From NCBI GenBank assembly GCA_012862575.1, contig BLSF01000005.1, forward strand, positions 124,001-188,000: a stretch of 64,000 nucleotides of DNA, written 5' to 3'. Source of the DNA: Parietichytrium sp. I65-24A. Lineage: Eukaryota > Sar > Bigyra > Thraustochytrida > Thraustochytriidae. Numbering within the stretch: the stretch's first letter is position 1; each line of letters starts with the position of its first letter. The translations under genes were made by a program, and so were the position numbers. The notes under the pieces are model-generated. The model made no database searches. It saw nothing but the letters and a program-made list of their open reading frames with translations, and was not told the origin of the DNA. Below, in pieces: positions 1-64,000 of this stretch.

Positions 1-2594
1 GGTTTGGATGATGGTGCAGTTGAAAGCTCCGCGGTCGCCTTGGGTGTCTTGGCCAAGGTTGTTCTCAAGAGATGAGTGATGCTGAGATCCGTCATTTCCT
101 CCCAACCCATTTCAGGGCCATCCATATCCCTGACGGAGGGTGAGAACGCAGAGTAAAGCGTCTCCACGTCTTCCTCTGACAAATGCGCAAACTTGACTTT
201 CGTGAGCCACAGTATCAGGTGTACGCAAGCAGACAGCTCGCAGCCAAGCATGATCACCTTGGAGTTCTCCTTCCGAAACTGTGCGGCAGCTTTGATGAGC
301 TGGTCGTGCGTGACCTGCAGCAAAGTATCTAGTCCGCGAAGTGGTGGAGCATTCTTGTCCTTGAACCTCGAGAGCAGCCGTTTCTGAACCAGCCGGTATT
401 GGTGCGAGCGGTCATTCAAAGCCGACATTGCTTTGGCTTCGCCGACTCGGCTCGCATGGTGCTTGTCCAGTACTGGGAACAGTGTGCTCAACGGTAGTGG
501 ATCAGGAAAACTGAGCTGCACACCATTCTGTCCAAACTTTTCTCGCAAGCGCATATCGAGCTCCTCTGAGACAAGCCAAAGGTTAGCCATGGCAGCGCCT
601 TGCAAACGATACCGCCCGCCCGACTTGGAAGCGAGAATAGTGCAGTTTCCGCCACAAAAGTACTCGAATGAAATAACGTTTGAGCCACTACAGGAGGTGC
701 TTTCTACCAAGTCCTGAGCAATCCCTGGCTGCCGCAGCATGTCGTCAAACAGAACTGGAAGTCGAACAACTTCTTGATCCGTGTCGATCGTAAATTTGAC
801 GGCGCTGCTCTTCACGGGTACTCGCACTTTTGCTGCAAGACACAGAGGCAGGCGGAGGGCCCCTGTGCTTACCTTCAGAGCGCCTCGTTTTGTCTTAAAT
901 GTACACGAGATAGCTGCATCTAGACAAGAAGGTACTAAATCATTCTTGACTCTGATTGTCACTTGAAAGGCGACTGGGGTTCCGCCTCTCTTCGATGTAG
1001 ATGACACTCCGCAAAGTTCCGGGATGCCAAACACGCTCTCGGCAGCGACAAACGGCTCGGGGAGCTGAACACTCACTTGCACGTCTCCAGCACTGCCCAT
1101 GCCCTGGTATGCCAAAAAGACTTTCACAGTCAACTGCACAACTTGGCCATCATCCCGATAAGCATATTCTCTCTCCGGGTCCTCAGAGAGTGCGACAGCA
1201 TTGTCATGGGAACTGATCTCGTCCAGCGTTTGGGGCACCTGTGTACGAATGAGTATAGACTCTTCCGCCTCCTCGCTTTTGTTGTTTTCCCTTTCCAGAT
1301 CCCGGTGTAGAGTTCTGATTCGGTCCAGCAACTTGCGGTGTTCGCGATCCAGTTCTTCATACTCCATGTCATCGGCTTGCTTCATCTCGTCGCCTCCAAT
1401 ATTGCTTGCTTTGTTGGAGTTCTCCTTGTCTTTTAGCGAAGCTCCAGCATTCATTACTTTGGCACGATTTGCCTTTGGAACTATTAGGCTGTCCGAGGCG
1501 TCCGTGCCAAGGTATGAGGCAACCACAAGACCATCGTCCGAAAATGTGAGAATTACGCCTTCCACGTCCCCGACTTTGGCAACGCGAGCTGCGACTGGCA
1601 AGTGGCGAGTCATTGAGGCGTTCCAAACAAGGCGAAACTCTTTGTAAATCGACACTTGGCCAGACTCCGAGCAGACAAGGAGATTCTGCGAGAGCGGGGT
1701 TCCGTCGTCTTCCTTTCCTGGGGGCGGGAGAATAGGCAGCGGCCAACAGCACATAGGATTGCAGCCCACCTCGAGCTTTGTATGCGTCTTCACCTGTCCT
1801 CGCTCGGTAAGGCAATACACAGAGCGGTCAGAGAGGATGATGATATCCACTTGGGTTGCGCTGAGGCCCTTGGAAAACCGTCCGCTAGCAACATCCAATA
1901 TTTGCTCGCCAACTGTGAAAGTCCAGTCTGTTTGTATGGCCGGGCTCTTTTGAGCCTGGGAGACCACCCTGGACGTTGAACCTGCTAAGATCTGATATTT
2001 GTAACAGTCCACCTGAAACTGCGAGTTGGCCACGAGAAAGCTATCCATCTTGCGCACGTAGCACATTGGCCCGGGCAGAAGAACTTCGTTCAGCTGACGA
2101 ATAAAGGCAAAACTCTCTTGCTCGAACACGTGTAGCTGACCATCGAGCGCCTGCACTGCAATAAAGTCTCGCTCCCTGACCCCGCCAAATGGCCCAAAGA
2201 CCATGTTTGCTGCCGAGAAGTGTTCCCCCCCGTCGCCAAGCACGTGTGAGTAGCACTTTTCCAGCTGCGCGAAGCCGCCTTCTTTCTCCACCAGATTGTA
2301 CACCGCCAAGGCTCGCGGATGGAGAACAGCAATCGCCACTGCGTCTCCTGAGCTCACAAATTTCCCACATTCCACTTGCAAAACCGCATCTGCTAGCTGC
2401 TCCTCCAGCACAAGATCTTCCGCCACCATCCCTCGCGCCACACTCGGCCGCCAGATCCTCAGCATCCCTTCCAGCGACCCTGTCACCACCATGCCACATG
2501 CCTCGCGCTTGAGCACTGCAAACGCTCTGCTATCGCATTCTTCCCCGCCGTCCACCGCGCTGCTCCACGCTTCTCGCACCCCAAACAGCGCCAT
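1..2594 (-). CDS. BBS9: BBS9 / PTHB1, BBSome subunit (3' end beyond the window)
   Basis: One reading frame runs without a stop from an ATG at 2594 to the left edge of the window, about 864 residues. BBS9 is a scaffold subunit of the BBSome, the coat complex that moves membrane proteins in and out of cilia with IFT. The N-terminus (MALFGVREAW) and the block DGQLHVFEQESFAFIRQL followed by LLPGP and CYKYQIL match the conserved BBS9 beta-propeller. A charged helical linker starts near residue 410 (MEYEELDREHRKLL), followed by the beta-sandwich and platform region. Near the edge, LILWLTKVKF and GWEEMTDLSITHLLRT match the BBS9 C-terminal helices, so only a short tail is missing. No intron is needed. 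The call rests on family motifs recognised by eye. Confidence 0.91.
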   Translation of the reverse strand, partial: MALFGVREAWSSAVDGGEECDSRAFAVLKREACGMVVTGSLEGMLRIWRPSVARGMVAEDLVLEEQLADAVLQVECGKFVSSGDAVAIAVLHPRALAVYNLVEKEGGFAQLEKCYSHVLGDGGEHFSAANMVFGPFGGVRERDFIAVQALDGQLHVFEQESFAFIRQLNEVLLPGPMCYVRKMDSFLVANSQFQVDCYKYQILAGSTSRVVSQAQKSPAIQTDWTFTVGEQILDVASGRFSKGLSATQVDIIILSDRSVYCLTERGQVKTHTKLEVGCNPMCCWPLPILPPPGKEDDGTPLSQNLLVCSESGQVSIYKEFRLVWNASMTRHLPVAARVAKVGDVEGVILTFSDDGLVVASYLGTDASDSLIVPKANRAKVMNAGASLKDKENSNKASNIGGDEMKQADDMEYEELDREHRKLLDRIRTLHRDLERENNKSEEAEESILIRTQVPQTLDEISSHDNAVALSEDPEREYAYRDDGQVVQLTVKVFLAYQGMGSAGDVQVSVQLPEPFVAAESVFGIPELCGVSSTSKRGGTPVAFQVTIRVKNDLVPSCLDAAISCTFKTKRGALKVSTGALRLPLCLAAKVRVPVKSSAVKFTIDTDQEVVRLPVLFDDMLRQPGIAQDLVESTSCSGSNVISFEYFCGGNCTILASKSGGRYRLQGAAMANLWLVSEELDMRLREKFGQNGVQLSFPDPLPLSTLFPVLDKHHASRVGEAKAMSALNDRSHQYRLVQKRLLSRFKDKNAPPLRGLDTLLQVTHDQLIKAAAQFRKENSKVIMLGCELSACVHLILWLTKVKFAHLSEEDVETLYSAFSPSVRDMDGPEMGWEEMTDLSITHLLRTTLAKTPKATAELSTAPSSK

Positions 2595-3387
2595 CTCTCC
2601 CCCACACTGGAAACTCAACACTCTACACTCTACACTCTACAGTCACAGTCACTTGGTGTGCTCTCTCTCCCACCGTCAGTGTCCGCGTACTGTTTCTGTC
2701 CGCGCCTTGGGTACGCGCGTACCCAGCGAGTCAGCACTGCCCCCGCGCCCGGTAACACCCGCGCCTCTGCCCCTCTGTCCCTCTGTCCCTCTGTCCCTCT
2801 GCAGTCTCTGCAGAGCGCCTGTGAGTGCTGTGAGTGCAGCGAGAGCTGCGAGCCGCGGTCTCCACGTTACGGGACTCGACTCGGTCGTCGAGCAAGTGCG
2901 AATGTGCGGGGAGGGCTAGCCGAGGCTAGCGAGTGCGGTAGGTGGAGGTGAGGGGTGAAATTGGCGGTTGAAGAGTACGAATGGATAGTGAAATTGGTAG
3001 GAGTGGCGAACCGCTGCGAAACCCGGCACTGCGTTTCGCTGGTATGTAGTATCGCCTATGGGAGAGATACGCTTTGTGGAACTAGTGGTAATAGTAGAGA
3101 GGCGTTAAGGCGCGTAAAATTTGGTGTGTGATAGATAATGTTCTGTTCACATTGAGAATGTGTGATGCAATTTCCTTGTGAATGGAATTGGGAAAAGGGA
3201 AATGGTAATTTGGGATGGAAGCGATCGATGATGACGCGAATGCGAGAGAATGAATGAACGTGGCAAAGATGAGAAGAGGCATTATTACACGGCAATGTCT
3301 TTTGTTTCTATCATATCATCATATTCTAAAAGCATAGATGGAGGCACAGAAAGTATATGCGAAATAATCAGTGTCATCGCTCATGCT
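2595..3387. other. Intergenic spacer: BBS9 promoter and RhoGEF 3' flank
   Basis: About 790 bp with no supportable gene. It must hold the BBS9 promoter, read leftward, and the RhoGEF 3' UTR. It contains a CCCTCTGT tandem repeat (2770-2801) and TACAGTCACAGTCAC at 2638-2652, about 45 bp upstream of the BBS9 ATG. Confidence 0.6.
2770..2801. repeat. Tandem 8-mer CCCTCTGT x4
   Basis: Four head-to-tail copies in the BBS9 upstream region, the last ending in C rather than T. Confidence 0.9.
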
Positions 3388-6126
3388 CTAGGCGGTAGTG
3401 GTTTCTGCAGCAGTGGGTGGGTTCGGAAGCGGGAGGCACGGCAATGGAGGCAGGTTTCGGGAGGAGAGCTTCTCGAACTGGCTCGCGGGAACGCTGACCG
3501 GGACGGGGGAAAGTGTGTCGTCAGAGTGGCCCGAGCTCTCGCTTGAAAACGATGATCCAGTGCTGAATCGTTTGGCGGCCGAAGTTTTCTCGGGAACTTG
3601 TGGGAGCGGTTTGAGGGAGAGAGGGAGGGTTTCAGTCACAGGGCGGATTGGATTCATTTTGTAGCTCTCCAGAATTGGGGTAGCCGACACCTGAAAGCCC
3701 TTCGGTTGCTTCATTTTGGAAATTTTGCGCTGAATCGCTTTGGAACTGTTGTTCGAAATGGTCTCACTCTGATTCTCTGCCTCGGCGACCTCGATACCGG
3801 TGTACGCCATCACATCCTGCATTTTGATATCCACTGCTGCCAGACAAGGGTCCTTCGCCTTTGGCTTGGAGCTCATGGCCTGCTTGACTCTGATTTGCAA
3901 GGTTGAAAAGAAGCCGGCGACGAACGTCATGTTTCTAAACTCCTCCATCCATGTGGGCTCGTCCTTTTCCGTGTAAGTCTTCGTGCGGAAAGCGGCTTTG
4001 CCAAACTGCACAACGACGTACACCCCAAAGAACGTCTTTCCGTCCGCGGGAGGAACATACTCCGGGGTCAGATCTCGAGCAGATAAAACCGTCAACGTCA
4101 TATTTAACAACGAGAGTGGTTTGACAGGTCCCGCAACGCACAGGTCCGAGCCGGTCTTCGAGATGAGAAATTTCAGTTGAAGCTCCGGGGTGTCCACAAA
4201 TATCCGCTTCTCAGAAGCTTCGTTCAGCTTGAACCAGGCCGTTGCAGCATACAGCATGACAGGGTCAGACACCTTGACATCTTTCATTCTCTCTTGAGCC
4301 TCTGTAATCATCCTTTGGCGCTCCTCTTCTCGCTCGCGCTCAAGGCTTTCAACGTCCGTTTCCAGCTCTGGGTCCGAGTTTGATTCGAGATCAGCCAACC
4401 ACGCTCGACGCTCAGCTTCAGTCGCTGCGTAGACTGTGATTGTCTTGGTTCCATGAATTTTGAATGGGAAGAGGTCTTCGCGCTTGGGGGGCGCAAACTT
4501 GTCTTCTTTGCTGCTCGACGCATGTGACACCAAACGCGTCACCATAGACGGGAACATTCCAGAAGACGAAGCCTGCGTCTGGCTTGAACCGGAGCTTGGA
4601 GTCAAGCTTGGGCTTGGGGCGGCAGAGCTAGGACTTGGCAGTGGGGAGAGTTGCTGGGAGGAGGAGGCTTGGCTCATGTTGAAAGAGCTTGATGTTGAGG
4701 AGAAGGAATCACGAGTGGTATCTCGATCCGTGGTCAAACTCTTTGTACTATCAAAAAGCCCAGACACTTCGCCCTGGTCGAAGCTCTGGTCGCGATGGGC
4801 TGGGGAAGGACATGGTATGACAAAGTCCTGTTCATCTTCCTCTTCAATCTCCAGGGAGGTTCTGGAGCTCTTATTGTCCAAGGTCTCCACCCTGGCAACG
4901 TGGATCATTCTTCGAAACTGATATTTCGCACCGCTCATTCCAAGAGCGATGGGCTTCGCGTAGATGAGGCAGTCCGAAAACAGGAAGAAGGTCAAATCCT
5001 GTAGGCCGCCGTGGTCTCCGCGCTTTTTCAGTGGGCCTGATCGGATGAACACTCGGCCTGTCTTGAAGAGCTCCGGTCGAGGTACCATGCTCTTCTGGAT
5101 TTCCAGAATCTTAATGCTGTTCTCCGTGTCACCAATTTCCTGGTTCATCCCTTGGGCAACGTCAGTCACGGCCTGCAATGCAGCCTCGACGTTGGCTCGA
5201 TCAGCGTGCTCGGCCGGGGTATGCTTCACTAACTCCTTCAAGAGTAATACGTGCCTTGGGATTCTTTGAATTGGCATGATAAGGATGCTTTGGAGGCTCT
5301 GGCCACGGCAGAGAGGATCGTTCTTACAGTCTTCGCAAAGCTTTCTGAAGCCCGCTTTGCGCTTGTAGAGATCATCTATCAGCTCCGCAATTTGACAATG
5401 TGTACTTGAATAAGCTTTGTACATCTTGAAAAAAGGCGAAAAGTTGCAGTACACATTTCCGACGCATGCTTCTGCGGCACTCTCCGCGGTAGCCCTTTTG
5501 AGTTCACTAATAAAGGTGTCAGAAAAGTTGGACAGCTGCTCTATACTGCTGAAACACAACTTGTGCTGCTCGGCGCTCAGCTCCTTCTTCAGCTTGACGC
5601 TATAGATGGTCTGCAAAGCTCTCAAGAACTCTCTGAAAGACTCTTCGGTGGAGAGTACTTCGGACACCACGCGCCCACGCTCATCCATCTTTTTGTCTTT
5701 GTCTTTCTTCCTGTGCGCAAACGAGCCACCCCCTTGCACCAATTTGCGCTTGGAAAGTTGCTGAACAAAGGTCAATACGAGAGGCGAAGGCTTGACTCGT
5801 CCAATTGGAGATGTCTTTTTCTCGCTCTCTGCGCTAGTCGCAGCGGTCGAATTGGACTTGCTGGCTCCATCCGTCTGATTTGTCTTTTTCGTGCCTGCAT
5901 TGCCACTAGACGTATTGTCAACGACACTCGCGCCTGTGCCCAAGCCCAAGAGAGGGGGAGGGAAGGCTGAGAGGTCCTCTTCCAAGCACTCGACCTCCTC
6001 CTCTTCCTCCTCTTCCTCGCCAAACTCCTCGTCTCTATCTCCTCCATCTCCGTTCTCATTCTTTGCAGCGCCGTTCTTGCGAAGCCAGTTCAGCGACCTG
6101 ACGCGGATGATCGTCTTTTTCATCAT
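3388..6126 (-). CDS. Rho-family guanine nucleotide exchange factor: DH, split PH, C2
   Basis: The first in-frame ATG is at 6126, giving 912 residues; the frame is open further upstream, but only from a TTG. Residues about 35-55 are very acidic. A Dbl-homology domain spans about 150-335, with the signature SILIMPIQRIPRHVLLLKEL in its conserved helix. This domain loads GTP onto Rho-type GTPases. A PH domain follows (about 354-582), but its last strand and helix (ITVYAATEAERRAWLADLES) are separated from the first strands by about 135 Ser/Pro-rich residues (about 422-557). A C2-like domain (about 672-777, MTLTVLSARDLTPEYV) probably binds lipid. The tail is Pro/Ser-rich. The DH assignment is firm. 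The target GTPase cannot be read from the sequence. It lies tail-to-head with BBS9 and has no intron. Confidence 0.87.
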   Translation of the reverse strand: MMKKTIIRVRSLNWLRKNGAAKNENGDGGDRDEEFGEEEEEEEEVECLEEDLSAFPPPLLGLGTGASVVDNTSSGNAGTKKTNQTDGASKSNSTAATSAESEKKTSPIGRVKPSPLVLTFVQQLSKRKLVQGGGSFAHRKKDKDKKMDERGRVVSEVLSTEESFREFLRALQTIYSVKLKKELSAEQHKLCFSSIEQLSNFSDTFISELKRATAESAAEACVGNVYCNFSPFFKMYKAYSSTHCQIAELIDDLYKRKAGFRKLCEDCKNDPLCRGQSLQSILIMPIQRIPRHVLLLKELVKHTPAEHADRANVEAALQAVTDVAQGMNQEIGDTENSIKILEIQKSMVPRPELFKTGRVFIRSGPLKKRGDHGGLQDLTFFLFSDCLIYAKPIALGMSGAKYQFRRMIHVARVETLDNKSSRTSLEIEEEDEQDFVIPCPSPAHRDQSFDQGEVSGLFDSTKSLTTDRDTTRDSFSSTSSSFNMSQASSSQQLSPLPSPSSAAPSPSLTPSSGSSQTQASSSGMFPSMVTRLVSHASSSKEDKFAPPKREDLFPFKIHGTKTITVYAATEAERRAWLADLESNSDPELETDVESLEREREEERQRMITEAQERMKDVKVSDPVMLYAATAWFKLNEASEKRIFVDTPELQLKFLISKTGSDLCVAGPVKPLSLLNMTLTVLSARDLTPEYVPPADGKTFFGVYVVVQFGKAAFRTKTYTEKDEPTWMEEFRNMTFVAGFFSTLQIRVKQAMSSKPKAKDPCLAAVDIKMQDVMAYTGIEVAEAENQSETISNNSSKAIQRKISKMKQPKGFQVSATPILESYKMNPIRPVTETLPLSLKPLPQVPEKTSAAKRFSTGSSFSSESSGHSDDTLSPVPVSVPASQFEKLSSRNLPPLPCLPLPNPPTAAETTTA

Positions 6127-7228
6127 TCTTCCTTCGATCTCACAGGAAGCAAGTTGCCGACAGCTTTTGTAGTTTCGCAAACCTTTTGATTGGCGCGGGA
6201 TCGCGCGGCCCTTCGAACTCGAAGAGGCGACGAAGTCTTGCTCGCAGTGCTCGCCGGCTTGCGGGCTTTCCCACTCGGCAAAAACGGTGAGTGGCGTCTG
6301 AACTCGAACTCAGGGCAGGGGACTCAGCTGCTCGAACCCAATGTTCTGCTTGTGCCGGGATATACAGTCTGTGCCAAATGCTTGCAGAGGTCGGTCGGAT
6401 GCCTGGTGTGGCCCTTACTTGAGAGCTTTACGCCTCGGATTACGTTGAGTGAGACTTTTGGAGGCCGCTGTGCAGAATGCGGTGGCACGGGCGTAGTGCG
6501 ACTGTTTACCCTTCCAACCCTCGTACTCGTTTCGTAACCTGCTCCCAAATATCAGTTTCGCAAAGGCATTCGCAGATGTCTGTCTGTCTATCTGTCTATC
6601 TCTCACAGCGCCAGATGCACGGCAGGTCTCCAAGTCTCCAAGGCCCGATGCTGTGATCGAACAGGATGGAAAAAAATTGCTGTTTCGTGTACAGCTAGAA
6701 CGAGAGTTAAGACACTCCAGGGGTTTCTGAGCCACGCAAGCAGCGAGAATGGCTCACATCACAGTCAATACTAGGCTGAAAAGCATGACTCAGACTCGGT
6801 GTCACATTGCCACATTGCCACAGCGCCCATGCAGTACACAATGCCACAGTGCAGTGACAATGCATCAGTGACAATGACAGCGAACGGTAACATTTAGGAC
6901 CTGCTGCGAGAGAGCGTACAGTAGGAATGCGAGAGTGGTATGGATGATAGACACTAAAGTGAGTGTTAGTATGGATGGGTTAAGGTTATTTCAGCTTGTG
7001 ACCTCCACCTCGAGTAGGTCAGAGTCATGGTGCATGTGGTTTTGCTTCCAAACTTGGCCGGCTGATCTCGCAGGATCTCCGAAGCATTGCGAAAGCGGGT
7101 TGTGTGAACTGAGGTTTGTTTGTTGGGGGTTGGATCTTCGAGTGCAAGTGAGCGAAACTGGTTCGGCCATGACTATCTAAATCCAATGTTTAACTTAAGG
7201 AAATATACTTTGAGCACACAAATGAACT
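6127..7228. other. Intergenic spacer upstream of the RhoGEF
   Basis: About 1.1 kb with no supportable gene. It includes a TCTG/TCTA microsatellite (6576-6603) and repeated TGCCACA words around 6810-6850. The 3' end of the next minus-strand gene abuts at 7229. The open frame at 6190-6537 starts with TTG and has no recognisable domain. Confidence 0.55.
6576..6603. repeat. TCTG/TCTA tetranucleotide microsatellite
   Basis: Seven tetranucleotide units of mixed TGTC, TATC and TCTG in the RhoGEF upstream region. Confidence 0.85.
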
Positions 7229-9043
7229 TTACATATCCAGCTCTTCCACATCTTCAAAATCGTCGTCGTCGTACTCGTTTTGGGCTGCGGCGGGCGGAGG
7301 GATCGAGGGCTTGGAAGTTTCCGGTTCAATTGCCTTTGGCTCTGAAGTGAACAATGGAGGAGACATTAACCCCTCTTCATCGTCCGAATCATTGTCCGCG
7401 TATTTCCTTTCGAACGATTTACTAAAGACTGGTTCCTCGAATTTGCCTTCTTTTGCCTCCTCCATCTTCATCTCCTCGCGCTCTGCTTCCGCCTCGGCGT
7501 CCAGGCGAGCTCGATCCGCCTTTGTCTTATTTGCGAATTGTATAAGATCGTCAAGACCTCCATCTTCATCGGAGTCTCCGTCGTCAAATCCATCCGCTGC
7601 ATTGCTCGAGATATTCTTTGCCTTAGAAAGCAGCTCACGCTGTTGATCGACAAGTGACTTTGCTTGTGACTTTTCTTGCTGGGCTGTATCTTCGGCCTCG
7701 GCAATATCGGGAATTTCTGGGATGGACTCAATCTCGTCGTCAGGCTCTTTCGTCTCAAGTTTGGTCTCCAGAGATTTTGGCTCGTCTGGCGTGGTGTTGG
7801 GAATTTTGGAACCGTTCGGATTTTCGTTTGCTCTCTCGCGCATTGAATGATTGGCCCTCCCTGATGATCGATGAGTATCGACCCCTTCCGAAAACTCGTC
7901 ATCATCGTAATCACTCTCCATTGCGCTCTCTCGAGTGCCTTGCTTTCCCAGAGCTGACTTGATTTCGGTCACGTCTTTCAGATCTTGCACAGATCTTGCC
8001 TCCGGGGAGACTGGTATCTCGGAGACTATCGAGTTTGCTGGGGATAAATTGCTGGGGCCCTCGTCTCCATCCCCTTGATCCACGTTGATTTCAGGGACGG
8101 CTTGCTCATCTTGCTTAGTTTTCACCTCAGCATTGTCTTTACTTTTTTCTTCCAAAATATGCGATTTTCTTTCATTTTCAAGAAGGACTTCTTGTGCTTT
8201 GCTCTCTCCCATTCCTTCCGTTTCTGACACATCAGGTTCTTTTTGGTCTTGTGCACTTCCTCGGGACGGCTGTGGTTCGCGCTTTGTTTCATTCGTCGAA
8301 GAAGACGCGCTGCTTCTCGGAGGGGCCGAGATCTCCGCTTTACTTGCCGTAGCCGCTGATGGTATGCCGCGGCCGCTTGCAATTGGCGCAACCTTGTGAT
8401 CGCGAGCGCGCTCCAGCTCTAGCTTGAGGGACTCGAGTTCCGTCTTTTCTCGCTCATGTTTGAGCCTCAGAGCCTCCAGAGCGCTATGTTTCTCCTTCTC
8501 CATTGCTTCGAGCAGTTTCAAAGCCACTTGCTTCTCTTCTTCCAATCGCTGCATTTCTAGCCGTTGTTGTTCAAAATATAATGTCCTTGCGCTCTTTTTC
8601 ACACCAGGGTTTTCAGAAGCTGCCAGGTTGCCCTCCTCCGCTTTGTTCTCAAGCGGTAGCTCAAGGGCGAAGCCAATATCTTCTTTTCCAGCGGGAGACC
8701 CTGTTGGGCTCTTCAGCTTGGCCAGTTTTCCACGGACAACGCGCTGGATATTCACAGCGGCCTCGCCAGCCTCTTGCAGCCTCAGATTAAACTCCTTGAT
8801 GTACCGCGCTCGAAGGACCTGCTTGAGCCACTTGATCTCCTCCATCTCGCGCTCAAATTCCTCTTTCGCGGAAGCTGGTTTGGAGCGCACTGACCTTGTT
8901 GGGCTGCTTGCCGACAGCTCTGATGGCGCAGGGGACGTTGGCCATCGCGGCGATGCTGCCGGGCTCTTCGTAGGTCTTTTCCTCCTCAACCCGCTCACAA
9001 CGTCTCTCTTTCGGCCTGCCCCGCCGTACGAGGAGGACAACAT
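7229..9043 (-). CDS. IQ-motif, coiled-coil acidic protein of unknown function
   Basis: The first ATG in the frame is at 9043, giving 604 residues. The frame extends to a GTG at 9187, but that extension encodes only an (ASR)n low-complexity run. The N-terminus is basic and Ser/Pro-rich. An IQ-type calmodulin or centrin site lies at about 95-110 (AAVNIQRVVRGKLAKLK). A charged coiled coil covers about 150-225. The C-terminal half is acidic and disordered, with repeated Asp/Glu patches (YDDDEF, FDDGDSDEDGG), and ends in YDDDDFEDVEELDM. Similar terminal YDDDFE-like patches occur in some centrosomal and ciliary proteins, but I assign no family. A cytoskeletal or ciliary role is an inference from the IQ motif, the coiled coil and the neighbours. 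Confidence 0.7.
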   Translation of the reverse strand: MLSSSYGGAGRKRDVVSGLRRKRPTKSPAASPRWPTSPAPSELSASSPTRSVRSKPASAKEEFEREMEEIKWLKQVLRARYIKEFNLRLQEAGEAAVNIQRVVRGKLAKLKSPTGSPAGKEDIGFALELPLENKAEEGNLAASENPGVKKSARTLYFEQQRLEMQRLEEEKQVALKLLEAMEKEKHSALEALRLKHEREKTELESLKLELERARDHKVAPIASGRGIPSAATASKAEISAPPRSSASSSTNETKREPQPSRGSAQDQKEPDVSETEGMGESKAQEVLLENERKSHILEEKSKDNAEVKTKQDEQAVPEINVDQGDGDEGPSNLSPANSIVSEIPVSPEARSVQDLKDVTEIKSALGKQGTRESAMESDYDDDEFSEGVDTHRSSGRANHSMRERANENPNGSKIPNTTPDEPKSLETKLETKEPDDEIESIPEIPDIAEAEDTAQQEKSQAKSLVDQQRELLSKAKNISSNAADGFDDGDSDEDGGLDDLIQFANKTKADRARLDAEAEAEREEMKMEEAKEGKFEEPVFSKSFERKYADNDSDDEEGLMSPPLFTSEPKAIEPETSKPSIPPPAAAQNEYDDDDFEDVEELDM

Positions 9044-10255
9044 AACTCTCGATTCCCGCGCCGCGATCCCGCAGCTCCCGCTCGACCAACTTTGCTTTGC
9101 TCTTGATGCTCTTGATGCTCTTGATGCTCTTGATGCTCTCGGCGCTTTCGATGCTTTCAATGCGCTCGGGCTCGCGGCAGCGCGCACGTTGGTGAGACAG
9201 TTGTGCCGCTTCGCAAAGCTCCAACAGCTCCAACGTTAGGACGAACTGATGGATGAATGCATGAATGCATGAATCGATGAGTGGGTAGTCGAGGCAACAA
9301 GCACACTTGCAATCGGTTCGAAAGGCCTGCTTATGGCTCAAACATCTCCAACACGTCCAACCTCCAAGCACAAGTGGAGAAGGAGAGAACGCTTATGCAT
9401 ATGCATGCACACGTCAATCACTCCATTGCAAAGCGGCGTATGAGTTCGAAATATGCTCGACTTCTTCTTGAACGCGTATGAAAGGAGGTGTAAGAAAATA
9501 ATTACAAGAAGAAGCATTCGTCTTGTCCAAGAAACGATGCAAAGGTAAAGAAGAAATCTTGCAGTCAGAACAAAATGCAAACTCATACCGGTACCTAAAT
9601 TTAGGGGGAAAATCGCCCGGTAGCCCCATTACATAGGAGCGGCGCTATAATGGGCTTATGCTTTGAGGGGTAGAGAGAGTGCTTTGATCAAGCGCCAAAA
9701 GTATCCGTTTGGAACAATTTTTGTAATTTTGTATAGAAGATGCCCGACTTTATCGAGGTCACAGGCAAGGTGAACGCGCGCCATGTATTCAATGCGTTCT
9801 TCGGGCAACAGCACAATAAGTTGTCAGTTCTCAAGTCTTGACGTTTCTGCACTTTGCTGCGGCGCCATTGACAGTCCGGCGGCCAAGGTGAAGTGACAAG
9901 TGACAAAAAAAGCGCGAATGGATTTTGAGCCTTTTACGAGATGGCAAATGCTGAAAGATAACGATTCATCGATTCACTGATTCACTGATTCCGCTAATTC
10001 ACTGTTTTGAACTTCTCGTAAAGTCTTCCTGCTCTCACTCTGGGATCAGAGCTATGCTTTGATCGTGAGCTGCATGCAAGGAAGAATAGAATAGCTTTAT
10101 CTGCAACTCGGCAGACGGCAGGCAGTTCACTCAGTTCAATCAGTTCAATCAGTTCACAGTCAATTGTCGTAGTGACAGCTCTTTTGCCTTTCTTTTCCTT
10201 CCACTCCGCCACAGACTCATACGCGCAGGTTGGGCGCGAGCTGGCGGGAGTGGAA
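9044..10255. other. Divergent promoter region between the IQ/coiled-coil and WW genes
   Basis: About 1.2 kb without a supportable gene. It holds the 9-mer repeat at 9101-9139, direct repeats TGAATGCA near 9257-9275, ATTCACTG repeats near 9970-9990 and CAGTTCAAT repeats at 10129-10155. The run leads into AGTTCACAGTCAATT (10151-10165), about 100 bp before the WW-gene ATG. That 15-mer recurs exactly at 63962. Confidence 0.6.
9101..9139. repeat. Tandem 9-mer TCTTGATGC x4
   Basis: Just upstream of the chosen ATG of the IQ/coiled-coil gene. On the minus strand it would encode Ser/Ile/Lys-type repeats in one frame and Ala-Ser-Arg in another. That is why the longer non-ATG frames here are judged to be leader sequence. 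Confidence 0.8.
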
Positions 10256-13200
10256 ATGCGAGCGCGTGCTCGATCGAGGGAAAGGCGAAATGGGCGGGGC
10301 AGGTCTCAGGACGACCATGGCAAACGAAAGAAAGCGTCGGCGTTCGCGAGCGACGCGCAGCCGGCGAGGCGAATCGTGCTTAAAGACCGACTCCAGATCG
10401 ACTTGCCATTGTATCGAAAGCCGCACAAGTCTCCGACGGTGGAAAGGCATCGCACCGAGGTGCTGAGAATGCGGAGGGAGATGGCCGCGTCCACGATACA
10501 GCGCGCTTACAAGCATAAGCTGCTTGGGGAGAGCGGTAGCTTGACCAATTCGTTGCCAAACTTTTCTCTCAGCGAGGGATCCTCTCGCGAGCGGGGAAAC
10601 CCGGGCTGCCCTTCTGCCAAATTGGCGTGCAAAGGCATTTTGCTCACCATCCGGGCGTTGGCCAAATCTGGAGCAGCTGGCGAGGTCCATTTTTGCGCGG
10701 AGAGCGAGAGGACCATTGAGGAATGCATCGCGGAACTACGATCACTCCTCGGAACCGAGTATCGCGGGAACCAGGAGTACGAGGCGGACGGAGCGCTCTC
10801 TCCGAATGGCTTTTTGGAAAGCATCGACGCCAATGGAGCGTGGGAACGGTTCGAGGATCCAGACTCGGGGCACGAGTACTATTATAATTTTCACACCAAA
10901 GAAACCGCCTGGGCGCTGCCGGGTGGCCTTGAAAACCCAGAAACGAGCTCAGACTCCAAACTGCAAAAGCGAGGGGCTTCGCTGCGTATCGTTCGAGGTG
11001 GGGAGCGCTACGAAGACATCAAAGGGCAGATCGAAAAGGCAAAGGAAAGAAGCGAGAAAGAAAAGTCTTCACTTGAAGAAGAGCTACTTCGCCAACAAAG
11101 GAGAAATAAGGAGATTCGCAAGCTAAGGAAGGAGCTGGAGGAGCTGGGGAAGAATGACGAGGCCGAGTTGGCAGCCTTGCGGACAATTGTAAGAGAAGGG
11201 GCGGAGACGTCGGGCGACAGTATCGCGGAGAATGGCGAGACACCACAACGCTTACTCGGGGCACGAGACCAATCTGCCCGCGGGGTCCATTTTCACGAAC
11301 AAACGTCGTTCACTCCAAATAATAAGTCCATCGGCATGAAGGAGAGGGGTCTGAGCGTATTCGATGAGCTTGGAAGCACTGTCGAGCATTCATGGGCAAA
11401 CGGGGCCGACAGCGTCCGTCATATGTTTGAGGACTATGCCCAGGAGCTTGGATACGAGTCTGGGCGAATCGAATCTGCCGGGGAGGCGGTGGAGCCATCA
11501 GAACCATGGATTACCGAAGGCGCGCAAGGGGAAGGTGTTGCAGACACGTTTGAAGAGGAGTTTGAGACAAAGGAAGGTGAAGAAGGCAAAGATGGTGATG
11601 CTGAATCCTGGATGCGCTGCGAGCTTGGTGACGATCGCCCCTGGCCCGCGTGGAGCCGGTACTGTGATAAAGAAGGGGCCTTTGTTTATATCAACAATTA
11701 TGACGTGTTCCAAACAACGGAGGCACCAGAAGGTCTCGAATTCGCAGCCGAGGATGTGATGGGCGGTCCGTTGTTGAGGCTCGTCAAGCGAGCGCAGCGG
11801 AAGCATCGCAGATTACAGTCTGCCAAAATTGCATCGGCGCTCGTGGAAGAAAAGAAGAAGCGGTGGTCAAGGCACGTTGACCCTGACAGCAACCACTCAT
11901 ATTACTTTGACAGCCAAACTGGGGTGAGCCACTGGATCCTGCCAGATGGGGTAAGTGATAACTCGGTGTCCTCACTAAATCAAAAGACATCTAGCAAAGC
12001 TGAGCCAGACGATGACCTCGATCAGCTTTTGCAGCTGAGTTCTCGGCATCGCGAGAGCTACACAAGCAATGACGAAAGGAAAGTGCAAGAGGATGATGAC
12101 CTAGCAGAGCTCCTTCGATCCAGCAGTGGTGCGCAAGAAAATGTCAGCGTGAAGGGGAGCCAATCAGACGTTCCTGTTGCAAACAGCCTTGTAGAGGAGG
12201 CAGATATCACACGGTCAAAAAGTGTGGCAAGTGCCTCATCCCGAAAAGAGAGCGGGCAACGCAGTGTTGCGAGCGAAGTTAGTGATAAAGATGACTTGAG
12301 GCATGAAGACAGCTTTGCGAAGCTTGTGAGTAGTCCCAAGGACGGTATCGACATATTTGGCGAGCTGGCCGCGATGGCAGACTTGGACTTTGGCGAGAAC
12401 GAGCTCGGTGGTGTTTTAGGGGAGGGAGAGGGAGAGGGAGATGGCGATGGAGATGCAGAATATGCCCTTAACATTGACGACGAACTGGATTTCGATGCAG
12501 ACGGTATATCGCTTGGCTCGTTCGAGGCAGACGTCCGTGTTGAGGACGCAGCTGCAAATAGTACTCCCAAGACGGGTCCTTCTATTCTCGAAAGGCGAGG
12601 CTCAAGAGCGAGCCTGCTCATATCAGTCAACAATGCTGAAAGCGAAGGCGAGCTTCAAATTGAGGAAGGCCTCGACCTGGGGGCGCTGATGCTGGATGTA
12701 GAAGGCGATGAAGAGGCCAATGGATTTGACGAGAAGCATCTATGGGACCTCGTGAACTCTCGGGCGACCCCAACTGGACGGCAAGTTGGCGGCTGGATGG
12801 AGCGTCTCGACAATGGGAGTGGCGATGTATTTTTCCTCCATCTAGGCACTGGTGAGTGTAGATGGGACCCTCCGGAGGATTTTGAGCGAAGGGCCGGGCT
12901 GGGCAAGTCGAGGGCCTCTCAAGACGCTTGGGAACTTTTGACTACCCCCGAGAACGCAGATCTGTTTTACTACAACTTTGCAACCGGCTGGAGTATTTGG
13001 AATCGACCGCATTTGGATGTGCAGCGTGAAATCCCAAGGGTGATTTTGTCCTCCGAGTCGGCAGCAAACGAAGACTTGCAGAAGGAGCGGCTGTGGGAAA
13101 TCCTTCGTGAAACGGCAGCACCGATCAAAGAGCACGGCGGTTGGGTGCGTCTGGAGTCCAGGAAAGCGGGGGAGGCATTTTATTGCTCCACGGGGAGCCA

Positions 13201-13999
13201 GACATGCCAGTGGGAACAGCCGGAAGGATGGCGCGAGATGGAGGCTGTTGCCCTTGAAGAGGACGCAGAGAGCAAGAAAGAGCTGGATGTGCGAGAAGAG
13301 TCCTCAGAAGGGGGGAGCAAGCCAATATCCGTCAGTGCGCTGGCAAACACTCGAGTGTTTGTGAAGCGTTTGTCAGAGAAACGTCTGAAACGAAATTGGA
13401 GTTGTGTGATCTCTCCGCACGAGAAGTGCTTATTTGAGTTTAATTGGGAGGCTGGGGACGTCCGGAAGGCTCTAAATATGAATGCAAAACAAGTCAATCC
13501 GGTCCGCCGATTTTTGCTTCAAAACACGACAGCGGTTTCGGAAAGGGTGCATGTGGACGGTCCGGCTCAGCTGCCAGGTGGAACGAGACACTTGTGGGCA
13601 ATCCTGAGGGAACGAGCTGTGGAGACTGGCAGAGTGAGCGGAGCATGGGTAGAGTATTTTGACGAGCCCACTCGAGAGCTATTTTACGGTTCGAAAGACG
13701 GCTACAACTGGCAATGGGAACGGCCAAACGAAACGTTTGGATCACGGTCAATGGAGGTCGAAGGTGAGGAGGACGGAGGTTGGAAAACGATTCAAGGAGT
13801 GGGAGGAAGCAGTTTTTGGTACAACGAGGTCACTGGCGAGACAAAATACGTCAATCCGAAAGGAGACAGCGCGCCGGTGAATCGCGACATTGCGGAGAAG
13901 AGGCTAAGTGGAAACGCTTTAACCTCTCGCCCAGCGTTCCAAATCAACAAGAATGGAGAGGTAATGTCTCCAAAAGGCAAGAAACTCTTCACTTTTTAA
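10256..13999 (+). CDS. Multi-WW-domain protein with an IQ motif
   Basis: The ATG at 10256 gives 1247 residues; the upstream open frame starts only at a GTG. An IQ-like site lies at about 77-92 (ASTIQRAYKHKLL) and a coiled coil at about 255-315. WW-type modules (about 30 residues, two Trp plus a terminal Pro) are visible at about 194-226 (WERFEDPDSGHEYYYNF), 463-492 (degenerate), 535-564 (RWSRHVDPDSNHSYYFD), 845-874, 890-919, 961-991, 1129-1159 and 1174-1202. WW domains bind proline-rich ligands, so this is a probable scaffold with several binding sites. The middle is acidic, with an EGEGEGDGDGD run. WW plus IQ resembles ciliary or centrosomal scaffolds of the CEP164 type, but eight copies and no other landmark prevent an orthology call. 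Confidence 0.85.
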   Translation: MRARARSRERRNGRGRSQDDHGKRKKASAFASDAQPARRIVLKDRLQIDLPLYRKPHKSPTVERHRTEVLRMRREMAASTIQRAYKHKLLGESGSLTNSLPNFSLSEGSSRERGNPGCPSAKLACKGILLTIRALAKSGAAGEVHFCAESERTIEECIAELRSLLGTEYRGNQEYEADGALSPNGFLESIDANGAWERFEDPDSGHEYYYNFHTKETAWALPGGLENPETSSDSKLQKRGASLRIVRGGERYEDIKGQIEKAKERSEKEKSSLEEELLRQQRRNKEIRKLRKELEELGKNDEAELAALRTIVREGAETSGDSIAENGETPQRLLGARDQSARGVHFHEQTSFTPNNKSIGMKERGLSVFDELGSTVEHSWANGADSVRHMFEDYAQELGYESGRIESAGEAVEPSEPWITEGAQGEGVADTFEEEFETKEGEEGKDGDAESWMRCELGDDRPWPAWSRYCDKEGAFVYINNYDVFQTTEAPEGLEFAAEDVMGGPLLRLVKRAQRKHRRLQSAKIASALVEEKKKRWSRHVDPDSNHSYYFDSQTGVSHWILPDGVSDNSVSSLNQKTSSKAEPDDDLDQLLQLSSRHRESYTSNDERKVQEDDDLAELLRSSSGAQENVSVKGSQSDVPVANSLVEEADITRSKSVASASSRKESGQRSVASEVSDKDDLRHEDSFAKLVSSPKDGIDIFGELAAMADLDFGENELGGVLGEGEGEGDGDGDAEYALNIDDELDFDADGISLGSFEADVRVEDAAANSTPKTGPSILERRGSRASLLISVNNAESEGELQIEEGLDLGALMLDVEGDEEANGFDEKHLWDLVNSRATPTGRQVGGWMERLDNGSGDVFFLHLGTGECRWDPPEDFERRAGLGKSRASQDAWELLTTPENADLFYYNFATGWSIWNRPHLDVQREIPRVILSSESAANEDLQKERLWEILRETAAPIKEHGGWVRLESRKAGEAFYCSTGSQTCQWEQPEGWREMEAVALEEDAESKKELDVREESSEGGSKPISVSALANTRVFVKRLSEKRLKRNWSCVISPHEKCLFEFNWEAGDVRKALNMNAKQVNPVRRFLLQNTTAVSERVHVDGPAQLPGGTRHLWAILRERAVETGRVSGAWVEYFDEPTRELFYGSKDGYNWQWERPNETFGSRSMEVEGEEDGGWKTIQGVGGSSFWYNEVTGETKYVNPKGDSAPVNRDIAEKRLSGNALTSRPAFQINKNGEVMSPKGKKLFTF

Positions 14000-14384
14000 A
14001 CTTGGTTCCCGCAGGCCGCAGGGTTTGCACGTCAAATTTCTCACAATTGATTTCGTATTTTCCTATTTTTTTAAAATAATCCCCACTGTCCTTAAAAGTC
14101 GATCACCTCTCGTAGCGTCGCCATGAAATCAAAGCACAAAACACGAAAGACATGACTACAAAAAGAAAGGGAAGGTCGAAAAGAAAGCGAAATAGATTTT
14201 CATTCATGTTCAGGCATAAAAAATGGGCGAAATTTCTTTCATTCTATTGCAACCAACCGGGACGGGAAGCTGCGCCTAGTGCGCTGCCCCTGCGTCCGCG
14301 GCTGAAGACCCAAAGTGCAAGCATGTCCGACATCCATGCAACTAGTAGCAAAAAGGAGTCTGGACCAGGTTCAAGGCTCTGCTT
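14000..14384. other. Convergent 3' spacer
   Basis: 385 bp between the 3' ends of the WW and zinc-knuckle genes. It is AT-rich near 14040-14090 (TTTTTTTAAAATAAT), as expected for 3' UTR and polyadenylation signals. No gene is seen. Confidence 0.6.
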
Positions 14385-15566
14385 TTACTGCTGGGAGTTG
14401 AGCAGAGCCAAGGTGGCCTGCAAGGTAGCCAGGTTGCCAGCCTTGCCAGTGAGCAGGTCAATCAGCTGTTGCTGTTGCTGCTGTTGTTGCTGCTGCTGGA
14501 TCAGGGTGGTGGCTAGTGTGGCAGCTGCCAGGAGTGCAGAGTTGTTGTTGCTGTTGTGACTGGTGGTGGCCGAGTTTGATCCAAACTGCTGAGAAGCTAG
14601 CGCTCCGAAAGATGGGAGCTGCAAGCTTGGCATGGTCTGCTGTTGGTGGCTCTGGTTGGAAGCGGCGCTCAAAAGAACTGAGGCGTCCAAGAGAGATGGG
14701 GAAGGAAGGCGAGCTGGCTGGGCGGTGTGCACGCTAAGTGGCTGGATGATGGTCTCTGCAGCTGCACGCTTGCGCTCCTGAGTTCCGTGCTTGGCGCAGA
14801 AGACACTTCCGCCACGTGCGCTCTTGGTGCAAGTGTCCACAGTGCAGCGTCGGCCACCTCCGTGCTTTACGCAATGCGAAGTAGATCCCACAGCAGACTT
14901 TGTGCAGTTGTCAACGACGCAGCGCTTGCCCCCGCCGTGCGCGATGCAGTGATCAGTTGATCCGCGCGCAGCCTTGGTGCATCCCGCGGTCTTGCAGCGC
15001 TTGCCGCCTCCGTGCGCCTTGCAGTAGTCGGTGGATCCCTGCGCGGACTTTGTGCAGTTTGGAGAAGAGCAGCGCTTGCCGCCTCCATGCGCCTTGCAGC
15101 GCGCGGTACGTCCCTGTGCGGACTTGAAGCAGGACTCCACTTCGCAGAGCCTTCCGCTAGCGGACTTTGGGGTGGAGGCAGATGCAAAGAAGGAGTTGGA
15201 CCCGGAGCTGGTCGACCTTCCGCTGGGGGAGGTTGCCTCGGTGTGCTTGGTGCAGAGAGCAGTGCCGAACTTTTGTGGGAGCTCGCAGCCCTCGATGCAG
15301 CAGGACTGGGAAGGAGCGAAGAACTCCTCCTTCTTAGGCTCTGCTGCGAAGCTGTTGAACATTTTGTTGCCGGCGGCATTGTTGGCCTCTGGCATGGCAA
15401 AGTTGCTCCACTCGCCGATGTTGAGCGGCATGCACATGCGGCGCTTCTTGTAGCCATCCTCGGAGGACTTTGACTGCTCCTCCTCGACGTGCTCGAAGGC
15501 AGTTGAGATCGGCCTCTTGAAGAGGTTGATCGGGAAGGCTTTCTGGAAACCAGGTGCTGCGACCAT
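14385..15566 (-). CDS. WRKY19-like tandem Cys/His zinc-knuckle protein with polyQ
   Basis: The ATG at 15566 gives 393 residues; an upstream GTG adds eight. A divergent knuckle lies near 89-107. Five tandem 25-residue units follow (about 141-265). Each has the pattern C-x4-C-T-K-S-A-x-G-x2-x2-C-x2-H-G-G-G-K-R. The spacing suggests one zinc ion held by three Cys and one His per unit. Such arrays are often annotated as probable WRKY transcription factor 19 in stramenopiles, although no WRKY core is present. The C-terminus is Gln/Asn-rich, with a run of 11 Gln near 357-367 followed by LIDLLTGKAGNLATLQATLA, typical of activation or self-association regions. A nuclear nucleic-acid-binding role is inferred. 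Confidence 0.8.
   Translation of the reverse strand: MVAAPGFQKAFPINLFKRPISTAFEHVEEEQSKSSEDGYKKRRMCMPLNIGEWSNFAMPEANNAAGNKMFNSFAAEPKKEEFFAPSQSCCIEGCELPQKFGTALCTKHTEATSPSGRSTSSGSNSFFASASTPKSASGRLCEVESCFKSAQGRTARCKAHGGGKRCSSPNCTKSAQGSTDYCKAHGGGKRCKTAGCTKAARGSTDHCIAHGGGKRCVVDNCTKSAVGSTSHCVKHGGGRRCTVDTCTKSARGGSVFCAKHGTQERKRAAAETIIQPLSVHTAQPARLPSPSLLDASVLLSAASNQSHQQQTMPSLQLPSFGALASQQFGSNSATTSHNSNNNSALLAAATLATTLIQQQQQQQQQQQLIDLLTGKAGNLATLQATLALLNSQQ
14469..14500. repeat. CAA/CAG repeat encoding polyglutamine
   Basis: Mixed CAA and CAG codons on the minus strand within the zinc-knuckle gene encode 11 consecutive Gln. Mixed codons make the tract less prone to slippage than a pure repeat. Confidence 0.85.
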
Positions 15567-15873
15567 TTTCGCTGTGTGTTTCTTCTGCACGGACTTGTGC
15601 TGCTTGAGTCAGTCAGCTCCCGTCCTTCTTTGTCTTTTCCTTCTTGTTCTCTGATCTGACTTTCGTTCTTGTTGGCTTTCTTCTTCTTGTTGTTGTTGTT
15701 GTTGGCTTTGTTGTTCGCAGGGTCAGATCGGTGACTTGCCAAGTTCAGGGTTTGGGCGGAAGTCTGTCCCGTTTGTAAACTGCTCCAAGCACCTTCACCT
15801 TTCCAATTTTGTGTTCGCGGGCGTAGCCGACTGCTAGGCCCACTTTTGTGGCCGCTCGAGCTACTTGCGCTTC

Positions 15874-15901
15874 TTCCTTCCTTCCTTCCTTCCTTCCTTC
15901 C
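15874..15901. repeat. TTCC tetranucleotide microsatellite
   Basis: At least six consecutive TTCC units upstream of the zinc-knuckle gene, followed at 15946-16001 by a CT-rich tract. Confidence 0.9.
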
Positions 15902-18900
15902 ATTCTACGCACTATATACATGCAGTAAGAATTCTAGCATCCTATTCTCCTCCTCTCTCTCTCCATCTCTCTCCTCTCTCTCTCTCTCTCTCTCCTTCTC
16001 CTGCTGGTGTTGGAGTTGTTCTCACCGTTGCTGACTTTTGCCTTCCTTTCTCGACAAGCTGGCGTTTGGAGAGGGGGGAAACTGTGCTGGTTGGCAAGCA
16101 CATGGAAGGAATCTTTCCTGCTGCGCCTGTTCGACGAGTGCATCTTGTGCGCCGCCACTCATTGCCTACGCGAATCTCCCTGCCACCCCTCGTACCGTGG
16201 GCCAGCGCGCTGTCGTCTCCCGTATCTAGCACCAGCACCAGCACCAGCGTCAACGTCAAAGCACAAGTCGAAACAAAATTTAAATCAGACCATCAGACCA
16301 TCAGACGATGTTGTTGTTGCAATGTTCTGTTTTGACAGAGAATGTTTGAATGAAAAATGAATGAATCAATCAAAAATGAGAAGAAAGAGAGAGAAAAATT
16401 GCTGTTTTCGTTTTTAACTAAGACGGACGCAAAATTAACTGAAACCGCTAAGACGGCCACGCTTTCAGTGGTGATCTACACTCTATAAAAATTTACGTGG
16501 CAGAGAGAGAGAGAGAGAGAGAGGGAGAAGCTGCGCCATCCAAACGATTGGCACGATTGAGATAGGTGGTTGCGGATGGTTCTACTGATTAAGCGTATGT
16601 GCATGAGAGAGTTGAGACGAATGGAGAAATCTCCGTGCAGTTCCCTCCAATCAAACCGTCGGCGAGCACTCCGCACTGTGAGATAGATAGATAGATCTGA
16701 GAGGAGATGGAGATTACATTGCTATCATTTAGAGAGCTATGAGAGGGACGGCACGCTTCTCACATCTTCTCACTCGCTTACTCACTCACGCCACCACGAC
16801 CCTGACCGTGACCGTTCCTCTTCCGGCTTTCCGCCTCTTCCTCCACTCATCCACTCATCCGCCACGCTCCAATCACCACACAAACGTCAGGCTAATACTA
16901 CTAGCACCTACCTACCCAGGAGGAGGAAGGAGGGAGCTCCTACCGCTTTCTCCTATTCATGGCGTGAGGGGTCATAGGAACAAATTCTCTCCTCTCTCCC
17001 GCCTCCGTCCTTCTCCTCACTCACAGCACGTCGGGCCCCTTCCTTTCCCGCGGATTTCTCCCTCCACACTTTTCCGTGAGAGATTCGAGAGAATGAATCC
17101 GTGATTCAGAACCAAAACGCTACGTAGTGTTAAAAGTCCTGGTACCAGTACTCGAGGGGCTCGAAGGCATGAAGTACGGAGGACTAGCTTTTGGCTGTGA
17201 CCGAGTTCTGAGCATTTTGTCTCTCTTTTTTTTTTTTTTTGGCTGCGCATTGAATGAAATCAAAATATAATAGAGGGCGCTTTGATGCCTGTTGCTGCTT
17301 GCAGACAGACTGAGAGTGTGTCGAATGCACAAAATGAGAACACACAATTTCAAACATCAAGAGTCATTGCTGTTGAAAATTCAGAAGAAGAGAACAGCGC
17401 ATCTCAACATTCGTTTAAAAAAGGAAGAGATTCCAAGCCACTCAATCGCACTTCTTCTTTCTCTCTTGTCCATCTTGATTCTACCCAAACACCTAACTAT
17501 TAATTAGTAGTTCAAGTTACAGTTGGCCATTTGCCAGGTCACTTCTACCTGCCACCACCCTCAAGTGGTGCATGGCGCAGGCGCAGCTGTAGGGATAGAT
17601 ACTTCCATCTGTAAGAGTGGCATGGTGTGAGCTGCGAGGAACACGCGAGGAATTAATTTCTTAACTCCTGTTGAGAGAGAAGGGAAACCAGACACAGACA
17701 ACACAGACAATGAGAAAATCTCATTCACGCCACTTCCGTACCGACCGTGAGCGCTCAGTACCATACAGTGCTCTCAGTAGCGCCTACGCAGTGCGCAATC
17801 GGAAACGAAGCTGCAATCCTAACAGTCCGAGCACCGCGACAGTAGCGGAACCAATAGCGCACTTGGGAATGATGTGCAATGATGTGAACGCTTCCCTTCC
17901 AACTGCCAATCGTTCGTTTTCGCTTTTTATCTTGCTCTAAACCAGGAAATCAGGAGCGAACGAGAGAAATAAGCTCTCACTTGCGCTTTCCGTTCATTAT
18001 GGGCATGAAATACCAACCTCAATGAGTAAAACCAAAGATGACAAAGAAGAAAGAATGAGTGCACAGAGGATGATGAATGAATAGACATGCGGAAGAGGAG
18101 AAAGAGAAAAGAATTGACCATTCCGGCGGAAGGAAGGAGGGGAGAAGGCAGGAAAGTTGGGAAACAAACAGATGATCACAAATTCACATCAACTTTGTGA
18201 CCTGACTGGTCTCCAGTGAAACGCTCTACTGCCTCACCAACATTTACTATAGACTCCGTACACACGCTGCTGGCGATTCGAAGCTTCCGAGCAAAGATTT
18301 GGCACGTGAAGCTTGCCTTCCGGTCGCTACCATTCGCTAATACATCCTTAAGATTCGCCTACGTCAAGCGTTGGTGCATCCGTTCAGCGCGATCTGGACG
18401 ATACTAACACTGTGATATTTACTGCTATGCGGTGCCGTCGGGAACGGCTAGAGTTCTAGACGAGCAACTAACAGCTCATACTGACTCATGTGTGGACTTG
18501 GCGAGCGAGAAGACGGCTAGGAATCTGCCGTATCTCTCAAGATGCAGTTTGTGCTAGTGAGCGGGGTTATTAGTTTAAGGTAGCGATTGTAGTGAGAGGG
18601 CGGGCGTAGACATTTCGTGTGAATTTCGAAGACCTAGGCACGGCTTGGAGAACTCGTAGTACGTACGAGAAGAGGAAAAAGAAAAGCTGGGCAAAAATAC
18701 GCGCCGAATCGGAGCTGATAGTTGGAGAAACCCGGGAAAACGTCAACAGCAAAGGTTGCGATGATATTTCAGACAAGAGTGCGGACCATGCGCTTTCCGC
18801 TCCAAACAGCTACCTTGCTTGCTCGCTCTCTGTCTACTACAGACTCGCTTCTAGCAGCTAGAGAGAGAGCAGCGCGAGCGAAGAATCAATCAATACACTC

Positions 18901-19887
18901 ACCTGGAGCAACCTCAGCACAGCTTTTGCGGAGAGTCGGGCGAGTCGCGAATTCGATGCAGAAAGCGTCAACTCTACGAGCAGAACCACAAGCATGCCGG
19001 GATTAGGATTCGCTCAAGTAGCGCTCTCTTGGACACTGTGCGCTACGCGAAGCCTATTGCTTTGCTACCTACGCACCCCGGACAGTAGACTCACTTCCTA
19101 CGCCCCGTCGGCCTGGAATAGACCTTCTGCCAGCCACTCACTGGCCGTGTGTGTAGGCAATAGAGCGGTGAGGTACGGGTAACTTGGCAACTTTCATGCT
19201 TATTGGCCCAACAGGCAGAGCCCTCTGCACTCTCTGCACCTGCAAATGAATAGACGGATAGATGGATAGAGATAGACGGACGCGATGGGATTTTTGAAAG
19301 ATTCGTTTCGCAACTGCAACGATGACCGCAGCCGGTTAAACATAGGTTATGTTCATGTTCATTTCAGTACCATTGAGAATGGATGAGTTTGGACGATTGC
19401 ATGGGAGTTCATTGGGCCCTGGGCCTTGGGCCTCTGGGCGCGTCGAGTGAAATGAACATGGTGAAATCGGCGATGGGAAATGTGACGAATGACGAGAAAT
19501 AGACGGAGTCTTCGTGACACTCACTTTGATGGGATCAATCCAATTCCACAAGCAGAGCAAAGACTTGTCTTTCTTGACGACTGCTCGAAACAACTCTTTT
19601 CAGAATGGTCTTGTCAGTTGAAGTTTTCCTTTTCATCAAAACCTGCGTTGGTGGACCGACGAATGGTGCTGTTGGTGACCTCCCTCGCAGCCGCCCTAGT
19701 CCGAACTGCCCCAGGACTATGGCGAACTACTGTACGCTGCGCAGTTGGCAGGAGGCGATGGGAAGTCTCGAGCGTCCTTTGCACTTTCACCACCCACGTG
19801 CGGTGCCGAGCCGCATTGTGTGAATTTGCGATGGGAGTTCACATGTGCTGCCCGGGCTTTGCACAACGTGTGGTGAGTAGACCTGTC

Positions 19888-19925
19888 GGTTGTGAAAGTT
19901 GTGAAAGTTGTGAAAGTTGTGAAAG
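19888..19925. repeat. Tandem 9-mer GTTGTGAAA x4
   Basis: Four perfect copies inside the gene-poor region. They lie within the open frame 19489-19977, where they would encode CES repeats. That argues against the frame being a conserved gene. Confidence 0.9.
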
Positions 19926-20099
19926 CGGGTGCTCTCTTGATCCAAACGAACTGCGATTTCGATTGAACTTGGCCTGACAGTGAATTCTGGAGGCAGCATC
20001 TCTGGGCTCTGGACGGGCAATGAACTCAATAAACGCAGCTCTCGGCATGTGATGCCTGCGCCGCGTTCCGGCGGTAGCCTTTTCCACCGGAAACGAGGA

Positions 20100-20126
20100 T
20101 TCCATCCATCCATCCATCCATCCATC
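20100..20126. repeat. CATC tetranucleotide microsatellite
   Basis: Six CATC units in the gene-poor region. Confidence 0.9.
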
Positions 20127-22753
20127 TATAACATCCGTCCACGAGGGCCTCCACCAACCCAGAGATTCAAGAGCGCAGAGCCTTTTAGAACATTCCTCCC
20201 GCTGCTCGGTTGAATCTCAGAGTCGGGCGAAAGAAAGCGAAGCTGTAACTCGCACAAGTCGAGCAGAAAAATTGAAAAGTGGATTGCAGTGGCTGAGCAG
20301 AGAGTCATTGCCAAGAGAGAAGATCATTCTGTATGCCTCACGCGCCAGAGAAACCAGAGGGCTTTCGTTGCTTTCGTTTTCTTTCGTTCTTTTCTTCTTT
20401 GCATGCTGGGTTCCAATCCGTTCCGCAATTTTTGCTGGAGGTTTGTGAGGCACCCCACCATCCGATATGGTTTGTTTACGCTGGATTTCGTGGCTTCACT
20501 GTCTGAGAGGTCTGAGAGGTCTGGCAGGTTTCGCATCTTCTGTGACTTGTGACAGTGAGTACGGAAAGCACTACGTTCCGCATTGACCGTGAAGTGCGTC
20601 TTTTGGAAGACGCCGTAGCAGCTTCACTCGCTCGGTTGTTCGAAACGAGTGGAACCTTTGCTCGAAATGGTTCAACTTGTTCAATGCATCAAACCAAGAA
20701 CAGTCGCGAGGGTAGGAGAGATTAAGGAAAACAGCTAATCCAAAATTCCGACAGCAGGGGAGATGTACCTTCCTGAAAATCGACGGAGCCATAGGTAATC
20801 TGTGGTCATCTGTGGTCCGACCGACTCGCAGGAGACAGCGGTACTCGTAGGAGCAGGGATAGGAGTGGGCGAAAATATCTTTTCGTGAAGCAGAGAGCTG
20901 AGGAAATGACTGGATTCCGCAGTCAACGCATCCTGGACTCTGTCTGTGCCTACAGACATCTACAGACAGTAAAATTGATTCAGAGTTTTCAAAAAAAATC
21001 AAAAACCTCGAATGCGTTTGCTGAAAGCTTCGACGCATTCAACTTGCTGGATTCGACTCCAGCCGCTGAATCCGTGGCCGAAGAAAGGCGGGAGGGGTTT
21101 TTTCCACCTCTGAGCCTCCCAAACGTACTAAACGTACTCCTTTTCCCTGGCTTTGATTCGTTGTTGTTTTTGTTTTTGTTGTTTTTTGTGGCTTGGTATT
21201 CGCGCGAATTGCGCTGCTGTTCTTTCTCTGACTCTCTTCATCTGGCATCTGATTGTTTGATTAAAAAATCAAAAAATTAATTGACTGTGAAAATGATATT
21301 TATTCTGATTCCCTGAATTCCATCGAATCGGCGCCTCCTATCTTTTATATTTTGTGACATTTTGTGCAACCAATTGGCCTTCGGGAGGTGCCAGAGGCTC
21401 TCCAAACATGAGGCTTTTGCTCTTCAGCGGCTAGACATTTGGCCGATCGGCCTTGACGTTCACAATTACACCGAATCTCTCAATTGAGGGGAGATGCCAC
21501 AGAGCGGCGTGAACGAGAGGAAGAAAGCACTGAAGAACTTGGAAGACGCCCAAAGCCGGCTTGCGGCCGATCAGCCCTGTGACAGAAACACTTGGGGCAC
21601 CTGTCTTTCAAAGCTCTGCTTCTCGCCCTTCATTCAATCCTCCGACTCCTCACGTCTTTTGCTTTGGTTCCCTCGAGTCCATCAACGGTGGTGAGGAACG
21701 TGGAAAGCAGAATTCACAAGTTTTTGACTGTGAGTGAATTTTTGAGTGAAAATATCTTTCTATCTTTTGCCAGAAATTTGCTTCGGAGAACAATCCGTGT
21801 TCTGCTTCCAAATAGCTGCGAGGATTGGATCGAATTCGCGTCACAGAAACGGCTAGAAACATTCTATTCATCCTGTGGTCCAGACATGTTCAGACTCCCA
21901 CCAGCTTCGCTAGCTCACTCCCAGTCACCTCACTAACAAGCGCAGTTGGTACAAATCTGGACCTTTTAATTATCTCTCAAATAAGAGCACTAAGACTTGC
22001 CGTGAACGCCATCCTTTGGACGGCATAGCCACGGGTACTGGTACTCAGTAGAAAAGTAAGTGGACACAAAGTTTTGCCCAGCAAAGAAATCAGAGAGAGA
22101 GAGTGAGAGTGATGTGGATGAGTGTGTGATTGATTGAACTTTCTCCTTTCTAATTTTTAAAATTTAAAAGAGAGGTAACGGCGCGAGTTGGCACAAGGGT
22201 GGTGACAAGTATGACTTGACGGCACCGATCTGAGAGCGAGCGGACCATGCGAGACACACTCACTCTGCTCGACTTTTCTTTCTTACTTTCATTCTTTTCT
22301 CTTGTTGAGCTGCGGTTTTTCAATTGAGATAAGCTTAGATCCGAGAGATCTGAGATGATCTGAGAGAGACTTGGCCGTGAAGGCAAGTTGAGTTCTGGGA
22401 ACAGCAAGAGCGATGAGGGTGTGCGCGGATGGGTGGAGGTGAAAAGATTCGCCATGCAGGAAACCAGCGCGAACGGAAGAGGGAGGTTGTAAACAGTACT
22501 GACTGTGAGTGCTCAGCGCACAAGTGTACATTTGTCGTCAAGGATTCGCGCGACATCGCCCCAAAATTTGTGCACCTTCCAAAAGCTCGTGCGCCAGGTT
22601 CGTGCCTAAGTACTTACGGGCTAGGAAGCAAGAGCCTACCTTCTTCCTTCCTTCACCGGGCCGCGACAACAATTTGTGTTGCCAGGATTTGGTCCGCCGA
22701 GCAGAGCTTTGCCTGGACACAAAACGAGCCGCGAATCTCAAAGGCCTCGCGCA

Positions 22754-22865
22754 CACCACCACTACCACCACTACCACCACCCAGCAACTTCAAGACAATT
22801 CTTTCTTTCTTTCTTTCTTTCTCACTCTGGCGGTGAGTGCCGTTCTCTCTCTCTCTCTCTTTCTC
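22754..22865. repeat. Compound CACCACTAC / TTTC / TC repeats
   Basis: A CACCACTAC 9-mer (22754-22781) is followed by TTTC units (22799-22822) and TC units (22842-22865). Confidence 0.85.
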
Positions 22866-23991
22866 ACTCACTACTCTCTCTCTCTCACTTACTCTCTCAC
22901 TCACACTCTCTCTGCGAACGTTCGCACAGCGCTCACTTGACTCACGTCCAACTCACAGTCAGTGGGGTCTGTTTGGAATGATTCCAACGTTGCAAAGATT
23001 TGCAAAGGTGGCTGAGCAAACGGATGGATGGACGGGTCTGCGAGCCGCGATTTGTGCACTGCAAGACATTGCAAGACACTGCAAGCACATGCAACTTGTA
23101 AGTTGACTTTGAGCTGCATCATGACTGACAAGTCACACTCGTGGATCTCTGGGTCCCAGCATGTCCCAGCATGGCCTGCATGGCCGCTCGACAGTCAGCT
23201 CGCTGCCACTTTGTCAATTCCACCGCGATCATCAGAATTTAGAATTCAGAATCATCATGTGGAAGTGGCGAAGGTTGAGAAAGTGGCGCAAGGGCAATGA
23301 GTGCCTCCGAAAAGAACTCGTAGGCGCTCTTCTACGAATGCTCGCTGCTCGCTGCGAGACTCTCTCCTTCATCAGCTTCGGACTCAAGCTGTGGTGAGCG
23401 AGCATTCCTTTGAACATTTCCGGCTGGCGAGGTACAAGATGGTACAAGCATCGAAGAAACAAAGAAACAAAGAAACAGAGGAATAATCGTTCTCCCCTGC
23501 ATCCAAGGCCTCTCGCAAAGGATGCCGTGAGTGCTCTCTCGTGGGAGGCCGCACACGCAAAGGCATGCCGCAAGGCATTGCTTTCTTTGTTCGCGAATAC
23601 CACTTTAGCATGCGCAAAGTGCCAAAGTGGCATGGCCCTCCGTTCTCTCCGTTCCAAATTGAGGTGCGGTACAAAAACTTGACTCTTACCCTCGGCCCTA
23701 AACACTCCATACCGAAAATGGGAAGGAGGAGGCAGAAGGCGGGAGGTGTGCACTGTGACGTTACTATTACCATTAAGGGGTCCCATCACGACTCCTAGCT
23801 GGAGGAGGAAAGAGGGTGAAGGAGTGCGTGCTTTCAGTGGGCGAGCGTTCTTGTTTGGAGACGCCGTGGATGGGAGCGTAATCATGTCGACGCCCAAGGG
23901 AGGGAGACAAGCTGGCACCTGAGGGTAGGGAACGAGCGTTTCCGAACTGATGTTTGCTGTGTTTGCTGTTAGTTTTGCAAGGAGTCAATGA

Positions 23992-24065
23992 ATCAATCAA
24001 TGAATGAGTGAGTGAGTGAGTGAGTGAATGAATGAATACGTGGATGAATGAATCAATGAATCAAT
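23992..24065. repeat. GAGT/GAAT tetranucleotide tract
   Basis: TGAATGAGTGAGTGAG-type repeats run through about 70 bp with scattered substitutions. Confidence 0.85.
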
Positions 24066-24576
24066 GATGAAATAGGGAAGAGGGAAGAGGAAGAGGGAGG
24101 GCGGCGATAAAATTTTCTACACTGCTGAAAGGCGGAAGGAAGGAGGACAGCAAAACAGCAGAACAGGAGGAAGGAGGAGAGAGATCACAAATCGACTCGG
24201 GCGTTTCACTTGAATCTCATGTGTCGCAGACTCGCGCGTTTTGTGTCTCCGACACCTGGAACTTTGCTGGAAATTTGGGCTCAGGACTCTCGGCGGTCAG
24301 AAAAAAAAGTCGTGCCCTGACTCACCGCGCAGCCAGCAAAGCACGCTTCCACTACTTCCACTGCAAGCGCCTTGTTCGTCTGCTGGCGAGTGCTCTCTCT
24401 CTCTCTTTCTTTCTTTCTCGTTCTGTGTACAGCAGAGTGCAGGTGTGCGATTCTCGGCAGAGAATTGATCTCTTCGAGAATGGCTCCCGAGTTGATCGTC
24501 AGCGTTTCCGCAAGCCCGTTCCAAGTTGAGTCGTCGGAACTGGGCGAGACCTCTGGGCATGAATTCCGCATGACTC

Positions 24577-25635
24577 TCAAGCGAGAGAGGATTTTGGACG
24601 CAGACATCCGATGCACACTCGGCAGTGAGCAATATGCGCAGCGCTTGCCATCGAATCGGACCGCAGAGGCCCGCAGATCGCGCATTGCTTGCTTTGACAG
24701 TCGAAGAAATGAGTCAGGGCGAATTTAGACGACACGCACAGAGCCTCCGTGCACATGGGATTCATACAGTTTCGCAAGTGATCGAGGTTTCTCTTCATCA
24801 CGTCGCAATGAGGCTGCGTGCAGTTCTTCTCCCTGCACATCCCGGCGTGCTTTAGTAACACCAGCCTTTGCGTCGGGCAATTCGAAATGGGGTCGGCGAA
24901 TGACAACATGCTGGCCCTTCGCGGCAGTGCTTGATGGAAAAGCTGAGCATCGCTGGACTCGGTGTCGATAAACAGTTGTCTCACTTTATTGAGCGTTCCT
25001 CTCCCCACGTCCTCCCCGTTGCGCATTTGACAGTGAGGCGGCGGCATGGGCAAAGGCTCCTCCTCGTCTTCATCCAAAGCCTCGTCGTTCTCGGTCTCCT
25101 CGCCGCCCTCCTCGACTACATGCATATTAAAGGAGAGCGCCTTGACATTTTGGCGCTTTGCCGCTCCGTTGAACGTCGCAGGTCTGCGCCTCTTGTTACC
25201 CAGGTACAAGTTATTTTCCTCGTTTTCACCATTCACAAGCTCGCCATCTCCCTGATGGTCAGCTTGTTTGCATGAACCTAGTGCGCGGAGCTGCAAGCAA
25301 CAAGGGACCGCGCAACACCCAATCAGCTTTGTGCAGGACCCTGCGTGGACCTGGAGGAGACCAGTAACCCTTTTGCAGATGACACAGTTTTGATCAGCGT
25401 TGCACTTGTCAAAGTGCTCGATGAGCGACTTCATCTTGTCGCATCCGTCAACAGCGCAGACAAGGCTATTGCAATCTGTTGCGTGTTGTAGCATTTGCAA
25501 GTGTTTTGCAATCGCAGGATTCAGGACTCTCCCATCCACTGCGCGCTTCACGCCTGCCCCTGCCACCCAAGACCCATGCTTGCGCATCATTTTGGGCGCG
25601 TTGGCGATTGATGTGCCTGTCGTTGAAAGCATCAT
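24577..25635 (-). CDS. Protein with two TAZ-type zinc fingers
   Basis: The first in-frame ATG is at 25635 (352 residues), with a second ATG directly after it. Two copies of the TAZ fold pattern are visible, each with three H-x(3)-C...C...C zinc sites. The first (about 41-117) contains HATDC, HFDKC-NADQNC-VIC and HAGSC. The second (about 256-342) contains HAGMCREKNC-TQPHC, HLRNCMNPMC and HFFDCQSKQC-AIC. A basic NLS-like patch, NKRRRPA, lies near 147-153, followed by an acidic linker. In p300/CBP, TAZ domains bind transactivation domains of transcription factors. Here there is no acetyltransferase, bromodomain or KIX, so a stand-alone transcriptional adaptor is inferred. It lies divergently from the JMJD6 gene, 2.6 kb away. 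Confidence 0.82.
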   Translation of the reverse strand: MMLSTTGTSIANAPKMMRKHGSWVAGAGVKRAVDGRVLNPAIAKHLQMLQHATDCNSLVCAVDGCDKMKSLIEHFDKCNADQNCVICKRVTGLLQVHAGSCTKLIGCCAVPCCLQLRALGSCKQADHQGDGELVNGENEENNLYLGNKRRRPATFNGAAKRQNVKALSFNMHVVEEGGEETENDEALDEDEEEPLPMPPPHCQMRNGEDVGRGTLNKVRQLFIDTESSDAQLFHQALPRRASMLSFADPISNCPTQRLVLLKHAGMCREKNCTQPHCDVMKRNLDHLRNCMNPMCTEALCVSSKFALTHFFDCQSKQCAICGPLRSDSMASAAHIAHCRVCIGCLRPKSSLA

Positions 25636-28194
25636 CTCGCAGATTTTGATCTTCCCAATCACTCCGCAACACAAAAGACTCTGATCGCTCACAGTCCTGC
25701 TTGCTGTCACCCACCGGCTCAGTTGCTCCAGTCAGGGGTCTGGTTGGCCACGATGAGCTTCCTTGCCTGCCTCTTGACCAGTCTTGCAAACGGCAAGAAC
25801 AATGCTACACAATAAACTTAACTTTCCTTTTCCAGCCACGTATGTGCGCTCTCAGGTCTCGGTTTCGATTTTGAATCTGAACTCTGCGTGCAGATTGAAA
25901 GCGACTGCTCGATGTCGACAAAAACTAAGACTGCTTTTCCCCTTTCCTCCAACTCCCGGCGTCTTCGTTGCATGCGAATAGGTCTTACGCAAAGCGACAG
26001 AAGTGGCGCTGATGGACCGGCCGCCCGTCCAACAAATGCGGTTGACCATGTCAGAGAGGAAATATGCATCCGCCGCACGGGCATTTACGCTCGTGGGTAG
26101 GAGCACACGGTCCAGAGATCAGAGTTCCGAGACGGAGAAAATTATTATTTTCGTTGATGATCTCTACTAACATGTAAACTAAACTAAAGGGAGAATTCAG
26201 AATTCAGAATTCAGAATTCAGAATCTTACATCAGAGCACTGATTGTGGAATGCAGTGTCGGATCTCCGCATGAATGTCTTGATCGCACCCTTGTGGTCGG
26301 CGGATTCAGGCGTGGGCTGCCTCTAAGCTCTCCGTAGTTTGTCCCCTCGAGCCTTCACAATTCGAGCTTGTGCCGACTGTAGTCAGATCAACGCTCATAC
26401 ATCAATTTTGAAGACCTTTTGCTCAAATGCGGTAAAGGTTTGATGTGCTCAATCCGGAGCTGCTTCGAGGACAATGTTCCTCGGCATTGGCCTCCTTCCT
26501 TGGATCGTCATTCCTCTTCACTGTCAATCAACGCCACGAAATCTCCCTGCTCCGAGCCGCCCTCAGACTAACGAACATGTCGATTCATCTGTATCTGTAT
26601 TTTGGTGGTCATCGCAGACTTAATGTAGACTCATCTCGAGATGGGTGAATCATTGTCCCAAACCAGCGCTCAGCATGGCACATGGCGCATGGCTTGGACG
26701 CGTTCCCTCCCTCTTCGAGAGATGCATTTCCCCAGACCCTTGGCCTCCAGCCGCAGAATTTGTCCCGCTTCCAGATGCGGAAGAGGCGGCGAGTTTGTTC
26801 GCTGAAGAATACAAAACCAAATAAATTAACTGTAAACATGTGTGTACACGCCTTGCCGACGTATCGGAAAGTGGAACTGACCAGCTACAGGTTCCAAAAT
26901 TGACTTCCGCCTTCCGCATTCGGCTCCCCGGAGGTGGTCAATTTGACTGCCTCGTGAACGTTAACGGAACCTCATCTAACCTTTTCCTCCACTAGCTCTT
27001 CAGTAGAGCGTCGCACTGACAGGCAAGCTCCTGAACGTGTTTGTCGCTGAAAATCGCACAGCTAAAACTTTGTTTTCGATGCGCATCGTCCATAGCCAAA
27101 ATGAAACAACGCAACGCTTTTTTCCCATTCCGTCTCCTCCAAGTGACTGCTTGCTTCTCCATTCTGCTGTGTGCCCCCCCTTGCGGTGTGATCGCAAACA
27201 CAACAAGGACTCGCAGGCCAAGCGATCGCAGTGGAATTATTGGTTGAGCTCGCCACGGTCGCTCTTAGGCGTTGCTTCACATCGCAATTGTTGGGCACTC
27301 TCGTACTGCAACTTGCATCATTTCATCATTCATCATTCATCATTCGTTTTCATTCGCCACCACTAGGCGCGAGTCAACGTCTTGCAACGCCGAGCCACAG
27401 CGCGCGCATCAAAGCAAAAGCTTCTGGCATCCTCAGCCCACGGTCTCGTCAATGGCTCTTTTGATCAAAATTCTTCAAAATTCAAAATTCAAAATTTTTA
27501 CCATGTTGGAACTCGGCACATTTTTACAATTTCGACCTTTGGACTCTTTGGACCACGTGCTTTGGACGTTTTTTTTTTTTGACGACGGCACCCTCCCGGT
27601 GTCCTGCTCGAGGAACAGCCGGAACGTTCTCCACTTGAATTGGTTGTTGCTGAGAGTAGTTAATGCTCGTTAGTAAATAGATAACTGATCGCTAGCTCTA
27701 TATAGTACTAGAGTGTGAATGTGAGCGCCCACAGCCAACCAAGTTGAATGCTCGACCAACCGCCAAAATCGTCTCCCTGCAGTAGCAGTTAATTATTGCA
27801 TTCTATGATTGGCAGGAGCCAGCGTTTGTGTGAGGGCGAAAGTCGCAGGTCAGCTTTTCCGGTAGGACGTTCGTTGGGGCTGGTTTTCCCTACTCACAAC
27901 CGCGGTGAGAGGGAGCGGGAAATAAATTTGGGAAGCTGAGAGGGGAGTGAGAGGGGACTGCGTGTGAAAATTAAATTAAAATTCACCGACAAGTCACCGC
28001 TCCCCCTCAGTGGCGGAAGCAAAACAGCGTCCCCTCAAGCAACTTATCGTGCTCCGCGCTGCTACTCGGTGGCCTAACTCCACCATACCATCCATCCACC
28101 ACCTACCCCGCACCTGCGCCGGCAAGTGTCCTCGAGTACGATAACTGCCTCCCCGTGAGAGGTCTGGGCAGTGGGGAACAGGCAATAGTGAGCG
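25636..28194. other. Divergent promoter region between the TAZ and JMJD6-like genes
   Basis: About 2.6 kb with no supportable gene. A tandem AGAATTC-type repeat (26191-26225), a TTCAAAA-type repeat (27466-27500), short T tracts and CATCATTCAT repeats (27320-27350) are seen. Open frames here are under 140 codons and have no domain signature. Confidence 0.55.
26191..26225. repeat. Tandem 8-mer AGAATTC(A) x4
   Basis: Four near-perfect copies containing EcoRI-like GAATTC cores. The same core recurs singly at 23234-23250 and 52809-52825. Confidence 0.85.
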
Positions 28195-29436
28195 ATGGGC
28201 GACAGGAGCGACAGGAGGGAGGCGCGCGCACGGCCGGAGCTGTGGGAGACGTACGTGGCGGAGGAGGAGCGGTACGATAGTAAGGCGTTTGGGGGACGCA
28301 CGAAAGACCTGCTGCAGTCGTGCAAGCGGCGGCACCGCACGGACATCTCGAGCAAAGTGTGGGACAAGTACGCGTACCACGAGCGATGGCCGGCGGTCAA
28401 GCAGCTGCTGGTGGAGCGGTGTTTGAATAACGTGGCTCGCATCGACGGGGCCAGCATGACGCAGGAAGAGTTCCGCAGCCAGTACGAGCGGCCGCTGATT
28501 CCGTGCCTGATCGATGGGCTGGCGGACGACTGGCCGGCGAGGACGGAGTGGAGTTTGGGCAACTTGAGGGAAAAGTACGGCGAGTGCAGATTCAAGTGTG
28601 GGGAGGACGACGAAGGGTACCCGATCAAGATCAAGCTCAAGCACTTTCTGAGGTACATGAATAGCAGTGCCGATGGCGGGGCAAAGCTGGACGATAGTCC
28701 GCTGTATATATTTGACTCGCACTTTGACGACGACAAGGTTGCCAAAGCATTCTTGGACGACTACCGCGTGCCGCATCTTTTCAACGAAGATCTCTTTCGA
28801 TTTGTCGGGGAGAAGAAGCGGCCACCTTACCGATGGGTGCTCTTTGGGCCAACTCGCTCTGGATCCAACATCCATACCGACCCTCTCGGCACATCTGCAT
28901 GGAACACACTCTTGCGAGGACACAAGCTTTGGACGCTGTTTCCTCCTGATGTGCCCAAGACTCTCGTCAAGGGGAAGAGCTTCATTGACTGGAAAAATGA
29001 GGACGATGAGCCGATTGACTGGAATGTCAATGTCCTTCCGCGCATTCTCGAGCACGGTGGTCAGGAGCTTCGCGACAAGATGATCCAGTTCATTCAAAAG
29101 CCAGGCGAAACTGTATTTGTTCCAACCGATTGGCATCACGGCGTCCTGAATCTGGATACAACCGTGGCAGTGACCCAAAACTTTTGCAGCTCTGGCAACT
29201 TTGAGGCTGTCTGGAAGCAGTCCCGAACCGGCAGAAGGAAGATGGCGCGATCCTGGCTCAAGACTTTGCGGGTCCATCAGCCTGAGCTCGCGACCATCGC
29301 TGACCATTTAGATAGAAAAGACGGTTTCGACTTGGAGGAAGAGATTAAAAAAGCTGATGAGCGTCGCGCAGAGAAGCGTGCAAGAAAAAAGCAAAAGAAA
29401 AGCGAATCTAACGCCGCTGAGTCCGACGACTCGTAA
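28195..29436 (+). CDS. JMJD6: JmjC-domain hydroxylase, JMJD6 type
   Basis: 413 residues from an ATG in good context. JMJD6 is a nuclear Fe(II)/2-oxoglutarate dioxygenase that hydroxylates lysines of splicing factors; arginine demethylation has also been claimed. The cupin core is complete. The metal ligands H227 and D229 sit in GSNIHTDPLGTSAWN, the third ligand is H315 in TDWHHGVLNLDTT, and the 2-oxoglutarate-binding lysine is probably K244 in GHKLW. The stretches VLFGPTRSG, KPGETVFVP and AVTQNFCSSGNFEAVW are JMJD6 hallmarks. The Lys/Arg-rich tail (about 385-405) ends in an acidic Ser run and probably acts as a nuclear localisation and RNA-binding region. The human protein is of similar length. 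There is no intron. Confidence 0.93.
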   Translation: MGDRSDRREARARPELWETYVAEEERYDSKAFGGRTKDLLQSCKRRHRTDISSKVWDKYAYHERWPAVKQLLVERCLNNVARIDGASMTQEEFRSQYERPLIPCLIDGLADDWPARTEWSLGNLREKYGECRFKCGEDDEGYPIKIKLKHFLRYMNSSADGGAKLDDSPLYIFDSHFDDDKVAKAFLDDYRVPHLFNEDLFRFVGEKKRPPYRWVLFGPTRSGSNIHTDPLGTSAWNTLLRGHKLWTLFPPDVPKTLVKGKSFIDWKNEDDEPIDWNVNVLPRILEHGGQELRDKMIQFIQKPGETVFVPTDWHHGVLNLDTTVAVTQNFCSSGNFEAVWKQSRTGRRKMARSWLKTLRVHQPELATIADHLDRKDGFDLEEEIKKADERRAEKRARKKQKKSESNAAESDDS

Positions 29437-29758
29437 GGGCTGGCCAATTTGTTTTCAGGTTTTCTCAACACACCATTTTTTTTACTCCTCTTACATTTCT
29501 TTGAACTTTTCGTGGATCATGCTGTCCCTCCCCTTTTCTTCGTTTTCCGAGGTAGTACGAACACTGCCCCTTTCGATAAAGCAACGAGGATGCTCTGTGT
29601 ATGTAGTTTTTGAATTATTTTAAAGTCGTAAAGTAAGAGAGCAGAAGTGAAACATTCTTTTCTTTCCCGCAACAACATAAAAAGCGTTGCTGAAGATGTC
29701 GATTATTGCAATCTGAGATGTGCGGCGACTACCAAAAAAAGAATGCAGAAATAAACAC
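29437..29758. other. Convergent 3' spacer
   Basis: About 320 bp between the 3' ends of the JMJD6-like and RPB3 genes. It is AT-rich, with T tracts and AATAAA at about 29750, suitable for polyadenylation. No gene is seen. Confidence 0.6.
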
Positions 29759-30862
29759 TTAAAGAAAGCCACCAGTATCCTGAAACCCCATTTGGCTCGC
29801 CCTGAGCTCAACCTCCTGCCCGCCGTTGCTCTGGATCTCATCAATCTTACGATTGAGCAGCTGCAACTTGCCTTGCAGCACTTTCAGAGCGGAGAAAACC
29901 ACCTCGTCTGGTTTCAGAGCTCCGTTTGTCTCCACGGAAAAAATATACCGATTTGGCTCAGTGTCGATTACAACTACAGGATCGTCCTCGGTGGACTTTC
30001 GCCACGAGTTGGACAGTTTGACGCACTCGTCGCAAAACATGCACAGTCGAGAGTTCTCCACAAATACGTTCCCAGTACGGGGGTCGCGTGAGTATACCTT
30101 GGTTGGACAGCACTTCACAAAGTCGTCCTTTTGTTGGTCGGTGAGGTCCTCTATCATCAATTCATTGAGCTCGATGCGAGGCTCGTATGCGAAGGTGGCC
30201 ACACTAACGGGGCACCACTTGGCATGAATTTTGGAGATACCCTTCAACGCGGTACATTTGCATTTGATACTCTGACCTGGTCCGAGCTTCAGAAGAGTGA
30301 TCCCGAGAGGGAGGTTGGGAGTGGTTTCCGAACTGAGAAAGTCAAACGTCTACCTGTTAGCTATAAAAGGCAAATAAAATGCAGCAAAAGTAAGAACAAA
30401 GATGACTCACCTGAAAATCTCCTCATCTTGAGACGAGAAAGTGACGGCCTCGACAGACTCGTTCTTCGTTTTGAGATCGCTGCTGGCTACGATACGGTAT
30501 GGTTCATCGCCATCGTGAGTCACGTCCAGCTCAAATTCTATGGAGCAGTTCGGGCAGTGCGTATCGCAAAAGCAGTCTTGCTTGTACTGAAACCCGTCCA
30601 CCCCTTTGGACGAATTGACCCGGATTGGCACCATGCCCAGCCTGTGCGCGAGAAACTCATCGTGCAAAACTGAAGTGTTCGTCTCGATAGTCACTAGATC
30701 AATCGCCATTGTCGGCGTCTCGCCGATCATGATCCTGCGCAGCGCGTTCGCCACGCTCGTATCCGTATCGGTCAGAACAAACTTGATAAAATCATCCTTC
30801 AGCTCCATGATCTCGATCTTTGGGTCTCGAGGAGACTGATCTAACGGTCCTGGTCGCTCCAT
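29759..30862 (-). CDS. RPB3: RNA polymerase II subunit RPB3
   Basis: Two exons, 30411-30862 and 29759-30332, joined across a 78-nt GT-AG intron (GTGAGT to TTTCTCAG), give 341 residues. RPB3 pairs with RPB11 to form the alpha-like assembly platform of Pol II. ALRRIMIGETPTMAIDLV and SVLHDEFLAHRLGMVPIRV are the signature of the RPB3/alpha family. The zinc loop is present as CFCDTHCPNC. The second exon carries KGISKIHAKWCPV, also typical of RPB3. The splice restores this frame, with PNLPLGITLLKLGPGQ linking the two halves. The start is the only ATG before the family homology. The C-terminal helix that contacts RPB11 is present (VFSALKVLQGKLQLLNRKI). Confidence 0.97.
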
Positions 30863-31400
30863 CTTCCTCCTTCTCGCCGTTCCGATACCAAAGAACGCAA
30901 GTCAGATTCGCCGCTTACACCAGCTGCGAGCACACTTCTCTCTCTCTCTGAATGTCTCTGTGTCTACTCCCCGGTGTCCTCACCTCCAGTGCGCCACCCC
31001 AACACTACTACACCGACCCGTGGTAGATTAGATTGGCCCGGCGGACTTCTCCGTGTGAATCCCGTCTTTCTTGTCCTTCTTGCCTCTCTGGTCTTGGGCA
31101 CGCCGGGTGTCCTCGGGGACTGTCGCGGATAGAGACTGTGGGACGCGCGATCTTAGCGTGCGGTGGTGGTTGGGAGGAGTAGACGGTGCTATGATCAGGT
31201 AGGCACGCCTTACCTTCGCTTGTACTTGCTGTCACTTGGTTCACCACACTCACACTGTCAGTTCCTGTACGTACCTGTTCAATTTATTTTGGGATAAGAA
31301 AATGTTGAACTGCAAGTGGGAATATGACAAGTTAGGTTTCCATGCTGTGCTGTGAATATAAACAGTGGAAGTTGGAATAATTGCTTGCTTGCCCATCTCA
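30863..31400. other. RPB3 upstream region
   Basis: About 540 bp that must hold the RPB3 promoter. A short CT tract lies at 30939-30950. No gene is seen. Confidence 0.5.
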
Positions 31401-31574
31401 TCAAAAGCCGCACTCGCTCACGTGGAGTCCGGCGCCAACCGTGCTTGCCTGGAAATAACTTGGCATGAATTCTGCGTCGGGACTTGAGTCGATGAACCCA
31501 TCCATGTCCAGTATGCCATGATGGCGCCTCGGAGACAATCTTTTATCAGCGTTGTCTGCACACACGAATCCTTC
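31401..31574 (-). pseudogene. Coding-like fragment, possibly part of the adjacent decayed gene
   Basis: This 57-codon frame without its own ATG has protein-like composition (GILDMDGFIDSSPDAEF, then SYFQASTVGAG) and ends at TGA 31401-31403. It lies downstream of the decayed membrane-protein gene on the same strand. It could be a last exon, but no splice pair I tried keeps the frame. Low confidence. Confidence 0.25.
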
Positions 31575-31893
31575 TCAGCTTCAATACTCCTCTCACGCAA
31601 GTTGTGTGAATCCGAGAACGTGCGTCGTCGGCAATCCATATTCAGGTTTTAAATAACAATTTTCAACATGGGCAAGTCAACCTTTTCGTGATTCACAGTG
31701 TCAGAACAGGATAGTTCACAGTCAGTTCACCAAAAAGCAAGACTCACTATCGATAAAATTCGTTGTTGGAGCATGTATCTCAGTCTCTTCAACACAAACG
31801 TAAAAGGCCAAATTATTGTATGAAGATAGCTTGTGGAGTTATTGATGCGAAGGCACCGAAAGAATTACTCGCGAGAGAATATTGTAACCTCGC

Positions 31894-32529
31894 TTACGCG
31901 GATTTGTAGACAGGGTTGTCGCTGGATCGCTTGCTGTCACCGGGTGAATATGTCTGGATGGCGTTGCGCGAAGTCCTCACGCGGCGATATACAAGAATCG
32001 CAAGAACAGTGCCACTAGCTACTACGCCGCCAACTATCGGCGCTACTCAGCCACCTCGCTCGACTGTGAGTATGTCTCTGGGCGACTGGCCTGCGTACAA
32101 GCCATCGTTGGTGATGAAGAGGTAAATTTTTTAAGAAAGGCACTTTTCACCAACACGGTGGTACCCATAACCTCAGAATGCGCATCTAACTTTGATAGCG
32201 AATCCCTCGTCCCAAATGTCGCAAATCGCGAATCGCAAACGTCGCAATGTGAAGAACTTGTCGCGTTAAAGAACGTTCTAGAGTTAAGGAACCCAGGAAT
32301 GCAACGTGTACAACCTGATTTGATTGAGAAGTTGTCCTTGCAATCTCCATGCATGAGATTCGAGTTCTTGCCATCCACCTTGGTCCAACTTGGCCTTGCA
32401 TGATGTACATGATGTGAAGGGGTCGCACTGTCCGATGCATCCCATGCATGTATCATCCGCGTACACAGCTTGGCCGTTCCATGATGTCATAAACTTTGTG
32501 CACGCACCAAACCCATCACCGCTCTCTTC
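31894..32529 (-). pseudogene. Decayed gene for a cysteine-rich single-pass membrane protein
   Basis: Three coding-like blocks follow one another on the minus strand in shifting frames. Block A (32529 to about 32385) encodes a Cys-rich stretch, DDTCMGCIGQCDPFTSCTSC. Block B continues one frame over with HGDCKDNFSIKSGCTRC and HCDVCDSRF, resembling furin-like or growth-factor-receptor Cys repeats. Block C begins after an A6 run (32127-32132) in a third frame (FITNDGLYAGQSPRDILTVE), then meets an in-frame TGA at 32047-32049. Past it the same frame encodes a hydrophobic helix (VGGVVASGTVLAILVY), a basic stop-transfer RRVRTSR and a tail with NPVY, an NPxY-type sorting motif, ending at TAA 31894. 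Two frame changes, one stop and no start codon indicate a 5'-truncated pseudogene. Unrecognised introns are the alternative. Confidence 0.5.
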
Positions 32530-33113
32530 CTAGCTGAGGTTCCTGGCCGTCTTCGACCAGCCTCTCCTCCGCCTCCACTTTCGCGACAGACGGGCAGACA
32601 CACACACAGACACACAGACGCACAGGCAAAGCCTTTCCGAGCCGCAATGCACCATCGCGCGGCCGCAAGTCACAGCCCGCGCACGCACAGTTCGTCCACT
32701 GGTCCAGACAGCCCAGACTCAGTCTCAGGCTGACCATCGACTCACCCGACCTCTCCACTTCCGCTACTGAGAACTCTGAGAACATTAGCAGCATCTCTCT
32801 CGAGTCTCTCCATCTATCTCCATCTCCGTCTCTATCTCCATCTCCATCTCCATCTCTATCTATCTATAGCTATCTGTCTCTATCTCTAAGTCTCTTCGTG
32901 TGTCTATGTGTGTCTCCTTCAGCCTCTCTCTGTGTCTGTGTCTGTGTCTGTGTCTGTGTCTGTGTCTGTGTCTGTGTCTGTGTCTGTGTCTGTGCGTGTG
33001 TTGTGTGTGTCTGTTGTGCGTCTCTCTGGGTGCCGAGTGCGGGGAGAGTGCGGGGAGAGTGCGGAGAGTGTGGAGGTGGAGCGGGAGGTCTCTGTGGGGA
33101 TATAGTGGGGCGG
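32530..33113. other. IBA57 upstream region, rich in simple repeats
   Basis: About 580 bp. CTCCATCT/CTAT hexamer-type repeats (32795-32895) run into a TGTGTC hexamer array (32929-33000), then a GTGCGGGGAGA repeat (33037-33070) just before the ATG. No other gene is seen. Confidence 0.7.
32929..33000. repeat. TGTGTC hexanucleotide microsatellite, about 11-12 copies
   Basis: A near-perfect hexamer array 115 bp upstream of the IBA57 ATG. Translated, it would give Cys-Val or Ser-Val runs, so the open frame through it is not taken as coding. Confidence 0.95.
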
Positions 33114-34115
33114 ATGGCGTTCGCGGGGCTGCGCTCTCGAGGCGTGCTGGAGCTGCGCGGGAAGCAGGTGCTGGAACTGCTTCAAGGCGTGGTGACGAAC
33201 GATGTCGCGCGCCACAGCGGCCGAGCGCAGTTCGCTGCGTTCCTGAATGCCAAAGGGCGGGGGGTGGCGGATGTGGTCTTGGTGAAGGAGCATGTGGGAG
33301 ATGATGAAGAGCGCGTCCTGCTAGACCTGGACGCCGGAAATGTGGACAAGCTGGCCAAATACCTCAAGCTGGTTCGCCTTCGCAAGAAGATTGAGATCAA
33401 GGATATCTCGGCAGAGATGCAAGTCCTTGGAGTGATGCATTCTGGTCAATCTGATTCGTTGCTAAAAGAGTTCGGGGAAAGTTGCTTTGAGGATCCCAGA
33501 TTTGCTGGGCTCGGTCATCGGATGCTGGTGCACAAAGATAAACGCGCACAGGTTCAAAACTCCTTGAAGGAGATGGGCCTACAGGAGACTGACCTGAGCA
33601 ACTACGAGAGACTTCGCATGCTGCACGGTGTTCCTGAAGGTAAAGAGTTTGACGGTGTGATCCCCTTGGAATTCAACATCGACATGCTCAATGGTGTTCA
33701 CTTTAACAAGGGGTGTTACACCGGCCAAGAACTGGTTGCGAGAACTCACTTCCAAGGCCTCGTCCGCAAGCGCCTTTTCCCCATCCTTCTCGAGTCAAAA
33801 CCCGAGTCCGGAGCCCCAGCGCCAGGTGAGGTCGAGACGAAACTCTTCGGAGCTCAATTAGCCCAACAAATTGCATTGCCTAGCACAGTAGACACATCTT
33901 TGGATATCATGGCCAGCGACACCGACAAGGCAATTGGTAAGATCGTTTCACTCGCTCCAAATTCGTCAGTCGGATTAGCACTTTTGCGGACTGCGGGGGG
34001 GATTTCCCAGTGGACCGAACCCGGCGCTTTCACAATAGGCGACGTGAAAGCTAGAGTACCGCAATTCCCCACGTGGTTCAAGTTGCCAGAGGAACAGGAA
34101 GCAAGTACAGAGTAA
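33114..34115 (+). CDS. IBA57: IBA57-type iron-sulfur cluster assembly protein (GcvT fold)
   Basis: 333 residues from the ATG at 33114. IBA57 acts with ISCA1/ISCA2 in mitochondria to build 4Fe-4S clusters for aconitase, lipoyl synthase and others. The family signature KGCYTGQELVARTHFQG begins at residue 199, with C201 as the conserved cysteine. The N-terminal GcvT-like half (VLELLQGVVTNDV, FLNAKGRGVADVVLV) is complete. The C-terminal half contains the usual SLAPNSSVGLALLR strand. No clear presequence precedes the folded domain; only about eight residues (MAFAGLRS) come first. Either an upstream exon carries the targeting signal or this start supplies a minimal one. The frame is open further upstream, but only as repeat-encoded Cys-Val runs. 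Confidence 0.88.
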   Translation: MAFAGLRSRGVLELRGKQVLELLQGVVTNDVARHSGRAQFAAFLNAKGRGVADVVLVKEHVGDDEERVLLDLDAGNVDKLAKYLKLVRLRKKIEIKDISAEMQVLGVMHSGQSDSLLKEFGESCFEDPRFAGLGHRMLVHKDKRAQVQNSLKEMGLQETDLSNYERLRMLHGVPEGKEFDGVIPLEFNIDMLNGVHFNKGCYTGQELVARTHFQGLVRKRLFPILLESKPESGAPAPGEVETKLFGAQLAQQIALPSTVDTSLDIMASDTDKAIGKIVSLAPNSSVGLALLRTAGGISQWTEPGAFTIGDVKARVPQFPTWFKLPEEQEASTE

Positions 34116-34377
34116 ATTATTCGAGTGGAAGATTGTTTTGTCAATTTAGAGACGGCACCTTCCGGTAGACTGAAAACAATTTGTTTGAGGAGAAATGTTA
34201 CTTACGGCAGCACGCGTGCCATTTAATTTAGAAAAACAGATTGTGAGTGTACGTACTACACGTGTCAAGTACAGTAAATCCAATCTTGACTATGTTTTCG
34301 GATAAGAGTAATTTGCTGCTCTGCCAGTGCTTTTTCCCCTCGGCTGCTTTAAATTCTTCGTCTCCACGCAGTGTTTC

Positions 34378-37300
34378 TTACAAACTCGGTAGCCCGAATA
34401 CAACTGTATTCAAGCGAACTCTAGTTTTCAGGCCAGTTCCATCTACCGCAGCTCGGTGCAGAGTTTGGTGTATAGACCGTGCAATTGTTTTAGCATCTTC
34501 CGATTTTCCATCCGAGACCAAGGCATTCGCCACGCACTTTCCAAGCCTCTCATTAGATACAAGCGAATTTGTCCATTGGTTCACCGTGATTGTGTTGACT
34601 CCGCACAACGAAAGCAGTGCTGCTGTTTCGAACGGCAGCTCGAGTTCCGCGCCCCTCCCTGGATAGAGACTGTCCCGCTTCGCTTTGCTTTTAAATGCCA
34701 CATCATTGTAGCATCTGTCTATGAGGCTCATTGTCCAGCACCTTCGCATATTGACACTTGTGAGAGCGGCAGCATCCACTTGGGAGAAGAATGGGCTTAG
34801 ACCAACATACAAAAGATGGAATTTCTCCTCAGGTTTTCCGGTCAGCGTTTTTTGCACCAGACCCTGACTAGGAATACCGTCTTTCAACCCGACATGCGCC
34901 ACCCACCCCTGTTTGTGCATGTTAGAGTTGTAGTTTTCCATCAAAACAGGCTCCTCATTCAAAGGGTCCACGATGCTCTTCACAAGCACTGGCCGGGCGG
35001 CATACACCGGCTCTACGTCGGTCGAGTCGGATGTAGTTGTCTGGGGAGCAGGAGCGCCTTTACCAGCCTTTCCAGGGGCAGCTGCTCCACCCGCTGGGGC
35101 TGAGCCAGTTGTCGCCGCCTCTAAGCGATGACTGTACATGTGAAGGGATATTTCGCGCACGATCGAACGAAACGTGTAAGCTTCCACAAGGCACTCCACG
35201 GGAAGTCGTTGCCATATCTCGTCCGCAATCACTACCAGGTCATACTCTTCAAAAGGAAATGGCGCTGCTTCGTCGTTGTCCTCCTGGCTCTCCTCATTTG
35301 AGGTGCCTGAAGCGCCCGTTTCCATGAATTGAAAGCAGCTGGCTATCGTTGAGGAAAGAAGACCCCGGATCGTATCACAGTAGCCTTCAAGCTCGGCTTC
35401 GAAGGCATCTGCGGCGGCATCTTCTTTCATGTCAAACTCTTCCTTGTCCGCATTAGCGAGTAGGAACGAAGTCAGGCGTTTGCGATAACTCTCCACATTC
35501 TCCACGCAACTTGTTAAACTCTTGATGTCTGACTGCCCAAGGCTTTGATGCACAACTTTGGCGTTAGATCTAGTGAGTTTGGAAAAGAGCGTGCAATACA
35601 GTCCGTCTTGCTCTGGCGACAAACATATTGTCAAGAACAAAGTCTTCGACGGAACGCCAGAAAGAATCTCACCAACTGATTTTGAGCACGCGAGTCGCTG
35701 GGTTAGCACCGACTGTTCGAGGTATTGTTTTACGACATGTGCTGGCCACCTGGACAGCTGCGGGTAAGCGGCCTTTTCTTCCTCGCTCATTTGCAGCTCC
35801 GGAGTCACCAAGCTTGAAGCCAGGTGAGACTGCAGGCGGAGAAACGTGCTTACTTTGCTCACCTTGTCACATGAGCGCGACTCTACCAAATCAGACAGCC
35901 ATGCACGAGCTCTCGTGCTTTGATAAAGTAAAAGATTTTCGAGACACGACAGCCCGAGCAGATGGCCATTCATGTCATTCTTGTAACTGTCCAGTGTGTC
36001 AAGCTCCACCTTTTGATACGCAGCTTTGCACGCAACGTCATACTTGCGATGCGAGATGCTATTTGCAACTGCTTTGGAGAGCAGGTTTTCGGAAAGCTTT
36101 TGCAGCTCCGAATCGCCGTGTTTCACCGCCGAACTCGAAAGCCCTGTCCCAGCTGCGTACATCGCATTGCTAGAGAGTGATGGGACGTCCTTGAAATGCG
36201 AGTAGGCGCTGATCAGGTGACTGTACGCTCGCGTTTCAGCGTCTGGGTCAAGCTCCTTGGCGCTTAACGGGGCCGCGGGAGCAGTCTTGTCCAACCACTT
36301 GTCCACCACGCTCTTCTCAGCGATCTCCAGGTCCATTTGGGTCTTCATGTCCGTGGTCAACAGCTTTCGAGGCGCCGTGCGAAGCGCATGCCGGAGCTCA
36401 ACGGAACCCATGATGATCTGAATGTCACCGACCGTCCGCTCGAGAGGGAGACTCATGTGCTGAATCTCGTGGCCGTACTTTCCTGTCACAGGGAGCACCA
36501 ACTGCAACATGATCTCGGCACACCTGCTCGCCCTCTGGAGTCCATCCAGCATACTATTGAATGCCAAGGTTGTTGCATTTAGTGCCGTGTGTGAATACAC
36601 CCTTCGCCAGATGGAGCTGTGCCAAGACAGCAAATTGATCGTTGCCATCGACGCGCAAAAAGGTTTCGTAGCTATAAGGATACGATCCTGGGCGTTTCGA
36701 AGATACGCTTGACACCGCTTCCACTCGAAGGTCCACGATCGGAGAGACTTGGCTCTAGCAATCACTTCTGCAAGCTCCGTCTCCGCAAGCATGGTCTCCA
36801 AGAAACTAGTCGTAATTTCCAAATCTAAATCTTTGACCGGCCCCTGAAGCTGAATCATCTCATTGTATACGCGTACCGAATCGACCAAGACCTCCTTCAC
36901 CTCAAGTCCTCGGCCCAAGTTTTGCAACAGCTCGGTCATAGAACGTAGTGTTTCCAGCCACTCCAGAACATTACCTCCCCCACTGCGGCGGAGCGCATCC
37001 ATGCACTCAAGCACTTTCTCGAGTGCATCACCGGTGCGACCTTCCAAGAAGGCCACACGAGCCTCTATGGAGGCACAACGAGCGGCGTTCTCATGGTCTT
37101 CGTGAGACTCGTTGTGCCTGCGAACCTCATGCAAGTATTGCTTGGCCTCGAACAAGTACCCAAGACTCACCAACTCACCAGCGATGTAAGCCCATGTTTC
37201 CCGGATTTTAAGGGAATCCAATTCTTTTCGCTTTGTCGGCGGTCTTGCTGCCAAGTGCTTCCCAGTGCCGTCATTTTGAGAAGCTGGTGTCGCGCCACCG

Positions 37301-40300
37301 TTGCGAACGTCTGATTCGCCCTCGTCGCCTTCCGCATATTCCCTTTCTCGCTGTTTTTGGCCCAAAATCTGGTCTACTTCGGTTGAAAAGTGAGCCAGTT
37401 CTGTCTCATCAATTTGAACGCGCATGGAAATGACCTGGTCCTTGACAAACGGCTGCAGGTTTAGCATGGCCGACACCCGAGCGACTTTCAGTTTAGCAAG
37501 AAGGCTGTCTGTGGCTTTGCCAGACGCCTTGCACAACAAGTCCATCATCCCGTAACAGGAGAGGGCGATAAGATGGAGCCCACACTCCTGAAGCAACGTT
37601 CCAAGCTCACGGCAGTAGTGAAGCTGGAGGGCAAGACGCGGAACGGATCGAAGCCGGCTCATGACCTCTTCATTGGCCAGTAGTTTCTCGTCTCTCGTGG
37701 CGCTCAAGCATCTCTCAATCCAGCTAAGATTTTGGGAACTATTCTTTGGCGACTGATGGATCAAGATGAACTTATCCCAGGCAGTGACTAGGTACTCGTG
37801 GGCAAGGAGGGACATGTCATACCTCACCCTCGAGTGGCTTGCACTTCGCGCGAGCATGGTGAAGATTTGGACGAGCTGCAAGTAGTGCGAAAAGCCAAGT
37901 TCCTCAGGAGCATCGATGCACGGATCTCCGATTTCCCTCGACTCCGATGCAATACTTGAGTTAGAACTTTGCCGCTGCAGCTTGCCATTCGCCCTTGCAA
38001 ACGCCGAGGAAGCCGACATCGGAGATTGAGGTGACGCTGCAACCTTAGCCTCAGTTTTGGTTTCTACCTCTAAGAGCATTTTGCGCTTCTCAGAGGCATT
38101 GATTACATCGAGCAAAATATCTCCAGCCGCAAGGAGGCATTGAGTGACGTCGTCACGGGGAAAATGGTTCGCATGGAGCCACTCTGCCATCTCGATCAAG
38201 TAGTCCTTTTGCTCAAAGCTCGTCTTTAGAAGAGCGGTGGCGTGCACGTACGCCCCAAGTTGGCTTTGCACAGACGAGGAAGAGCGCGCCAGTGTAGCCC
38301 ATGCCTTTGCTTGTAAAGAGTTGTTGCCCTCCTTCATTCGATGCAAGCCAGCCGCGACATCGCGATTAAGCTTTGAGCTGAAAACTACGTGTGCTTCCCA
38401 CAGTGGCTTCTGTAGCGCTTGTGGAATAATTTTGAAGGCCTCTGCGACGCTTTTAATGCCAGCCTGCCAATCTTTCTTATCTTTGTAGCACTCCAGCAGG
38501 GCCCGGTAAAGTGACAACCGCAACTCCATGTCAGACTTCTCCTTTACTGCAAGCAACTGGCCAAGAACTCGCCTCAGCGGAGCAAACGTGGAGTTTCTAT
38601 TCACGGCAGACGAGAGCAAGAGTCTCGCAACGTTCCAAAGTTCGCGAGCAGCATCCAGAACAAGACGGCTCGATTTGGCTCTCACGCCGCAGCCCCCGGC
38701 GGCACACATGCGCTTCAAAGCCTCTTCTCTGATTTGGTCTTGGCTGACTTTGTCTCCCTCTTTGCGCTGTGCTTGCAGTGCCAAGCATCTCCCAGCAGTC
38801 AGCTCCAACATGGAGAACCAGCGCCACTGAGCTGCCGTGTAACCGTGGTCTTCTGAGGCAAGCTTCTTCATGTTGATGCTATTAAAAGACGAACGGCGTG
38901 CATCTGAAGGAAGCAGCTCAAGAGCTCTGGTGGCGAGTTGCTGCGCAGAAGGAATCAAGCCTAAATCTACCAACTCACGAGAGAATCGAGCCCAAATTTC
39001 CATGGCGGACGTCCTCGTGGGAGGCTGAAAGGGTTCTTCGCCAGCATTGCCAAACAATAAAGCCTCGTTCTGCTCGAGCGTCGCCTTATACGTTTGGGCA
39101 AGCGAGAGCTTTTCGTCCTTCTTGACAAGCTCCTCATTCAGGCGCAAAAGTTCTAGTATGCAAAATCCTTGCGCTAAGACGTCCTCATTTGGCAACGGCT
39201 CGTTTGCCTTACGCCTTCGCTGTACGCGCGTCAAGGTCGCAAACAGCTCCTTTGCGTTCTCCAGGGTGTATTTGTTGCTCAGTGCGGACTTGCACACCTC
39301 TGAAGATTTACTCAGCTTGTCCTCGCGAGAGAGTCCAAGCACCGCACCAAATTTATCACTTGGATCATATGCCGTCTGGATGACGGCCAGCGCTTCGAGG
39401 CCCTGTGCCGTTGCACAGCAGATGTTTGCAAACAGCTTTTGATTAGCATACTGAGGAGATACTCTAGACAAAGCTTTCTGCACTTCAAGAAGGGCCGCGA
39501 TGAGCTCGGGCATGGCAAACTTTAGCCTTTGTAGTGGGCCATTAAAGAGGTGCAGGTGATAATTCCAAAGGTAGACAGCGGCGTTTTCTTGAATCACATG
39601 ATCGTTCAATTCCACCCCAATGGCCAGAGCTAGACAAATTTCGGAGATGACCTCGCGTTTAAAGTGGACCAGGTCTTCTGGTACTGGTAGAATACGCATA
39701 TCTGGCCAAGGGAACTCGAAGAGGTCTTCCGTCAGGGTAATATTGGGCCGCTTTGGGCCGGTCGCAGAAAAATAAAAGTCCTCCATCTCCTGTTCGCTGG
39801 CTTGGGAGAACGACGGTATTCTTAAACCCAGTGAGTTCATGCTCAGGTTCGCCACCAACGGGCTGCTCTCGTGAAGCTCCACACTTCGAAGTTTTTCTGC
39901 GTGCGCTTCAGCGCAAATAAAGTGGACTTGCACACAGAGTCGGCGTATTTGCTCGACGTCGCTCTCGCTTTCATTTGCATTTATGAAATCATCGCTGAAC
40001 GCGATGACTTTGGAGACAGCTTGCAAAGTGGCATCCAGCAGTTTGATGCTCCAGGCAACTTGTACACACTCTCCCCAGAGAATAATCTTGTTCTTCATTT
40101 TCTCCAGCGCTTCTTCGTTCCCCTCACCCCCCTGCTGCTGCTGCTGCTCCTCCTCCTGTCCTTCCTTCTTGCCATCGTCCTCGGAGGAGAGGAGCTCTAC
40201 TGCGCGCGTCAAGAGCGTCTTTTTGAGATGCTTTTCACGGGTTTCTTTTGCTTGCTCTAGTTGCAGCATGGCCTGCTCGGTGTTGCTCTCCGGCTCGTGG

Positions 40301-42063
40301 TACAAGTTGGACTTTATGCGTAGTTTTGATTGCAGAGGCCGAAGAAACTTGTCCAACGCCGGAGACCCTGACGCTCCATCCTGCGCATCCTCGCCGCTTT
40401 GCCCGTCCCCATTGAGCTTGAGTGCTTTCTCCACCTCCACGTTGGCTTTGGTGAGGAAATCCAGGTCTACCTCGCACTTGGCAATCTCGCTGTGAAAGTG
40501 CGCCCTCAGCTGATGGAGCGGGGAGTCAATTTCCTCCAGGGCTTTGGCGGCAAGCTGGAAAGCGCGATGGACGTTGCCGCGCAGGTTTGGCTGCAGCAGC
40601 GGGAGCGAAATATTCCACACGACAAGGCACCCGTCTTCAAGCACATCCGGCGCTTCGAGCCGCTTGCAGGTTTGCACCGCTTTCTCCAGAAGCTTGACGG
40701 CCTGGATCCGCTTCGCTGTCTGGATCGTGGCGATTCTCTTTTGACGATCGGCGTCGTTCTCAATGTGGCCCACTCCGTACCTCACGGCATCCTCCGGCGT
40801 CTCGTCTCTGCCCTGGAAGAGAGCCACCGTGGAGTCAGGACACTCTGCCAGCCACTCTGCCCTGTAAAAGTCGAGCGCCACCTCCTCCTGTGCGGACCGC
40901 TTCGCCGCCGGGACTTTCCACACGGCGGCCAGGCACTTGCTTGCCAGCGGGAACAACCCGTTCCGCAGCGCCAGCTTGCCGATCTCCAGCACGGCTTGCA
41001 CAGCCCCTCGCACTGGCCCCGCGCCGCCGTCCGCCGTAGGAAGCTGCTTGACCTTGACATCCAGGCACTCCTCCAGCTCCTTGCGCACGGCCTCCTCCCC
41101 TCCGGCCACCAGCTTGGACCGCACGCACTGCAGCGTGGGGCCCACGTCGCCTGCGGCCCGCGCTGATTTTGCCGTCGCCACGCTCGCCTGCTTGCCCACG
41201 TGCACGCTCAGTCTCGCCACCAACTGCGCCACCGCCTCCGCCTCCGCCTCCATCTGCGCGCGCCGCCTCCGTGCAGCGCTTCGTGAATCTTCCTTTTCCA
41301 TCTCCGTCTCCATCTCCATCTCCATCTCCTGTTCCTTTTCCTTCGCCTCTTCCTGCGCGGCTTTGGCCAGCTCCTGCGCCGTCTTAGCCGCTGCCACCGC
41401 CGCCGGTAGGTCGCCCTTGTCCTCGAGACAGGTGGCGAGTGCCGCGTGCAGCCTTGCGCGCCACGCCTTGTCGCCCGCCTGCGCCGCCTGCAGCGCTTTG
41501 CACATGTGCGCGAGGGGGTCCGCGGCGCGTACCCTGGCGCCGGGCCGGAGGAGCGGGCGGAGCGCCGCCCAGAGCTCGGCGCTAGCGTTCACCAGCACCG
41601 CGTCGTACTCGGGCCGCCGCGCCTCGCACGCGCTCGCGGCCTCGAGAACCAGCTTGGCCGCGCGCTCGGCGCGCTCGTCAGGGTCCGCGGCAGGGTCCGC
41701 GCGCGAAACGGTCGCGGCGCCGAGGTCCACGCCGCGGGACACGCAGCGCGCGCGGCAGAAGAGCGCGCGGCAGAAGAGCGCGTCGCGCACGTGCGCGCCC
41801 ACGAAGAAGCTCTCCAGAGCGTCCGCGGCCGTGCGCAGCGCCTCCTCCGCGAAATCCGCATCTGCATGTCCGCCATCCGCACCGGATTCACACAGCCGAA
41901 CGCAGTGCAGCGCGCGCTCGGCCAGCGCAACGCACAGCTCCTGCGCGGCGCGGACGCTCCCCGACGAAGCAGCGCGCTGCTCCACCCCGCGGAGAACAGA
42001 ACGAAGTTCTCTCAGATCGGACGCGCGCCCAGTCGCCACGCCGACACGCAGATGGCTCTCCAT
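34378..42063 (-). CDS. CFAP46: CFAP46, ciliary central-pair protein
   Basis: A single 7.7-kb exon encodes 2561 residues from the ATG at 42063; an upstream TTG adds seven. CFAP46 is a subunit of the C1d projection of the axonemal central apparatus, needed for normal ciliary beating. The protein is almost wholly alpha-helical with TPR-like repeats. The N-terminal stretch DAVLVNASAELWAALRPLLRPG matches the CFAP46 N-terminal block, and the size fits (human about 2700). The last 300 residues (DLVVIADEIWQRLPVECLVE, GVNTITVNQWTNSLVSNERL) look like a CHAT-type caspase-like fold without an evident His-Cys pair. Gln, Glu and Lys runs occur near residues 635-665. The gene is convergent with IBA57, 262 bp away. 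It implies a motile 9+2 flagellum. Confidence 0.87.
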   Translation of the reverse strand: MESHLRVGVATGRASDLRELRSVLRGVEQRAASSGSVRAAQELCVALAERALHCVRLCESGADGGHADADFAEEALRTAADALESFFVGAHVRDALFCRALFCRARCVSRGVDLGAATVSRADPAADPDERAERAAKLVLEAASACEARRPEYDAVLVNASAELWAALRPLLRPGARVRAADPLAHMCKALQAAQAGDKAWRARLHAALATCLEDKGDLPAAVAAAKTAQELAKAAQEEAKEKEQEMEMEMETEMEKEDSRSAARRRRAQMEAEAEAVAQLVARLSVHVGKQASVATAKSARAAGDVGPTLQCVRSKLVAGGEEAVRKELEECLDVKVKQLPTADGGAGPVRGAVQAVLEIGKLALRNGLFPLASKCLAAVWKVPAAKRSAQEEVALDFYRAEWLAECPDSTVALFQGRDETPEDAVRYGVGHIENDADRQKRIATIQTAKRIQAVKLLEKAVQTCKRLEAPDVLEDGCLVVWNISLPLLQPNLRGNVHRAFQLAAKALEEIDSPLHQLRAHFHSEIAKCEVDLDFLTKANVEVEKALKLNGDGQSGEDAQDGASGSPALDKFLRPLQSKLRIKSNLYHEPESNTEQAMLQLEQAKETREKHLKKTLLTRAVELLSSEDDGKKEGQEEEQQQQQGGEGNEEALEKMKNKIILWGECVQVAWSIKLLDATLQAVSKVIAFSDDFINANESESDVEQIRRLCVQVHFICAEAHAEKLRSVELHESSPLVANLSMNSLGLRIPSFSQASEQEMEDFYFSATGPKRPNITLTEDLFEFPWPDMRILPVPEDLVHFKREVISEICLALAIGVELNDHVIQENAAVYLWNYHLHLFNGPLQRLKFAMPELIAALLEVQKALSRVSPQYANQKLFANICCATAQGLEALAVIQTAYDPSDKFGAVLGLSREDKLSKSSEVCKSALSNKYTLENAKELFATLTRVQRRRKANEPLPNEDVLAQGFCILELLRLNEELVKKDEKLSLAQTYKATLEQNEALLFGNAGEEPFQPPTRTSAMEIWARFSRELVDLGLIPSAQQLATRALELLPSDARRSSFNSINMKKLASEDHGYTAAQWRWFSMLELTAGRCLALQAQRKEGDKVSQDQIREEALKRMCAAGGCGVRAKSSRLVLDAARELWNVARLLLSSAVNRNSTFAPLRRVLGQLLAVKEKSDMELRLSLYRALLECYKDKKDWQAGIKSVAEAFKIIPQALQKPLWEAHVVFSSKLNRDVAAGLHRMKEGNNSLQAKAWATLARSSSSVQSQLGAYVHATALLKTSFEQKDYLIEMAEWLHANHFPRDDVTQCLLAAGDILLDVINASEKRKMLLEVETKTEAKVAASPQSPMSASSAFARANGKLQRQSSNSSIASESREIGDPCIDAPEELGFSHYLQLVQIFTMLARSASHSRVRYDMSLLAHEYLVTAWDKFILIHQSPKNSSQNLSWIERCLSATRDEKLLANEEVMSRLRSVPRLALQLHYCRELGTLLQECGLHLIALSCYGMMDLLCKASGKATDSLLAKLKVARVSAMLNLQPFVKDQVISMRVQIDETELAHFSTEVDQILGQKQREREYAEGDEGESDVRNGGATPASQNDGTGKHLAARPPTKRKELDSLKIRETWAYIAGELVSLGYLFEAKQYLHEVRRHNESHEDHENAARCASIEARVAFLEGRTGDALEKVLECMDALRRSGGGNVLEWLETLRSMTELLQNLGRGLEVKEVLVDSVRVYNEMIQLQGPVKDLDLEITTSFLETMLAETELAEVIARAKSLRSWTFEWKRCQAYLRNAQDRILIATKPFCASMATINLLSWHSSIWRRVYSHTALNATTLAFNSMLDGLQRASRCAEIMLQLVLPVTGKYGHEIQHMSLPLERTVGDIQIIMGSVELRHALRTAPRKLLTTDMKTQMDLEIAEKSVVDKWLDKTAPAAPLSAKELDPDAETRAYSHLISAYSHFKDVPSLSSNAMYAAGTGLSSSAVKHGDSELQKLSENLLSKAVANSISHRKYDVACKAAYQKVELDTLDSYKNDMNGHLLGLSCLENLLLYQSTRARAWLSDLVESRSCDKVSKVSTFLRLQSHLASSLVTPELQMSEEEKAAYPQLSRWPAHVVKQYLEQSVLTQRLACSKSVGEILSGVPSKTLFLTICLSPEQDGLYCTLFSKLTRSNAKVVHQSLGQSDIKSLTSCVENVESYRKRLTSFLLANADKEEFDMKEDAAADAFEAELEGYCDTIRGLLSSTIASCFQFMETGASGTSNEESQEDNDEAAPFPFEEYDLVVIADEIWQRLPVECLVEAYTFRSIVREISLHMYSHRLEAATTGSAPAGGAAAPGKAGKGAPAPQTTTSDSTDVEPVYAARPVLVKSIVDPLNEEPVLMENYNSNMHKQGWVAHVGLKDGIPSQGLVQKTLTGKPEEKFHLLYVGLSPFFSQVDAAALTSVNMRRCWTMSLIDRCYNDVAFKSKAKRDSLYPGRGAELELPFETAALLSLCGVNTITVNQWTNSLVSNERLGKCVANALVSDGKSEDAKTIARSIHQTLHRAAVDGTGLKTRVRLNTVVFGLPSL

Positions 42064-42085
42064 CTCCCTCTCTTCCGCTCCCAAA

Positions 42086-42142
42086 TGTGTGTGTGTGTAA
42101 ATGTGTGTATGTGTACGTGTACGTGTATGTGTATGTGTATGT
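42086..42142. repeat. GT-rich (GTGT/GTAC/GTAT) tract
   Basis: Directly upstream of the CFAP46 ATG. The frame through it on either strand is repeat-encoded. Confidence 0.85.
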
Positions 42143-42930
42143 GCGCCGCGTACGGGTGGGTGGGAGCACAGGCCGGGTAGTGTGTCCCCGCGGACACTCT
42201 GATCAGTTCGGTTTCAATTTCGTTGTGGGCTGGGTGGGAGGGCGTGGGTGGGCTCGTAGGAAGCTGCTAGGACTGCCAACGGTCGTACGGTTCTTGGCAC
42301 GAGAACCCGGAGGCTGGTCGGTTCCGTCGGGTGCTGGGTCGCGATGGGCCATGTGGCGGAGGAAACGGATCTCTGGAAGCTTAGCGGTTTTGCTGGGTGG
42401 CGGGTAGGAAGTGCGTGTGTACCAACCACCTCTTTTCTAATCATTATTATTATTTCACTCATGAATGAACATGTTGATTTTGATCAATCAAGATTGATGA
42501 TTGATTGATTGATTGAAGATCACTTCTCTTTCGGGAAACGAGAGTCCTTTTTGAAGAGCAAAATTGAAGAACAAACAGGACGCCGAGTGAAGAGCATGCG
42601 GACACAAGTGGCAATCACTCAGCGATCAGTGACAATCACTGTCGGGAAGAGGGAAAGAAAGAAGAGTGAATGAACGAATGATTGACAGTGAGTGATTGGA
42701 ATGAAACCATAGTAGGCAAGCCGCTTTCTTCGATTGCTCTAGAGAGATCGAGAGACCAGACGGCTGTATCAAAAGTATCAGAGTCGCCGCATCGAAAGCG
42801 AAAAGGAACAATTCGCAAGGCTTTCTATATGTGTATTCGTCGCCTCGGTGAACCGGACGGGCTCTCTGCCAGCATCGACTTGGCAAAATAGCGAGGGAAG
42901 CTCCTCCCGCGGTGGGCCAACAGAGACAGA

Positions 42931-42944
42931 CAGACACACACTCA

Positions 42945-42999
<55 letters not shown>
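42931..42999. repeat. (CA)n(GA)n compound microsatellite
   Basis: About ten CA units followed by about 19 GA units, 130 bp upstream of the IQ/Sfi1 gene start. Confidence 0.95.
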
Positions 43000-43000
<1 letters not shown>

Positions 43001-43127
43001 AGGTACGCCCAAAATCGTCGTCACCATCTCGCGGCGGGAGAGCATGGCCATCGCTTCGGGGCTTTGTTGTTGGTAAAAAGAGAGCCTCGGGATTGGACGC
43101 TCGACAGCAGCCGACTGGCGAGGGAAG

Positions 43128-45755
43128 ATGGGCAGAAAGAAACGCAAAGATGCCGAGTGCACGCACTCGCTTCGATCGCCTAGTCAATGCGATCGGCCGA
43201 GGTCATTCGTAGAGGTGCCGGAGGTGGGCCCCCTCGTGCAGGCCGGGGTGCGTGTGAGGCAGAAAGGCGCGGAGCATGCGATTTTAGGGACCACGTTCGA
43301 CTACGAGCAGACACAGGTGTTGGATCTGTATAGATTGGAGCGAAGAGCGCAGCCCTTGAGCTTGAGGTGTTACAGGTGCACTACGGAAGATGCCCTTGGC
43401 CTCAGTCGCGCGTCCGGCAGGGCGCCGGCCAACTTGAACGCGGTGCACTGCGACGAGTGCGCAGCATTGGAGGAAGAAAGGCTCGCTAAACTGAGGGAGG
43501 CGGCGGAGCGCGAGGAGCGTGAAAGGCAGCTTGAAGAGAAACGCATTTCGAAAGAGCGGGCGAAGCGCAAACGGGAAGAATATGCTCAGATGTTTCGCCC
43601 GGCTCATCTTCAGCCACTGGCGAGCCACAAAGGACTCCTCAGAAACCCCGAGCCCGAAGGCGAACCTCCTAGTCGCTTCGACGAAGAGGAGTATACCATG
43701 TATGACCTCGTCAAAGAAGAGGCCTTGTATTTGCCCCCAGCGGCACAGCTGGAATCTCTCCTTCCAATCTCGCTGGGCTCAAAGAAGGAGTTTATTGCTA
43801 CGGTCCGGGCATATGGAAAGCATCGGCGCAAACTAGAAAAGTTACACAAGAGATCAATGGACGAGCTCAGGCGCGCGAGGTTGCGAGAGCAAGAGGAAGC
43901 TCTTGCCGCAGAACGGCAGCGAAGATATGAAGAGATGGTTTCCAGAGGCATGGGCAGGATGAAGAACAGAACTCTTGCCATGGCCTTCTCGACCTGGAGC
44001 GACAACGTCTACGTGGTGAAGCAGCTTCGGGTCTTGGCAGCCGTCAGTACCTCTAGGCTCATGGAGCTGGCATGGAGGTCTTGGCGCAAGTATTTGAAAG
44101 AATGGAGGATCGAAAAGGAGGTTGCTGCAGTTGTTATACAGTCATATGTGAGAAGGCTTCTGGCGCACAAGGTTCTTCTTCGGAAGAGAGAAGAGTTTGT
44201 AGCTGCGGGTCGCATTCAAAAGTTTGCTAGATATGTGCTCTCTCGCAATCTTTGCAGAATTCTACGGAGAAGGCGACAGCGACAAGAGCTCCTCGTGCAA
44301 AAGTCTCTATTTCAACTATCAAATAACCACCTATTGCGAACATTTGTGGCCTGGAAGAAGCACATCCAAATTCTTCGACATGTCCAGGTGCTCGGACGGA
44401 GGTCCGGACACGGGTTGCTCCGGGCATGTCTCAAGTCATGGCGCACCTTCACAGTCATGGCAATTCGCGACAAAAACGACAAGGCTATAGTGGATATACA
44501 AAGGATCGCTCGGTCTTTCTTGGCTCGAAGGATTTACGCCAGGAGGCAAGTAGAGCGCGATGCAGTGATGGTCATCCAATCAATGGTCCGCAGCACTCAA
44601 GCGAGAGCTGTTGTGCGGCGAAAGATGCGGCAACGCAGGGTCGTGCGCCGCAAACTCCAGCGCAGCTTGGGAGAGCAGAAGAAATACCGGTTTACTGCCT
44701 GGAAAGTTCATGTGCGGCAGATCAGGACGGTTCGAACAATGATCGCCGGATCCAGGCGCAAGCATTTGCTATATTTCTTTACTCTCTGGGCTGGAAGAAG
44801 AGACGCTGCGATAGAGTTGCAGAAGATAATGAGAGGATATTTGGCCAGAAAGTTTGTCCTCAAGCGCAGCTACGAGATGTTAACAAATCTAGCTAAGGAC
44901 GGGTGCGAAAATGCATCCGAAAGAGCGCGGTTCGACCGGTTGATGAGTCCTGAATATCAGTCACCACATCTTTCGCGCCTGAGGGTGGATTATTTGCGAG
45001 TGCGCAGGCTTGTGATCATATGTAACAGAAGAGAAATGCTTCGCCAGAAGAAAGAGCAGGAACTTGAAAACGCCCAAGCCAAAAAGGAATACGTGTGGGA
45101 GCTTGCAAAGAAGCAGCGCCGCAAGACCACACGCCGAACGATTCTGCACGCAGGCGGAGAGGACGACCTTGAGAGCCTTCACTCTGACGCGGATGATGAA
45201 GGTAGGGATAAAATTTTGAAAGCTTTCTCGAAACAAGAACTGGACCATCCGGACCAAATCACGCTCCAGATCCACGGAACCGACCAACGTTTCAACATTT
45301 CCTCTCATGGGAAATACCTCATTACCGTTCTTGCTACGGACATAGAAAATGAGATCACTCGCTTGCACGAGTTTTCGGCGGTTTTCAAAGCAACGTTGCG
45401 AGCCGAGCAAGCTGAGTGGGAAGGTGTGCTCCGTGCCTTCCTAGGCCCTGGCCGATCCACACAGTTCATACGAGCTTTTAAGACGTACCATCGAGCAGGA
45501 AAGTCTTTCGACCTACGTCTGCGTTCCCAAGAAGAAGCTGACGAAACCGTGAAGCAGTGGGCAGCCATGGTGAAGCTGAACGAAATCTCGAGGTGGACTT
45601 TAGTTGCTTGGCTCGCTGAATCTGTATTTCTTCGCGAGAAGGCTCGACTCGAGGAGCGTATGTACCTGTGGAATGCTGTGCGGGCTACGCTCGATCGCGA
45701 CCTTCAAATTGATTGCGCCACGTTTGTGCTCAACGCCATCGATCGCGCCGGATAG
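43128..45755 (+). CDS. IQ-motif and Sfi1-like repeat protein
   Basis: 875 residues from an ATG in strong context. The N-terminus has a CxxC pair (CYRC at about 81-84) and another (CDEC at about 108-111) that could hold one zinc, then a charged coiled coil (about 113-155). From about 280 to 580, calmodulin or centrin-binding sites alternate with Sfi1-type Trp repeats. IQ motifs lie near 336-349 (VIQSYVRRLLAHK), 361-377, 455-470 (IQRIARSFLARR), 480-495 and 561-575 (IELQKIMRGYLARK). The Trp units are AFSTWSDNVYVV, AWRSWRKYL, TFVAWKKHIQIL, CLKSWRTF, RFTAWKVHVRQI and FFTLWAGRRD. A basal-body or axonemal centrin/calmodulin binder is inferred. It shares a divergent spacer with CFAP46. I recognise no orthologue. 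Confidence 0.78.
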   Translation: MGRKKRKDAECTHSLRSPSQCDRPRSFVEVPEVGPLVQAGVRVRQKGAEHAILGTTFDYEQTQVLDLYRLERRAQPLSLRCYRCTTEDALGLSRASGRAPANLNAVHCDECAALEEERLAKLREAAEREERERQLEEKRISKERAKRKREEYAQMFRPAHLQPLASHKGLLRNPEPEGEPPSRFDEEEYTMYDLVKEEALYLPPAAQLESLLPISLGSKKEFIATVRAYGKHRRKLEKLHKRSMDELRRARLREQEEALAAERQRRYEEMVSRGMGRMKNRTLAMAFSTWSDNVYVVKQLRVLAAVSTSRLMELAWRSWRKYLKEWRIEKEVAAVVIQSYVRRLLAHKVLLRKREEFVAAGRIQKFARYVLSRNLCRILRRRRQRQELLVQKSLFQLSNNHLLRTFVAWKKHIQILRHVQVLGRRSGHGLLRACLKSWRTFTVMAIRDKNDKAIVDIQRIARSFLARRIYARRQVERDAVMVIQSMVRSTQARAVVRRKMRQRRVVRRKLQRSLGEQKKYRFTAWKVHVRQIRTVRTMIAGSRRKHLLYFFTLWAGRRDAAIELQKIMRGYLARKFVLKRSYEMLTNLAKDGCENASERARFDRLMSPEYQSPHLSRLRVDYLRVRRLVIICNRREMLRQKKEQELENAQAKKEYVWELAKKQRRKTTRRTILHAGGEDDLESLHSDADDEGRDKILKAFSKQELDHPDQITLQIHGTDQRFNISSHGKYLITVLATDIENEITRLHEFSAVFKATLRAEQAEWEGVLRAFLGPGRSTQFIRAFKTYHRAGKSFDLRLRSQEEADETVKQWAAMVKLNEISRWTLVAWLAESVFLREKARLEERMYLWNAVRATLDRDLQIDCATFVLNAIDRAG

Positions 45756-46565
45756 TTTGCAAACTTTTATTGCGATGTGCTTTTAGATGCATCCCTCTGA
45801 ACCCACCTTGTACAGACTTGAACGTTTTATTGTCCCTTTACCTTTCCTCGCAGCCATACCATTCGAGATCCAATTCTTTCCTGCAATGCACCCTTGCCAG
45901 TCCGCGCGCCTGCCTTCACGGACGCACACATCAAATACGAAGCCAAACACGCTGTTGCCGACCCGGGCAACTTGTGCTCGTCCTCCAGACAAGGCACAAG
46001 ACCACTCTGAGCGTTCATCTGCTTTCGCGACACTCGAAGAAAAGATGCTCGATCATCGACCAAGACGACTCGTACAGCTTAACTTTCGCGCTTCCCGCAG
46101 TCTCCGGCAGCCCTTCAAAGTTTCGATCTTGGCGGCCGGCACAAACACAATGAGTTACATCTCGCACATCTCGCATCTGGACATATCTACCTCATGCATC
46201 CTTATGCTCAGGTATGCTCAGATATGCTCAGATAGCTCGGGTTGAGGAGAGAGCTTTAGTAGCTTAGCTGGAGGGAGGTAAGATAGTGAGCAGTTACAAC
46301 GCTGTTAGCTCAGTTGGCTGCGCGGGCGGCTCTGGGGGGCGAGCAAGCGTCGTTTGTGAGAAGGTTTCGACGGCAAAAGCTCCTGTACGGCCAGCGCGCG
46401 AGTTGGGTAAAGGGACGGCATCCTCATCGTGCCTTTCCGGTCTGGTCGGTTGCTCGACTTCACTCGCTGACTGGATCATCTGTTTGGTTGCAGAGGCAGC
46501 CAACTGCGCTCGCGAACGGGACGGATTGAATCGGATCGGGTCGGAGGACACAGGAACTGCGCGCC
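45756..46565. other. Spacer upstream of PIG-Z
   Basis: About 810 bp. It contains a TATGCTCAGA-type 10-mer repeat (46205-46237) and a TTAGCTCAGTTGG word at 46305 that only superficially resembles a tRNA D-arm. No gene is supported. Confidence 0.55.
46205..46237. repeat. Tandem 10-mer TATGCTCAGA x3
   Basis: Three slightly diverged head-to-tail copies upstream of PIG-Z. Confidence 0.8.
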
Positions 46566-48302
46566 ATGGATGTGCCCGTGGCCGTAGTACTGCGCCTGAT
46601 AAATGTGTTCGGGACAGGGTATGCGCATCCAGGTAGGTTGATACGGTGACCGTGTGTGTGTTTTGATTGCTTCATTTGCTGACGGCTGTTGCTGACTGTT
46701 GCTGGCTGCTGCTCGTGAAATCGAAAAGATGAGTTCTTCCAATCATCGGAAGTGATGGCGAAAGAGGTTCTTGGATACGAGACGTTGGTGCCTTGGGAAT
46801 ATTCTTGCGAGCAAGAGGGCAAGCTGTTCAGGAGCGTGGTGTCACCGTGAGTGTAAAGCAGATGGATAGTGAAGATGGAGGCCGAGTTGTTTCGGCACTG
46901 ACCGTTGTATGAGTGGTACGCGACAGGTATTTGTCATCCGGCTTTGCCTTCTGGCTCTTCCAGACGCTGGGATGGGACACTTCGGGCTACGCGGTATTCC
47001 TTGCACCAAGGTTTGTGATTTTCTTCTTGTCGTTGTTTGCTGACTACCTGGTGTGGTCGCTCTTCGGACAGAGAGTTTACTACGTGTTTCGCACATCGTG
47101 GGTCACCATGGTATGGATGAACCGTCCAACTTCAAACGCGCTGGAGGCATACTTTTTGATATTTTGCCTGTTCTTTGCACACCGAAGACATCTCTTAAAG
47201 TTGGGGCTTGCTACAGCATTTGGCGTGTTCAATCGAATCACCTTCCCAGCCTTCGTGTTGCCCGTGATTTATTACGGGCTCGCTACTGAAGACTCTTTTC
47301 AAATTGGGAAGGCTTCCAAACGAGGTAAGTCGCATACTAGTGATTGTGTGTGATTTGCACTGTCCCTCACAGTGGTTTTCATATGTCACAGGCGTGGGTT
47401 TTGGGCGTCTTTTCACACTTGCTCTTGGGCTGGCCAAGCTTGCGATAGGTTTTGCTGCCGGAGTAGCATTCCACGTTGCAGCGGACAGCTGGTATGTGCA
47501 GACACACCCTGCTTGTACCCACTACAATTTGAAGATTCTTGACCACAAAGTGGTGCTGGCTCCGCTCAACAACCTTTTATATAACATGGATGAGTCGAAT
47601 CTTGCTTTACACGGGTTACACCCCCGCTCCACTCATGTGCTGGTGAATATGCAGATCCTATTTAGCCCACTGTGGATATTTACGTTGATGTTCACATCCG
47701 CGCCGGCGCTAGTCGACAGACGTGTTTGGAAGACCTTGCGGATGGTCGGGTTCCTTGGTCTTCTGATCCTATCGCTGGCCCCTCACCAAGAGCCTAGGTT
47801 TCTCATTCCGCTCGTGCTGCCCATCTCCGTGCTCACCTCAGGCGTTATTACCGAAAACGACGGTCTTCGAAACGCGTGGAAACTGTTCAACATTGTTGTT
47901 GGTGCATTCTACTTATTCTTCCATCAAGGTGGGGTAGTGCGCGGTCTGCTCGCGCTGGAAAACGACATTCTTCCGGAGGTGCCAGGGCATCCTTGTGTGG
48001 CAACGTACGAGACCTACATGGCCCCGCGATTTCTCTTGGCAAACATAACATCTCGCGTCGGTGCCGTTGTCGACTTGAACGGGGTGGCTGCGGAACGGGC
48101 TTTGAAACTCTTGTCGGAGAATGAGGGCTGCCCTTCGAAGGAGTGGTATTTGTTTCTGCCTTCTCCTGCCGTTGCTGACTTTGGCGGAGCCGTGGTGAGT
48201 AATGCCACTTTGATTGATACATACTGGCCGCATTTTAGTGGGGAGCGGTTGCCTAGCAGCGTCTGGGAGCTTTCTCTCGAGTTGCACAAGATTAAAGTTT
48301 AA
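46566..48302 (+). CDS. PIGZ: GPI mannosyltransferase IV, PIG-Z/SMP3 type (GT22)
   Basis: Four exons, 46566-46632, 46729-46846, 46927-47324 and 47392-48302, with GT-AG introns of 96, 80 and 67 nt, give 497 residues. This ER membrane enzyme adds the fourth mannose to the GPI-anchor precursor from dolichol-phosphate-mannose. The first splice rebuilds the GT22 luminal signature GYAHPDEFFQSSE with its catalytic-type Asp-Glu. The second joins SVVSP to YLSSGFAFWL and the third joins KASKR to GVGFGRLF. APHQEPRFLIPLVLP is the conserved GT22 motif, and the HQE variant is the PIG-Z/SMP3 form (ALG9, ALG12 and PIG-B have HKE). Multiple hydrophobic helices follow. The ATG has a GCGCCATGG context. Length fits yeast Smp3. 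PIG-B is the main alternative. Confidence 0.9.
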
Positions 48303-48510
48303 ATTTATTTCCTTCCTCCCCGTTCTTCCGACCGACTTTGACGTTGTCTTCCCTCTGAGTCTCCTCCATCTCTATTTCTCTTTCTGAAGAGATTCTTGGG
48401 AAATTAGGAGCTTACACAGAAGAAGATAAATCGCCTTTTCTAAATTTGATCAAAAATTCTACACTTGTTAACACGTTCTAAACACCACGAAATCCCGCGC
48501 TAATTTACTG

Positions 48511-49572
48511 TTAATAGATAACATCTCCACAGCGGTACTTGGAAATCGGGTCAACTGAAGCATACTGTCCGTCACCTTTTTTTCCCAGCCTAGTCGAAGG
48601 GATATTGCGACTGTTCTTGGCGCAGTGGTGGTGGAAGATTTTAATGCTGTTGCAAGGGTTGGCCACGCGATAACTCATCGAGTCTCGCAGTTCGTAAAGC
48701 AATCTATTTTCCGCGCCGAGGCGGTTTTGCGGAAAGTTGAGCTTGAGAATAAATTCCTCATTGAGAGGAGGGGCGAAAAGAAATGCGTCATGACTTCCTC
48801 TGTACCGCAAGCACTCGTTGTGGGGCCGGGATATTGTTCCGCACGGAGACGGGTGCCTGGACAGAGCAAGAATTAGACGCCGCTCCGTTTGATTGTAAAC
48901 CATACGGTTTTTAGGCGAAACTGGCTGCGCACAAGAAAGAGTGGACCCGAACGTGATATCCGAATTAGAGATCATGGCGATTGACCCTCGGCCAAGCACA
49001 GCATTCGCATATGCAAAGAACATGCTGTAGGTGGGTTGGCCTGGCCCGATGCGAACAAGAATGACCTTTTCCATGTGAGGCTCTAGCAGCTGAATTACAG
49101 CCAAAGGGAGGTCGGCTTCTACGAGGACGTGTATCTTCTCGATTAGTTCGTTCTGCACGTTGTTCAGCAACACCTGCCTGATTTCGTTGATGCGGGCCTC
49201 CGAATAGTCGCTATCATAGTAGGATACAATGAGGTGCCGGCCAGTATTGAATTGCCTCTGCAGATCGACAGGATCAAAGCGTGAGAGAGGCTGAAAGCTC
49301 TCTTGCTTGGCAAGCACTGCCTCGAGGTCGAACCACGCCTCGGGGTTTGAAGCAGTTCCCTCCCCGTCCGCTCCGGTCCCTTCGCTCGAAAGATCGCTTA
49401 TTTCCACCTTGACCTGCATATCCTGGCGCGACATGTAGCTCAGCCAAAGCAACATCAGCAGCGTCATGGCCACCGTCCCGATTCGAATAAGCTGTGCTTC
49501 TCTCTGTGACCGTATTCGCCTCTGCGAGTACGACTGCTCCAGCAAAGACTTCTTGCCTTTTCGGTCGTCCAT
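48511..49572 (-). CDS. Type II membrane protein, probable glycosyltransferase-like
   Basis: 353 residues from the ATG at 49572. The frame continues upstream to a TTG at 49869, but that stretch is Gly/Lys/Arg-rich without an ATG. The protein has a short basic cytosolic tail, one transmembrane helix (about 29-46, LIRIGTVAMTLLMLLWLSYM) and a luminal domain, the layout of Golgi enzymes. Motifs are HLIVSYYDSDYSEARINEI, MISNSDITFGSTL (202-212, with a DxD-like acidic pair), LALSRHP, SHDAFLFAPPL and NPCNSIKIFHHHC (305-317). The last four resemble a family of predicted sugar transferases widespread in marine protists, with an SNSD-type motif and a C-terminal NP..I..HxHC block. I recognise the pattern but cannot name the substrate. 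It is convergent with PIG-Z. Confidence 0.6.
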   Translation of the reverse strand: MDDRKGKKSLLEQSYSQRRIRSQREAQLIRIGTVAMTLLMLLWLSYMSRQDMQVKVEISDLSSEGTGADGEGTASNPEAWFDLEAVLAKQESFQPLSRFDPVDLQRQFNTGRHLIVSYYDSDYSEARINEIRQVLLNNVQNELIEKIHVLVEADLPLAVIQLLEPHMEKVILVRIGPGQPTYSMFFAYANAVLGRGSIAMISNSDITFGSTLSCAQPVSPKNRMVYNQTERRLILALSRHPSPCGTISRPHNECLRYRGSHDAFLFAPPLNEEFILKLNFPQNRLGAENRLLYELRDSMSYRVANPCNSIKIFHHHCAKNSRNIPSTRLGKKGDGQYASVDPISKYRCGDVIY

Positions 49573-50632
49573 CTTTCCCGTTTCGCCAGCCCCACACCAC
49601 CTGCGCAACCGACCGAGATCGCCTTTGTCGCCTTTGCCCTTTTCTCCCTTCCCTCCTCCGCGCGCCTTGCGACCACGTACAGACACCGACTCCCAACCGC
49701 GGCTCCTGCAAGACTTGGGCGGTTTGGCGACCAAACCAGACCTGCTGGGTGCCACTGTCGTCGACTGCCGCTTGTGCCCGAGCCACAGCAAGTGACGTCC
49801 AATGATCGCGCCGACTGTGACAACTGTGACAACTGCGACCAGGGGCCACGGAAAGCAGAGAGCTGGCAAGTAAAACTCGAATGGGCAACCAACGATGGAA
49901 CGACGCGTTGCTTGGCTGGCACTTTGGACACTGCGGACACAGGGACTGGGACTACCTACTCCTGTTATCTCCTGTGCCAGCAGACGTTCTTGAATTATCT
50001 TTAGAAAATGACTAGCTTGTAAAAGTGAACCTCAAGAGATGGCTGGCACACTGTTCTGGCACCGAGACCAACGAGATTTGAATTCTGAACTTGTGTTCTG
50101 AAGATTCTGAGGTATTCTGGAGTTCCACGAATCGTTCCAAGTTTGGTATCCATTGGCAACTTATCTGTCCAACTGACTTTGTCTCACTGACAGTCAGTCA
50201 GTCAGTTGTTTGGTAGCCTTGTGGACCGCTATTGCTGGGCTACCAACGGAACTAGCAGTATGAATGGGAAGGTGAAAAGAGTGAAACGTGGCGAAAGATT
50301 TGAAAGATGGTGAAAGATGGTGAAATGAAATGAACTTTGTCGTGTGAATGAATGAAAATGGGTTTCTCAGTGTTTCCAAATTAAGCTGTGCCAAGCCACG
50401 AAGTGCAGCGTAAACAAACCCTATCGGAAGGTGGGATAGAGCGGAATTATGGGAGACGGCGATACATGGGCACTTTTATTTTCGTGTTTATGAGTAATTA
50501 ATTCGAATGTCGAATGTCGAATGTCAATCAATGAATCAATACTTTGCCCGAAAGAAAGTCTCACCGCCAGGGGGGATGTGTGCATAAATCTCTATCTTCG
50601 CTCTCACTAACCCGCTCGAATGGGAAGGCGAT
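49573..50632. other. Spacer between the glycosyltransferase-like gene and ELOVL
   Basis: About 1.06 kb. It holds the promoter of the glycosyltransferase-like gene (with GTGACAACT repeats at 49815-49835), a CAGT repeat (50186-50204), GGTGAAAGAT repeats (50305-50325) and the elongase 3' flank. No gene is seen. Confidence 0.55.
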
Positions 50633-51899
50633 CTAGTTGTTCTTCTTGCTCGCAGAAGCCTTGGTGGAGCGAGCACGCTTGGGCTTGGTGAGCAAAGTGT
50701 AAAGGATTTGCAAGAAGAGAAGGAAGTAGCTTGCGTACATCACGACCCCAGTGTTAAAGGCCACAGGTGACACGGAGCAAGGCACGTGGTCGATATGCTG
50801 ATACTTATAGGTGAGAGCGCAAATCACAATACCTCCAATCATCTGACTAAGCTGCAGAATGGTGATGATCCACGATGGGATGAAGCGTGGCCACATGCCT
50901 ACAGTGCTGAGGAAGTAGTAGCCGTACATGATGGCGTGCACCTGTTCGCAAGAGAAACAAAGCCACAAAACATTGAGTCAGAGCACCGCTTGATATTGGG
51001 AAGGGTAGGCGTTGGGAAAGGGACTTACAGAGTAGTTCATGCAGATAAAGTAGATTCCGGCGCTGTTTTGCGCGCTGTAGCTTGCCCAGCCTAGAACAAA
51101 GCAAAGGTCAGAGATTTCCATTCGCACCAATTGAAGTGAGGTCTTCGAAAGACGGGCCACACCATTGTAACTTACAGTACAACAACACTGTCACGTGATG
51201 ATACCAGTGCAAGAAGATGAGAGGCTTTTTGCGCAAGACGATGAAGACAGTGTCGACGAGCTCAGGGATTTTAGAGATGATGAAGAGCCATGCCCACAGC
51301 CCGACTTCGCTCGCTCCGAAGGTGGAGCAGACCGGGTCGCAAATGCTGTGGTAGAGTCCCTTATAGTGAATGGTGGCCAACAGGTGCGGTACGGTCCGGG
51401 CGACACCAACCCAGCTGAACAGGGAGAGCGACATATTCCACAGAGCGAGTGGCCACTTGAGACCCAGCGGAGGCAAGCAAGACATGAACATGCGGCCACC
51501 AAAGATTACGACAAGATAAAGAGTCACCAGAATGATTGGGATCTGGAAATACTCGCGCATGTACGCAGACAACGGACTGCCGTCAAAAATGCCTTCATGC
51601 TTCTTGGAAAAGTAGAGCGGGTCTAACTCCGGCACCATCTGCCAAGTGCTCTGAAAGAGACACTTGTCGCCCTTGGTCTTGAACACATGATGCGTCGCAT
51701 TGACCTGTTCGATCGTCCCTTCCCAGGCCGCATCGTACGCGGTAAACATGTCTTTCCACCAATCACCGCTTGGCTTCCACGAGTTGGGCTTGGCCGCGTC
51801 CGGGTTGTCAAACACAAAGCGCAACTTCTCTAGTTGCGCCAAGGCTTGCGGCGCATACAGCGCGTACACCTCCTGCACCTTGCTCTTGATTTCGTCCAT
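50633..51899 (-). CDS. ELO-family fatty acid elongase, ELOVL6-like
   Basis: Three exons, 51176-51899, 51029-51090 and 50633-50941, joined over 85- and 87-nt GT-AG introns, give 364 residues. ELO proteins are ER 3-ketoacyl-CoA synthases that condense malonyl-CoA with acyl-CoA, the first step of chain elongation. The His box HWYHH (231-235, in PLIFLHWYHHVTVLLYCW) has the form found in saturated and monounsaturated-chain elongases such as ELOVL6 rather than the HVYHH of PUFA elongases. KIPELVDTVFIVLRKK and MNYSVHAIMYGYYFL are also conserved. The N-terminus has about 60 extra residues. The tail ends KKNN, a KKxx ER-retrieval signal. Both splices restore family homology (LLYCWASYSAQ, MNYSVHAIMY). 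Confidence 0.94.
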
Positions 51900-53663
51900 C
51901 GTGTTTCACTCCAGCTTGTCCCTTCGATTCCGGCTTCCAAGTCAGTGTGGTGCTGCTCTCCTCCTCGCTCAACGTTGCGCACACCACTGCCGCCGCTGTG
52001 ACAGATGTGACAGCGAGTCACCAACAAGGCGTCGTTACACAGTTGCTTACTCATGGCCCCTCAGTCGAGGCGATAATTGTGGCTACTTGCATGGCGTCAG
52101 CTGCCGCCCAACGCCAGGTGTGCCTATCCTATACTGGGTAGGTGGGTGGGTGGGTAGGTGGATGGATGGAAATCTTACAACTGGCCTCAGAAACCTTACC
52201 GCCTTCAGCTCTTCCCTCCTCACCTCTCCAGCTCTCAAGCTCTCCCACTTTGTTGCTTTGTTGGAGATTGAGAGTCAGAATGTGAGTCAGGTCGTCCGTG
52301 AAAGAGTGTTTCATTGAGCTGTCTTCTCGATCAGAATTCAGAATGGCCAGTCGCTCATTCGCGCTTCCCATCGCTTCCCCCACGTCCACGCAGTTCACGT
52401 TCACTGTACTGGTACGTACCGTAATACGTTCACACTCGACACACTCGACTAGTTGGGAAATTTCGGGGTCTGGCAAATTGAGGGTTTGCGTTAGCTTTGC
52501 GCATCACTGTGCACGGATGAGGGGCACAATTACTCACTGAGTATGTTACATAACTCAGTCGCGGTAAGGCATTGCAAGACGCGGGACTTTAGCTTTTTGA
52601 GGAGTGCTCATGATGACCTGGGACCGCATTTAACGAAATGAGAATAGGACTCTTTTTGCGAGCTCCACCTTGCCTCTTTCTCAGCGTTCAGGGAGCGTTC
52701 ACTCGGCAAACTTTCACAATGACCTGAGTTGTATTGACTGTGAGTTGTATTGACTGTGAGTTGAAGATCCGACGAGGTCTGGAAAAGATTCTTCAACTGT
52801 AAGTTTTTTCAGAATTCAGAATTCCGAACTCTCTATCTCTTTTTAACCTAAACAAAAGCTCAAATTCAGGATTTGAAATAGTCAACCCAGAGCTTTTATG
52901 AAATTTAGAGCCTGTTCTCGAGCACGTGCGGCCGCGCGAAGATGGGAAACGAGAGACGCGCTACAGAGCCTACCACGTTTGGCTTCTCCGAAAGCGCTTA
53001 CTCGTACTGTTACCAATAGCAGGTTTGAAGGATGACGGTAAGGATGTAGTACATATTGTACAGAGTGTTAGCAGGGCTAGGGAGGCAAAAAGGAACAAAC
53101 AGAACCTTCAACGAACATTGCGAAGGTCGAGTCATCGTTATCAGAGTCATACGCTTTACACTAACCATCCACTGCACCATGATTCAGCGAAAAAACAAAA
53201 AAAAAGAATCTTTGGGCCCTACCTCGGCCATTATACTTTATGCTGTTTGCACCATACCGGTACGTTTCAGAGTGGCGGAAAAGTAGCACTGACCACCACC
53301 TCTTGTACATCTTGTACATCTTGTACATCTTTGTACGTCGCACGTGTGCCATCCGCGGCGAACAGAGAACTGATCCTGTGTCCCCGTCGAGGTACCCGGT
53401 ACTCACAGTCAGTACGCGAGGCGCACGCACGGGAGGAGTACAATCAGTAGAGAGAGAGAGAGAGAGAAATACATAGATACATAGACACATAGAGGGAGGA
53501 AGGAGGTGGGCAGTTTGAGGAGTTTGAGGAGTTTGAGCAGCTTGACGGGTTCAAGTAAAGGGAAGCAAAACAGGGATTTGTGTTGGCGAGTGTGGGAAAG
53601 CAAGCGAGAAGAGTGGAAAATAGGAGATAGGAGATAGGAGATTGAAAATAGCGAGCGAGCGGG
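51900..53663. other. Divergent promoter region, ELOVL and Sec14/FABP gene
   Basis: About 1.76 kb without a supportable gene. It contains GTGGGTGG repeats (52140-52170), two copies of TTGACTGTGAGTTG (52734-52762), a TTGTACATC 9-mer (53302-53331), ACTCACAGTCAGT (53401-53413), an AG tract (53448-53467) and TTTGAGGAG repeats (53514-53540). Confidence 0.6.
53302..53331. repeat. Tandem 9-mer CTTGTACAT x3
   Basis: Three copies upstream of the Sec14/FABP gene. Another 9-mer array (TTTGAGGAG) lies at 53514-53540. Confidence 0.88.
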
Positions 53664-56573
53664 ATGCGGCGTATCATTGGAAGGGGCAACTCGCCCACGA
53701 ATAAGGGGTCGATGATGTCGATGAAGTCGCTCGGCACGGCGCCCGATGCGCTGGGAGAGCAGCTGGCGTCGCTGCTGGGAGTGCGTGCGGTGTTCGAGGT
53801 GGAGGAGAACGAGTACATGCGGGACAAGTTGGTGCAGATGTCCACGTTCGGCCTCGCCGGGAAGCGAGGTGTGAGCGGTAGCTGGAACCTCGCAGACACG
53901 CAAGTAGGCACGGTGTGGAAACCCCGTGTACTGATGATCACAATGTCGTCGGTGCTCTTGTTTGGCGTCAAGAAGGCCGGGTCCACGACCCCGCCGCTGG
54001 ACTCTGGGCCCGACAGCCGTAGCCACTCGGCTGAGGAGAACGGCAACGAGCTGTTGAACAGAGCGGATGAGCTCAAGACATCGATTGCAATGGAAGACGT
54101 GTCACATGCGTGCCAGTTCGTGGACCCGCGCAACGGAAGCGATCTTATAATTCAGATTCGAGCGACGCAAGTCACCGGCGTCGTGCGCACGACACTGGTC
54201 CGCTGCAAGACTGCAGGGGAGCTTAATCGTCTCATGGACTTTTTGGAGGTGGCGATTCGCAGCTACCGGTCGGCCATGAACTTTTTGCGGGATGGAATCA
54301 TCAATGAACACTCGGCGTCGTCTGCGGAACGTGCATTCAGCATGATAGTACTATCTACAGAGGAGCCCACCGGCGAGCGGGTAGCCAGCAACGACCTCAA
54401 CTGGGGTCGGCAAGTCAAAGTGACGAATGTGTCGTCAGAATATCCCGCCTATCTGTACTTAGTCTCACCGATGCATGTGACATATCGCGCAAAGATCGTG
54501 CCGTATCAGGTTCAATTGGCGGCCAAAAACACATCAGAATCAAACCTGTCTTGCATTCGCGCAGACCCGCTCACCCGCTCTGAGTCGGACAAACCTATAA
54601 CTGTATACATAAGGGCGAAGTTAGCTACCTCAAGTCAGGCCACGGCGGCCTCATCTCCAGCAACTTCCTCGGGCGATCCGACTGCTGCTGCTGTAGAAAA
54701 CAGGATACTTGAGCTGAAAGAGTCCCAGCCCGGCCTGGAGCGTAACTTGACATTTCAGATCAAGGAGAGCACAATTGTGGCGATTGTCTGTGCGTGCGTC
54801 GTCCTCGCTCTCCTGGTCCCTGACTGGTGCTACCACCGCCGGCCGTTCTTAGCCTTCATGCTCGTCCCTGTCGTGGCAGTCATGCTGATCGTTCGTTCCA
54901 AGCAGTTTCACAAGGCGGTTTTGGAGAAGCAGCCCAAAGCGGAAGACGGACTGCCGGACAATCTCATCGTCAAGAAGGGGGCCATTTCTTTTGAAATCAC
55001 CTTTGTTCGGGTGAAGGAGGGTCTCGCAGAAATGGTCATGGACCCCAGTGAGACTGCGGAGTCGTACAACAACAAGCACAGTATTGATACCCGCCTGTCT
55101 GCGCTTGCGGCAGCTGATGTCCTTGGCGGCTCTACACGAAACCTCAGTGTTTCTGTCGACACTGAGCTTAAAGGCGTGGATGCTCTGATCTCCGCGTTGC
55201 AGGGTGCCTTTGACGAAAATTTGCAGGATAGCGACTGCCCGCAAAAGTGGTATGATGCTACGGACGGAAACGAGAAGGACGCTGTAAGGCAGTGGCGCGA
55301 GTCTTTGCAGTGGCGGAAGGAGAACGCTATCGACACGATTTTGGCTCGGCCGCTCCCCAAGTTTTTCCAGATTAAGAAACTCTTTCCTCATGCGTGGTTT
55401 GGTTTGGACCACTCGGGGCACCTAGTCACTGTGGAACAGTTTGGGAACGTCAAAAAGAATGTTGCCGAGATGCGTGCTGCTGGAATCACCCCGGAGGATT
55501 TCGCCAACCATTGCGTGTTCTTGAACGAGTACTGGATCAAGAACAAGCTCACACGGACTGGGCGGTTGAATAAAATTGTGGATCTCAAAGGCTTTGGGGT
55601 TTCCCAGCTCTCGAAAGACGTCATAAACTTCTTTCAGCCTATGAATCATGCCATGCAGCAATACCCAGAACTCATCATAAAAGTGCACATTATCAACGCG
55701 CCGAGCTCATTCAGGTTCGCGTGGAAGATTGTGTCCGCTTTCCTCGCCAAGAAAACAACTGAAAAGATCAGTGTGGTGTCCGGAAACGAGAAGACCATCA
55801 GTGACTTGCTGTTGGGCATGATGCCCCGCGAAATTTTGCCTGTGGATTATGGCGGAACTTGGAACAAGGAGTTTAAGGAGATTCCGGTGGAGATCTCCAC
55901 TGCAGACTACATTCGCAATCTCAACCGCAATTGCGGGGCCGAGTCTCCGGATGATTGGGCCCCGGAAAGACGCTCGTCCCCAAGACATAATCCGATTCCG
56001 TTCGCTACTGTTGTGACTGACCTGGATCTAAACAACACAGAAAACGGCACAAGTGAGGAAGAAGAATTCTTGCAATTGCTAGTTGGCGACTGGGAAAGCG
56101 ACGCAAGTCAGAGCGAGTCGATGGATGCGGTGTTGGAGCTCCAAGGCGTGAACAGGCTTAAGCGCATGGCTGCCAAATTTATGTACCCTTCGCAGAGCAT
56201 CCAGATCACGGGGCAGACGACCAAATCGGTTGAAATCATCAATCGCACCTCGGCAGTAACAACAACCGCATCTGGGGTAATCAACGGCGAGCCCGGTTCC
56301 GCAGACATGGATTCTGGCGGCGCAGCCAAAACTGCTGACATCATACAGGTTCGTACCGTCGAGACTCCTGCCGTGTTACAGGATAAATGCATGTCGACGA
56401 GCCTCGTGCTGGAGTTTTCGCTCGCGAACGGCGACCGTCGCATCGTCCACCACTCGCTAAACGCCACAAATGTGGATGAGAAGATAATGAACGTCGAGTA
56501 TATCCGCACAAAGGACAATAAAAAGGCTGCTTTTAAGCTGGTTTCCAAAAGGAAAAAGCCTGCGACTAAGTGA
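53664..56573 (+). CDS. Membrane-anchored PH-like / CRAL-TRIO / FABP-like lipid-handling protein
   Basis: 969 residues, one exon. A PH-like region at about 40-203 (WKPRVLMITMSSVLLFGVKK, then a long final helix GELNRLMDFLEVAIRSY) opens the protein. A Ser/Thr/Ala linker leads to two adjacent transmembrane helices (about 369-386 and 393-411). A CRAL-TRIO (Sec14) domain spans about 550-735, with HSGHLVTVEQFG, YPELIIKVHIINAPSSFRFAW and PREILPVDYGGTW as the classic strands of its lipid pocket. The last 165 residues (LVGDWESDASQSESMDAVLE, LKRMAAKF, then EFSLANGDRRIVHH) follow the fatty-acid-binding-protein pattern of an antiparallel barrel. A role in lipid transfer at a membrane contact site is inferred. 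The order of modules is unfamiliar to me. The Sec14 call is firm; the PH and FABP calls are by pattern. Confidence 0.82.
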   Translation: MRRIIGRGNSPTNKGSMMSMKSLGTAPDALGEQLASLLGVRAVFEVEENEYMRDKLVQMSTFGLAGKRGVSGSWNLADTQVGTVWKPRVLMITMSSVLLFGVKKAGSTTPPLDSGPDSRSHSAEENGNELLNRADELKTSIAMEDVSHACQFVDPRNGSDLIIQIRATQVTGVVRTTLVRCKTAGELNRLMDFLEVAIRSYRSAMNFLRDGIINEHSASSAERAFSMIVLSTEEPTGERVASNDLNWGRQVKVTNVSSEYPAYLYLVSPMHVTYRAKIVPYQVQLAAKNTSESNLSCIRADPLTRSESDKPITVYIRAKLATSSQATAASSPATSSGDPTAAAVENRILELKESQPGLERNLTFQIKESTIVAIVCACVVLALLVPDWCYHRRPFLAFMLVPVVAVMLIVRSKQFHKAVLEKQPKAEDGLPDNLIVKKGAISFEITFVRVKEGLAEMVMDPSETAESYNNKHSIDTRLSALAAADVLGGSTRNLSVSVDTELKGVDALISALQGAFDENLQDSDCPQKWYDATDGNEKDAVRQWRESLQWRKENAIDTILARPLPKFFQIKKLFPHAWFGLDHSGHLVTVEQFGNVKKNVAEMRAAGITPEDFANHCVFLNEYWIKNKLTRTGRLNKIVDLKGFGVSQLSKDVINFFQPMNHAMQQYPELIIKVHIINAPSSFRFAWKIVSAFLAKKTTEKISVVSGNEKTISDLLLGMMPREILPVDYGGTWNKEFKEIPVEISTADYIRNLNRNCGAESPDDWAPERRSSPRHNPIPFATVVTDLDLNNTENGTSEEEEFLQLLVGDWESDASQSESMDAVLELQGVNRLKRMAAKFMYPSQSIQITGQTTKSVEIINRTSAVTTTASGVINGEPGSADMDSGGAAKTADIIQVRTVETPAVLQDKCMSTSLVLEFSLANGDRRIVHHSLNATNVDEKIMNVEYIRTKDNKKAAFKLVSKRKKPATK

Positions 56574-56762
56574 AGAACTGGATTTTGCAAGATTTCTTTC
56601 TTTCTTTCTGTTCGAAGTCCTCTGATTTACTATGATCCGCAGCCACTTAGTTTTACTTATCCAACTATTTACAAAGCCGTCTGACCAAGGGAGTGAGTAT
56701 TTTAGTGTTTTGCATGGATATGCTGATCAAAAGTGGAAGTGAGATTGACGTAATTGGGCCAA

Positions 56763-59507
56763 TCAGCGTGTGGCCTTCGACTTGAAAAACTGGAAAAGAG
56801 CCCTATGAACCCCAGCATAGTTTTTAGGCACCTCCAAACTCTTGGTGATCCATTTGGGCAGCTTCGCAGCAATATTTGGTCTTGCATACCTGGCGTCTAA
56901 CAAAACGATTGCGGCGAAGTCGTCCTTATGGCGAATCGCGCGGCCAATGCACTGATTTACTGCTTTCATGCATTGATTTTCATAGAATTCCTGGCTCGCA
57001 GCACTGCCGCTGGGGGACGTCTTTTCAATGTAAGCCATTTTGGCCTGCATTTCGGGGTCATTCGGGTTGGCGAAGGGAAGACCGACCATCACGACACACC
57101 TGGCGCGCTCATCTTTGAAGTTAATACCCTCTGATAGCTTGCCTCCAACTACAGAGAACAAGATGGCGCCAGACAGGGTTGGCCGGCCCGCCCCGGGCGC
57201 CTCTTTGCCCGGTTGGCAAGCAAGCGAAAACTCCGACAAAAGCTTCTCGGTATCCGTGAGCTCCTTGGTCTCGCGAAAGACAGCCTTACGCTGAGCGATT
57301 CGTTGCAAGATGTTGGACTTTGACCATTGCTCAAACACAAGCTGAGCATAATTGTAGGAGGGCAGGAAAACAACAACGCCATTTGGAGTCAACTGGCAGA
57401 CACTCACCAGGGCCCTCCCAATCTCTTCAATCGTTTCTGGATCAGAGCGATTCTTGAAATTAAGCTCAAAAGGCTTGTTTGTTGGACCCGAAAGGACGGG
57501 CACAGTTAACATGTTCTCCTTCGGGATCACGTGATCAAAAGATCGGATCACTAGTTTGCTCTCGTCGACATGCTGAAACAGCTGCTTCACGAGATCGTCC
57601 GTTGGCTGCATCGTCCCCCCAGCGAGAACTACAGCTCTGGCTTTCTCGACAATCCTTTCGAAATAAACACCGGGATTAAGCATCAGAATTTTCATCCTCG
57701 TACTGTTGGGGCTGTGCTTGGGCTGTTTGTTGAATACGAGGAGAACCTTGGCGTCGCTATCAGAGTTCAATAATCCTTCCAAGAAGTTTTTCACCAACAC
57801 GAGTGGTGAAGTCCGCGAGATTTCGATTCCTTCGCGATTCGCATTTGCCGCAAGTGCAGAACCCGGTGGTTTCTCCTTGCGTTGTTGAGCCAAGGGAGCG
57901 TCAGAGCGGACGCGCTTCTTCATGCGCTCGCTGACGGTAGTGATTCCAGTCGGGGCACTAGTCTCCACATTGTTATTATTCAGGTACCTCTGCGCAAACC
58001 CTGTCAACTTGGTGCACAGTCGACTTTTCTCAAGGTAGGTGACAAGTTCCGCAATGTTAATATGGTCGACGCCTGCAGCGACAGTAAGCTCGCCCGTTGT
58101 CAAGGTGAGTGATTTTTCTTTACAGGTTGGTGCAAGGTCTCGGGTTCCGCGGGCAATGTATTCGCATAACCCTCGCACAAAGCAGATTAGATTATTGAGC
58201 CCGACTTTGTTGTACGGCCCAAGCCGCCGTATGTACCTATTCCGGTACTCGAGAAGTTCCGCATGGCCCTGTTCCAGTTGCTGTACAGATAAAACAGAGC
58301 TGTGCGTTTCATTGATTGCCTCCACTAAATTGTGAGCTTCGTCGCAGATGATAATGTTGCCTTCGAGCGAGATGCCCAGAGACTTGCGCGTCTTTTCGTG
58401 CAAAAGCATTGAGTACGGCAGCGCAACGAGCTCCGCTTCCTCAATGGCGAGGCGCGAGGAGTAGTATCCACATGTGTGTTTAGCGCGGCCGGTCTCCGCT
58501 ATTGTTTCGATATCCTGCGCCTCATACAAAATTATATCCTTGAGGGCTTGAATGTTGCCCAGGTCAAAGTACGGACAATTTGACTTGGTCGGGACGGCTC
58601 GCTGCGGGGTGGTTCCGAATACTGCTCGCGCGGAAGGCTTTTTAGTCGCGAGCTTGCCGGATGCGTTCGCCTTGGAGCTCTTCGCCAGATCAGCAAGTTC
58701 TTGGCACTTTTCGTTCATCGCGTTCCCGCCTCGAAGGCTCTGCACAGCTGGATTGCAGCAGAGCTGGCGGCGCGAACCGAGTGCAACGCTGGGAATCTCC
58801 TTGCCGAACGGCGTGCGATTCACTTCCGCTATGAACTGCGACAGTTGCGAATGCGTCCGGCTGCAGAAGAACACTTTCCTCACGGCCACCGTCTCCTGCT
58901 CCTCTTCGTCGCCACTGTCATCCGATGGCTCCTCTGAGCTATAGTACATCCGTCTCCTGTCCTCCACTGTCTCTTCCTCCTCGTCGTCTGGCGCGAACTC
59001 ATCCTCCTCTTCGCCCTCAGCGCCAGCCGATCGCCGTGGTCGCTTCCCCTTCATCTTCATCTTCATCTTGTGCCCATTCTTCGCATCCCGCGCATTATCC
59101 GTCCCCACATTGAACACCACCTTCCCACTGCGCACCCTATCTCTCCGCTCTCGCGCCTTCTGCATCGCCATTTCCACCGCTTCTGCCTCTTTCGCGCGCA
59201 TGAACTCCTGCACCCACGACGGATCTCCCCCAGTCCCGTCCCCATCTCCATCTCCATCTCGCCTGCCGTGCGAACCTTGGCCGTGCTGCTGGTCCGAGGC
59301 GCGGTGTGTGGCGAGCCAGTGCAGCGCGCTGCAGATGATGGAGAGCGTCTTGCCCGTGCCCGTGGGCGACTCCAAGATGGCGGCCCCGCCACTGTCCAGA
59401 CATCCGCTGAGGGCGCGCATGAGGGAATCTTGGATGGCGTACGGCGCGAAGTCGAACGGCCACGCGTACGCGCTCGCGGACACCGAAGCTGAGAGGGGCG
59501 CGGACAT
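56763..59507 (-). CDS. DDX11: DDX11/CHL1-type Fe-S DNA helicase
   Basis: 914 residues. DDX11 (yeast Chl1) is a 5'-3' superfamily 2 helicase of the XPD group that acts in sister-chromatid cohesion and replication-fork repair. Walker A is ESPTGTGKT (46-54) and the DEAH box is at 389-392 (NIIICDEAHNLVEAI). The four iron-sulfur cysteines are C250, C268, C311 and C346 (the last in HTCGYYSSRLA). SRLAIEEAELVALPYSMLLH is characteristic of DDX11. Motifs V and VI are intact (LSEGINFKDERARCVVMVGLPF, QCIGRAIRHKDDFAAIVLLD). An acidic, Lys-rich insertion sits between motif I and the Fe-S domain, as in other DDX11 proteins. FANCJ and RTEL1 are less likely. It is convergent with the Sec14/FABP gene, 190 bp apart. 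Confidence 0.93.
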   Translation of the reverse strand: MSAPLSASVSASAYAWPFDFAPYAIQDSLMRALSGCLDSGGAAILESPTGTGKTLSIICSALHWLATHRASDQQHGQGSHGRRDGDGDGDGTGGDPSWVQEFMRAKEAEAVEMAMQKARERRDRVRSGKVVFNVGTDNARDAKNGHKMKMKMKGKRPRRSAGAEGEEEDEFAPDDEEEETVEDRRRMYYSSEEPSDDSGDEEEQETVAVRKVFFCSRTHSQLSQFIAEVNRTPFGKEIPSVALGSRRQLCCNPAVQSLRGGNAMNEKCQELADLAKSSKANASGKLATKKPSARAVFGTTPQRAVPTKSNCPYFDLGNIQALKDIILYEAQDIETIAETGRAKHTCGYYSSRLAIEEAELVALPYSMLLHEKTRKSLGISLEGNIIICDEAHNLVEAINETHSSVLSVQQLEQGHAELLEYRNRYIRRLGPYNKVGLNNLICFVRGLCEYIARGTRDLAPTCKEKSLTLTTGELTVAAGVDHINIAELVTYLEKSRLCTKLTGFAQRYLNNNNVETSAPTGITTVSERMKKRVRSDAPLAQQRKEKPPGSALAANANREGIEISRTSPLVLVKNFLEGLLNSDSDAKVLLVFNKQPKHSPNSTRMKILMLNPGVYFERIVEKARAVVLAGGTMQPTDDLVKQLFQHVDESKLVIRSFDHVIPKENMLTVPVLSGPTNKPFELNFKNRSDPETIEEIGRALVSVCQLTPNGVVVFLPSYNYAQLVFEQWSKSNILQRIAQRKAVFRETKELTDTEKLLSEFSLACQPGKEAPGAGRPTLSGAILFSVVGGKLSEGINFKDERARCVVMVGLPFANPNDPEMQAKMAYIEKTSPSGSAASQEFYENQCMKAVNQCIGRAIRHKDDFAAIVLLDARYARPNIAAKLPKWITKSLEVPKNYAGVHRALFQFFKSKATR

Positions 59508-61257
59508 GATTGAGAGGGTGGGAGGTGTGGGGTTGTCGGCGGTTTCGTGTCCTCTTGGCGTACTTGCGGTGTCCGCAGACAGAGGGAGGGAGGGAGGTTT
59601 CCTCTTAGTAAACGTGTTTGAAATTTTGAAAAAGTTTGGAAATTTTGTGAAATGTGAAACTTGTGTGGGAGGTACCTGCGTGAAATTGGCATGCGACTAC
59701 TTTGAGGTCTGAATGAGGGTCTGCGATATCAGGATGGAGAAGTTTGTCCCGCAGGATGTTATCGTATAGCGATGGTGAACTTGTGATTGGGTGAAGATTT
59801 GTGTGCGCGAGAGAGTTGCAAAAGTGAATCGCAAAATTGAAAAACTCTTCTGAAATTTTTTTGGCACAGTTTGCGACAGAGAGGGTATGGCTCTTTCTCA
59901 TGAAGCAGCAGCTGCTGCTTCGGACGAGAACTTAGCAGGACCTGGAGTTCTTGGACCAGACGCTGTTGCACAAGTTTGCCAATCTCCTGGAAACCACTCC
60001 GGCGCCTGCATACTAGTGGTGTGACTTGCAGGCTATTCCGCCAGTGCAGTGCGGGCTTGGGCCAAACGCGTAGGTGGAGGTGGATTGTGTTACGGGAGTC
60101 GAGTTCACTCACGTTGGCTCTAGTTGCAACACATCGGAATATCGACCGAGATGCAGTGCGTACAGTACCCAGCCTTGAAATGCTCGGGACTTGGAACTCA
60201 CTTATAAATGATAAATGAAGGATCCTCCGGGGAGCGCGCTGGGCTATGATGTGTGAATATGAATGCTTCACACATGCCATGGGTGGGAGCCAATCCAGTG
60301 GAATTGATAAACTCTCTCAGTTGGTTCGTTGCAGCGCTGGATGCAATTCAGAAAACTCGCTCACGGTTAGTCGTTTGCAGCACGATTGCCTCAAATCCTT
60401 TCTCGTCTCGCCTCGGTCGAGGATCTCACCGTATGTCTTCATGCAAGGAGCTGCGAGAAACTCAACGTGCCTTTGCCTACATTCTCACGATCGACTCAAT
60501 AAGAAACGCCTCGTCGAGGGCGATTTCATGTTTCGCGCTCTCAGCGTTATACCTTTTCTTTTACTCGTTCTTGACAGAGCCAATTGGTGCTCCTGAAACA
60601 CTCGAACGAATGATAACCCTCTCTGCCAACATTTTTTCTGTGAAACGTGTCCAATCAACACTTCACCGACTGACGCCTTTTCGCTCCAAGCCTCGTCCAT
60701 CCGCGGTCCCAGCCTTGATCATCAACCATGTCTGCACATGTCTGCACATGTCTGCTCCTGACCTGACTGCGAAATCATTCTCATTCGTAGCTCCAAGCTG
60801 CTGCCCGCGTCTCCCCCATCTCCCCAAACCTCCTACGCCACATCTCCAACGACTACTGTTTTGATAGTGACGATAGACACCATCAATAGACACCACTGTG
60901 AGTACTGTGAGATACTGTGAGCTTGACAAAAGCTGACATCTGCTGACCTTGCCTGATGCAACAGGCGCACCCTAAGCTGTCTGGTAAATGCTGACTATCA
61001 CGACAGACGTCGCCAAAAGCGGCGGCGACGACTTGTGAGATCCTTCCTGTTATTGCTGTGTATTGGCCTGAGAAACCTGAGAGTCTCGTCTTATCCGTCT
61101 CACTCACAAGCCTCATTTGCCAGTCAGTGCCTGGCTCCGAGGGAGACGCCCTGCCATCACTTGCGGTTTACGTCCAAGCGGTCGTCCGTTCGTTGTTTGT
61201 CGTGAAGGCTGCAGTTCGCGGCGGACTCGGTCGTTGGGGAAAGAAAGTCAGGACACC
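59508..61257. other. Divergent promoter region, DDX11 and lipoyl protein
   Basis: About 1.75 kb. It has GTCTGCACAT repeats (60728-60755) and an ACTGTGAG triple repeat (60893-60921). Two open frames (60259-60864 +, 201 codons; 59759-60280 -, 173 codons) overlap head to head and show no domain, so they are not called. Confidence 0.5.
60893..60921. repeat. ACTGTGAG-type triple repeat
   Basis: Three spaced copies of ACTGTGAG about 340 bp upstream of the lipoyl-protein ATG. It matches the recurrent intergenic element described in the findings. Confidence 0.7.
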
Positions 61258-62022
61258 ATGTCGTTGCTTCGCGCGACTGCAGGGCGAGCGCTCGGCGCCG
61301 CTAGCGGATATGGAAGGTCAAGAGCAAGTGTGCTTTCGAGCCCGATGGTCAGGCTTGGAATGGTTCGTTTGATGGGGTCGTTCCCAAGTCACACAGTGCT
61401 GTCCATGCCGGCGCTGAGTCCTACAATGGAGCAGGGAACCATCGCTGGATGGACGCTCAAGGAGGGCGATGAGATCATGCCAGGGTCGCCAATCTGCGAG
61501 ATTGAGACCGACAAGGCCACTGTGGACTTTGAGGCGCAGGATGAAGGGTTTCTTGCAAAAATCCTTCTCGACGCTGGGGTGTCAGATATCAAGGTCGGGA
61601 CCCCAATTGCGGTGATGGTGGAAGATAAAGGCGACGTAGATGCGTTTAAGAACTTCACCGCTGAAGATGCTGGCGCACCAAAGCCTGCTGGAGGAGACAA
61701 GAAGGAGTCCAAGCCGGAATCTAAGGCTGAGAAGCCACCGGCCCCGAAAGAAGAGAAGAAGTCTGCTCCAAAACCAACACCAAAGGAAGAGAAGAAGCCT
61801 GAGCAGAAGGCTGCAGCCCCACAACCGCCAAAGGAGCAGCCTAAACCTGCTGCCCCTCAGCCTAAACCTGCGCCAACATCTTCGCCAAGCTTCCCTCCCA
61901 TGAAGTCTCCGCTAGCTCCTGTGTTCAAGAAAGCCCAGACCAAGTATGAAGACTTATATGGTCACACTTTGATGAGAAGACCAACGATCCCTGCACAATC
62001 TAAGGCTCCCGAAAAGAAGTAG
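61258..62022 (+). CDS. Mitochondrial lipoyl-domain protein without a catalytic domain
   Basis: 254 residues from the ATG at 61258; the open frame extends upstream only to a TTG. The N-terminal 40 residues are rich in Arg, Ser and Ala and lack acids, a mitochondrial presequence (MSLLRATAGRALGAASGYGR). One lipoyl domain (about 46-123) matches PDH-E2 and protein X, with PALSPTMEQGTIAGW and EIETDKATVDFE, in which K86 should carry lipoate. A long Pro/Lys/Ala hinge (about 137-208) follows, as between E2 domains, and then a short basic tail (SPLAPVFKKAQTKYEDLYGHTLMRRP). There is no peripheral-subunit-binding domain and no acyltransferase core. It may be a reduced E3-binding protein or an extra lipoyl arm of the pyruvate dehydrogenase complex. 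The stop is a plain TAG, so truncation by the window is excluded. Confidence 0.86.
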   Translation: MSLLRATAGRALGAASGYGRSRASVLSSPMVRLGMVRLMGSFPSHTVLSMPALSPTMEQGTIAGWTLKEGDEIMPGSPICEIETDKATVDFEAQDEGFLAKILLDAGVSDIKVGTPIAVMVEDKGDVDAFKNFTAEDAGAPKPAGGDKKESKPESKAEKPPAPKEEKKSAPKPTPKEEKKPEQKAAAPQPPKEQPKPAAPQPKPAPTSSPSFPPMKSPLAPVFKKAQTKYEDLYGHTLMRRPTIPAQSKAPEKK

Positions 62023-62283
62023 ACCCTTTTCACTATCAAACCATGTTGCATGTTGAAAGAAATCCCTGCTTCGCTGATCGCCGCGGATGCCTTTGCACAT
62101 GTTCTTATTCGCTGCTTACCCCCTTCCGACTGTTCTTGATGCCCTCTGCGAAGGATCGCAGGAGGCAAAACTTGTCTGCGGTTGGGTCTGGAAGCGTTTA
62201 TCTAAAAACTATAATTAATGAGTGGACTTGCGACGATTAAAATTAAATAGGTCAGGTTGCGCTTGGAAAGAAGCGTTGTTTTC

Positions 62284-63208
62284 TTACAGCGACTGCTTTG
62301 GTGCATCGGACTTGGCAAACTCTGACTTGATTTTTCTAAGCAACTGATAAGATCCAGTGACCGCGAGAGCGATATTGACAGCAAACAGATTGTAGTTTTT
62401 CGGCGTGATCACCATGGAGTACCTTGACCAGACGAAGCCGGTTCCGCAAAGCGCAGCTTGCTGAATGGTAGAGATGTTTTCGACGGGCCTGTTAAAGTCC
62501 AAAATATTGGTGATACTCAATGACCATTTGAACGTAGGTGCCCAAAACATGGACTGCATTGTTGACGAAAAACATTTTACCGTGAGTATCATAACACGTT
62601 CGAATTCGGAACCTCAGACGTCAGAGAAAACGTACCGTAAATGGACCAGCAGGATGGTGCAATAAATTTTGCATTGTTACAGGAAGTGGCATATTTTTGA
62701 CAGCGGCCTGAATTCGAGGCCCAGCAACAGTAAGCCCAGCGCCAGCAGCAAAGATTGCGGCAAGCCCAATCGGCGAGAAGTTGTCCTGCGCAGGCTTGCC
62801 CTCGAGCTTTTGCTGTTGTTGGTACTCATAGCCTCGCTTAAGCTGAACAAGCTGCGCTACCTCGTTGAACGCATGGCACGTCAACAGAAGATAGTTTCTC
62901 GGTTGCACACGGTACGCAAACAGCACAAACAATCCGGAGTACACGGACAACGTGGCTGTCATAGGAAGCGAAATCACTTCAGGCCCTTTCAGCGACATGT
63001 CATACACTGCTGCGCCCACTAAGCCCCAGTTCATCACCGGGCCCCAGAAGTGCTTTTCAAGACGGACACACAATCAAGTCAGTTACACACCTTGCAAAGC
63101 TTTCCCACCGCCCTCGCCCCCAAAGCTCCATCAACTCACTGTCGTCTTCCAGCCATACTCAGGGTGAAAGAACGCCGCCCGCAACGCACTAATTCCAAAC
63201 TGCGACAT
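62284..63208 (-). CDS. Fused mitochondrial pyruvate carrier, MPC1-MPC2 in one chain
   Basis: Three exons, 63140-63208, 62636-63052 and 62284-62553, with phase-0 GT-AG introns of 87 and 82 nt, give 251 residues. The first half is MPC1-like: [41 protein letters not shown] and [10 protein letters not shown] (about 22-96). The last 100 residues are MPC2-like: [50 protein letters not shown] and GSYQLLRKI. Between them lies a Gln-rich stretch and an extra hydrophobic segment ([19 protein letters not shown], about 110-128). MPC1 and MPC2 normally act as separate inner-membrane proteins forming a heterodimer that imports pyruvate. Here one gene makes both halves. Each junction restores conserved sequence, so the fusion is not a mis-joined pair of genes. 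Both HP-GP-type entry motifs are present. Confidence 0.92.
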
Positions 63209-64000
63209 CTTCCGCAGCTTCTTACAACACTCGGCGCCAACTGGTCCAGCTCCAGCTCCAGCAACACTTGATTCCTCTGCCTACTCTGCCTTCTGTCTTC
63301 TGGCAGAACGCCTTCACGCTCTCTATACCAGCTACCAGCAGTTGCACTTTTGCAGCAACAACAACAATTACAAATTTCACTTTGAAAAGCGAGTACTCAG
63401 TACTGAGTGCTGGTTGGGAGTACTCGGGGACAGCGTATCCTTATCCTGAACAATTGTGTCCATTGTGTCAATTGTGTCAATGGTGTCAATGTGTCTTGCA
63501 CTCCTGTCGCTCACGTCTTCGCTCCCTAGCACCTACTACCACATTCATACTGTCAAAGGACTAGCGTATTTGCCTACCGGTGAGCACCATGCAAGCACTA
63601 GCTAGCAGCTACTGTCAGAGCTCGAATAGAGACCTATCAGTAATATATATAGTAAGAAATACTTACTCTATGAGGCTTGTGTGAGTTGAACTAGGCTAGA
63701 AGCCGTGTGCTCTTTTCTTTAGTGGTAGAGCTGGATACGACATAGTAAAGTATAATACGTGCTATCGTACTGGTCTTGATATAGGGTGGACTGTGGTCGT
63801 CTAATCTAGCACACCAGTACCGGTACCGGTACGCCAGTCATGAGGAACCCAATCTGAACTGCAATTTGAGTGGGTTCTTTCTCACGTAAGTTCTTTGATC
63901 GAGAACCGGAGCAAGGAACTACTCGTTGTTCATTTATGACCGTTGGCGATCTTCTTTTCAGAGTTCACAGTCAATTCGTTTCTTTCTTTCTTTCCGTCCA
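63209..64000. other. MPC upstream region and window end
   Basis: About 790 bp with no gene recognised. It holds an ATTGTGTCA 9-mer array (63446-63492), a CAGTACCGGTACCGGTAC repeat near 63812-63835 and AGTTCACAGTCAATT at 63962-63976. A TTTC tract starts at about 63979. Confidence 0.55.
63446..63492. repeat. Tandem 9-mer ATTGTGTCA, about 5 copies
   Basis: Diverging copies (ATTGTGTCC, ATTGTGTCA, ATGGTGTCA) about 250 bp upstream of the MPC start. Confidence 0.85.

Follow-up and report, generated by a model that had tools for sequence, protein, structure and literature searches.

A single-chain MPC1-MPC2 fusion with a probable linking helix in the thraustochytrid Parietichytrium sp. I65-24A

We analysed a 64,000-nucleotide stretch of contig BLSF01000005.1 from Parietichytrium sp. 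I65-24A (the window), which carries on its minus strand, from 63208 to 62284, a gene encoding an MPC1-like and an MPC2-like half in one polypeptide. The gene model rebuilt from the sequence comprises three exons and two GT-AG phase-0 introns and gives a product of exactly 251 amino acids, reproducing without change the 251-residue, two-intron spliced frame proposed in the first-pass annotation. The features of the gene are as follows:

63140–63208, minus strand: exon 1, residues 1–23, with the ATG at 63208; short N-terminal segment of the MPC1 half.
63053–63139, minus strand: intron 1, 87 nt, GT-AG (GTGAGT...AAAAG), phase 0.
62636–63052, minus strand: exon 2, residues 24–162; MPC1 helices H1–H3, linker, extra hydrophobic segment and MPC2 start.
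62819–63052, minus strand: coding region of the MPC1-like three-helix domain, residues 24–101; 59% identity (47/80) to human MPC1, phmmer E 4e-25.
62717–62779, minus strand: extra hydrophobic segment, residues 115–135, at the hydropathy peak; probable linking transmembrane helix.
62554–62635, minus strand: intron 2, 82 nt, GT-AG (GTACGT...TGCAG), phase 0.
62284–62553, minus strand: exon 3, residues 163–251 and the stop codon; MPC2-like three-helix domain (Pfam MPC) and C-terminal tail.

The neighbouring gene on the plus strand (61258–62022) is convergent and encodes a 254-residue protein whose single lipoyl domain most resembles that of pyruvate dehydrogenase E2 (best PDB match 1.8e-51). This protein has no catalytic domain, and four E2-type catalytic domains are found elsewhere in the genome. 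The ends of the pyruvate importer gene and the pyruvate dehydrogenase-related gene lie 261 nt apart. Farther away in the window (51108–51905, minus strand), a fatty-acid elongase-like open frame with a HWYHHVTVLLYC motif, recognised by eye, fits a protist that makes polyunsaturated fatty acids (PUFA).

Exon 1 ends at a phase-0 donor (GTGAGT at 63139), and a six-frame genome search matched residues 1–24 at this exon. Both introns have negative codon-usage scores in all three frames, and retention of intron 2 would introduce a stop shortly past the HHPAGPFT motif that opens the MPC2 part. MPC1 H1–H3, the linker and the HHPAGPFT start are all read in one frame of exon 2 with zero in-frame stops. 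The fusion is independent of any splice prediction, because the joint sits inside this single uninterrupted exon.

These features bear on whether two adjacent genes could have been made to look like one, whether through an overlooked stop, faulty sequencing or misassembly. The locus is represented in one assembly only, and it is not in itself improbable that a joint of about 50 codons stays open; in codon usage, the joint alone is equalled by 17% of open random windows. Against such an artefact, which we consider very improbable, both domains occupy the same frame, the joint lies in a single exon flanked by canonical GT-AG phase-0 introns, and the space between the halves is too small to hold a terminator or a promoter. 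The same arrangement is also described for published MPC proteins with seven putative transmembrane segments (TMSs), in the paragraph that treats them in Medrano-Soto et al., 2020 (PMC7176098). The MPC1-MPC2 fusion is real.

The Pfam MPC model (PF03650) matches the chain twice, with a whole-protein E-value of 9e-64 and a score of 212.9 bits, where the cut-off is 27. In comparisons with the solved structures, the N-terminal half scored 91 bits with human MPC1 as opposed to 43 with human MPC2, and the C-terminal half scored 102 bits with human MPC2 as opposed to 34 with human MPC1. These preferences are far above chance, so that the halves are correctly assigned as MPC1-like and MPC2-like, in keeping with the first-pass annotation, which had recognised one of each in the chain. 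Identity of the C-terminal half to human MPC2 is 53% (44/83) over MPC2 residues 34–116. Aligned with one another over 89 positions, the halves share 25% identity, as expected for MPC1 compared with MPC2 and not for a recent tandem duplication.

The residues that line the pyruvate pocket have been listed as S35, L38, Y64, F68, F71, L82 and H86 of MPC1L and K49, T78, W82, L96 and N100 of MPC2 (PMC12007569). In alignments to human MPC1 and MPC2, all 12 of these positions are of the human type in the fused chain (N33, L36, Y62, F66, F69, L80 and H84 in MPC1 numbering; K49, T78, W82, L96 and N100 in MPC2 numbering). The position corresponding to MPC1L S35 is Asn in the fused chain, as it is in human MPC1, and Tyr61 and Thr200 of the fusion were assigned from the same alignments. 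Both cis-prolines (human MPC1 P75 and MPC2 P91) are kept. By its domain matches, the character of its halves and these aligned pocket residues, the chain qualifies as a member of the mitochondrial pyruvate carrier family (SLC54, TC 2.A.105, PF03650). With a pocket of the human type, the single chain most likely imports pyruvate in the ordinary pH-driven way, presumably in mitochondria.

Outside the pocket, several residues depart from the human proteins. K66 of human MPC2, a gate salt-bridge residue in the outward-open state, is replaced by Asn, and R68 of human MPC1 by Leu; both replacements count against a single-chain carrier. The human MPC2 N-terminal helix-turn-helix residues D18, E21, N33 and R39 correspond to A, K, H and F, in a part where the alignment is weak. 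Loss of the helix-turn-helix might be expected, because the N-terminal end of MPC2 is no longer free in the fusion.

The linker between the halves is 35–45 residues long. It begins with a polar, Gln/Lys-rich loop (residues 97–114) and continues into an Ala/Gly-rich stretch that ends in Gly-Pro (Gly134-Pro135). Within this stretch, residues 115–133 reach a Kyte-Doolittle hydropathy of 1.73 in a 19-residue window, the highest value anywhere in the chain and on a par with its strongest MPC helix (the six MPC helices range from 0.60 to 1.67), and the hydrophobic moment of the segment is low (0.11). The first-pass annotation had placed an extra hydrophobic segment at residues 110–128; the segment is present, with its peak at 115–133 instead. 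AlphaFold2, run on exon 2 as a single sequence, modelled helices at residues 118–132 and 134–142 with low confidence (mean pLDDT 47).

In the MPC heterodimer, each subunit has three helices and the subunits are parallel, both N termini facing the intermembrane space and both C termini the matrix (PMC12007569). The orientation of MPC in mitochondria is disputed, and both orientations published with structures keep the subunits parallel (PMC12007569). Direct fusion of parallel three-helix subunits requires an odd number of linking crossings, of which the extra segment would supply one; a linking helix in the SWEET sense is thus likely, and the segment probably crosses the membrane once. Of the 3-1-3 layout suggested in the first-pass annotation, the fusion and the extra hydrophobic segment are borne out, the parallel subunits favour a single crossing, and a transmembrane linker is plausible.

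If the segment were instead a surface, re-entrant or amphipathic element that does not cross the membrane, the halves would be antiparallel or the topology would be unlike that of SWEETs. The low confidence of the model, the Ala/Gly-rich composition and the helix break at Gly134-Pro135 are all compatible with this arrangement. We consider it unlikely: a hydropathy of 1.73 compared with 0.60–1.67, together with a moment of 0.11, is not what a surface helix would have, and the conserved residues of the cavity require halves that lie parallel, as they do in the solved heterodimer.

About equally improbable, in our estimation, is that the chain is a precursor (polyprotein) that is imported and then cut in the linker to yield separate MPC1 and MPC2 subunits for a heterodimer, the hydrophobic segment serving as an import or stop-transfer signal. 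A linker of this length, made of a polar Gln/Lys-rich loop and an Ala-rich segment, is compatible with cleavage, and methionine 144 stands just before the conserved MPC2 part. A free MPC2 N terminus, however, would be expected to keep the human helix-turn-helix residues, which are missing here, and the other seven-TMS MPC proteins of the same plan, as Medrano-Soto et al., 2020 briefly describe them (PMC7176098), suggest that the intact layout is stable. The reading that we favour, and consider probable, is a covalent, single-chain MPC1:MPC2 carrier of pyruvate and protons with a 3+1+3 plan.

Neither the Pfam model (at E-values up to 10) nor the protein, used as its own query, found another MPC domain in the 42.5-Mb, 172-contig assembly. 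Separate MPC1 and MPC2 genes, the prospect raised by the first-pass annotation as telling against its proposal, were thus absent from the assembly-wide results. Gaps in the assembly could hide another copy, which makes this result strong and not absolute. Being the one MPC match found in the genome, the fused chain may be able to perform all of the pyruvate import. No relatives of the fused chain were found in the viral contigs or prokaryotic genomes scanned.

Several further observations were made elsewhere in the assembly. The mitochondrial cox1 gene (contig C141, 27000–30000; 36% G+C) has zero in-frame TTA codons outside its broken tail, compared with 25 TTG codons. Labyrinthulean mitochondria characteristically read TTA as a stop (PMC12574857; PMC7799850), and the avoidance of TTA in cox1 agrees with the Thraustochytrium mitochondrial code. 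A second, partial cox1 copy apparently lies at the same locus. At the end of contig C16 (662700–664676), a copia-like pol frame is followed immediately by the 3' end of an 18S rRNA gene, reflecting either an rDNA insertion or an assembly junction. The 3' end of the 18S rRNA resembles that of stramenopiles; with the cox1 codons, it places the genome probably in Labyrinthulea. On contig C66 (8562–22499), a 5583-residue open frame matches the PfaA model at four ketosynthase-like places, with scores under the cut-off of that model, and resembles a large multimodular polyketide synthase.

The first-pass annotation knew of no described natural MPC1-MPC2 fusion. This is contradicted by Medrano-Soto et al., 2020 (PMC7176098), whose section on the family reports several MPC proteins with seven putative TMSs in a 3+1+3 topology. 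One of them, C5K6B0 (TC 2.A.105.1.8), has a first half closest to an MPC1 homologue (46.7% identity) and a second half closest to yeast MPC2 (55.3%), according to the same passage (PMC7176098), and with this precedent of 2020 a claim of first description fails. The seven-TMS kind is covered there in one paragraph, which presents no functional work. In that paragraph the authors favoured duplication of a four-TMS precursor and left possible a fusion of MPC1 and MPC2 with an inserted central TMS, which agrees with the heterocomplex (PMC7176098). The specific resemblance of each half of the present chain to MPC1 or MPC2 would speak for fusion rather than for a fresh duplication.

In the literature searched, we found no mention of C5K6B0 beyond PMC7176098. 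The search returned no paper on an MPC1-MPC2 fusion or a single-polypeptide MPC, and none tying Perkinsus or a thraustochytrid to the carrier. The range in which its accession falls suggests that C5K6B0 may be from Perkinsus marinus, an alveolate. As far as the published description of sequence and hydropathy goes, the two proteins share MPC1-like first three helices, MPC2-like last three helices and one central extra segment in one chain; unlike C5K6B0, beside which it is set by that description, the present gene comes from a labyrinthulomycete stramenopile. What is new here is this additional lineage, a clear gene model, a genome-wide search that found no separate MPC gene, and a pocket mapped on the 2025 structures.

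The fused chain also resembles the human MPC1/MPC2 and MPC1L/MPC2 heterodimers (SLC54; PDB 8yw6, 9mnw and 9giv; PMC12007569) in its 59% match to MPC1, its 53% match to the MPC2 core and its 12/12 pocket residues. The human heterodimers, by contrast, consist of two polypeptides without a linking helix, and their MPC2 has a free N-terminal amphipathic helix whose helix-turn-helix network is not kept here. Engineered covalent MPC dimers were looked for in the yeast heterodimer paper and were not found.

Compared with SemiSWEETs, full-length members of the SWEET and PQ-loop (cystinosin) families have an extra linking helix (PMC12007569). The present chain is like them in combining two three-helix halves with one probable extra helix, a likeness in layout between families that the account in PMC7176098 places in the same clan. 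Unlike them, it has no SWEET or PQ-loop Pfam match (including PF03083 MtN3_slv) at E-values up to 1; the one model that matched was PF03650. We offer, as a tentative suggestion, that the labyrinthulomycete line and the C5K6B0 line each fused MPC1 with MPC2 on their own, with a linking helix gained and the separate genes replaced both times. The step from SemiSWEET to SWEET would then have been repeated within the pyruvate-carrier family, and the fused form would be the sole mitochondrial pyruvate carrier of the organism.

In the single-chain carrier that we favour, the N-terminal half would provide the three helices of MPC1, and the C-terminal half would provide an amphipathic or linker helix followed by the three helices of MPC2. 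The hydrophobic segment between them would cross the inner membrane once, leaving the halves parallel as in the MPC1/MPC2 heterodimer. Folded into a 'heterodimer' within one molecule, the chain would then move pyruvate together with a proton by the rocker-switch mechanism of the two-subunit carrier, in which H83 (the histidine of MPC1) and K171 (the lysine of MPC2) of the fused chain are predicted to take part. Covalent linkage would fix the stoichiometry at 1:1 and exclude homodimers. The existence in nature of a covalent MPC1-MPC2 chain would independently back both the 1:1 heterodimer model and parallel subunits, and the fused chain could serve as a single-gene MPC for structures, inhibitor assays and complementation.
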